This document shows, one piece after another, positions 1 through 32,592 of a stretch of DNA of 32,592 nucleotides. The translations under genes and the position numbers were made by a program. The DNA is taken from positions 1-32,592 of the forward strand of contig JAKSLT010000024.1 in the NCBI GenBank assembly GCA_024401055.1, given 5' to 3'. Position 1 is the first letter of the stretch. Each line of letters begins with the position of its first letter. Source of the DNA: Bacteroidaceae bacterium (GTDB lineage: Bacteria > Bacteroidota > Bacteroidia > Bacteroidales > Bacteroidaceae). The notes beneath the pieces were generated by a model. The model worked only from the letters and a program-made list of their open reading frames with translations. It made no database searches and had not been told where the DNA came from.

Positions 1-202
1 ACGCCACCTCCGCGTGCAACGGCCGAAGGGCCAGGGCACGCGCCTCGGCGAGAGTGTCGGCGGGTTGGGCCGAGAGGGCGAGGGGGAGGAGGAAAAGGAA
101 AAGACCCCCCAAGCCCCCCGAGGGGGGGATGTGGTGGTTGAAAAAGCCTGTCAGCCTCCTTTTGAGGAGGATGGGGCGGAGATTTGAAAGAAAGGTGTGC
201 AT
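1..202 (-). CDS. N-terminus of a secreted protein under cobalamin riboswitch control (partial, runs off the window)
   Basis: This frame is open from an ATG at 202 to the window edge, 67 codons. It encodes a basic stretch, then a hydrophobic core (LFLFLLPLALSA, about residues 34-45) and a likely signal peptidase site before QPADTL, so the product is probably exported. It lies immediately downstream of a cobalamin riboswitch on the same strand, so it is probably part of vitamin B12 uptake or a B12-dependent process; a TonB-dependent receptor or associated outer-membrane protein is the usual gene in this position in Bacteroidota, but too little is visible to name it. The start is uncertain: a TTG at 112 would give a normal-length signal peptide, whereas ATG 202 adds about 30 residues that include a copy of the palindromic repeat (reading PPSGGLGGL). 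The ATG sits just after the riboswitch platform hairpin, which favours it. Confidence 0.6.
   Translation of the reverse strand, partial: MHTFLSNLRPILLKRRLTGFFNHHIPPSGGLGGLFLFLLPLALSAQPADTLAEARALALRPLHAEVA
102..140 (+). repeat. Palindromic repeat, copy A (inside the signal-peptide region)
   Basis: A GACCCCCCAAG head followed by a CCCCCC/GGGGGG inverted pair matches the repeats at 1130, 1859, 5389 and 15191. Read on the minus strand in frame with the riboswitch-controlled gene it gives PPSGGLGGL, the counterpart of PPFKGGWEGL in purL. A second small palindrome (CCTCCTTTTGAGGAGG, 156-171) lies beside it. Confidence 0.6.
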
Positions 203-212
203 ACGTTTTCCG

Positions 213-231
213 CGGCTCTTCCTCGGAGCCG
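213..231 (-). promoter_or_regulatory. Hairpin between riboswitch and start codon (probable expression platform)
   Basis: CGGCTC and GAGCCG form a 6-bp GC-rich stem with a 7-nt loop, 11 nt before the ATG at 202 and just after the aptamer. There is no long U-tract after it, so translational control is more likely than termination. The role is inferred from position. Confidence 0.45.
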
Positions 232-248
232 TAAAGGGGGAAACTACT

Positions 249-440
249 ATGCGGCAGGTCTCCTGGCTTGTTGCAGCGACGGCGCCTTCTCGGCCCGCAG
301 GCCAATGGCTTCGTGTCATCGCGAGAAGCAACTCACAGTTGCGGGACAGCGCCGGACTCTCACCGGCTTCCCTATTGTCCGCACCCAGGCCCGTCATCAC
401 CCCTTTCTCGGGGCTTCCAGGCTGTGCGGCACCGCAAGCG
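249..440 (-). promoter_or_regulatory. Cobalamin (adenosylcobalamin-type) riboswitch
   Basis: Read on the minus strand, the region contains the conserved cobalamin aptamer blocks in order: GGGAAGCCGGTGAGAGTCCG, then GCGCTGTCCCGCAACTGTGA, then a GAAGCCATTGGCC segment, and finally the B12 box AAGCCAGGAGACCTGCC. This set is diagnostic of the family. The aptamer binds a cobalamin and normally lowers expression of the downstream gene when B12 is plentiful. The downstream gene is the exported protein at 1-202. Ends are approximate. Confidence 0.96.
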
Positions 441-444
441 ACTG

Positions 445-475
445 CAAAATTACGCATTTCTCCCCAAATGGCAAA
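445..475 (-). promoter_or_regulatory. Promoter of the riboswitch transcript
   Basis: On the minus strand a TTTG (472-475) is followed after 19 nt by TAATTTTG (445-452). This matches the Bacteroidota primary sigma consensus (TTTG, 19-20 nt, TAnnTTTG). It places transcription start near 438, right at the 5' edge of the riboswitch. Confidence 0.75.
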
Positions 476-617
476 GCCCCGGCCGCATTTTTTTGCAGGA
501 TAATTTCCCCCCTCCTTTTGCCATCGTTTTCGCTAAAGGCTATTTCTGCGCTGATAAATCTGATTTTCATGATTTTATCTCCGTACATGTCGATACTCGT
601 GCCGACGGACTCGTCTT

Positions 618-730
618 GGCCACAGCTGTGGCCAAGTATGCGTCACAGCTGTGACCGATATCCGTCACAACTGTGGCCAAGTATCGGTCACAACTGTGGC
701 CAAGTATCGGTCACAACTGTGGCCATGACG
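618..730. repeat. Tandem array of five dyad-symmetric units, 22-23 bp period
   Basis: Five copies of a GGTCACAnCTGTGGCC-like dyad are centred near 625, 648, 670, 693 and 716, joined by linkers such as AAGTATCGG. The first unit contains a perfect 16-bp palindrome (GGCCACAGCTGTGGCC) and the second a perfect 14-bp palindrome (GTCACAGCTGTGAC); the last three are nearly identical. The array lies about 140 bp upstream of the riboswitch promoter. It could be an operator array or a minisatellite. There is no spacer diversity as in CRISPR. Confidence 0.85.
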
Positions 731-816
731 ACTAAATGCCGACTAAGAACGAGCCCTTCGGCGCTACCGACAATTTTTCCGTGCAGGGTGTTATTGGTTC
801 CCTCTGAAAAAAATCA

Positions 817-870
817 GTGTCCGATAAAAAGTCACGGTCTTTGGGGTTGGCCAGAATTTTTATCGGACAC
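817..870. repeat. Perfect 14-bp inverted repeat downstream of purL
   Basis: GTGTCCGATAAAAA (817-830) and its exact reverse complement (857-870) are separated by 26 nt. The site lies 27 nt beyond the purL stop codon, so it may end the purL transcript, but no U-tract follows on the minus strand. The remaining bases of the gene-free stretch 203-896, apart from the riboswitch, promoter and dyad array, show nothing recognisable. Confidence 0.6.
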
Positions 871-896
871 CGATATATATAAATAAGGAGCGGGGC

Positions 897-3800
897 TTAC
901 TTCTGATGTTCCTGGCACCAGCGGCGGGCGTTGGTGAAGGCGGCGAGCCAGGGCGTGCATTCGGCGTCGGGGCAGGGGTAGTAGGGATTCTGCCAGGGGA
1001 GGAAGGCACGCTCCAGGTGGGGCATCATGGCCAGATGGCGACCGTCGGGGGTGCAGATGCCGGCGGCGGCGAAGTCGGAACCGTTGGGGCAACCGGGGTA
1101 CTGGTCGTAGGTGTAGCGGAGGACGATAAGACCCTCCCAGCCTCCCTTAAAGGGAGGAGTTCCTGCGGGGAAGGAGAACTTGCCCTCGCCGTGGGCCACC
1201 CAGATGCCGAGTTTGCTGCCGGAGAGCGGACCGAACATCACGCTGGTGTTCTCGGGGATGGTGACGCCGAGGAACTGCGACTCAAACTTGTGGGAAGTGT
1301 TGTGGAGCATCTTGGCCTTTGCCTCGCCCGAGTTGGGGCCGACGAGACCGAGCTCCACCATCAACTGGCAACCGTTGCAGACACCGAGGGAGAGGGTGTC
1401 GGGGCGCTGGTAGAAACGGTCGAGGGCGGCCTTGGCCTTGGGATTGAAGAGGAAGGCACCGGCCCAGCCCTTGGCGGAGCCGAGGACGTCGGAATTGGAG
1501 AAACCGCCGCAGAAGACAATCATCTGGATGTCGTCGAGCGTCTCGCGGCCGGTGATGAGGTCGGTCATCATCACGTCCTTCACGTCGAAGCCGGCGAGGT
1601 GGAGGGCATAGGCCATCTCGCGCTCGCCGTTGGTGCCCTTCTCGCGGATGATGGCGGCACGGACACCGCTGCGGGTGCGGCGGTCGGGATCGGCGCCGAG
1701 GTCGGCAAGACGGCCGGTGAAGGCGGCGGGGAGCTGGTATTGGAGAGGCTGGTGCTTGTAATTCTTGTAGCGCTCGTCGGCCTGACCGTTGAAGGACTGG
1801 TAGCGGTCGAGGAGGTGGGAGGTCTCGTACCAGACGTCGCGGAGAGAGTCAATGGGAAGACCCTCTAAATCTCCCTTAAAGGGAGACTTTCCGTCAGGGA
1901 AGGAAATGTTGACAGTGCGCTCGGGGATGGGCTCGCCAATCATTACGGCGAGGACGTCGTGGGCATCGAGGATTTCTGCGAAGCGTTCCACGTCGGCCAC
2001 CTGTACGACAACGCCGGGGTTTTCGGCGAAGAGGAGTGTGGCGGGGTCGGTCTCGGCGAAGGCGGAGAGGTCGAGGGCGACGCCGCCCTCGGTGTTGGCG
2101 AAGCACATCTCAAGAATGGTGGTGATGAGACCGCCGGCGGAGATGTCGTGGCCGGCGAGGATGATGCCCTCGTTCACGCACTGCTGCACGGCTTGGAAGG
2201 CGGCGCGGAAGTAGTCGGGATCGGTAACGGTGGGGACATCGCTGCCTACCTTGCCGAGGCTCTGGGCATAGGCGCTGCCGCCGAGGCGGAGTGCGTCGCA
2301 CGAGAAGTCGATATGGAAGAGCGCCCCTTCTTTCTGGAGAGGCACGCTGACGGTCTTGCGAACGTCGCTCACCTCGCCGCCGGCGCTGACGATGACGGTG
2401 CCCGGGGAGATGATCTTCTCGCCGTTCGGATATTGCTGGGAGAGGGACAGGGAGTCCTTGCCCGTGGGGACGTTCACGCCGATGGCGCAGCAGAAGTCGG
2501 AGAGGGCCTGCACGGCGGTATAGAGTCGGGCGTCCTCACCCTTCTGGCTGCGGCAGGGCCACATCCAGTTGGCGGAGAGGCTGACGCTGTCGAGACCTTC
2601 CGTGAGGGGAGCCCACACGAGGTTGGTGAGGCTCTCGGCCACGGAGAGCACGCTGCCCTTGGCGGGGTCGGCAAGACCGGCCTGCGGGGCGTGGCCTATG
2701 GCGGTGGCGATGCCGGCGCGGCCGCGATAGTCGAGGGCCACTACGCCGCAGTCGTTGAGCGGGAGTTGCAGCGGACCTGCGGTCTGCTGATGGGCCACCT
2801 TGCCCGTGACGGAGCGGTCCACCTTATTGGTGAGCCAGTCCTTGCAGGCTACGGCTTCGAGGCGGAGAACTTGTTCGAGTTGATAGTTGAGAGTTGATGT
2901 TTGACAGTTGGAGGGGGCTTCGTACTGGCGCTCCACAGTCTCGTCCACCATCACCGTCTTGGGGGAGTGGCCGAACATCTGGGCGACGTCGAGGTCGAAG
3001 GGACGGCGGCCGTCACCCTGCTGGAAGGCGAAGTGGGCGTCGCCGGTGCACTCGCCCACGACATAGAGCGGAGCACGCTCGCGCTCGGCAATCTGGCGCA
3101 CGTGGTCAATGTGCTTCTCGTCAATGAGGAGGCCCATGCGCTCCTGGCTCTCGTTGGCGATGATTTCCTTGGCGGAGAGGGTGGGGTCGCCCACGGGAAG
3201 CTTGGTCATATCAATGAGGCCGCCGCATTCCTCCACGAGTTCGGAGAGGCAGTTGACATGGCCTGCGGAGCCGTGGTCGTGGATGCTGACGACGGGGTTG
3301 ACCTCCTCCTCGCAGAGGGCACGGACGAGGTTGTTGGCGCGCTTCTGCATCTCGGGGTTGGCGCGCTGCACGGCGTTGAGTTCGATGCCACTGCTATAGC
3401 GACCCGTATCCACGCTGCTGACGGAGCCGCCGCCGAGGCCGATGCGGTAGTTATCGCCGCCCACGACGACGACCTTGTTGCCCTTCTGGGGCTCACCCTT
3501 CAAGCAGTCGCGCTTGGTGCCGTAGCCCACGCCGCCGGCGAGCATCACTACCTTGTCGTAGCCATACTTCTCGCCGTTTTCCTGATGTTCGAAGGTGAGC
3601 ACGGAACCCGTGATGAGGGGCTGGCCGAACTTGTTGCCGAAGTCGGAGGCACCATTTGAGGCCTTGGTGAGAATCTGCTGGGGCGTCTGGTAAAGCCACT
3701 CGCGGACGGGCAGCACCTTCTCCCATTCGGAGGCCTGCTCACGCAGTCGGGGGTAACTCGTCATATAGACCGCCGTGCCGGCAATGGGCCAGGAGCCTAC

Positions 3801-4619
3801 GCCGCCGCCCATGCGGTCGCGAATCTCGCCGCCCGTGCCGGTGGAAGCGCCGTTGAAGGGTTCCACGGTGGTGGGGAAGTTGTGGGTCTCGGCTTTGAGG
3901 GAGATGACGCTCTCAATGTCGCGGATGATGAAGTAGTCGGAGGTGCTGTGGTCGGCGGGGGCGAACTGCTCCACCACGGGGCCCTGGGAGAAGGCTACGT
4001 TATCCTTGTAGGCGGAGAGAATCTTGTGAGGATTCTCGCGGGTGGTCTTCTTGATGAGGTTGAAGAGGGAGGAGGGCATCTCCTCGCCGTCGATGATGAA
4101 GGTGCCGCCGAAGATTTTGTGGCGGCAGTGCTCGGAGTTGATCTGGGCGAAGCCGAATACCTCGGAGTCGGTGAGTTGGCGGCCCAGTTGCTTCTCTACG
4201 CCGTGGAGATACTCTATCTCGGCGGGCGAGAGGGCGAGGCCTTCCTGCTCGTTGTAGGCTTCGAGGTCGGTGATGAACTGTATCTCGGCCGGCTTGATGT
4301 TGACGGTGAAGATGTCCTGGTCAAGGCCTTCGTACTCGCGCTGGAGCATCGGGTCGAGCTGGCCGTCGTGGGGGAAATATTCCTCAATGCGGGAGATACC
4401 GGCGAGGCCCATGTTCTGGGTGATTTCTACGGCATTGGTGCTCCACGGCGTAATCATCTCGCGGCGCGGACCTATGAAGCGGCCTGCCACGGTGGGGCCT
4501 TCAAGGAGAGTGGCGCCGCCGTAGAGCCATTGCAGTTCGTTTACTTCTTCGGGGGTGAGAGCGTGGTTGACTTCTGTGGCAATCACACTCTTGGAGGGAG
4601 TGAGGAAAAAGAGTATCAT
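897..4619 (-). CDS. purL: Phosphoribosylformylglycinamidine synthase (FGAM synthetase), single-chain
   Basis: This 1240-residue protein is the large single-chain PurL, which makes FGAM from FGAR, glutamine and ATP in purine biosynthesis. The N-terminal domain starts MILFFLTPSKSV. The synthetase part contains FGFAQINSEHCRHKIF, KAETHNFPTTVEPFNGAST and GGDNYRIGLGGGSVSS. The C-terminal class I glutaminase has the nucleophile motif LGVCNGCQLM and a late MMPHLER motif. Length fits the family (about 1230-1300). The ATG start matches the usual Bacteroidota N-terminus. Three stretches look foreign to the family: FPAGTPPFKGGWEGL in the glutaminase domain and FPDGKSPFKGDLEGL in the second synthetase half are translated palindromic repeats, and CQTSTLNYQLEQ is a translated low-complexity repeat. 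All keep the frame, so the enzyme is probably functional. It is the last gene of a minus-strand series. Confidence 0.97.
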   Translation of the reverse strand: MILFFLTPSKSVIATEVNHALTPEEVNELQWLYGGATLLEGPTVAGRFIGPRREMITPWSTNAVEITQNMGLAGISRIEEYFPHDGQLDPMLQREYEGLDQDIFTVNIKPAEIQFITDLEAYNEQEGLALSPAEIEYLHGVEKQLGRQLTDSEVFGFAQINSEHCRHKIFGGTFIIDGEEMPSSLFNLIKKTTRENPHKILSAYKDNVAFSQGPVVEQFAPADHSTSDYFIIRDIESVISLKAETHNFPTTVEPFNGASTGTGGEIRDRMGGGVGSWPIAGTAVYMTSYPRLREQASEWEKVLPVREWLYQTPQQILTKASNGASDFGNKFGQPLITGSVLTFEHQENGEKYGYDKVVMLAGGVGYGTKRDCLKGEPQKGNKVVVVGGDNYRIGLGGGSVSSVDTGRYSSGIELNAVQRANPEMQKRANNLVRALCEEEVNPVVSIHDHGSAGHVNCLSELVEECGGLIDMTKLPVGDPTLSAKEIIANESQERMGLLIDEKHIDHVRQIAERERAPLYVVGECTGDAHFAFQQGDGRRPFDLDVAQMFGHSPKTVMVDETVERQYEAPSNCQTSTLNYQLEQVLRLEAVACKDWLTNKVDRSVTGKVAHQQTAGPLQLPLNDCGVVALDYRGRAGIATAIGHAPQAGLADPAKGSVLSVAESLTNLVWAPLTEGLDSVSLSANWMWPCRSQKGEDARLYTAVQALSDFCCAIGVNVPTGKDSLSLSQQYPNGEKIISPGTVIVSAGGEVSDVRKTVSVPLQKEGALFHIDFSCDALRLGGSAYAQSLGKVGSDVPTVTDPDYFRAAFQAVQQCVNEGIILAGHDISAGGLITTILEMCFANTEGGVALDLSAFAETDPATLLFAENPGVVVQVADVERFAEILDAHDVLAVMIGEPIPERTVNISFPDGKSPFKGDLEGLPIDSLRDVWYETSHLLDRYQSFNGQADERYKNYKHQPLQYQLPAAFTGRLADLGADPDRRTRSGVRAAIIREKGTNGEREMAYALHLAGFDVKDVMMTDLITGRETLDDIQMIVFCGGFSNSDVLGSAKGWAGAFLFNPKAKAALDRFYQRPDTLSLGVCNGCQLMVELGLVGPNSGEAKAKMLHNTSHKFESQFLGVTIPENTSVMFGPLSGSKLGIWVAHGEGKFSFPAGTPPFKGGWEGLIVLRYTYDQYPGCPNGSDFAAAGICTPDGRHLAMMPHLERAFLPWQNPYYPCPDAECTPWLAAFTNARRWCQEHQK
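1130..1172 (+). repeat. Palindromic repeat, copy B (in frame inside purL)
   Basis: The core CCTCCCTTAAAGGGAGG (1141-1157) is a perfect palindrome around a central A. It is preceded by GACCCTCCCAG and followed by AGTTCCTGCGGGG, as in the other copies. On the coding strand it reads FPAGTPPFKGGWEGL within the glutaminase domain of PurL, where relatives carry a short unrelated segment. Confidence 0.85.
1859..1902 (+). repeat. Palindromic repeat, copy C (in frame inside purL)
   Basis: The core CTCCCTTAAAGGGAG (1871-1885) is a perfect palindrome around a central A, with the shared GACCCTC head and CTTTCCGTCAGGG tail. It encodes FPDGKSPFKGDLEGL in PurL, in the same frame as copy B. Confidence 0.85.
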
Positions 4620-4650
4620 CCTGTTTTGTTTAGAAAAGAAAGAAAAGGAA

Positions 4651-4717
4651 AATGCACAATGTAGAAGGGCGTGCGTCGTGCTGTTTGTCAGGCGTGCTGC
4701 GTTCTACATTGTGCATT
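4651..4717 (-). promoter_or_regulatory. Hairpin in the purL leader followed by a U-rich tract
   Basis: AATGCACAATGTAGAA (4651-4666) and its exact reverse complement (4702-4717) can form a 16-bp stem around a 35-nt loop. On the minus strand it is followed by a pyrimidine-rich run (TTTTCCTTTTCTTTC) and then the purL ATG at 4619. It could be an attenuator-like structure or one more spacer-specific inverted repeat. No promoter matching the Bacteroidota consensus was found directly upstream. Confidence 0.5.
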
Positions 4718-4748
4718 CATAGTGGTGCGTTCGCGTTGGATTAACTTA

Positions 4749-4939
4749 AGGTAGGTTCTATAAATTAGTTTTCTCTTTCATTTCGGGTAGTATTCTATGC
4801 TCGGTCGCTTTTGGCCTCTTCTCTCGTATCTTCCTTCCTTTCATTCAGTCACGTAGCCCGCTACGCTCCTTCATGAAAGACAGGAATCTACTTCGGAAGA
4901 GTCGCAAAACCGTCACGAGCTAATTAATAGAACCTACCT
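4749..4939. repeat. 191-bp structure with 20-bp terminal inverted repeats, possible MITE-like element
   Basis: The left arm (4749-4768, AGGTAGGTTCTATAAATTAG) pairs with the right arm (4920-4939) with one mismatch. Inside is a second nested inverted pair, CTTTCAT near 4837 and ATGAAAG near 4873, around CGTAGC/GCTACG. The right arm contains the yqeY stop codon (4934-4936). The whole could be a small mobile element that also serves as the yqeY terminator. Together with the leader hairpin it accounts for most of the gene-free stretch 4620-4933. Confidence 0.55.
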
Positions 4940-5380
4940 CAAAAGTTTCTTAACGAGTTGACTTATGGCGCCGCCGTCGGCTCTGCCGGCCAGACGCTTG
5001 GAGGCCGTTCCCATCACCTTGCCCATCTCCTTCATGGAGGTGGCGCCGACTTCGGCGATGATGGCGCGGACTTCGGTTTCCAGTTCCTCGGGCGTGAGGG
5101 CCTTGGGGAGGTATTCCTCACATACGAGAGCCTGGGCCATTTCCTCTTCGGCCAGGTCGGGGCGGTTCTGCTCGGTGTAGAGCGTAGCCGTGTCGCGGCC
5201 CTGCTTGGCGAGTTTGGCGAGAATCTTGATGGCGGCCTCGTCGGTGAGCTCGTCGTTAGCTCCCGGGGCTGTCTTGGCCTCGATAAAGAACTTCTTAATG
5301 TTGCGGAGCGTCTGGAGGCGGACTTTGTCCTTTGCCTTCATGGCGGTGATGATGTCTTTACTTATTTGGTCGAAAAGCAT
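4934..5380 (-). CDS. yqeY: GatB/YqeY domain protein
   Basis: This 148-residue protein starts MLFDQISKDIITAMKAKDKV and contains the LQTLRNIKKFFIEAK segment and the later EEMAQALVCEEYLPKALTPEEL and KEMGKVMGTASKRL segments typical of YqeY proteins. They resemble the tRNA-binding tail of GatB; a role in translation or tRNA amidation is assumed but not settled for the family. The frame is open upstream of ATG 5380, but there it is only the translation of a palindromic repeat and hexamer repeats (giving a long LT run), so ATG 5380 is chosen and the length then matches the family. The stop codon lies inside the 20-bp inverted repeat arm. Confidence 0.93.
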   Translation of the reverse strand: MLFDQISKDIITAMKAKDKVRLQTLRNIKKFFIEAKTAPGANDELTDEAAIKILAKLAKQGRDTATLYTEQNRPDLAEEEMAQALVCEEYLPKALTPEELETEVRAIIAEVGATSMKEMGKVMGTASKRLAGRADGGAISQLVKKLLR

Positions 5381-5388
5381 AATGAAAG

Positions 5389-5447
5389 ACCACCCAACCC
5401 CCGAAGGGGACAACCCCCCAACCCCCTTAAGGGGGCTTTCTGCTGGG
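5389..5447 (+). repeat. Palindromic repeat, copy D (between yqeY and its upstream gene)
   Basis: A CCCCCTTAAGGGGG palindrome is flanked by the family head (GACAACCCCCCAA) and tail (CTTTCTGCTGGGG), with an extra partial head and CCCCCGAAGGGG before it. It sits just upstream of the yqeY ATG and translates as AESPLKGVGGL in the yqeY frame, the same phase as the copies in purL. Confidence 0.85.
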
Positions 5448-5495
5448 GTTAAGGTTAGGGTTAAGGTTAGGGTTAAAGTTAAGGTTAAGGTTAAA
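5448..5495 (+). repeat. Hexanucleotide tandem repeat resembling telomere sequence
   Basis: Eight consecutive 6-bp units of the form GTTAAG, GTTAGG or GTTAAA follow palindromic repeat D directly and end at the stop of the next gene. The TTAGGG-like look is probably coincidental. Confidence 0.9.
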
Positions 5496-6008
5496 TTAGA
5501 AACGTCCGGGACCGAAGCCGGGGCCACCGAAGCCGGGGCCGAAGCCGCCGCGACGGAAGCCTTCACCACCGCGCTGGCCGTTCTGACCGCCGCGATTCAT
5601 GGCGGGGCCCATGAAGACAAGCATCATCTGCTTGGGGGTAAGGCGGGTGCTGAACTTCTCATAGTAGGCACGCTTCACGGCCACCTGCTTCTCCTCCATG
5701 TTGAACTGGTTGAGGAGCATCTGCTGGGCCTCTTCATCGGAGAACTGCTTCATCTCACGCATGCCGTTCACTTCCTCGGGCTGCGTTTCGGGACGCAGAG
5801 CGTCACGCAGGGCATTGAGGGAGTCCTGGTACTCGATGTAGAGAGCCTTGAACCAGCCCTCGTCCTCGTCGGTGAGTTTCATATTCTTTACGAGTTGTTC
5901 GGCACGTTTCTGCGTCCATTCGGCGCGGCGTGCGGCAAAGTCTTCTTTCTGGGCGAATGCACCGCTGGCGATAAGCACCAGGGCGAGAGTCATAAGAACT
6001 TTTTTCAT
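5496..6008 (-). CDS. Small exported helical protein with a Gly/Arg-rich C-terminus
   Basis: The 170-residue product begins MKKVLMTLALVLIASGAFAQ, a clear signal peptide cleaved after AFA, so it is periplasmic or outer-membrane associated. The middle is charged and helical (about residues 21-135), with KLTDEDEGWF and TRLTPKQMMLVFMGP segments reminiscent of the LTxxQ repeats of Spy/CpxP-like periplasmic proteins; that link is weak. The last 30 residues are Gly-rich with Arg and Phe (RRGGFGPGFGG), a low-complexity tail. It lies 59 bp downstream of cysD on the same strand. No specific function can be assigned. Confidence 0.85.
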   Translation of the reverse strand: MKKVLMTLALVLIASGAFAQKEDFAARRAEWTQKRAEQLVKNMKLTDEDEGWFKALYIEYQDSLNALRDALRPETQPEEVNGMREMKQFSDEEAQQMLLNQFNMEEKQVAVKRAYYEKFSTRLTPKQMMLVFMGPAMNRGGQNGQRGGEGFRRGGFGPGFGGPGFGPGRF

Positions 6009-6067
6009 AGTTTTTGTTATTTTGGGGTTTGAATAATTGTTATCTTTTAACTTTTAATTTTTAACTT

Positions 6068-6976
6068 TTAGAAGTAGCCCTCGCGCTTCTTCTGTTCCAT
6101 GGAGGCCTCCTGGTCGAAGTCGATGACGCGGGTGGTGCGTTCGCTCTTTGTCGTGGTCATCATCTCCTCCACAATCTTCTCAATGGTGTCGGCCTCGCTC
6201 TCCACGGCGCCGGTGAGGGGCCAGCAGCCGAGGGTGCGGAAGCGAATCTTGCGCATCTCGATGCGGTCGCGGTATTCCTCGGGCAGGCGGTCGTCGTCGG
6301 GCATGATGAGTTGGCCGTCGAGGTTCACCACGGGACGCTCCTTGGCGAAGTAGAGGGGCACGATGGGTATCTTCTCCAGACGGATATACTGCCAGATGTC
6401 CAGCTCCGTCCAGTTGGAGAGCGGGAAGACGCGGATTTCCTCGCCGCGGTTGACGCGGGCATTATAGATGTCCCACAGTTCGGGGCGCTGGTTCTTGGGG
6501 TCCCACTGGTGCTGGGCGTCGCGGAAGGAGAAGATGCGCTCCTTGGCGCGGCTCTTCTCTTCATCGCGTCGGGCACCGCCGAAGGCTGCGTCAAACTTGT
6601 GCTTGGAGAGGGCGGCGAGCAAGGCCTTGGTCTTCATCAGGTCGGTGTGCACCTTGCTGCCGTGGGTGAAGGGACCCACGCCCTGATGGAAGGCTTCCAT
6701 ATTGCTCTCCACGATGAGGTCCCAACCGTATTCCTTGGCATACCAGTCGCGGAACTGAATCATTTCCTTGAACTTCCACTTGCTGTCGATATGCATCAAG
6801 GGGAAGGGCACCTTGCCGGGGGCGAAGGCCTTTTCTGCGAGGCGCAGCATGACGCTGGAGTCCTTGCCGATGCTGTAGAGCATCACGGGATTCTCAAACT
6901 CGGCGGCTACCTCGCGTATAATATATATTGACTCGGCTTCGAGTTCTTTCAGATGACTGAGGTTGTATGTTTCCAT
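6068..6976 (-). CDS. cysD: Sulfate adenylyltransferase small subunit
   Basis: This 302-residue protein pairs with CysN to make APS from sulfate and ATP. The PP-loop motif [17 protein letters not shown] is near residue 40, followed by [34 protein letters not shown] and the conserved C-terminal [29 protein letters not shown] is chosen as the start because it matches the family N-terminus; the frame extends eight codons further without conserved sequence. The gene follows cysNC on the same strand after about 120 bp, so the order is cysNC then cysD, the reverse of the common cysD-cysN arrangement. Confidence 0.97.
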
Positions 6977-6985
6977 AGGTTTTAT

Positions 6986-7103
6986 TTTGACAACAGACAA
7001 CAGACAACAGACGGCGCTGGGCCGATGTCTGTATGGTTCTTAAAGGTGTTTTATAAAATATTGTCCGTTGTCCGTTGTCTGTTGTTTTTTGTCTGTTGTC
7101 AAA
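6986..7103. repeat. Inverted pair of ACAACAG-type repeats in the cysNC-cysD spacer
   Basis: A run of GACAACA units (6986-7012) faces an inverted run of TGTTGTC units (7062-7103). The arms can fold into a long imperfect hairpin in the mRNA between cysNC and cysD. The right arm overlaps the cysNC stop codon. It may modulate the ratio of the two products or be neutral repeat expansion. Confidence 0.75.
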
Positions 7104-8976
7104 TAATATTCAGAATGGCCTGTACGCACTCCTCAACGGAGAGGCGGCTGGTGTCGAGGGCGAGGGCGGGCTTTTCGGGCGCCTCGAAGGGGGCGCTGAT
7201 GCCCGTGAAGTCTTTCACTTCGCCGCGGCGGGCACGGGCGTAGAGGCCCTTCACGTCGCGCTGTTCACACACCTCCAGCGGCGTGCTCACATAGATTTCC
7301 TTGAAGTCGTCGGCGCCCACTATCTCGCGAGCCATCTCGCGCAGTTCCTTGGTGGGGCTGACGAAGGAGCAAAGGGTGATGACGCCGGTGTCCACGAAGA
7401 GGCGGCCCACCTCGGCGATGCGTCGGATGTTCTCCTTGCGGTCTTCCTCGGAGAAGCCGAGGCCCTTGTTGATGCCGGCGCGGATGTTGTCGCCGTCGAG
7501 GAGGCGGCAGATGCGGCCGCGGCGATGGAGTTCGCGCTCCACGGCCAGGGCTATAGTGCTCTTGCCTGCGCCACTTAAACCGGTGAGCCACAGCAACTGG
7601 CCCTTCTGTCCGAGGAGTTCCTCGTGGGCGGCGCGGGGCAGCATTTCGGTGAGCGGGTAGATGTTGTCCCCCTCGGTGTCGTCGGCGCACGACTGGCGTA
7701 TCATGCCCACGGCGGCCGTGTTGTTGGTCAGCGGGTCAATCAGCACGAAGGAGCCCGTGGGTTTGTTCTGCTGATAGGGGTCGAAGATGAGAGGCTTCTG
7801 CGTGGAGAAGCGCACGAGGCCAATCTCGTTGAGGGCGAGGTGCTCGGCGTCGTGGTGATCCATCGTGTTGACGTCCACGCGGTAATTCACCTGGTCGATG
7901 TGGCAGCGCGTGGTGCAGGTGGCCTGCTTGATGAAGAAGTCCTTGCTGCGGTCCATGGTCTGTTCGTCCATCCACACGAGCATGGCTTCGAACTTACGGC
8001 TCTGTACGGGTTGCTTGTCGCCCACTTTCACGATCATCTCACCGCGCGAGATATCAATCTCGTCCTCCAGTTGCAGGGTGATGCTCTGCGGCGGGAAGGC
8101 GTAGTCCAGGTTGCCGTCGTAGGTGACGATGGCCTTCACGTGGCTCTTCTTGCCGGAAGGCAGGGCCATCACCTCGTCGCCCTGGCGGATGATGCCGCTG
8201 GCCACCTTGCCGCAGAAGCCGCGGAAGTCGAGGTTGGGGCGCAGCACGTACTGCACGGGGAAACGGAAGTCGGTGAGGTTATGGTCGTTGCCGATTTCTA
8301 CGGTCTCGAGGTAGTCCAGTATGGACTTGCCCTCGTACCACGGCGTGCGCTCGGAGCGTGTCACCACGTTGTCGCCCTCTTTCGCGGAGAGCGGGAAACA
8401 CTGTACGTCGGGGATTCCGAGAGGGGCCACGAAGGCCTTGTAGTCGGCCACGATGCGGTCGTAGGTGGCCTTGTCGAAGTCCACGAGGTCCATCTTGTTT
8501 ACGGCCAGGGCGATGTGCTTGATGCCGAGGAGGCTCACGAGGAAGGTGTGGCGGCGCGTCTGGGTGATGACGCCGGTGCGGGCGTCCACGAGGATGACGG
8601 CCAGATTGGCCGTTGAACCGCCCGTAATCATGTTGCGGGTGTATTGCTCGTGGCCCGGGGTGTCGGCAATGATGAATTTACGTTTGTTGGTGCTGAAGTA
8701 GCGGTAGGCTACGTCAATCGTGATGCCCTGCTCGCGCTCGGCCTTGAGGCCGTCGAGCAGAAGGGCGTAGTCAATCTCGCCTGCGCCGGCATTACCCACA
8801 CGGGCGCTGTCGCGCTCCAGGGCAGAGAGTTGGTCTTCGTAGAGTTTCTTCGAGTCAAAGAGGAGGCGGCCGATAAGTGTGGACTTTCCGTCGTCCACAC
8901 TGCCTGCTGTGAGAAATCGCAGGAGGTCTTTCCGCTCGTCTTGGTCGAGATATTCAGTGATATTTGTAGTTGCCAT
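7099..8976 (-). CDS. cysNC: Bifunctional sulfate adenylyltransferase subunit 1 / adenylylsulfate kinase
   Basis: The 625-residue protein fuses two enzymes. Residues about 1-450 are the EF-Tu-like GTPase CysN, with GSVDDGKST (25-33), [12 protein letters not shown] and NKMDL motifs, which drives APS synthesis by CysD. Residues about 450-625 are APS kinase (CysC), with P-loop GLSGAGKST (466-474), DGDNIR and [10 protein letters not shown], making PAPS. The start [10 protein letters not shown] is chosen over an upstream codon at 9003 because it follows a good promoter at the right distance. NodQ-type fusions are known, but many Bacteroides carry separate cysC and cysN. No PAPS reductase or sulfotransferase is in the window, so the use of PAPS cannot be told. 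Confidence 0.97.
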
Positions 8977-9000
8977 AGCAAAATTAGAGGTTTTCGCCCG

Positions 9001-9031
9001 CAAAGTTACAAAAAAAGGGCAAGAGTGACAA
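9001..9031 (-). promoter_or_regulatory. Promoter of cysNC
   Basis: On the minus strand TTG (9029-9031), 20 nt, then TAACTTTG (9001-9008) matches the Bacteroidota promoter. The cysNC ATG at 8976 lies 25 nt further on, giving a short leader. Confidence 0.7.
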
Positions 9032-9051
9032 CCTTAATGCGGCTTTTTTAG

Positions 9052-9059
9052 TAATTTTG
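9052..9059 (+). promoter_or_regulatory. Probable -7 element of the fumarase promoter
   Basis: TAATTTTG fits the Bacteroidota -7 box and lies 33 nt before the fumarase ATG. No TTTG or TTG was found at the expected upstream distance, so the call rests on one element. Confidence 0.45.
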
Positions 9060-9091
9060 CCGTGAAATAAGTACATTTAATATATATAAGT

Positions 9092-10714
9092 ATGGCAACT
9101 ACCCCCGATTTTAAGTATGCGCCGATGTTCCAACTCGGCGAAGATGCTACCGAGTACTATCTGCTGACGAAGGAAGGCGTTTCCGTCAGCGAGTTTGAAG
9201 GTCACAAGATTCTGAAGGTCGCTCCCGAGGCCCTCACGCGCATGGCCAACGCCGCCTTCCGCGACGTCAGTTTCCTCCTGCGCCGCTCCCACAACGAGCA
9301 GGTGGCCAAAATCCTCTCCGACCCCGAGGCCAGCGACAACGACAAGTACGTAGCCCTCACCTTCCTCCGCAATGCCGAAGTGGCCGCGAAGGGTAAGCTC
9401 CCCCTTTGCCAGGATACTGGTACCGCCATCATCCATGGCGAGAAGGGCCAGCAGGTGTGGACCGGCTTCTGCGACGAAGAGGCCCTCGCCCACGGCGTTT
9501 ACAAGACCTACACCGAGGAGAACCTCCGCTATTCGCAGAACGCCCCCCTCGATATGTACAACGAGGTGAACACGCGCTGCAACCTGCCCGCACAGATTGA
9601 CATCGAGGCCACCGAGGGCTGCGAATACCGCTTCCTGATGGTCACCAAGGGCGGCGGCTCCGCCAACAAGACCTACCTCTATCAGGAGACCAAGGCACGC
9701 ATCCAGAATCCCGGCACGCTCGTGCCCTTCCTCGTGGAAAAGATGAAGAGCCTCGGCACGGCAGCCTGCCCTCCCTATCACATTGCCATCGTCATCGGCG
9801 GCACCTCTGCCGAGAAGAACCTCCTTACCGTAAAACTCGCTTCCACCCACTACTACGACGGCCTCCCCACCACGGGCGACGAGACCGGCCGCGCCTTCCG
9901 CGACGTTGAGTTGGAGAAGCAACTCTTGGAGGAAACCCGCAAGATAGGCCTCGGTGCCCAGTTCGGCGGCAAGTGCATGGCCCACGACGTGCGCGTCGTT
10001 CGCCTTCCCCGCCACGGTGCCAGCTGTCCCATCGGCCTCGGCGTGAGTTGCTCCGCCGACCGCAATATCAAGGCCAAAATCAACGCCGACGGCGTGTGGA
10101 TTGAGAAGATGGACGACAAACCCTACGAGCTCATCCCCGCCGAACTCCGCAACGCCGGCGAGGGCGATGCCGTGAAGGTGGACCTCAACCGCCCCATGAG
10201 CGAAGTATGCGCCCAACTGTCGCAGTACCCCGTAAGCACGCGCCTCTCGCTGAACGGCACCATCATCGTGGGCCGCGACATAGCCCACGCCAAGATTAAG
10301 GCACGCCTCGATGCCGGCGAAGAAATGCCGCAGTACCTCAAGGAGCACCCCATCTACTACGCCGGCCCCGCCAAGACTCCCGCCGGTATGGCCTGCGGCA
10401 GCATGGGCCCGACCACGGCAGGCCGTATGGATCCCTACGTGGACGAATTCCAGGACCACGGCGGCTCCCTCATCATGCTCGCCAAGGGCAACCGCAGCCA
10501 GGCCGTCACCGACGCTTGCAAGAAGCACAAGGGTTTCTATCTCGGAAGCATCGGTGGCCCTGCCGCCATCCTGGCCCAGAACAATATCAAGAGCATCGAG
10601 TGCGTGGAATATCCCGAACTCGGCATGGAAGCCATCTGGAAGATTGAGGTGGAGGACTTCCCCGCCTTCATCCTCGTGGACGACAAGGGCAACGACTTCT
10701 TTAAGAAACTCTGA
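9092..10714 (+). CDS. Class I (iron-sulfur) fumarate hydratase
   Basis: The 540-residue protein interconverts fumarate and malate and is the FumA/FumB type with both domains in one chain. The likely [4Fe-4S] ligands are Cys106 (LPLCQDTGT), Cys226 ([10 protein letters not shown]) and Cys320 ([12 protein letters not shown]). Other family blocks are [22 protein letters not shown] and, in the C-terminal part, [13 protein letters not shown] and [11 protein letters not shown]. The start follows the -7 box. In anaerobic Bacteroidales this enzyme works in the reductive branch to succinate. An almost full-length antisense frame exists but is a codon-bias artefact. Confidence 0.97.
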
Positions 10715-10741
10715 TAACCCTTTCCGGCTCACCTAACCCCG

Positions 10742-10965
10742 AAGGACGTGCAGTCCTCACTCTTGGGATTCGAGTCCTCCTCCCTTAGGATTGCAATTCT
10801 CGCCCTCGGGATTGTACTTTTCCCCCTTGGGATTGTAATTTCTCCCCTTGGGATTGCAGTCCTCCCCTGTTAGGACTCCAGTCCTTATAGGGAGAAACTC
10901 CAGTCCTTACAGGGAAAAACTCCAGTCCTTACAGGAAGAAACTCCAGTCCTTACAGGAAGAAACT
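10742..10965. repeat. Minisatellite of about ten 22-bp units in two sub-types
   Basis: The first half repeats a CTTGGGATTGTAATTTCTCC-like unit with variation. The second half repeats ACTCCAGTCCTTACAGGAAG-like units, the last three almost identical. The period is 22 bp and the halves share the GGAnT...CAGTCCT pattern, so they appear to derive from one unit. The array fills most of the gene-free stretch 10715-11060. The last 95 bp before the phosphatase gene hold no recognisable promoter. Confidence 0.9.
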
Positions 10966-11060
10966 GAACGCCCTTCCGCAGAGCGCATAAACACAAGGAC
11001 TATTCTATTCACCAACAGGTAAAAACGTAGAAAAATATAACCGCTAAAATTGAATAAGAA

Positions 11061-12473
11061 ATGAAAAGAATCATTCTATCTTCCGTCCTGTTGCTCTGTT
11101 CCTTGCTGGCCTTTGCCGGTGGACAGGCTAAATATGTCTTTTATTTCATTGGCGACGGCATGGGCACCACGCAGGTGAACGGCACCGAGGCCTACCTCGC
11201 CGCCGTAGAGGGCCGCATCGGCACTACGCCGCTGTGCTTCGCCTCGTTCCCCTACTGCGCTTTCATTACGACGCAGAGCGGCAGCAACGGTGTGACGGAC
11301 AGCGCCGCCGCAGGCACTGCCCTCGCTACGGGTGTCAAGACTTTCAACGGCGCCCTCGGCGTAAATCTCGACACGCTCAACGTTAATTCGCTGGCCTACT
11401 GCGCCCGCCAGGCCGGTGCCGCCGTGGGTGTGACCACGACGGTCACCGTGGACCACGCCACCCCCGGCGCGTTCTACGCCCACGTGCCCCATCGCAGCCA
11501 GGCCGACCGCATAGATGAGCAACTCATGGCTTCGTGCCTCGACTTCGTGGCCGGTGCCGACGTGACCAAGCCCAGCGAAAAGACCTACCAGGCTCTGGAA
11601 GGCGCAGGCTTCACCATCATCCGCAACGTGCAGGACTACAAGAGCGTGCGTCAGAGTGCCCGTCGCCTGATGCTCCTACAGACGCCCGACGGCCAGCGCC
11701 GCAGCAACGGCTCGCTGCCCTACGCCATCGACCGTTTCCCCGGCGACCTCACACTGGCCAATATCTGCCGCGCAGGCATCGACTATCTCGGCTCCTTCGA
11801 GCGCAAGAAAAAGGACGAGCGCCGCAAGGGCTTCTTCATGATGCTGGAAGGCGGCAAGATAGACTATGCCGGCCATGCCAACGACGCCGGCACGTGCTTC
11901 CGCGAGGTGGTGGATATGGACGAGGCCATCAAGGTGGCCTACGACTTCTATGTGAAGCACCCCGATGAGACTCTCATCGTCGTGACGGCCGACCACGAGA
12001 CGGGCGGCCTCACCCTGGGCCGCGGACATTACACGCAGCACTTGCAGTACCTGCAATATCAGAAGATGAGCGCCGAGCGCTACACCGCCCATATCGGCAA
12101 GTTGCGCGAACAACTGGGCGGCGGCTTCACATGGGAGCGCATCAAGGAAGACCTCAAGGAGAACTGGGGCTTCTTCGGCGCAGTGCCCGTCACCGAGAAG
12201 CAGGAACAGCGCCTGCGCAAGGCTTTCGACGGCATACTCAGCGGTATGGCCGAAGACAGCAAGGACCTCTACGCCGTACAGAACGCCCTGGCCAACACCG
12301 CCAAGCAAGTGATGGCCGAACAGGCCGAGGTGGGCTGGCAGAGTGGCAGCCACAGCAACAGCTACGTGCCTTGCTTTGCCATCGGTGCCGGCGCCGAGAT
12401 GTTCCACGGCCGCATGGACAATACGGAAATCCCCCGCACCATCGCGAAGGCTGCCGGGTGGAGCCTGAATTGA
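11061..12473 (+). CDS. Alkaline phosphatase, exported
   Basis: The 470-residue protein starts with signal peptide MKRIILSSVLLLCSLLAFAG. It has the alkaline phosphatase core: metal ligand Asp32 in GDGMG, the nucleophile Ser81 in GVTDSAAAGTALATG, EGGKIDYAGHAND (Glu263, Asp268, His272), TADHETGG (Asp311, His312) and a late His in SGSHSNSYVP. It is expected to hydrolyse phosphate monoesters in the periplasm. The length is like other compact bacterial members. It is 347 bp downstream of fumarase, separated by the minisatellite, so probably has its own promoter. Confidence 0.95.
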   Translation: MKRIILSSVLLLCSLLAFAGGQAKYVFYFIGDGMGTTQVNGTEAYLAAVEGRIGTTPLCFASFPYCAFITTQSGSNGVTDSAAAGTALATGVKTFNGALGVNLDTLNVNSLAYCARQAGAAVGVTTTVTVDHATPGAFYAHVPHRSQADRIDEQLMASCLDFVAGADVTKPSEKTYQALEGAGFTIIRNVQDYKSVRQSARRLMLLQTPDGQRRSNGSLPYAIDRFPGDLTLANICRAGIDYLGSFERKKKDERRKGFFMMLEGGKIDYAGHANDAGTCFREVVDMDEAIKVAYDFYVKHPDETLIVVTADHETGGLTLGRGHYTQHLQYLQYQKMSAERYTAHIGKLREQLGGGFTWERIKEDLKENWGFFGAVPVTEKQEQRLRKAFDGILSGMAEDSKDLYAVQNALANTAKQVMAEQAEVGWQSGSHSNSYVPCFAIGAGAEMFHGRMDNTEIPRTIAKAAGWSLN

Positions 12474-12506
12474 GTTTACAGTTTACAGTTTATAGTTTAT
12501 AGTTAA
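12474..12506 (+). repeat. Short-period spacer repeat (TTTACAG/TTTATAG)
   Basis: Four units of the type GTTTACA or GTTTATA fill the 43-bp gap between the phosphatase and the ABC ATPase. It is one of several spacer-specific repeats in the window. Confidence 0.8.
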
Positions 12507-12516
12507 AGGAAGACGG

Positions 12517-13152
12517 GTGCTGCGCATAGAAGGACTGACCATAGGCTACGCGGGGCGCGTGGTGGCGGAAAATCTCTGCCACAACTTTGGGGCAGGTACG
12601 CTCACGCTCCTTACGGGCCGCAACGGGTCGGGAAAAAGTACGCTGTTGCGCACGCTGGCAGGAATGCAACCGCCCCTCTCGCCGCCCGAGAGCATAATGC
12701 TGGCGGGAAAGCCGCTGGGAAATTATGCGCCGCGTGAACTGGCCCGCCTCCGTGCCGTGGTACAGACGCGCTACGAGAGCGTGAACCTCACTGTGCAGCA
12801 AGTGGTGGAGATGGGCCGCGCACCCTATCGGGGAATGGCCCGGGCCCTCCGGCCTTCCGACGTCGCGGCCGTGGACAAGGCCCTCGCCGACTGCCAGCTG
12901 ACGGACTACGCCCAGCGTTCCTTCCGCCTACTCTCCGACGGCGAGCGACAGCGCGTGATGATAGCCGCCGCATTGGCCCAAGAGGCTCCCCTCCTGCTGC
13001 TCGACGAGCCCTCTGCCTTCCTCGACTACGAAGCACGGCAGCAACTCTTTACCCTTCTCCGCCACCTCGCTGACGAAGGCCGCTGCATCATCTGCGCTAC
13101 CCACGACCTTGATATGGCCCGCCCCGTGGCCGATGACGAAATGGCACTGTAA
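12517..13152 (+). CDS. Short FecE/BtuD-type ABC transporter ATP-binding protein
   Basis: The product of 211 residues has all nucleotide-binding motifs: Walker A GRNGSGKST, Q-loop, the VEMGRAPYRG block typical of iron-siderophore, heme and cobalamin importers, signature LSDGERQRV, Walker B LLLLDEPSAFLD and switch His in CATHDLD. The start is a GTG at 12517 (MLRIEGLTIGYAG), since no ATG is in frame upstream. It ends about 15 residues after the H-loop, about 40-50 residues shorter than usual members. No permease or binding protein lies next to it, so it is an orphan here. It starts 43 bp after the phosphatase and may be co-transcribed with it. A B12 or heme substrate is possible but unproven. 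Confidence 0.88.
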   Translation: MLRIEGLTIGYAGRVVAENLCHNFGAGTLTLLTGRNGSGKSTLLRTLAGMQPPLSPPESIMLAGKPLGNYAPRELARLRAVVQTRYESVNLTVQQVVEMGRAPYRGMARALRPSDVAAVDKALADCQLTDYAQRSFRLLSDGERQRVMIAAALAQEAPLLLLDEPSAFLDYEARQQLFTLLRHLADEGRCIICATHDLDMARPVADDEMAL

Positions 13153-13167
13153 TAATCAGAAATGAGA

Positions 13168-13226
13168 TGGAGCCCTCGCAGAGCCAAACTAATAATCTCA
13201 TAGTTTCATAATCTCATAATCCCACA
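13168..13226 (+). repeat. Short-period spacer repeat (ATAATCTCAT)
   Basis: About four copies of an ATAATCTCATA-like unit occupy the gap before topB. No promoter consensus was found in it. Confidence 0.7.
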
Positions 13227-15137
13227 ATGATAGTATGCATCGCGGAGAAACCCTCCGTAGCAAAAGATATAGCACGAATCCTCGGCGCCAACACGCAGCG
13301 CGATGGCTACATGGAAGGTAACGGTTACCAGGTGACCTGGACCTTCGGCCACCTGTGCGAACTGAAATACCCCGAGGACTACACGCCCGAGTGGAAGCGC
13401 TGGAGCCTCGGCGCGTTGCCCATGATTCCGCCGCGCTTCCAGATACGTCTGAAGCAGGACAAGGGCGTGGCGCACCAGTTTGAGGTTATCAAGAAACTGA
13501 TGCTCGCCGCCGACCGCATCATCAACTGCGGCGATGCCGGGCAGGAGGGTGAACTCATCCAGCGATGGGTGCACCAGATGACGGGTGCCAAGTGTCCCGT
13601 GGAGCGCCTCTGGATTTCCTCCATGACCGACGAGGCCATACGCGAGGGCTTCTCCAATCTGCGCGCCTCCTCCGACTACCAGAGCCTCTATGAGGCCGGC
13701 CTGTGCCGCGCCATAGGCGACTGGATGCTCGGCATGAACGCTACGCGCCTCTATACGATTAAATACGGCGGTCCGCGGCAGAAGGGCGCACAGCCTCTCT
13801 CCATCGGCCGCGTGCAGACGCCGACCCTCGCCCTCATCGTGCGCCGTCAGCAGGAAATAGAGAATTTCGTGCCGGAACCTTACTGGGTACTCTCCACCGT
13901 CTATCGCGACACGACCTTCACCTCTACCAAGAAGGTGAAGGACGAGGAGGAGGGCCAGCAGGCAATGGCCGCCATCAAGGACGCGCCCTTTGAGGTGACG
14001 AGCGTGGAGAAGAAGAAAGGCACGGAGGCTCCGCCCCGCCTCTTCGACCTCACTTCCCTGCAGGTGGAGTGCAACAAGAAGTTTGGCTTCTCCGCCGAGA
14101 CGACGCTCAACATCGCCCAGTCGCTCTACGAGAAGAAGGTGACGACATACCCCCGCGTCGATACCACCTACCTCCCCGATGATGTTTATCCAACAATAGG
14201 CAAGATATTCAACGGCCTCTACGGTCAGTACAAGGACATCCTCGACCCCTTGCGCGGTAAACCCTTGCGCAAGAACAAGAAGGTGTTCGACTCCTCAAAG
14301 GTGACCGACCACCACGCCATCATTCCCACCGGTGTGCCCGCCAACAACCTCACGGACATCGAGCGCAAGACCTACGACCTCATCGTGCGCCGCTTCATCG
14401 CCAACTTCTACGAGGACTGCAAGTTCAGCACCACCACGGTGAAAGGCGAGTCGGCCAAGATAGAGTTCAAGGTGAGCGGCAAGGAAATACTCGACGAGGC
14501 CTGGCGCTTCGTCTTCGCCAAGGAAAAGAAGGAGGCTGCCGCAGCCGCAGCCGCCGGCACTGCTCCCGCAGATAATACCCCGCCAGCCGCTCCCGATGAC
14601 GACGAGAAGAAAAAGGACGACGCCGAGGAGCGCACCCTTCCCACCTTCGTCAAGGGCGAGAGCGGCCCCCACGTGCCCTCTCTCACGCAGAAGTTCACCA
14701 CACCGCCCAAGCCCTACATCGAGGCCACGCTGCTCCGCGCCATGGAAACGGCCGGCAAACTCGTGGAGGACGAGGAACTGCGCGACGCCATGAAGGAGAA
14801 CGGCATAGGCCGCCCTTCAACCCGCGCCGGCATCATTGAGACGCTCTTCCGCCGTGGTTACATTGCCAAGCAGCGCAAGGCCTTGCAAGCCACTCCCACC
14901 GGCGTGGCCCTTATCGGCATTATCCGCGAGGAACTCCTCAAAAGCGCCGAACTCACCGGCCTTTGGGAGAAGAAACTCCGCCAGATAGAGCGTCGCGAGT
15001 ACGACGCCGCACAGTTTGTGGCGGAACTCAAAGAAATGGTCGGCGGCATCGTGCAGCAAGTTCTCTCTGACAATACTTCCCGTGTCATCCAGACCGTCGT
15101 AACGCCAGCAAAGGCAGCGGGTAAATCAGGTAAGTGA
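13227..15137 (+). CDS. topB: DNA topoisomerase III (type IA)
   Basis: The 636-residue protein has the TOPRIM domain at the N-terminus (MIVCIAEKPSVAKDIA, Glu7) with DAGQEGE at 103-109, and the active-site tyrosine Tyr308 in KKVTTYPRVDTTYL, followed by GIGRPSTRAGIIETL near residue 530. It relaxes and decatenates DNA by single-strand passage. The usual acidic motif DxDxE is DxGxE here. An Ala/Asp/Lys-rich low-complexity insert lies near residues 435-475. The chain ends soon after the catalytic core without zinc-finger motifs (no cysteine pairs). No conjugation genes are nearby, so this looks like the chromosomal enzyme. Confidence 0.95.
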   Translation: MIVCIAEKPSVAKDIARILGANTQRDGYMEGNGYQVTWTFGHLCELKYPEDYTPEWKRWSLGALPMIPPRFQIRLKQDKGVAHQFEVIKKLMLAADRIINCGDAGQEGELIQRWVHQMTGAKCPVERLWISSMTDEAIREGFSNLRASSDYQSLYEAGLCRAIGDWMLGMNATRLYTIKYGGPRQKGAQPLSIGRVQTPTLALIVRRQQEIENFVPEPYWVLSTVYRDTTFTSTKKVKDEEEGQQAMAAIKDAPFEVTSVEKKKGTEAPPRLFDLTSLQVECNKKFGFSAETTLNIAQSLYEKKVTTYPRVDTTYLPDDVYPTIGKIFNGLYGQYKDILDPLRGKPLRKNKKVFDSSKVTDHHAIIPTGVPANNLTDIERKTYDLIVRRFIANFYEDCKFSTTTVKGESAKIEFKVSGKEILDEAWRFVFAKEKKEAAAAAAAGTAPADNTPPAAPDDDEKKKDDAEERTLPTFVKGESGPHVPSLTQKFTTPPKPYIEATLLRAMETAGKLVEDEELRDAMKENGIGRPSTRAGIIETLFRRGYIAKQRKALQATPTGVALIGIIREELLKSAELTGLWEKKLRQIERREYDAAQFVAELKEMVGGIVQQVLSDNTSRVIQTVVTPAKAAGKSGK

Positions 15138-15190
15138 CAACAGACAATAGCCCCCAAAGGGGGTGTTCCCTAATAAAAATCAAAAGTTAT

Positions 15191-15230
15191 CCCCAGCAGA
15201 GAGCCCTCTTTATGGGGGTTGGGGGTCTTC
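15191..15230 (-). repeat. Palindromic repeat, copy E (inverted, before the CNNM-type gene)
   Basis: Read on the minus strand it has the family order: GACCCCCAA, CCCCCATAAAGAGGG, CTCTCTGCTGGGG. It ends four bases before the ATG of the next gene. A separate CCCCCAAAGGGGG palindrome lies near 15150. Confidence 0.85.
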
Positions 15231-15233
15231 ATT

Positions 15234-16529
15234 ATGTTCGACATAATCATCATTCTCATCCTTGTAGCCTTCAACGGCTTCTTCTCTCTCTCCGAGGTGG
15301 CGCTCATCTCGGCGCGCCGTCCGCGACTGATGCAGGAAGCCAAGCAAGGCAACCGCTCCGCCCGCATCGCCCTCAAACTGATGGACGACCCCGACACCTT
15401 CCTCGGCACGGCGCAGGTGGGCATCACCATCGTCAGCATCCTCACGGGTATCTACTCCGGCGAGGCGCTGGCCGACGACTTCGCCGCCCTTCTCGTGGGC
15501 TGGGGCTTCAACGCCTCCATCGCCCCGGGCCTGGCACAGACAGTCATTGTCATCATAGCCACCTACCTGCAGGTGGAACTCGGCGAACTCTTCCCCAAGC
15601 GCGTCGCCATCGACGTGGCCGACGCTATGGCCAAGTACACGGCCATCCCCATGATGATGCTCTCGCAAATCGGTAAGCCCATCATCTGGTTCCTTACCAA
15701 GAACACCGATTTCCTCACGTGGCTCCTCCGCCTCCATCCTCAGGACTCCAAGGTAACGGAGGAGGAGGTGAAGAGCGTTATCTCCGAGAGCGCCAAGAGC
15801 GGCGAGGTAAAGGAGGTGGAGCAGGACATTATGGAGCGCACTCTCGTACTGGGCGACCAGCGTGTTGAGGCCCTGATGACCCATCGTGCCGACCTCGAGA
15901 CGCTGGACGTGGCCATGACGTCCGACGAGGTGAAGTACGCTCTCCACGCCCACCCCCACACGGCCTATCCCGTCGTGGAGGGTTCCATGGACGAGGTGGT
16001 GGGCATCGTCACGCTCAAGGAACTCGTGCAGCATCTCCATCAGGATAATTTCTCCCTCCGCGACATCGCCGTGGCGCCCGTCTATTTCCCCGACAACATG
16101 ACCGTCTATAAGGCCTTGGAGAAACTGAAGAACATCCCTCTCGGCCGCGCTCTCGTTTGCGACGAGTTCGGCTCGTTGCAGGGCATGATTTCCCTCCGCG
16201 ACATCATGGAGGGCCTCGTAGGCTCCATCGACGAGCCCGAGGAACTGCCCGACATCATCGTGCGCTCCGACCGCGAGTCATGGGTGGTGAGCGGCCAGTG
16301 CCTCTTCTACGATTTCCTTGCTTTCTTCGACGCCGAGGAACTCTACGACAACGAGTTCACCACCGTAGGCGGCCTTATCCTCGACCAACTGGAGCACATC
16401 CCTTCCCGCGGCGAGCGTCTCACATGGGAAACCTTCGACTTCCAAATCGTTGAGATGGACGGCACGCGAATTGATAAGATTGTAGTCCGCCGCAAGGCCA
16501 TAGAACAACCCGCCGACGAAGAGTCATGA
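15234..16529 (+). CDS. CNNM/CorC (hemolysin C) family membrane protein with CBS pair
   Basis: The 431-residue protein begins MFDIIIILILVAFNGFFSLSEVALISARR, the classic start of the DUF21 (CNNM) membrane domain with about three or four membrane segments to residue 160. Then come two CBS domains (about 205-325, with TAYPVVEG and GRALVCDEFGSLQGMISLRD) and the C-terminal CorC_HlyC domain (about 340-420). Family members act in magnesium or other divalent metal efflux; hemolysin is a historical name. The ATG at 15234 is chosen over an upstream TTG (15219) that lies inside the palindromic repeat. Its stop overlaps the aroA start (ATGA), indicating translational coupling, with no obvious pathway link. 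Confidence 0.92.
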   Translation: MFDIIIILILVAFNGFFSLSEVALISARRPRLMQEAKQGNRSARIALKLMDDPDTFLGTAQVGITIVSILTGIYSGEALADDFAALLVGWGFNASIAPGLAQTVIVIIATYLQVELGELFPKRVAIDVADAMAKYTAIPMMMLSQIGKPIIWFLTKNTDFLTWLLRLHPQDSKVTEEEVKSVISESAKSGEVKEVEQDIMERTLVLGDQRVEALMTHRADLETLDVAMTSDEVKYALHAHPHTAYPVVEGSMDEVVGIVTLKELVQHLHQDNFSLRDIAVAPVYFPDNMTVYKALEKLKNIPLGRALVCDEFGSLQGMISLRDIMEGLVGSIDEPEELPDIIVRSDRESWVVSGQCLFYDFLAFFDAEELYDNEFTTVGGLILDQLEHIPSRGERLTWETFDFQIVEMDGTRIDKIVVRRKAIEQPADEES

Positions 16530-17674
16530 CGCCTTCCCGTCCCTCCGTTTCTATTTCTCTTCCCCCGAGCAAGAGCATTTCGGCCCGCGCCCTTATCATC
16601 AACGCGCTGGCCGCTACGCCGTGTCCCTTGCAGAACCTTTCTGCCTGTGACGACACGCGGGCACTCCAGTCCGTCTTGGCGGGAGGTTCCGACGTTGGGG
16701 CGGCCGGCACAGCCATGCGCTTTGCCACGGCTTTGCTTGCGGCTACACCGGGCTGTGAGCGCACGCTGACAGGCTCCCCCCGCATGCTCCAGCGTCCCAT
16801 TGCTCCGCTCGTGGATTCTCTCCGTGCGCTCGGGGCGGACATTGAGTATGTCGGCCAGGAGGGCTACCCGCCTCTCCACATTCGTGGTCGCCAGCTCCAC
16901 GGCGGCGCGCTTTCCGTCCCGGCCTCCGTCAGTTCGCAGTATGTCAGCGCTCTGATGATGATAGCCCCCACGCTTTCCGGCGCTCTCACCCTCCGCCTTG
17001 AGGGCCCCGTCGCTTCGCGTCCCTACATCGAGATGACGCGCGCCATGATGCAGGAATGGGGTGCCGAGGCCGCGTGGCAGGACGACCACACCTTATATAT
17101 AAATACGCACACGTACGCACGTGAGGCCCCTTACGTCATAGAGCCCGACTGGAGCGCGGCGTCCTATTTCCTCGTAGCCGACCGCTTCGCGCAGTTCCCC
17201 GGCCTTCAGCAGCCCAGCATACAGGGCGACAGCATTATCGTCAGTCTTTTGCAGCAACTCGATGCCCTCGCCGGCACTACCGAAACGCTTCATCTGGACT
17301 TCTCCTCCTGCCCCGACCTTGCGCAGACCATGGTCGTGGCGGCCTGCCTCGCCGGTCAGCCTTTCCGCTTCACGGGTCTGGAGAGCCTCCGCATCAAGGA
17401 GACCGACCGCATCGCGGCCCTCACGGCCGAGTGCGCCAAGTTCGGCTGGCGGCTTTCCGAGCCTGCTCCCGCCACATTGGCATGGGACGGCGTCTGTCTC
17501 CCCGCCGCAGAAGATATCGTGGTATCGACCTACGCCGACCACCGCATGGCTATGGCCTTCGCCCCCTGCCTCCTGCGGTATCCCTCCGTCACTTTCGACC
17601 ATCCCGAGGTCGTATCCAAGAGTTTTCCCTCCTATTGGACTGAATTTCAAAAGATAATTTCCAAACGCTCCTAA
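16526..17674 (+). CDS. aroA: 3-phosphoshikimate 1-carboxyvinyltransferase (EPSP synthase)
   Basis: The 382-residue enzyme transfers the enolpyruvyl group of PEP to shikimate 3-phosphate in the shikimate pathway. Key motifs are LPPSKSISARALI at the N-terminus, GAAGTAMRF, PASVSSQYVSALMM, EPDWSAASYFLVADRF, LRIKETDRIAAL and YADHRMAMAFAP. It is somewhat shorter than the 410-430 residues of classic members, as is common in Bacteroidota. The start overlaps the stop of the CNNM-type gene by four bases. No other shikimate genes are in the window. Confidence 0.96.
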   Translation: MTPSRPSVSISLPPSKSISARALIINALAATPCPLQNLSACDDTRALQSVLAGGSDVGAAGTAMRFATALLAATPGCERTLTGSPRMLQRPIAPLVDSLRALGADIEYVGQEGYPPLHIRGRQLHGGALSVPASVSSQYVSALMMIAPTLSGALTLRLEGPVASRPYIEMTRAMMQEWGAEAAWQDDHTLYINTHTYAREAPYVIEPDWSAASYFLVADRFAQFPGLQQPSIQGDSIIVSLLQQLDALAGTTETLHLDFSSCPDLAQTMVVAACLAGQPFRFTGLESLRIKETDRIAALTAECAKFGWRLSEPAPATLAWDGVCLPAAEDIVVSTYADHRMAMAFAPCLLRYPSVTFDHPEVVSKSFPSYWTEFQKIISKRS

Positions 17675-17748
17675 CCCTTTTCCCCCTCCTTAGAGTATTC
17701 TTTTCCACCCTCCTGCGGGTGTTGACGCACTTTCAACCTTTAGTGGTA

Positions 17749-17818
17749 ATCGCCCCTCCCTATGGGGGAGGGGTGGCAAAGTTCCGAAGGAAGCTTTGAC
17801 GGGGTGGGGCTTTGGGTA
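17749..17818 (+). repeat. Palindromic repeat, variant F
   Basis: CGCCCCTCCC and GGGAGGGG face each other around TATG, followed by GGCAAAGTTCC/GGAAGCTTTG and a GGGGTGGGGC tail. It is related in style to copies A-E but longer. It fills most of the spacer between aroA and the next gene. Confidence 0.7.
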
Positions 17819-17828
17819 AGTTTTAGTT

Positions 17829-18218
17829 ATGATAGTCCCTATCCTCTTTGTTGTTGCGTTAATACTATTGGGCGTAGCCGCCTATTTCCTTCGCGGTCGC
17901 GCTGCTGCTCCCGTGCAGCCCCAGCGCCCCGCCGGCTGTTGCGGCCAGCATGCCGTGTGCGAGAAGGAAAGTCTTCTTGCCGCCATGTCCACGGATATAG
18001 AATACTATGACGACGAGCACCTCGACCGCTTCCGTTGCACCCGTCCCGAGGACTACACAGAGGCCGAGACGGAGGAGTTCCGCGAAGTGCTTTCCACGAT
18101 GCTTCCCACCGACGTTCCCGGTTGGGTGCGCTCCCTCCAGCTCCGCGGCATAGAAATCCCCCCCGACGTGCGCGAGGACGTCATCATGATAGTGGGTGAG
18201 CAGCGTACCGGAGAGTAG
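17829..18218 (+). CDS. Small membrane-anchored protein, conserved Bacteroidota type, unknown function
   Basis: The 129-residue product starts with one membrane segment (MIVPILFVVALILLGVAAYFL), then a short Pro-rich linker with a CCGQHAVCEKESLL cysteine-containing segment and an acidic soluble domain (STDIEYYDDEHLDRF, EEFREVLSTMLPTDVPGW, LQLRGIEIP). I recognise this pattern as a protein widespread in Bacteroidales without known function; it should be cytoplasmic with an N-terminal anchor. Spacing to aroA is 154 bp. A terminator hairpin starts inside its last codons. Confidence 0.85.
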   Translation: MIVPILFVVALILLGVAAYFLRGRAAAPVQPQRPAGCCGQHAVCEKESLLAAMSTDIEYYDDEHLDRFRCTRPEDYTEAETEEFREVLSTMLPTDVPGWVRSLQLRGIEIPPDVREDVIMIVGEQRTGE

Positions 18219-18236
18219 CTGCTCGCCTTTTCTTTT
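18195..18236 (+). terminator. Rho-independent terminator overlapping the 3' end of the preceding gene
   Basis: GGTGAGCAGC (18195-18204) pairs with GCTGCTCGCC (18218-18227) over ten positions with one G-U pair, followed by TTTTCTTTT. The left arm is coding sequence. It closes the plus-strand run that begins with topB. Confidence 0.8.
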
Positions 18237-18338
18237 CCGGCAGCGTACCGTTGGGATAATGCGGCCTTATGCAGTGCATTGCGGCAGAAGGCGCGCCGGC
18301 TTCCTGTCACTGCGCGAGAAACAGCTCGCCTCCGGCAT

Positions 18339-18624
18339 CCAAAATTTTGGCAATGATATACTTGTTGGCACAAACCTATCTGTCTTTTATTTTTATCAAG
18401 AATTACAGAATTAAAGAATTACCTCGTTAGCCTTCTGTCTGGAATTCTTTTGAATTAGCTGCTTGATGCAGCAGAATTCCTGCGGACAACTATTCAGCAG
18501 TGCTCCAGCACTGCGTAATTCTTAAAAATTCATTATCAGAACACGATAAAAATTCCTGAATACTTTCAATTCTTGATAATAAAAATATGTTGTGCCAAAT
18601 CGTATATCGTCTCCAAAATTTTTG
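18339..18624. repeat. Decayed element with 57-66 bp imperfect terminal inverted repeats
   Basis: The left arm (18339-18404) and right arm (18568-18624) share, in inverted order, the blocks AAATTTTGG, GATATAC, TTGGCACAA and TTATCAAGAATT. The centre holds a short GCAGTGCT/AGCACTGC hairpin. Composition is far more AT-rich than the genes around it. No transposase is encoded, so this may be the remnant of a miniature transposon. Confidence 0.6.
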
Positions 18625-18930
18625 ATAAATTTATTCCTAATTTATGTAGCGCCGCAGGCAAAACTTTTGTCAAAATTTTTTACAATTTATGTGCTCGTAC
18701 AGCGCGATATTCGCGAGCGAAGTGTAACTCGATTGGCTACACGCGATTCTCGCGAAAGTTGGTAAAACGCTGACGCACAAATTATTACTAAAGCAGCGAC
18801 TAAAATTTCCTCCCAATTTTCGCAACTAAATGCCGACTAAGCGCGAATTTCACTCGTACTCGGCATGAAATTCCGCTCTTTTATTTTTCACTAGTTCCCT
18901 TTTAATTTTCACTTGTTCCCTTTCGCTGGA
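18625..18930. other. AT-rich gene-free stretch with a partial repeat copy
   Basis: No credible gene is present; short frames here have biased composition and non-ATG starts. At about 18660-18690 CAAAACTTTTGTCAAAAT and TTTTTTACAATTT resemble the 3' flank of the 183-nt element nearby, so it may be a degenerate third copy. From 18884, CACTAGTTCCCTTTTAATTT is an inverted version of the 21-bp units that follow. Confidence 0.5.
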
Positions 18931-19014
18931 AATTAAAAGGGAACTAGTTCAAATTAAAAGAGGACTAATTCGAATTAAATGGGAAGAAGTTTGAATTAAA
19001 GGAGGACTAGTGGC
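18931..19014 (+). repeat. Four tandem 21-bp units leading into the 183-nt element
   Basis: Four units of exactly 21 bp start with AATTAAA and continue with GGGAACTAGTTC, GAGGACTAATTC, TGGGAAGAAGTTTG or GGAGGACTAGTGG. The last two units are shared with the second copy of the 183-nt element at the window end, so the array is part of, or fused to, that element. Confidence 0.85.
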
Positions 19015-19165
19015 CAGAGGATGCGGGTGTTTTGCGGCGCGGGGTGGAAAACGGAGGCGGGAGGTTTGGAAATGACAGGTGGAGGTGGCAGAATTTTCGC
19101 CAATCATGGCGAAAAGTCCCCAAAATTTAGTACAAAATTTTGTCAAAATATTTTACAGTTTCGCG
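18983..19165 (+). repeat. 183-nt dispersed element, copy 1
   Basis: This segment aligns without gaps to the reverse complement of 32410-32592. The first 49 positions differ once, the last 58 or so are identical (from GGCGAAAAGTCCCC through TTTTACAGTTTCGCG), and the central 75 are only about half identical. The 3' flank contains the palindromes ACAAAATTTTGT and AAAATATTTT. A frame MRVFCGAGWKT...GEKSPKFSTKF runs through it with no stop of its own. It lies in a convergent spacer downstream of the GH92 gene. Confidence 0.9.
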
Positions 19166-19198
19166 CTCCTCCCGAACAATGGCGAGAGGAGCGCGAAA
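19159..19198. terminator. Strong hairpin between convergent transcription units
   Basis: TTTCGCGCTCCTC (19159-19171) and its exact reverse complement (19186-19198) form a 13-bp stem. On the plus strand it is followed by GATGGATTTTTTTTT; on the minus strand, 20 nt after the GH92 stop codon, by TAAAATATTTT. It may stop transcription from both sides. Its left arm coincides with the end of the 183-nt element. Confidence 0.7.
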
Positions 19199-19218
19199 GA
19201 TGGATTTTTTTTTGGGCT

Positions 19219-21243
19219 TTAGTATATCAGGAGGAGTTCGCCGCCTTCGCGGAGCTGGGCATGGGTGATGCGGGGCTGCGTGAGCTTCTTGCCGTTCCAC
19301 TTGATGGACTTCAGGGGCTGGTCAGGGTTGGTACGCCCTACGGTTTTTATGGTTAGCTGGCGCTTGCCGAGGGTGAGGGTGGCACCATCGAAGAGGGGAG
19401 AGAATATTTCGTATGTGGCCTCGCCAACCACGATGGGGTAAAGGCCAATGCTGGCGAAGACGTACCACGCGCTCATGGCGCCGTCGTCTTCGTCCATTTC
19501 GGGACAGTAGCCGCGGGGCATGTTCTGGAAGGCGCAGCCGACCCACGGGGCAGGGTAGGCGTCGTTTCCGCCGTAGCGGTGGGTGACGGCCTGCGTGGCG
19601 AGCGGGCGCACCACCTGCCCCGTCTTCTGCATCATGCCGAGGCGGCCGAAGAGGAAGGGCACGTGGATGTCGGGCTCGTTGCCCTGGTTGTAGAGTTCCT
19701 TGGCGAAGAAGTCTTGCAGTTCGCGGACGAGGGTCTTCTTGCCTACGAATTTCTCCATGCGGCTGAGGTACATGGGTGCGCCCCAGCGGTATTGCCAGCG
19801 GGTGCCCTGATAGAGGCCGTTGCCCTTCATGCGGGTGTAGGTGGAGTCTATTTTCTGGAACTCGCGGGGCCAGATGCTGTCGAAGAGGGCTTCGCCGCGG
19901 CGCGTCCACTTGAGGGCGTCGTCCTTCAGTCCGAGTTCTGCGGCCAGCTGGCCGAGGGCCCAGAAGTCGCCGGCGGCCTCGAGGCACTGGTCGGGCTTCT
20001 TGAGGGCGAGGCCTTCCACCTCGCGGGTCATGCCGGGATAGGCGGCGCGGAGGTTGGGGATGCTGATGCCCTGGCGGTAGGCGTCGAGGAGGGTGGCGAT
20101 GGCGTGCTCCGTGCGCACGGTGGGCACGCATTCATGGGGCGTGCTCCAGTCCTTCTTGCCGGTGAGATAGAGCGTGGCGAGCGACTGCATGATGGCGCTG
20201 GAACGCTGCGGATCGAGGAGGGTGATGAGGGGGAATTTCGTGCGGTAGGTGTCCCACAGCGACCACGAGCTGTAGTAGTCGTAGCCGGCTCTCTGATGGG
20301 GCTGGCCGTCGGTGCCGAGATAGCGGGTGAGGTGGTCGTCGGTCACTTGGAAGGGACTGTGGAAAGTGCGGTAGAGGGACGTGTAGAAGACGGTGCGCTG
20401 GTCGGGCGTTCCGCCATAGACCTTGATGCGTGAGAGAATGTCGCGCCATTCACTGGCAGCCTGAGCGGCTATGTCGGCGAACGGCGTGGCCCACACGGCA
20501 CTCTCGGGCATGGCGTCCAGTTCCTCTGCGAGGCCGGTGCCCACTGCGATTCTCACCTCGAGGGTGCGGGATCGCAGGGTGGGGAATGCCAGGCGCAGGC
20601 GGCCGTCGGGGAGGGAGTCGAGGGTGAAGGGCGCGGAGGCGTGGAGACGGTAGTGCAGGTGGTAGTTGCCGTGGCGGCAGGTGTTGGCGCAGTTGATGTA
20701 GCCCTGCCCGACGGCGGGCGAGGTCTGGCGGAAATGTTTTTCATACACCTTGTCGAAGGCAGAGGCGGGGTTGAGGATGAGCACGGCCTGCCGTGTGGTG
20801 GGGAAGGTGTAGCGCTCCACGGCAATGCGCCTGTTGGCGGTGGCTTCGAAGTTCACGCCGTTGGTCAGCGTGACGCCGTAGTAGCCGGGGCGGGCCTCCT
20901 CGGTGCTTTTCACCAGGGCCACCGTCTCGTCCGCTTCGGCAGGCAGGAGCGACACGTTGCCGCCGCAGCCGCTGCCTCCCACGCCGGAGAGACGGTTGAT
21001 GCTGAACCCCGAGAGGGCCGTCTGCTCAAAGTCGTAGCCCGGGTGCTGCCGCGGGTTGCAGTCGGCGCACACTTGTATCTGGGAATAAGGCATGCAGGCG
21101 CCGGGCGCCATCTGGCCGTAGTCGTTGGCCGTGCCGATGAAGGGGTTCACGGCGGAGAGGATGTCATCGTCCTGCGCCGTTGACACTGCGGGGCAGCAGA
21201 GTAAGGCCGCGAGGAGAAGAGAGAGAGAGAGAGGAAATCGCAT
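19219..21243 (-). CDS. GH92 family alpha-mannosidase, exported
   Basis: The 674-residue protein begins with a signal peptide (MRFPLSLSLLLAALLCCPAVSTAQ). GH92 features are seen in order: NPFIGTANDYGQMAPGACMP, GFSINRLSGVGGSGCGGN, RPGYYGVTL, SSWSLWDTYRTKFPL, the GNEPDIHVPFLF segment with the likely acid Glu523, and the PEMDEDDGAMSAWYVF segment with likely base Asp residues 584-587. GH92 enzymes are calcium-dependent exo-mannosidases acting on N-glycans or yeast mannan. There is no SusC/SusD pair or regulator nearby, so this is a stand-alone glycosidase. The gene is shorter than the common 720-760 residues. Specificity cannot be told. Confidence 0.94.
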   Translation of the reverse strand: MRFPLSLSLLLAALLCCPAVSTAQDDDILSAVNPFIGTANDYGQMAPGACMPYSQIQVCADCNPRQHPGYDFEQTALSGFSINRLSGVGGSGCGGNVSLLPAEADETVALVKSTEEARPGYYGVTLTNGVNFEATANRRIAVERYTFPTTRQAVLILNPASAFDKVYEKHFRQTSPAVGQGYINCANTCRHGNYHLHYRLHASAPFTLDSLPDGRLRLAFPTLRSRTLEVRIAVGTGLAEELDAMPESAVWATPFADIAAQAASEWRDILSRIKVYGGTPDQRTVFYTSLYRTFHSPFQVTDDHLTRYLGTDGQPHQRAGYDYYSSWSLWDTYRTKFPLITLLDPQRSSAIMQSLATLYLTGKKDWSTPHECVPTVRTEHAIATLLDAYRQGISIPNLRAAYPGMTREVEGLALKKPDQCLEAAGDFWALGQLAAELGLKDDALKWTRRGEALFDSIWPREFQKIDSTYTRMKGNGLYQGTRWQYRWGAPMYLSRMEKFVGKKTLVRELQDFFAKELYNQGNEPDIHVPFLFGRLGMMQKTGQVVRPLATQAVTHRYGGNDAYPAPWVGCAFQNMPRGYCPEMDEDDGAMSAWYVFASIGLYPIVVGEATYEIFSPLFDGATLTLGKRQLTIKTVGRTNPDQPLKSIKWNGKKLTQPRITHAQLREGGELLLIY

Positions 21244-21329
21244 ATTTTTTGTTTAGACTATGAAAAATCAAGGGAGGCGCGTGATCGCATCGGCCGCCGT
21301 TCGGCAACACGGGAAAAAGATTACCGTGC

Positions 21330-21364
21330 AAAATTAGCAAAAACTTTTGACACGGCAGCGCAAA
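21330..21364 (-). promoter_or_regulatory. Probable promoter of the GH92 gene
   Basis: On the minus strand TAATTTTG (21330-21337) is a perfect -7 box, with TTTG (21361-21364) 23 nt upstream, a spacing longer than usual. The rest of the gene-free stretch 21244-21637 holds the terminator at 21550 and otherwise nothing recognised, apart from an isolated TACTTTTG at 21484-21491. Confidence 0.45.
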
Positions 21365-21549
21365 AGACAGATTTTTCATACGAATCCGCCATTTCTTCCC
21401 TTGAAAACACTGCGAAAGATGGACTCAAAGGTGTAGCAATGTAGGAGATGTAGCAAAAAATGGCAGTTCGCTGAAGCGTGGTGCAAAAGTACGGCTTACT
21501 CCAAAGAAAAAAGTCAGTATAATGTGGTCTGGAAAGATGTTTATAAAAC

Positions 21550-21583
21550 AAAGGAAGCAGCCAAAAGCCTGGCTGCTTCCTTT
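21550..21583 (-). terminator. Rho-independent terminator downstream of the DUF4332 gene
   Basis: AAAGGAAGCAGCCA and TGGCTGCTTCCTTT form a perfect 14-bp stem with a 6-nt loop. On the minus strand it is followed by GTTTTATAA, so it closes the DUF4332 transcript; the A/T ends make it workable in either direction. Confidence 0.88.
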
Positions 21584-21637
21584 ATTGTGTGCTCGCCGCT
21601 ATGCGGATTTATAGGAGAATAGCGGGCGCAATGCTTC

Positions 21638-22045
21638 TTAGTATGTCACGACGGCCTCCAGCTCTTTGGCCTGCTCCACCATCTTCTCAACCTCGGGGAG
21701 GCCGGGCACGCGGTTTACGAGGTTCTTTTGGGCGTTCACCTCTTCCAGCTTGGCGTGGAGGTTAGCGGGTACGCGGTGCTTGAGCTCTTTCACGGTGTCA
21801 ACGCCGGAGGCTTCAAGAAGTTCAGCGAACTGACCGGCGATGCCGTTGATGCGCATGAGGTCGGCGTGGTTCGTCCATTTCAGGATGAGAGTGTGGCTGA
21901 TGCCGGTCGATTCGGCTAGCTCCTGACGGCCTTTAGGGGTTGCACACTTGGCGAGGAGTTCATCCGTCGTCTTGATACCGGCGGCGTTCAGCTTCTCGCC
22001 ATACACGGTGCCGACGCCTTCAATAGTTTCTACTTTGTAAGCCAT
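21638..22045 (-). CDS. DUF4332 protein with helix-hairpin-helix repeats
   Basis: The 135-residue protein starts MAYKVETIEGVGTVYGEKLNAAGIKTTDELL, the typical DUF4332 opening, in which IEGVGxxxxxKLxxAGI is a helix-hairpin-helix motif. A second one follows (LMRINGIAGQFAELLEASGVDTVKEL) and a helical tail (VPGLPEVEKMVEQAKEL). Such domains usually bind DNA or act as structural modules in nucleic-acid proteins; the role of this small family is unknown. It has its own promoter and terminator, so it is a monocistronic gene. Confidence 0.92.
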   Translation of the reverse strand: MAYKVETIEGVGTVYGEKLNAAGIKTTDELLAKCATPKGRQELAESTGISHTLILKWTNHADLMRINGIAGQFAELLEASGVDTVKELKHRVPANLHAKLEEVNAQKNLVNRVPGLPEVEKMVEQAKELEAVVTY

Positions 22046-22086
22046 TTTTGATTAGGTTTTAGGTTAGACATAAGGGATTGCGTTTG

Positions 22087-22119
22087 CAAAGATACGAAAA
22101 AAAATATGATATTTCCAAA
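22087..22119 (-). promoter_or_regulatory. Promoter of the DUF4332 gene
   Basis: On the minus strand TTTG (22116-22119), 21 nt, then TATCTTTG (22087-22094) matches the Bacteroidota promoter. The ATG at 22045 follows after 41 nt. Confidence 0.65.
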
Positions 22120-22181
22120 TATTTCTCTTTAATATATGGTGTTGCCTGCTTTATAATCCTTAATTGTTAACTTCCATAGCC

Positions 22182-23732
22182 TTATTCACCCCACGTGCTG
22201 CGGTCGAGGTTGCGGTAGGAGAGAGCCTCGGCGATGTGGAGCCGCTGTATCGTGGGTGCGGCGGCGAGGTCGGCTATGGTGCGGGCCACCTTGAGGACGC
22301 GCTCGTAGGCTCGGGCGGAGAGGGAGAGGCGCGTCATGGCCTTCATCAGGTACTCCATGGCCTCGGGGTCGGGCTGGGCATAGAGGTTGAGGAGGCGGGT
22401 GCTCATCTGGGCGTTGCAGTGGATGCCGGGCTCGTCCTTGAAGCGCTCGCTCTGAATGGCGCGGGCCTTTACTACACGTTCGCGGATGTTGGCGCTGGGC
22501 TCTCCGGCGGGGGCGTCGGCGAGGGCTTTGAGGGGCACGGGCATGACTTCAACCTGAAGGTCGATGCGGTCCATCAACGGGCCGCTAATCTTGTTCATGT
22601 ACCTTTGTATCTGGCCGGGGGAGCATGTGCAGTCGCGCTGCGGGTCGTTGTAGTAGCCGCAGGGGCAGGGGTTCATCGCAGCCACGAGCTGGAAGGAGCA
22701 CGGCAGCGTCACGCTGTATTTGGCGCGGCTGATTTGTATCTGGCGGTCCTCCAGCGGCTGGCGCATAGTCTCCAGAACGGAGCGGTTGTATTCGGGAAAT
22801 TCATCGAGGAACAACACACCGTTGTGGGCGAGGCTTATCTCGCCCGGATTGAAGTTGGTGCCGCCGCCGATGAGGGCCACGTCGCTCACCGTGTGGTGGG
22901 GCGAGCGGAAGGGGCGTGTCTTAATGAGCGTGTCGGTGCTATGCAGTTTGCCGGCCACGGAGTGTATCTGCGTAGTCTCCAGGCTCTCTGCCAGCGTGAG
23001 CGGCGGCAGGATGGTAGGGAAGCGCTTCGCTATCATGCTCTTTCCGCAGCCCGGCGAGCCTATTAATATAATATTGTGTCCGCCGGCGGCGGCTACCTCC
23101 ATGGCGCGCTTCACGGTCTGCTGCCCCTTTACCTCGGCGAAATCGTTGACATACACACTTTGGGCGGCCATGAATTCGGCGCGCGTGTCAACTTCGGTCT
23201 GCTGCAACGCGGGCTCGCCGCGCAGGAAGGCGAGCACCGAGGCGAGGTCTTTGGCGCCGAACACTTTCAGACGGTTCACTACGGCGGCCTCCCTCGCGTT
23301 CTCCTCCGGTACGATGAGGCTCTCGAATTCCATCTCGCGGGCCTTGATGGCAATGGGAAGGGCTCCCCGTATGGGGCGGAGCGAACCGTCGAGCCCGAGC
23401 TCGCCCACCAGCATCGTCTTTTCCAACTGGCCGGTGGGCAGGATGCCGGCGGCGGCCACCAGTGCCACGGCCAGGGGGAGGTCGTAGCCCGTGCCTTCCT
23501 TCTTTACGTCGGCCGGCGCGAAGTTGATATCTACATTGATGTTGGGCGGCAGGATGACCTCGCTGTTCTGCAAGGCCCCGACCACGCGGGTGCGGCTCTC
23601 GCGCACTGCACTGTCGGGGAGTCCCACCATGAAGAAATTCGACTCGGCATTGCTGCGGCGCACGTTTGTCTCAATGAAGACGTGCATGGCCGTCAGACCG
23701 TTGAGGGCCGCGGTGTGTACTGATGCGAGCAT
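22182..23732 (-). CDS. YifB/ComM family AAA+ ATPase (Mg-chelatase-like)
   Basis: The 516-residue protein has the ChlI-type N-terminal domain (about 20-140, GLPDSAVRESRTRVVGAL and NINVDINFAPADVKKEG), the AAA+ domain with Walker A GSPGCGKSM and Walker B LFLDEFPEY, a cysteine-rich segment NPCPCGYYNDPQRDCTC and the C-terminal MgCh domain (LSARAYERVLKVARTIADL). ComM members are helicases that promote branch migration in natural transformation in some bacteria. MLASVHTAALNG is chosen as the start because it matches the family; the frame extends nine codons into a repeat. Its length is typical (505-515). Confidence 0.95.
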   Translation of the reverse strand: MLASVHTAALNGLTAMHVFIETNVRRSNAESNFFMVGLPDSAVRESRTRVVGALQNSEVILPPNINVDINFAPADVKKEGTGYDLPLAVALVAAAGILPTGQLEKTMLVGELGLDGSLRPIRGALPIAIKAREMEFESLIVPEENAREAAVVNRLKVFGAKDLASVLAFLRGEPALQQTEVDTRAEFMAAQSVYVNDFAEVKGQQTVKRAMEVAAAGGHNIILIGSPGCGKSMIAKRFPTILPPLTLAESLETTQIHSVAGKLHSTDTLIKTRPFRSPHHTVSDVALIGGGTNFNPGEISLAHNGVLFLDEFPEYNRSVLETMRQPLEDRQIQISRAKYSVTLPCSFQLVAAMNPCPCGYYNDPQRDCTCSPGQIQRYMNKISGPLMDRIDLQVEVMPVPLKALADAPAGEPSANIRERVVKARAIQSERFKDEPGIHCNAQMSTRLLNLYAQPDPEAMEYLMKAMTRLSLSARAYERVLKVARTIADLAAAPTIQRLHIAEALSYRNLDRSTWGE

Positions 23733-23742
23733 AATAAGTAAT

Positions 23743-23795
23743 AACCCCCTCCGGCGCAAGCGCCACCTCCCCCTTGATGGGGAGGAATACTCGAG
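23743..23795 (+). repeat. Palindromic repeat, variant G
   Basis: ACCCCCTCCGGCGCAAGCGCC is followed by CCTCCCCCTTGATGGGGAGG, a palindrome around TTGAT. It resembles copies A-F and lies just upstream of the comM start. Confidence 0.6.
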
Positions 23796-23867
23796 GCCAG
23801 AGAAGATATTAACTTTTAATGGTTAATTATTAGTTGTTATTTTTTACTTTACCCTTATAATGAGAAG

Positions 23868-23932
23868 AGTGAAGAGTGAAAGCGAAATGTGGGTATGATT
23901 GACCCTGAAATTTTCACTTTTCACTCTTCACT
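23868..23932 (-). repeat. Inverted AGTGAAGAGTGAAA repeat just after tmRNA
   Basis: AGTGAAGAGTGAAA (23868-23881) has an exact inverted copy at 23919-23932, with more GTGAAAA units around it. It begins about 14 nt past the tmRNA 3' end on the minus strand and may help end that transcript, though it lacks a U-tract. Confidence 0.7.
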
Positions 23933-23945
23933 TTTCACTTGATAG

Positions 23946-24344
23946 TGGAGCCGGAGGGAATCGAACCCTCGTCCAAACGGGGAAAGCATAGGCTTTCTAC
24001 ATGCTTATCTCTGACTGGGTTTTCGTGCGTCGGCAAGACCAGAGCCACCAACCGCCGCCTTAGTCTCCATAGGAGTTTCGCCGTTGGCCGGAGACGGGCC
24101 GCGGGCTATTCCCGATTTACCTGCGCCACCGATTCCGCCTGCCTCGGGAAGAGGGCGGCAGGGTGACGTCTCGTCCCCACTCCTGGAGCGGGGATAAAGC
24201 TAACCTACTGTGCTTCGGTTAGGCAGCGAGAGCATAGTTGCTGTTGCCAGTTAAATTTTTGAGAACCGAGATTAAAGTGCTGACTCCCACCTGCACTGCA
24301 TGCTTACTTATACGTCCGGCCCGCTGTCAAATCCAGTCGACCCC
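23946..24344 (-). ncRNA. ssrA: Transfer-messenger RNA (tmRNA)
   Basis: Read on the minus strand the gene starts GGGGTCGACTGGATTTGAC and ends with the T-arm GAGGGTTCGATTCCCTC and acceptor strand CGGCTCC plus discriminator A. GGGGTCG and CGGCTCC pair to form the acceptor stem. The 3' CCA is not encoded. The tag frame (24219-24248) reads GGC AAC AGC AAC TAT GCT CTC GCT GCC TAA, giving GNSNYALAA after the charged alanine, close to the GENNYALAA tag known in Bacteroides. tmRNA rescues stalled ribosomes together with SmpB, which is not in the window. End positions are good to a base or two. Confidence 0.98.
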
Positions 24345-24358
24345 GAAATTTAGCGGTG

Positions 24359-24390
24359 CAAAATTACGAAGTTCTGCCGACACGGCCAAA
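24359..24390 (-). promoter_or_regulatory. Promoter of tmRNA
   Basis: On the minus strand TTTG (24387-24390), 20 nt, then TAATTTTG (24359-24366) is a near-perfect Bacteroidota promoter. The mature RNA starts 15 nt after the box, leaving only a few bases for 5' processing. Confidence 0.8.
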
Positions 24391-24421
24391 TTCTTGGCCT
24401 AAAAAGTGCGATTATCATGCT

Positions 24422-25804
24422 TTACTTCATATGAATGCCTTGGGTATTGTAAGTCTTGCCGTTGTGGTGTATGAGGAGCTTGTCATGGCGGAGGGTCTTT
24501 GTAACCGGGCGACTGGGGGAGGGGATGGAGGTGATGTCGGTAGGAGTGAACTTCGGTTCCAGCCCGATGATGGCGTCAATGCAAAGGGAAAAATTAGTTT
24601 TTTGCCCTTCCGGTATCAGGCTAGTGAGGAGGCAGTAGTTGTTGCCGCTGCCATTCCATCCCCAGTTGAAGTGGAAGTAGCCGCGCTCGTCCCTTCCGTC
24701 ACAGACGAACTGGTGTCCGTAGTTGTTATCCTCGCCTCCCACAATGATGGGGCGCCCGGCTTCCAGGTCGGCATTGAAATAGTCGGCGAGCTGGTCTTTG
24801 GTGACGTTCCACTCCGACGTGCGGGCATGACTCGGAAACGTTCCGTAATATGTGTATTCCTCCTCTGAAAGGGTAGAGACAAACTTATCGTAGCGATAGT
24901 CGAAATGTTCCTCCAGACCTGCTGCCATGTAATCTGTATAGGTGCCGCTTCCGCCTGCTTCTGCAACGTCATATACCATTTCGCTTGCTATGCCCAGATG
25001 ATAGAGTAGAGTGGCTACTGCCATTTCCTGCTCCCGAGTGGCTTCCATGCCCAAGTAGGTGGGCAGCATATTATCCCAGTCGTAGTGGGTGTTTTGGAAG
25101 TCGGCTGTGAGTTCAACAAATTCGTCTTGTAAGGTATCCGATTCGTCGCTGGGGCGTGTGTCTTGCCAGTAGATAGTTTTCTGTCCTGTACCCTGCTCGG
25201 GATGACGCCATTTGGTCAGTACCATACCGGCAGCCGTAGCCACGCACCCTGTAGCACATTGTTCGCCAGTGAGATAGTTGGTGGGGCAAAGGTTATTGTA
25301 AGGCTCCAGTTGGTGCCAATTGATGGCCTCGCCACGGTCGTTGACGAGCAAGGGGGCGATTGGGGTGATTTGGATGTCAGTATGAACCGAAATGGCCTTC
25401 TGCTGTGGTAAGGCAGAGAGTTCTTCTTGTAGCATGTTGAGCCAGAAGGCGAAGTTGGGATTGAGTTGGTCGGCACAGAAAGTGTCTTTATCGGAATAGA
25501 CGAGTATGTCGGGCGTGCCGTCGATGGCTGATACGATGGCATAACCTCCGCCTGCTTGATTGAATACGTAGAAGGCTACAAAGGGAGTGACTTTTTTTGT
25601 GTCTTTTTGCAATATATACCGCGTATGGGCAAGGCTGATTGCCGTGGACTTGTGTGTCCGTGTGCCCTTGACTGTGGCGGATGTGCAGGGCAAACTATTC
25701 AGGAAGCGGGTAGCTATGTCGGCTGCCTGCTGCTGGGTGCGTGCTGCCATATTCAACGACGAGACGATGAATGCAAGAACTAATAGGGCATGTTTCCTTT
25801 TCAT
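24422..25804 (-). CDS. C10 family (streptopain-like) cysteine peptidase, exported
   Basis: The 460-residue protein has a signal peptide (MKRKHALLVLAFIVSSLNMA), a propeptide to about residue 160 with the Spi-like pattern FVAFYVFNQAGGGYAIVSA, and a C10 catalytic domain. The catalytic Cys187 is in CATGCVATAAGMVL, His364 in YGHQFVCDGRD and the Trp-rich FHFNWGWNGSG follows. Papain-fold peptidases of this family degrade host or food proteins outside the cell. The C-terminus (KLLIHHNGKTYNTQGIHMK) resembles the short beta-rich tails seen on secreted Prevotella-type proteins, possibly for sorting. Its GC content appears lower than that of its neighbours, and it lies next to tmRNA, so acquisition by transfer is possible. 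Confidence 0.93.
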   Translation of the reverse strand: MKRKHALLVLAFIVSSLNMAARTQQQAADIATRFLNSLPCTSATVKGTRTHKSTAISLAHTRYILQKDTKKVTPFVAFYVFNQAGGGYAIVSAIDGTPDILVYSDKDTFCADQLNPNFAFWLNMLQEELSALPQQKAISVHTDIQITPIAPLLVNDRGEAINWHQLEPYNNLCPTNYLTGEQCATGCVATAAGMVLTKWRHPEQGTGQKTIYWQDTRPSDESDTLQDEFVELTADFQNTHYDWDNMLPTYLGMEATREQEMAVATLLYHLGIASEMVYDVAEAGGSGTYTDYMAAGLEEHFDYRYDKFVSTLSEEEYTYYGTFPSHARTSEWNVTKDQLADYFNADLEAGRPIIVGGEDNNYGHQFVCDGRDERGYFHFNWGWNGSGNNYCLLTSLIPEGQKTNFSLCIDAIIGLEPKFTPTDITSIPSPSRPVTKTLRHDKLLIHHNGKTYNTQGIHMK

Positions 25805-25891
25805 TCGAAAATATGTTTGCGAAACTTTCTAAATATGCCCGTGGTGGCGGGCAGTATATTCGGCAATGGGATGTGTTGCTTCCGGTAGGGG

Positions 25892-26629
25892 CTATTCGTC
25901 GGCCAGGTGGAGGATTTGCTCTACCTTTTCCTGAAGAGGCAAGAGGCCGTCAATCCAGTGAATTGTGAGGCCGCGTCGCTCCTCCATTCCGCGGAACCAT
26001 GTCATCTGGCGCTTTGCGAACTGGTGGATGGCGGTCTCAAGGAGTGTGGTCATTTCTTCAAGTGACAGCTGGCCGAGAAGGTGGAGGGTGGCGTACTTGT
26101 ATTCGAGACCGTAGCGGATGAGCTGCTCGGCGGGTACGCCTTCGTCGAGCAAGGCCTGAACTTCGGCTATCATACCCTCGTCGAGACGCTGGCGAAGACG
26201 GCGGCTGATACGCTCGCGTCGAACTTCGCGCGGGACACGGATGCCGAATACCTTGGACTGCAGCGGTTCGGCGTAGTAGCCCTGCAGTAGGCTCTCGATG
26301 TAGAGGCCTGTGCCACCGCATAGAATGGGGGTGCGGCCGCGCTGCAGAATACCGGCGTAGGCTTCGGCAAAGTCGTGCTGGAACTGGAAGACGCTGTAGG
26401 TCGTGCCCGGCTCGCAGATGTCGATGAGGTGATAGGGCACGAAGGCGTCGGGGCTGCCGGCCGGAGCGTCGGGACTGCCGTAGTCGGAGAGGTCTTTGCC
26501 GGTACCGAGGGTCATGCGGCGAAACACCTGGCGGGAGTCTGCACTGATGATTTCGCCCCCTATGCGGCGGGCGAGGGCGGCGGCGACGGATGTCTTGCCT
26601 GTGGCGGTGGGACCGAGGATGGTGAGCAC
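25892..26629 (-). CDS. miaA: tRNA dimethylallyltransferase, short form
   Basis: The 245-residue protein has the MiaA P-loop GPTATGKTS, then EIISADSRQVFRRMTLGTGK, YHLIDICEPGTTYSVFQFQHD, CGGTGLYIESLLQGY and FAKRQMTWFRG. It adds the isopentenyl group to A37 of tRNAs that read codons beginning with U. The start is GTG at 26629, because a TAA stop lies six codons upstream in frame. At 245 residues it is shorter than the usual 300 or so, with losses in the middle insert region and C-terminus; many Bacteroidota carry two MiaA paralogues, and this may be the short one. All visible core motifs are intact. Confidence 0.92.
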   Translation of the reverse strand: MLTILGPTATGKTSVAAALARRIGGEIISADSRQVFRRMTLGTGKDLSDYGSPDAPAGSPDAFVPYHLIDICEPGTTYSVFQFQHDFAEAYAGILQRGRTPILCGGTGLYIESLLQGYYAEPLQSKVFGIRVPREVRRERISRRLRQRLDEGMIAEVQALLDEGVPAEQLIRYGLEYKYATLHLLGQLSLEEMTTLLETAIHQFAKRQMTWFRGMEERRGLTIHWIDGLLPLQEKVEQILHLADE

Positions 26630-26716
26630 GGTGGAAAGGGGGTGTTAGGAATGAGGAAACGGGGGCGTCCTGCATAAGAGTGCCGGGACGGAGCGGGGAG
26701 GGGAAATTGTCCGAGG

Positions 26717-26747
26717 CAAAATTACCATAAATATGCGGCAAAACAAA
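26717..26747 (-). promoter_or_regulatory. Promoter of miaA
   Basis: On the minus strand TTTG (26744-26747), 19 nt, then TAATTTTG (26717-26724) fits the Bacteroidota consensus. It gives a leader of about 80 nt before the GTG start. Confidence 0.75.
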
Positions 26748-26828
26748 GTTTTGAGGCACAAAAGGAGGAAAAGGAAACAAAAATACATTTTTTTGACGTC
26801 TAAAAGAGGGAAAGATATATTTTTTTCG

Positions 26829-26836
26829 TAACTTTG
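26829..26836 (+). promoter_or_regulatory. Probable -7 element of the glycogen cluster promoter
   Basis: TAACTTTG, 26 nt before the ATG of the debranching enzyme, matches the -7 box. No TTTG lies at the standard distance; the nearest (26792-26795) is 33 nt upstream of the box. Confidence 0.5.
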
Positions 26837-26862
26837 CGGCTTGAAATAAACTATATAGGCTA

Positions 26863-28824
26863 ATGAGTTATCTCAAATTCGACAAGACCCAGATGACGAA
26901 TTTGCAGGACAGCCTCTTCAAGGAGCTGCTCTTCACGAACAAGTCGGGCGCGTATTGTTCCACGACGTTAGTAGGCTGCAACATCCGTAAATACCACGGC
27001 CTCGTGGTGGTGCCGGTGCCGGAACTGGACGACGAGTTGCACGTGCTGCTTTCCTCGCTGGACGAGACGGTGGTGCAGCACGGCGCGGAATTCAACCTCG
27101 GCGTGCACAAATACGAGGGCGACAACTTCAGCCCCCGCGGTCATAAGTATATCACCTCCTTTGAGTGGGACAAGGTACCCACGTGGATATATCGCATCGG
27201 CGGTGCCGTGCTGAAGAAGGAGATGATGTACCGCGACAGCAGCGACCGTCTCTTCATTCGCTACACTCTCCTTGAGGCCCACGGCCCTGCCACGCTGCGC
27301 TTGCGGCCTTACCTTGCCTTCCGTTCTGTAAGGCAGTGGACGCACGAGAACGGACAGGCCGATACGGGCTTTGAGCCCGTGAGGAACGGCATAAAGATGT
27401 GTATGTATCGCGGCTACCCCGACCTGTATATGCAAATTAACTGCAAGGCCGAGTGGCACCACCATCCCGATTGGTATCGCGGCTTGGACTATCCCAAGGA
27501 GCGCCAGCGCGGCTATGGCGAGACGGAAGACCTCCTCGTGCCCGGCTATTTTGAAATGCCGCTGAAGAAAGGCCAGAGTGTCATCTTCACCGCCTCGCTC
27601 GGAGAGCGTGACCCGCGTCAGTTCAAGCCCATGCTCGACAAGGAAATCGAGAAGCACTCTCCGCGCGACAGTTTCTATAACTGCCTCGTAGCCGCAGCCC
27701 ATCAGTTCAGCGTCACGCCGGAGGGCGACACGGAGACGTATCTCATGGCCGGCTGGCCGTGGTTCAAGTGCAGGGCCCGCGACATGTTCATCGCCATGCC
27801 CGGCCTCACGCTCAGCATCGGCGAGGAAGACCAGTTCCTGAAGTATCTCGGCACGGCTCTCAAGGCTATCCGCGACTTCATCGCCGGCAAGCCCATCAGC
27901 GTGAACGTGGCCGAGATGGAGCAGCCCGACGTGCTGCTGTGGGCCGTGTGGACGCTGCAACAGTACGGCAAGCACATCGGCCGCCAGAAGATATGCGAGA
28001 AGTATGGCGACCTGCTGCACGACGTGGTGGACTACGTCCGAAAGGGACGCCATCCGTATCTCAACGTGAACGACAACGGTTTGCTCTACTGCTTTGGCCG
28101 CGACCGCGCCATGACATGGATGAACGCCACGCAGGGAGCGCGCCCCATCACCCCGCGTTCCGGCTTCATAGTGGAGATAAACGCCCTGTGGTACAACGCC
28201 CTGCGCTTCACGGAACAGACATTCCGCAAGTGCCCCACGAAGGAAAACTCGGCCTATGCCGACGAGTTGGCCCTCCAGGCCGAGAAGGTGGCAAAGGCCT
28301 TCAAGGACGTGTTCCTCAACGAGCACGGTTACCTGCTCGACTACGTGGACGGTCCCATGCAGGACTGGAGCGTGCGCCCCAACCAGCTCTTCGCCATCGC
28401 TCTCGACAACTCCCCCCTCGACCTCAAGGAGCGCAAGCGCGTGCTCGACATCTGCACCCGCGAACTCGTCACTCCCAAGGGCATACGTTCCCTCTCCCCC
28501 AAGAGCGGCGGCTACAACCCCCGCTATATCGGCACGCAAGTGGAACGTGATTTTGCTTACCATCAAGGCACGGCGTGGCCTTGGCTCACAGGTTTCTATC
28601 TCGAAGCCTACCTCCGCGTTTACAAAATGAGCGGCATCAACTACATCGACCGCCAGCTCATAGGCTTTGAGGAGGAACTCTTCTACCACTGCGTGGGCAC
28701 CATCCCCGAACTCTTCGACGGCAATCCCAGTTTCAGCGGCCGCGGCGCCATCTCCTTCGCCATGAATGTCAGCGGCATACTCCGCGCTATCAATATGCTG
28801 GAGCACGCCAAGAGCGACGAGTAG
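26863..28824 (+). CDS. Glycogen debranching enzyme (amylo-alpha-1,6-glucosidase type)
   Basis: The 653-residue protein has an N-terminal GDE_N-like domain (MSYLKFDKTQMTNLQDSLFKE, LVGCNIRKYHGLVV) and a C-terminal (alpha/alpha)6-barrel domain with YLMAGWPWFKCRARDMFIAMPG, GLLYCFGRDRAMTWMNA, TPRSGFIVEINALWYNAL and YHQGTAWPWLTGFYLEA. These are typical of the archaeal/bacterial glycogen debranching family, which removes alpha-1,6 branches. It is cytoplasmic (no signal peptide). It is the first gene of a plus-strand cluster with a glycogen synthase-like transferase and a GH57 enzyme, an order I associate with Bacteroidales glycogen loci. Confidence 0.95.
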   Translation: MSYLKFDKTQMTNLQDSLFKELLFTNKSGAYCSTTLVGCNIRKYHGLVVVPVPELDDELHVLLSSLDETVVQHGAEFNLGVHKYEGDNFSPRGHKYITSFEWDKVPTWIYRIGGAVLKKEMMYRDSSDRLFIRYTLLEAHGPATLRLRPYLAFRSVRQWTHENGQADTGFEPVRNGIKMCMYRGYPDLYMQINCKAEWHHHPDWYRGLDYPKERQRGYGETEDLLVPGYFEMPLKKGQSVIFTASLGERDPRQFKPMLDKEIEKHSPRDSFYNCLVAAAHQFSVTPEGDTETYLMAGWPWFKCRARDMFIAMPGLTLSIGEEDQFLKYLGTALKAIRDFIAGKPISVNVAEMEQPDVLLWAVWTLQQYGKHIGRQKICEKYGDLLHDVVDYVRKGRHPYLNVNDNGLLYCFGRDRAMTWMNATQGARPITPRSGFIVEINALWYNALRFTEQTFRKCPTKENSAYADELALQAEKVAKAFKDVFLNEHGYLLDYVDGPMQDWSVRPNQLFAIALDNSPLDLKERKRVLDICTRELVTPKGIRSLSPKSGGYNPRYIGTQVERDFAYHQGTAWPWLTGFYLEAYLRVYKMSGINYIDRQLIGFEEELFYHCVGTIPELFDGNPSFSGRGAISFAMNVSGILRAINMLEHAKSDE

Positions 28825-28946
28825 TCCCGGCGGAGCCTCCCGGAACACATGCTCCAAGCCCTTCCTCTCATTTGCTTTTTTTGCTCATTACCTCATTTGC
28901 TAATATCCTAAATTCCCCATAATCCCAAATTCGCAAACTTGGAACT

Positions 28947-30203
28947 ATGAAAGTTTTAATGTTTGGCTGGGAGTTCCCTCCCAAAATATACGGCGGCCTG
29001 GCCGTGGCCACCTACGGCATCACCAACGGCCTGAGCCACATACCCGGCGTGGAGACCACCCTCTGCATGCCCAGGCCCTGCGGCGAGGAGGAGAAGTTCC
29101 TCAAGATAGTGGGTATGAACGAGGTGCCCGTCGTCTGGCGCGACCCTGACTACAACTGGCTGAAAGGCCGGCTGCAGAGCATCTCCGCCGAAGACTACTA
29201 CAACTTCCGCAACCACATCTACGCCGACTTCTCCTACCGCCACGTCAACGACATCGGCGCTATGGAGTTTGCCGGCGGCTACCCCAAGAACCTCCACGAA
29301 GAAATAAACAACTTCTCCATCATCGCCGGCGTGGTGGCCCGTTCGCAGGAGTTCGACATCATCCATGCCCACGACTGGCTCACCTTCCCTGCCGGCGTAC
29401 ACGCCAAGCAGGTGAGCGGCAAGCCCCTCGTCATCCACGTCCACGCCACCGACTTCGACCGCTCCCGCGGCAATGTCAACCCCACCGTCTATGGCGTGGA
29501 GAAGAACGGCATGGACAACGCCGACTGCATCATGTGCGTCAGCGAGCTCACCCGCCAGACTGTCATCAACCACTATCATCAGGACCCCGCCAAGTGCGTG
29601 GCCATGCACAACGCCGTCTATCCCCTCTCCGACGAAATCCTCGCCCTGCCCGAGACGAAGAAACCCGGCGAGAAGGTCGTCACCTTCATGGGCCGCATCA
29701 CCATGCAGAAGGGTCCCGAGTATTTCGTGGAGGCCGCCGCCAAGGTGCTCCAGCGCACCAAGAACATACGCTTCTGTATGGCCGGCTCCGGCGACATGCT
29801 CGACGAAATGATAGACCTCGCCACGGCGCGCGGCATCACCGACCGCTTCCATTTCCCCGGTTTCATGCGCGGCCGTCAGGTCTATGAGTGCTACAAGGCC
29901 TCCGACGTCTTCGTCATGCCCTCCGTCAGCGAGCCCTTCGGCATCGCCCCCCTCGAGGCCATGCAGTGCGGCTGTCCCTGCATCATTTCCCACCAGAGCG
30001 GCTGCGGCGAAATCCTCGACAAGGTCATCAAGACCGACTACTGGGACATCGACGCCATGGCCGACGCCATGTATGCCCTCTGCACCAACGACGGCCTCTA
30101 CCGTTATCTCCGCGAGGAGGGCATCAAGGAGGTGGCCGCCATCACCTGGGACAAAGTAGGCCAGCGCATCTACGACTGCTATAAACGAACTTTAGGATGG
30201 TAG
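28947..30203 (+). CDS. Glycogen synthase-like glycosyltransferase (GT-B fold)
   Basis: The 418-residue protein opens MKVLMFGWEFPPKIYGGLAV, with the sugar-nucleotide glycosyltransferase glycine motif, then FDIIHAHDWLTF, HVHATDFDRSRGN, FMGRITMQKGPEYF and the donor-site motif SVSEPFGIAPLEAMQCGCP. This fits the GT4/GT5 group of glucan synthases; its place after the debranching enzyme indicates glycogen synthesis in the cytoplasm. The spacer of 122 bp before it contains CTCATTTGC-like short repeats. Confidence 0.93.
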   Translation: MKVLMFGWEFPPKIYGGLAVATYGITNGLSHIPGVETTLCMPRPCGEEEKFLKIVGMNEVPVVWRDPDYNWLKGRLQSISAEDYYNFRNHIYADFSYRHVNDIGAMEFAGGYPKNLHEEINNFSIIAGVVARSQEFDIIHAHDWLTFPAGVHAKQVSGKPLVIHVHATDFDRSRGNVNPTVYGVEKNGMDNADCIMCVSELTRQTVINHYHQDPAKCVAMHNAVYPLSDEILALPETKKPGEKVVTFMGRITMQKGPEYFVEAAAKVLQRTKNIRFCMAGSGDMLDEMIDLATARGITDRFHFPGFMRGRQVYECYKASDVFVMPSVSEPFGIAPLEAMQCGCPCIISHQSGCGEILDKVIKTDYWDIDAMADAMYALCTNDGLYRYLREEGIKEVAAITWDKVGQRIYDCYKRTLGW

Positions 30204-30216
30204 GCTCATTTTGAGC

Positions 30217-30248
30217 AGTTAAAAGTTAAAAATTAAAAGTTAAAAGTT
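30217..30248 (+). repeat. Left AAAAGTT repeat flanking the four-helix-bundle gene
   Basis: Four AGTTAAAA-type units lie directly before the four-helix-bundle gene. An inverted version (AACTTTTAACTTTT) lies after it at 30784-30820, so the gene sits between inverted low-complexity arms. Confidence 0.85.
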
Positions 30249-30252
30249 GCGA

Positions 30253-30660
30253 ATGGTGCAGAATTTTGAAGAACGCCACAGTCTGGTATTGCAAAAGGCC
30301 GAGGATTTTGCAGTAAGGATGGTGAACTTGTGGAAGCACATGGCCTTCAAAATGCAAGAGCACGACATGAGCCGTCAGGCAAAGCGTTCGGGCACGAGTG
30401 TCGGCGCAAATATCGCAGAAGCCTTGTCTGCCGCCAGCAAACGTGACTTTCTCAATAAAATATATATAGCGTTCAAAGAATGCAGTGAGACAAAGTACTG
30501 GTTGCGAATAATGCAAAAAACAGAATATCTCTCTCAATCCGAATTTGACTCCATATATGGGGATGCTTGTGAGATAGAGCGAATGCTGACGACCATTATC
30601 CGCACCACAAAAATCAATCTCAGCCGCGAATCCCTTACAGAAGCCTCCCCCGATTTCTAA
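30253..30660 (+). CDS. Four-helix bundle protein (S23 / 23S rRNA intervening-sequence family)
   Basis: The 135-residue protein contains LVLQKAEDFAVRMVNLWKHM, SRQAKRSGTSVGANIAEALSA, RDFLNKIYIAFKECSETKYWL and late helices, the standard pattern of the S23 four-helix bundle family. Members are encoded in 23S rRNA intervening sequences, and the Avd protein of diversity-generating retroelements is related; the chromosomal stand-alone copies in Bacteroidota have no defined function. ATG 30253 is chosen; a TTG two codons upstream is also open. No reverse transcriptase, template repeat or rRNA is in the window. It interrupts the glycogen cluster and is flanked by inverted repeats. Confidence 0.93.
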   Translation: MVQNFEERHSLVLQKAEDFAVRMVNLWKHMAFKMQEHDMSRQAKRSGTSVGANIAEALSAASKRDFLNKIYIAFKECSETKYWLRIMQKTEYLSQSEFDSIYGDACEIERMLTTIIRTTKINLSRESLTEASPDF

Positions 30661-30670
30661 CATCCCACTC

Positions 30671-30822
30671 CCATTCCCAACTTTTAACTTTTCTCTCTTA
30701 ACTTTTACTTCCCCCCCCCCATACATTCCCAACTTTCAATTTTTCCCTTTTAACTTTTCCCTTCCCTCTCTCCATACATTCCCAACTTTTAACTTTTCTC
30801 TTTTAACTTTTAACTTTTTTGC
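30671..30822 (+). repeat. Three tandem units of about 52 bp, pyrimidine-rich, with a C10 tract
   Basis: Each unit begins (CATA)CATTCCCAACTTT and continues with TTAACTTTT-like pieces. A run of ten C (30711-30720) separates units one and two. The last unit ends at the start of the GH57 gene and is the inverted partner of the repeat at 30217-30248. Confidence 0.85.
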
Positions 30823-30823
30823 T

Positions 30824-32287
30824 ATGGCAAAGACAGTTTGCTTGTATTTTGAGATTCACCAGAATATCCATCTGAAGCGTTACCGCTTCTTTGATATCGG
30901 TACCGACCACTATTACTACGACGACTACGAGAACGAGCGTTCCATCGCCGAGACTGCCGAGCGTTCCTACGTCCCCGCGCTCCACGCTCTCATCCAGATG
31001 GCCGAACAGTACGGTAAGTTCTTCAAGTGCGCCTTCTCCCTCTCCGGCTCTGCCATCGAGCTCCTCGAGCAGTATGCCCCGCAGGTCATCGACCTCCTTC
31101 AGGAACTCAACGAGAAAGGCACCGTGGAGTTCCTCGCCGAGCCCTACTCCCACGGATTCTCCTCCATCAAGAATCCCGAGTCGTTCCGCGAGGAGACGCT
31201 ACGCCTCTGCCGCAAGGTCAAGGAGCTTTTCGGCCAGCAGCCCCGCGTGTTCCGCAACAGCGCCCTCATCTATTCCGACGAAATCGGCGCACAGGTGGCC
31301 GACATGGGCTTCAAGGGCATGCTCGCCGAGGGTGCCAAGCACATCCTCGGCTGGAAGAGCCCCCATTTCGTCTATCATTGCAACCGCGCCCCCAAACTCA
31401 AGCTCCTCCTGCGCGACGGCGCCCTCTCCGAGGACATCTCCTTCCGCTTCAACGACTCCTCGTGGAGCGAATACCCCCTCTATGCCGAGCGCTATGCCGA
31501 CTGGATAGCCCAGCTCCCCGAAGAAGAGCAGGTCATCGGACTTTTCATGGAACTTTGCGCCCTCGGCATCTTCCAGCCCCTCAGCAGCAATATCCTCGAG
31601 TTCCTAAAGGCCCTGCCACAGCAGTTCAAGGAGCGCGGCATCACCTTCTCCACGCCCAGCGAGATATGCAACAAGATAAAGAGCATCGGCCCCCTCGACG
31701 TGGAGTACCCCACTTCGTGGGTGGATGAGGAGCGCGACCTCTCCCCCTGGCTCGGAAACCTCATGCAGCGCGAGGCCCTCGACAAGCTCTACGACGTCGC
31801 CGACCGCGTGCGCATAGCCGGCGACCGCCGCCTCCAGCAGGACTGGGACCGCCTCCAGGCCTCCAACAACTTCCGCTTCATCTCCACCAAGGCCAACTCC
31901 TACGGCGGCTACCGCGGTATCTACTCCAGCCCCTATGATGCCTTCACCAACTACATGAACATCCTCGGCGACTTCACTGCCCGCGTCAACAACCTCTACG
32001 GCGGCGCTGAGAACGAAGAACTCAACTCCCTCATCACCACCATCAAGAATCAGGGTGACGAACTGGAGCGTATGGAGAAAGAACTCACCCATCTGCGCCA
32101 GCGCCTCGCCGCCTACGGCGAGTTCCCCGAAGGCGAAGACACCGCCGAAGCACCCGCCGCAAAGGCAAAGACGCCCGCCGCAAAGGCAAAGACGCCCGCC
32201 GCGAAGGCAAAGACGCCCGCCGCAAAGGCAAAGACGCCCGCCGCCCCCAAGAAGAAGACTACAGCCCAGAAGAAGGCGCGCTCCTGA
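30824..32287 (+). CDS. GH57 family glycoside hydrolase with a Lys/Ala/Pro repeat tail
   Basis: The 487-residue protein begins MAKTVCLYFEIHQNIHLKRYRFFD, the GH57 opening, followed by EFLAEPYSHGFSSI, VFRNSALIYSDEIGA, GMLAEGAKHILGW and the C-terminal helical part SSPYDAFTNYMNILGDF. GH57 enzymes are retaining alpha-amylases, branching enzymes or 4-alpha-glucanotransferases; here it should process glycogen in the cytoplasm. The region FMELCALGIFQP stands where many GH57 enzymes have an FMDYETFGEHQ-like motif, so the acid catalyst is not obvious; it may be a feature of this subgroup. Residues 443-487 are a histone H1-like basic tail of AAKAKTP repeats that is not part of the GH57 fold. Confidence 0.9.
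   Translation: MAKTVCLYFEIHQNIHLKRYRFFDIGTDHYYYDDYENERSIAETAERSYVPALHALIQMAEQYGKFFKCAFSLSGSAIELLEQYAPQVIDLLQELNEKGTVEFLAEPYSHGFSSIKNPESFREETLRLCRKVKELFGQQPRVFRNSALIYSDEIGAQVADMGFKGMLAEGAKHILGWKSPHFVYHCNRAPKLKLLLRDGALSEDISFRFNDSSWSEYPLYAERYADWIAQLPEEEQVIGLFMELCALGIFQPLSSNILEFLKALPQQFKERGITFSTPSEICNKIKSIGPLDVEYPTSWVDEERDLSPWLGNLMQREALDKLYDVADRVRIAGDRRLQQDWDRLQASNNFRFISTKANSYGGYRGIYSSPYDAFTNYMNILGDFTARVNNLYGGAENEELNSLITTIKNQGDELERMEKELTHLRQRLAAYGEFPEGEDTAEAPAAKAKTPAAKAKTPAAKAKTPAAKAKTPAAPKKKTTAQKKARS
32153..32236 (+). repeat. Four 21-bp repeats encoding the AAKAKTP tail of the GH57 protein
   Basis: Four tandem 21-bp units (CCCGCCGCAAAGGCAAAGAC plus G) differ at one base in total and encode four seven-residue repeats. 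Near-identity at the DNA level indicates recent expansion or slippage. Confidence 0.95.
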
Positions 32288-32314
32288 TATCATTTTCCTC
32301 CTTCCTGAAAGGAC

Positions 32315-32358
32315 AGAAGGGCCCTCCGTGCATCCTGCGCGGAGGGCCTTCTTTTTTG
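32315..32358 (+). terminator. Rho-independent terminator of the glycogen cluster
   Basis: AGAAGGGCCCTCCG pairs with CGGAGGGCCTTCT with one bulged G, followed by TTTTTTG. It begins 28 nt after the GH57 stop codon. Confidence 0.93.
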
Positions 32359-32409
32359 TGGGGACGGAGGGGGGCGCGAAGAGGGCGGAAAAGATGCCGT
32401 CCGACGAAC

Positions 32410-32592
32410 CGCGAAACTGTAAAATATTTTGACAAAATTTTGTACTAAATTTTGGGGACTTTTCGCCGTTTGCGACGGGAATTTTGTTATTTCGGGATGG
32501 CATTTTCAAGACTCGTGTCCCCGTTTTCCACATCGCCCCGACAAACACCCGCATCCTTTGGCCACTAGTCCTCCTTTAATTCAAACTTCTTC
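32410..32592 (-). repeat. 183-nt dispersed element, copy 2 (reaches the window edge)
   Basis: The reverse complement of this segment aligns without gaps to 18983-19165, with nearly identical flanks and a diverged centre. It is downstream of the GH57 terminator. The element probably continues beyond the window, since copy 1 is preceded by further 21-bp units. Confidence 0.9.

Follow-up and report, generated by a model that had tools for sequence, protein, structure and literature searches.

A modular dispersed repeat of some gut bacteria, with conserved end motifs and apparently exchangeable interiors

The window analysed here, the whole stretch of 32,592 nucleotides from a Bacteroidaceae bacterium, carries a unit of about 500 nt that, judged from its sequence, appears to be a modular, non-coding and dispersed element of the intergenic regions of some gut bacteria. 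In the explanation that we favour, and to which we give a probability of about one half, such units swap interiors while their length and spacing are kept by a putative end-binding protein. Copies would exchange interiors via homologous recombination or gene conversion anchored in the shared ends and in short internal repeats, the bricks, which would leave ends and bricks homogenised and the core present as one of several versions. Unit length and end-motif spacing, the latter clustering near multiples of 10.5 bp in the genome of the window (G000; 2.31 Mb, 103 contigs, 83% complete), would be kept by a DNA-binding protein using both ends and probably looping the unit. An XRE-type protein with the motif in its own gene would be the best candidate for this binder.

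The unit (Table 1) begins with an end motif, GAAACTGTAAAAWATTTTGACAAAA, and continues through a lead, inverted bricks of 21 nt, a hinge, direct bricks and a tail to a second motif in the same orientation. By eye, the lead of the G000 units is about 100-130 nt long, the inverted bricks are of type TTCCCTTTTAATTTTCACTAG and the direct bricks of type AATTAAATGGGAACTAGTTCA. Stretches like CGATTCTCG are also found in the tails of units from two other genomes, G001 and G050. Many units border on a second repeat family, ATTTATTCCTAATTCATGTAGCGCCGCAGGC (window positions 18643-18659 and the flanks of G000 loci L007, L008, L108 and L112); it is inverted on both sides of some of them, such as L108, as if the unit were the centre of a larger palindrome. 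One subclass of G000 units (L097, L102, L110, L111 and L114) is bordered immediately outside the motifs by CATAACGATTTTT...GTTACG, outer ends that by eye resemble terminal inverted repeats.

Table 1. Features of the repeat unit and two RNA genes or elements in the window
Feature	Position	Strand	Remarks
Whole unit ("brick element")	18661-19162	minus	from motif to motif on the minus strand
First end motif, GAAACTGTAAAATATTTTGACAAAA	19138-19162	minus	contains the imperfect 17-bp palindrome TGTAAAATATTTTGACA
Lead	19013-19137	minus	contains the diverged core; borders by eye
Diverged core	19032-19107	minus	positions 50-125 of the 183 nt; type A, the other window copy being type B
Inverted brick block	18927-19006	minus	four 21-nt bricks (TCC[CT]NTTTAATTYRAA...)
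Hinge, junction of inverted and direct bricks	18921-18926	minus	approximate, by eye; predicted stem and loop
Direct brick block	18878-18920	minus	about two bricks (AATTAAAAGGGAACTAGTGAA), one a pattern match, the other by eye
Tail, predicted hairpins (CGCGAATATCGCG / CGATTCTCGCG)	18690-18877	minus	
Second end motif (TAAATTGTAAAAAATTTTGACAAAA)	18665-18689	minus	same orientation as the first motif, 473 nt apart
Second, inverted copy	32410-32592	plus	motif at 32413-32437; lead (core of type B); first inverted bricks
Cobalamin riboswitch	249-437	minus	Rfam gathering score
tmRNA	23943-24344	minus	Rfam gathering score

A sequence-only reading of the window had described a dispersed element of 183 nt, present in two copies, with conserved flanks and a diverged core of invariant length. 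The two copies, 18983-19165 on the plus strand and the reverse complement of 32410-32592, are identical at 152 of 183 positions and align without a gap, as had been claimed. The flanks are as conserved as described (48/49 for the first 49 positions, 58/58 for the last 58). The core, positions 50-125, is indeed the diverged part, but its identity of 46/76 (61%) lies slightly above the "about half" first given. A search of G000 with the 183 nt returned 45 matches at E <= 0.001, so the similarity is not due to chance; 13 of these are near full length, both window copies included. In the alignment of these 13 copies (183 columns) the gaps are confined to the two ends, where the matches stop, and the profile of fixed flanks around a core of constant length recurs throughout. 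Averaged over all pairs and taken in blocks of 10 columns, diversity is 0-0.02 up to column 40, 0.08-0.12 in columns 41-70, 0.20-0.36 in columns 71-130 and 0-0.07 in columns 131-183. Aligning the 13 near-full copies and following diversity by position, as had been proposed, gave neither even divergence nor cores of random length within the 183-nt family.

By eye, the 13 copies have two types of core. Type A is found in five (L001-L005), including the copy at 18983, and type B in eight (L006-L013), including the inverted window copy. The part of the unit beside the core seems to follow these types less strongly: a stretch of 392 nt next to the type A window copy has 93% identity with the type B copy L006 and 87% with another type A copy, L002, the latter over a match 21 nt longer. 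Local hypermutation of the core may be an alternative to exchange as the source of the two types. The 183 nt do not, however, constitute the element itself, as first proposed. They are the lead half of the longer unit with direct-repeat ends, starting within the inverted bricks and reaching a little past one end motif, and the conserved flank ends in CTGTAAAATATTTTGACAAAA when read on the minus strand. The second window copy is truncated by the end of the contig, and for 11 of the 13 near-full copies the nearest contig end is no more than 100 nt away, which suggests that the units probably break these assemblies.

How many units are there, and which genomes have them? With up to 3 mismatches the end motif is found at 102 places in G000 (49 on the plus and 53 on the minus strand), and a backward control gave 0. 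Two of these places are coding and two others, with 3 mismatches (L118 and L125), look like chance matches; judged from the motif count, G000 would contain roughly 50 units. The pattern GAAACTGTAAAAWATTTTGACAAAA with up to 3 mismatches gave 94 matches in G000, 11 in G010 and three each in G001 and G050 when 58 genomes of the genus were searched, with controls at 0. The motif variant of G001 and G050 is RAAAATGCGAAAWATTTTGACAAAM; ATGYGAAAWATTTTGACA with up to 1 mismatch has 51 places in G001 and 49 in G050 (control 0 in both), and 1-3 in seven other genomes. A wider motif pattern matched 100 times in G000, 50 in G001, 46 in G050, 24 in G010 and 7 in G003, and 1-4 times in 22 further genomes, of which G044 was examined, while the backward control gave 1 match in four genomes. 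The units of G003 and G044 are few and look decayed, those of G003 each being seen with a single motif and those of G044 amounting to three unit-like loci. The unit-bearing genomes are 63-87% complete, and G044 99%. The exact motif had 0 matches in named genomes, and plasmid and phage records gave no match at E <= 1e-5. Viral contigs lacked the motif and brick patterns of G000 and the brick pattern of G010, and contained one isolated match to the G001 motif, directly after an apparent start codon.

The lead and brick sequences differ between G000, G010 and the G001/G050 pair, yet the order of the parts, their orientation and the direct-repeat ends are alike; repeat families defined by sequence alone would miss relatives that share only architecture. 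There are 28 same-strand motif pairs in G000, with spacings of 390-673 nt, and many of the other places are at contig ends. The spacings in G010 are 347-400 nt. Among 32 motif pairs from G001 and G050, 21 are spaced at 331-334 nt, four at 353 and three at 374-375, with one each at 213, 291, 319 and 342. The spacings of 353 and 374-375 are what the addition of one or two 21-nt bricks would give. Invariance of length thus describes the 13-copy family and fails among more distant units, which vary partly by 21-nt bricks.

The sequence-only reading had offered exchange of the core as one option, and comparison of G050 with G001 supports it. This comparison took in 22 G050 and 17 G001 units that have 150 nt or more on either side. 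Six of the G050 units had both flanks in one stretch of the fetched G001 DNA, and all six sites were occupied; the other 16 had one flank or none there. The ten longest matched stretches of the two genomes are 81-96% identical. In two of four aligned orthologous pairs the left end and the length were kept and the interior was replaced. One of these, L225/L247, has a left flank 95-98% identical, an identical left motif and a nearly identical start of the lead; beyond this the alignment rows drop to 45-49% with a wholly different brick, and the motif spacings are 375 and 374. In the other, L269/L252, conservation covers the left motif plus about 47 nt of lead, followed by 40-69% identity, with unit lengths of 362 and 363 and divergence that extends 86 nt beyond the right motif. 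The pair L238/L262 is intermediate, with 67 diverged nt beyond the right motif, and L230/L257 retains 87-97% identity in every 110-column row. The divergence beyond the right motif in L269/L252 and L238/L262 weighs against the favoured explanation. The left flank of a further unit, L229, matches one unit-bearing G001 locus and its right flank another, which we take to reflect a rearrangement with its breakpoint at a unit. When the 22 units with a spacing of 329-336 among 40 fetched G001/G050 loci were aligned, the nearest neighbour of several members changed along the unit. Segment distances nevertheless remain correlated (Mantel r 0.37-0.65, all p <= 0.002), and exchange is therefore not free. 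Together these comparisons favour exchange between copies over even decay.

Could the units instead be non-autonomous, MITE-like elements? Here the motif would be a terminal recognition sequence, the core types would be subfamilies, and the transposase or recombinase would be missing from an incomplete genome. Their dispersal and intergenic position fit this reading, the motif places numbering 102 in G000, 51 in G001, 49 in G050 and 24 in G010, and the units seem to come and go. G001 DNA that matches the G050 unit of L277 on both flanks lacks a motif where one would be expected, and for the unit of L271 the G001 DNA matching the right flank likewise lacks it, the nearest matched left DNA ending about 1 kb away. 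These flanks are on different G001 contigs (two for L277), however, and neither is a clean empty site; a third G050 unit is split over two G001 contigs. Gain or loss of units over the time that separates these species is likely on this evidence, but no clean empty site was found. MITEs are recognised by terminal inverted repeats, by direct repeats flanking young copies and by a parent insertion sequence with the same ends, according to the available text of PMC10969869. The ends of the units are direct rather than inverted repeats, since the motifs of a pair have the same orientation, although their near-palindromic sequence gives a partial inverted match too. By eye, no target-site duplication was seen among the listed G000 and G001/G050 pairs. 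No longer motif pair with a transposase was seen, the one pair at 1777 nt enclosing the holA/XRE locus described below, and no parent insertion sequence with the unit's ends was present among the motif pairs read in G000, a genome 83% complete in which most near-full copies are at contig ends. Replacement of an interior at a fixed locus, between outer flanks about 95-98% identical, is also unlike transposition. We regard a MITE-like origin as possible, though rather unlikely.

The exchange-plus-binding explanation calls for a protein that recognises the ends, and here the two coding motif places of G000 are of interest. One is in holA and the other, 1777 nt downstream, in the gene for a 180-aa HTH_3 (XRE-type) protein. 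The first encodes the peptide EIVKYFDKN and has one mismatch to the motif; the second encodes ETVKNFDK and is an exact match. In G010 the holA segment has two mismatches to the G000 motif and the HTH gene is exact to the G010 variant. The HTH gene of G001 reads AAAAATGCGAAAAATTTTGACATTT, 3 mismatches from the G001/G050 variant, and that of G003 has an unusual TTGTGACA, common to two other G003 motif places; the contigs of both genomes end before holA. Segments of the XRE gene from 51 species were compared, drawn from the 54 genomes with a match among the 58 searched (G021, G023 and G043 left out). In four of them (G000, G010, G003 and G001) the segment is 0-3 mismatches in 25 from a unit motif, G003 being the weakest case, and in the other 47 it has at least 5. 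The gene was not found in G050, G011, G002 and G055 among the 58 genomes, and in G044, which has three unit-like loci, it is 9 mismatches from the motif. The cases of G044 and G050, and the few decayed units of G003, weigh against a simple link between gene and units. The XRE peptide is partly conserved, which favours some likeness to the motif, and the holA segment is conserved as protein in all eight species read. Between holA and the XRE gene in G000 (C9, L098 983-1910) a stretch of about 0.9 kb has no ORF of 60 aa, and this locus, with a motif in each gene, itself looks like motif, spacer and motif. In G003 (L351, position 12, reverse strand) a weaker motif-like sequence, TGCGAAAAAATGAGACAA, is found upstream of the XRE start codon and is a possible promoter operator.

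Among solved chains the HTH protein matched only 2fjr, "Repressor protein CI" (E 0.0007), which we take to be the CI protein of phage 186. Its closest named relatives come from horse-gut assemblies (Bacteroidaceae bacterium, 54%; Candidatus Equimonas faecalis, 48%). The presumed DNA-reading helix is nearly constant in the nine species read, five of them without detected units, meaning without a multi-copy match to the motif patterns, which more diverged motifs would escape. We therefore rejected a change of XRE specificity, the helix being too conserved to account for the differences between motifs, and a co-evolving specificity finds no support in the protein. XRE regulators are described in the available text of PMC12565409 as mostly autoregulatory dimers that bind palindromes, and we infer that the motif may serve this protein as an operator.

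The spacing of the end motifs is suggestive of helical phasing, and no more than that can be claimed for it. In G000, with 15 distinct spacings and a turn of 10.5 bp, the phase statistic R is 0.72 (p about 4e-4, uncorrected for relatedness and for the choice of period); the 28 G000 spacings used exclude the coding motif pair of C9. The phase is weaker in G010 (R 0.62, n = 7, one 347-nt pair, L031, left out), and the G001/G050 spacings sit at a different phase from those of G000. Bricks of 21 nt keep phase on their own, which weakens the argument. The units might be platforms at which the XRE protein binds the motif, bridges the ends in helical phase and thereby marks some 50 chromosomal sites or folds the chromosome there, with the interior as an exchangeable module for a second partner specific to each lineage. 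The motifs of the units, of holA (in G000 and G010) and of the XRE gene itself would then evolve together. We consider this extension unlikely as it stands and put it forward only tentatively.

An alternative that we hold to be improbable is that the unit is transcribed as a structured RNA, with the brick hairpin as main stem and the end motifs as processing or pairing sites, which might perhaps pair with the holA and XRE messages bearing the same 25 nt. The blocks of inverted and direct bricks could pair as a long hairpin, and in folding the window unit outscores its shuffles (z -6.1 as RNA and -5.5 as DNA). The inverted bricks of the 22 G001/G050 units form a predicted stem of 19 pairs with 90.4% standard pairs, against 87.8% in shuffles and at most 75.8% in slid versions. 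In this stem 23 cells are changed on both sides, as compared with 12.6 in shuffles (0/500 as high) and 1-9 in slid versions. Two measures are less clear, the number of pairs with a double change (8 against 5.6, 25 of 500 shuffles as high) and the pair types (6 of 500), and the structure was derived from the same alignment that was used for the test and has a weak consensus energy of -6.45 kcal/mol. The brick hairpin with its double changes speaks for the exchange-plus-binding explanation as well. The match in the XRE gene also spans the whole 25-nt consensus in G000 and G010, and so extends beyond the 17-bp palindrome. Against an RNA stands the homogenisation of the inverted repeats, through which double changes in the stem are possible without any RNA. 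Furthermore, no Rfam 15 family reached its gathering score for the unit; there were 30 matches at E <= 1, all below gathering and hairpin-like, and 24 of them were to eukaryotic-type microRNA models.

Both window copies lie 3' of genes, as had been noted: a GH92 gene (19219-21243, minus strand) and a GH57 gene (30824-32287, plus strand). By eye, the end of the GH57 gene (window 32150-32287) consists of tandem repeats coding for a lysine-, alanine- and proline-rich tail of AKTPAAK-like type. A position 3' of genes is no general rule, since 5 of 23 G001/G050 units are in divergent gaps. The context was counted from the fetched G001 and G050 stretches with crude ORF calls, leaving out the short G000 loci, which are too noisy. 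Units are enriched in convergent gaps, both at an ORF cut of 120 aa (15/23 against 31/224 other gaps) and at 200 aa (12/24 against 29/200), and the enrichment comes mainly from G001 (11/14, with 4/9 in G050).

The usual view of small mosaic repeats is that they are transposons in decay. The present units retain their ends and architecture in species whose unit sequences differ, their length is tightly kept, and their cores appear to have been swapped at fixed loci. Where units are present, a host regulator gene contains a match to the end signal, with the exceptions of G044, where there is no match, and G050, where the gene was not found. If the exchange-plus-binding explanation is true, the maintenance of such repeats by a host DNA-binding protein becomes directly testable.

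In the open-licence literature no description of such units was found among the matches listed, and the known systems resemble them in different respects. REP and BIME sequences are likewise dispersed, intergenic and palindromic, and Y1 transposase genes are present in G000 too, but REPs are palindromes of 20-40 nt in the available text of PMC3733652 and PMC6006769, and the units are some ten times longer. Spread of REP/BIME-type repeats by a RAYT (Y1) transposase is highly improbable and was rejected: of four Y1_Tnp matches in G000 and one in G050, one (L406) has a unit about 0.6 kb downstream, yet none of the five is flanked on both sides by unit sequence, the remaining three G000 genes and the G050 gene have no motif or brick within 1.5 kb, and the unit-bearing G001, G010 and G003 (74-87% complete) have no Y1 match. 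By eye, different palindromic repeats lie alongside the G000 Y1 (RAYT-like) genes of L406, L408, L409 and L410.

The BOX elements of Streptococcus pneumoniae are modular, boxA-boxB(n)-boxC, with fixed ends and variable inner modules, and are intergenic and able to form stem-loops. The likeness is one of mosaic principle only and not of sequence, BOX being from another phylum, and neither direct-repeat end motifs nor a connection with an XRE gene are known to us for BOX.

Nearest by architecture and host order is BrickBuilt of Porphyromonas gingivalis, which consists of a leader, tandem bricks and a tail and has 19 copies in one strain (PMC4596501); the resemblance in architecture would be one of analogy only. 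Going by the available text of that paper, both are intergenic repeats of Bacteroidales with leader, bricks and tail, a long predicted stem-loop and no transposase inside (PMC4596501). The bricks of BrickBuilt are described there as 23 nt long, direct and about 1 to 23 in number, whereas those of the present unit are 21 nt long and occur in inverted and direct blocks (PMC4596501). The IS5-like inverted ends of BrickBuilt, GAGACC...GGTCTC (PMC4596501), are absent here, where the ends are GAAACTGTAAAAWATTTTGACAAAA or RAAAATGCGAAAWATTTTGACAAAM. As far as that text describes BrickBuilt, the present unit differs from it further in its tight length, in the apparent exchange of its interior and in having its end motif in a host regulator gene. 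The units belong among the mosaic interspersed repeats, and the link to a host regulator gene is their newest part.
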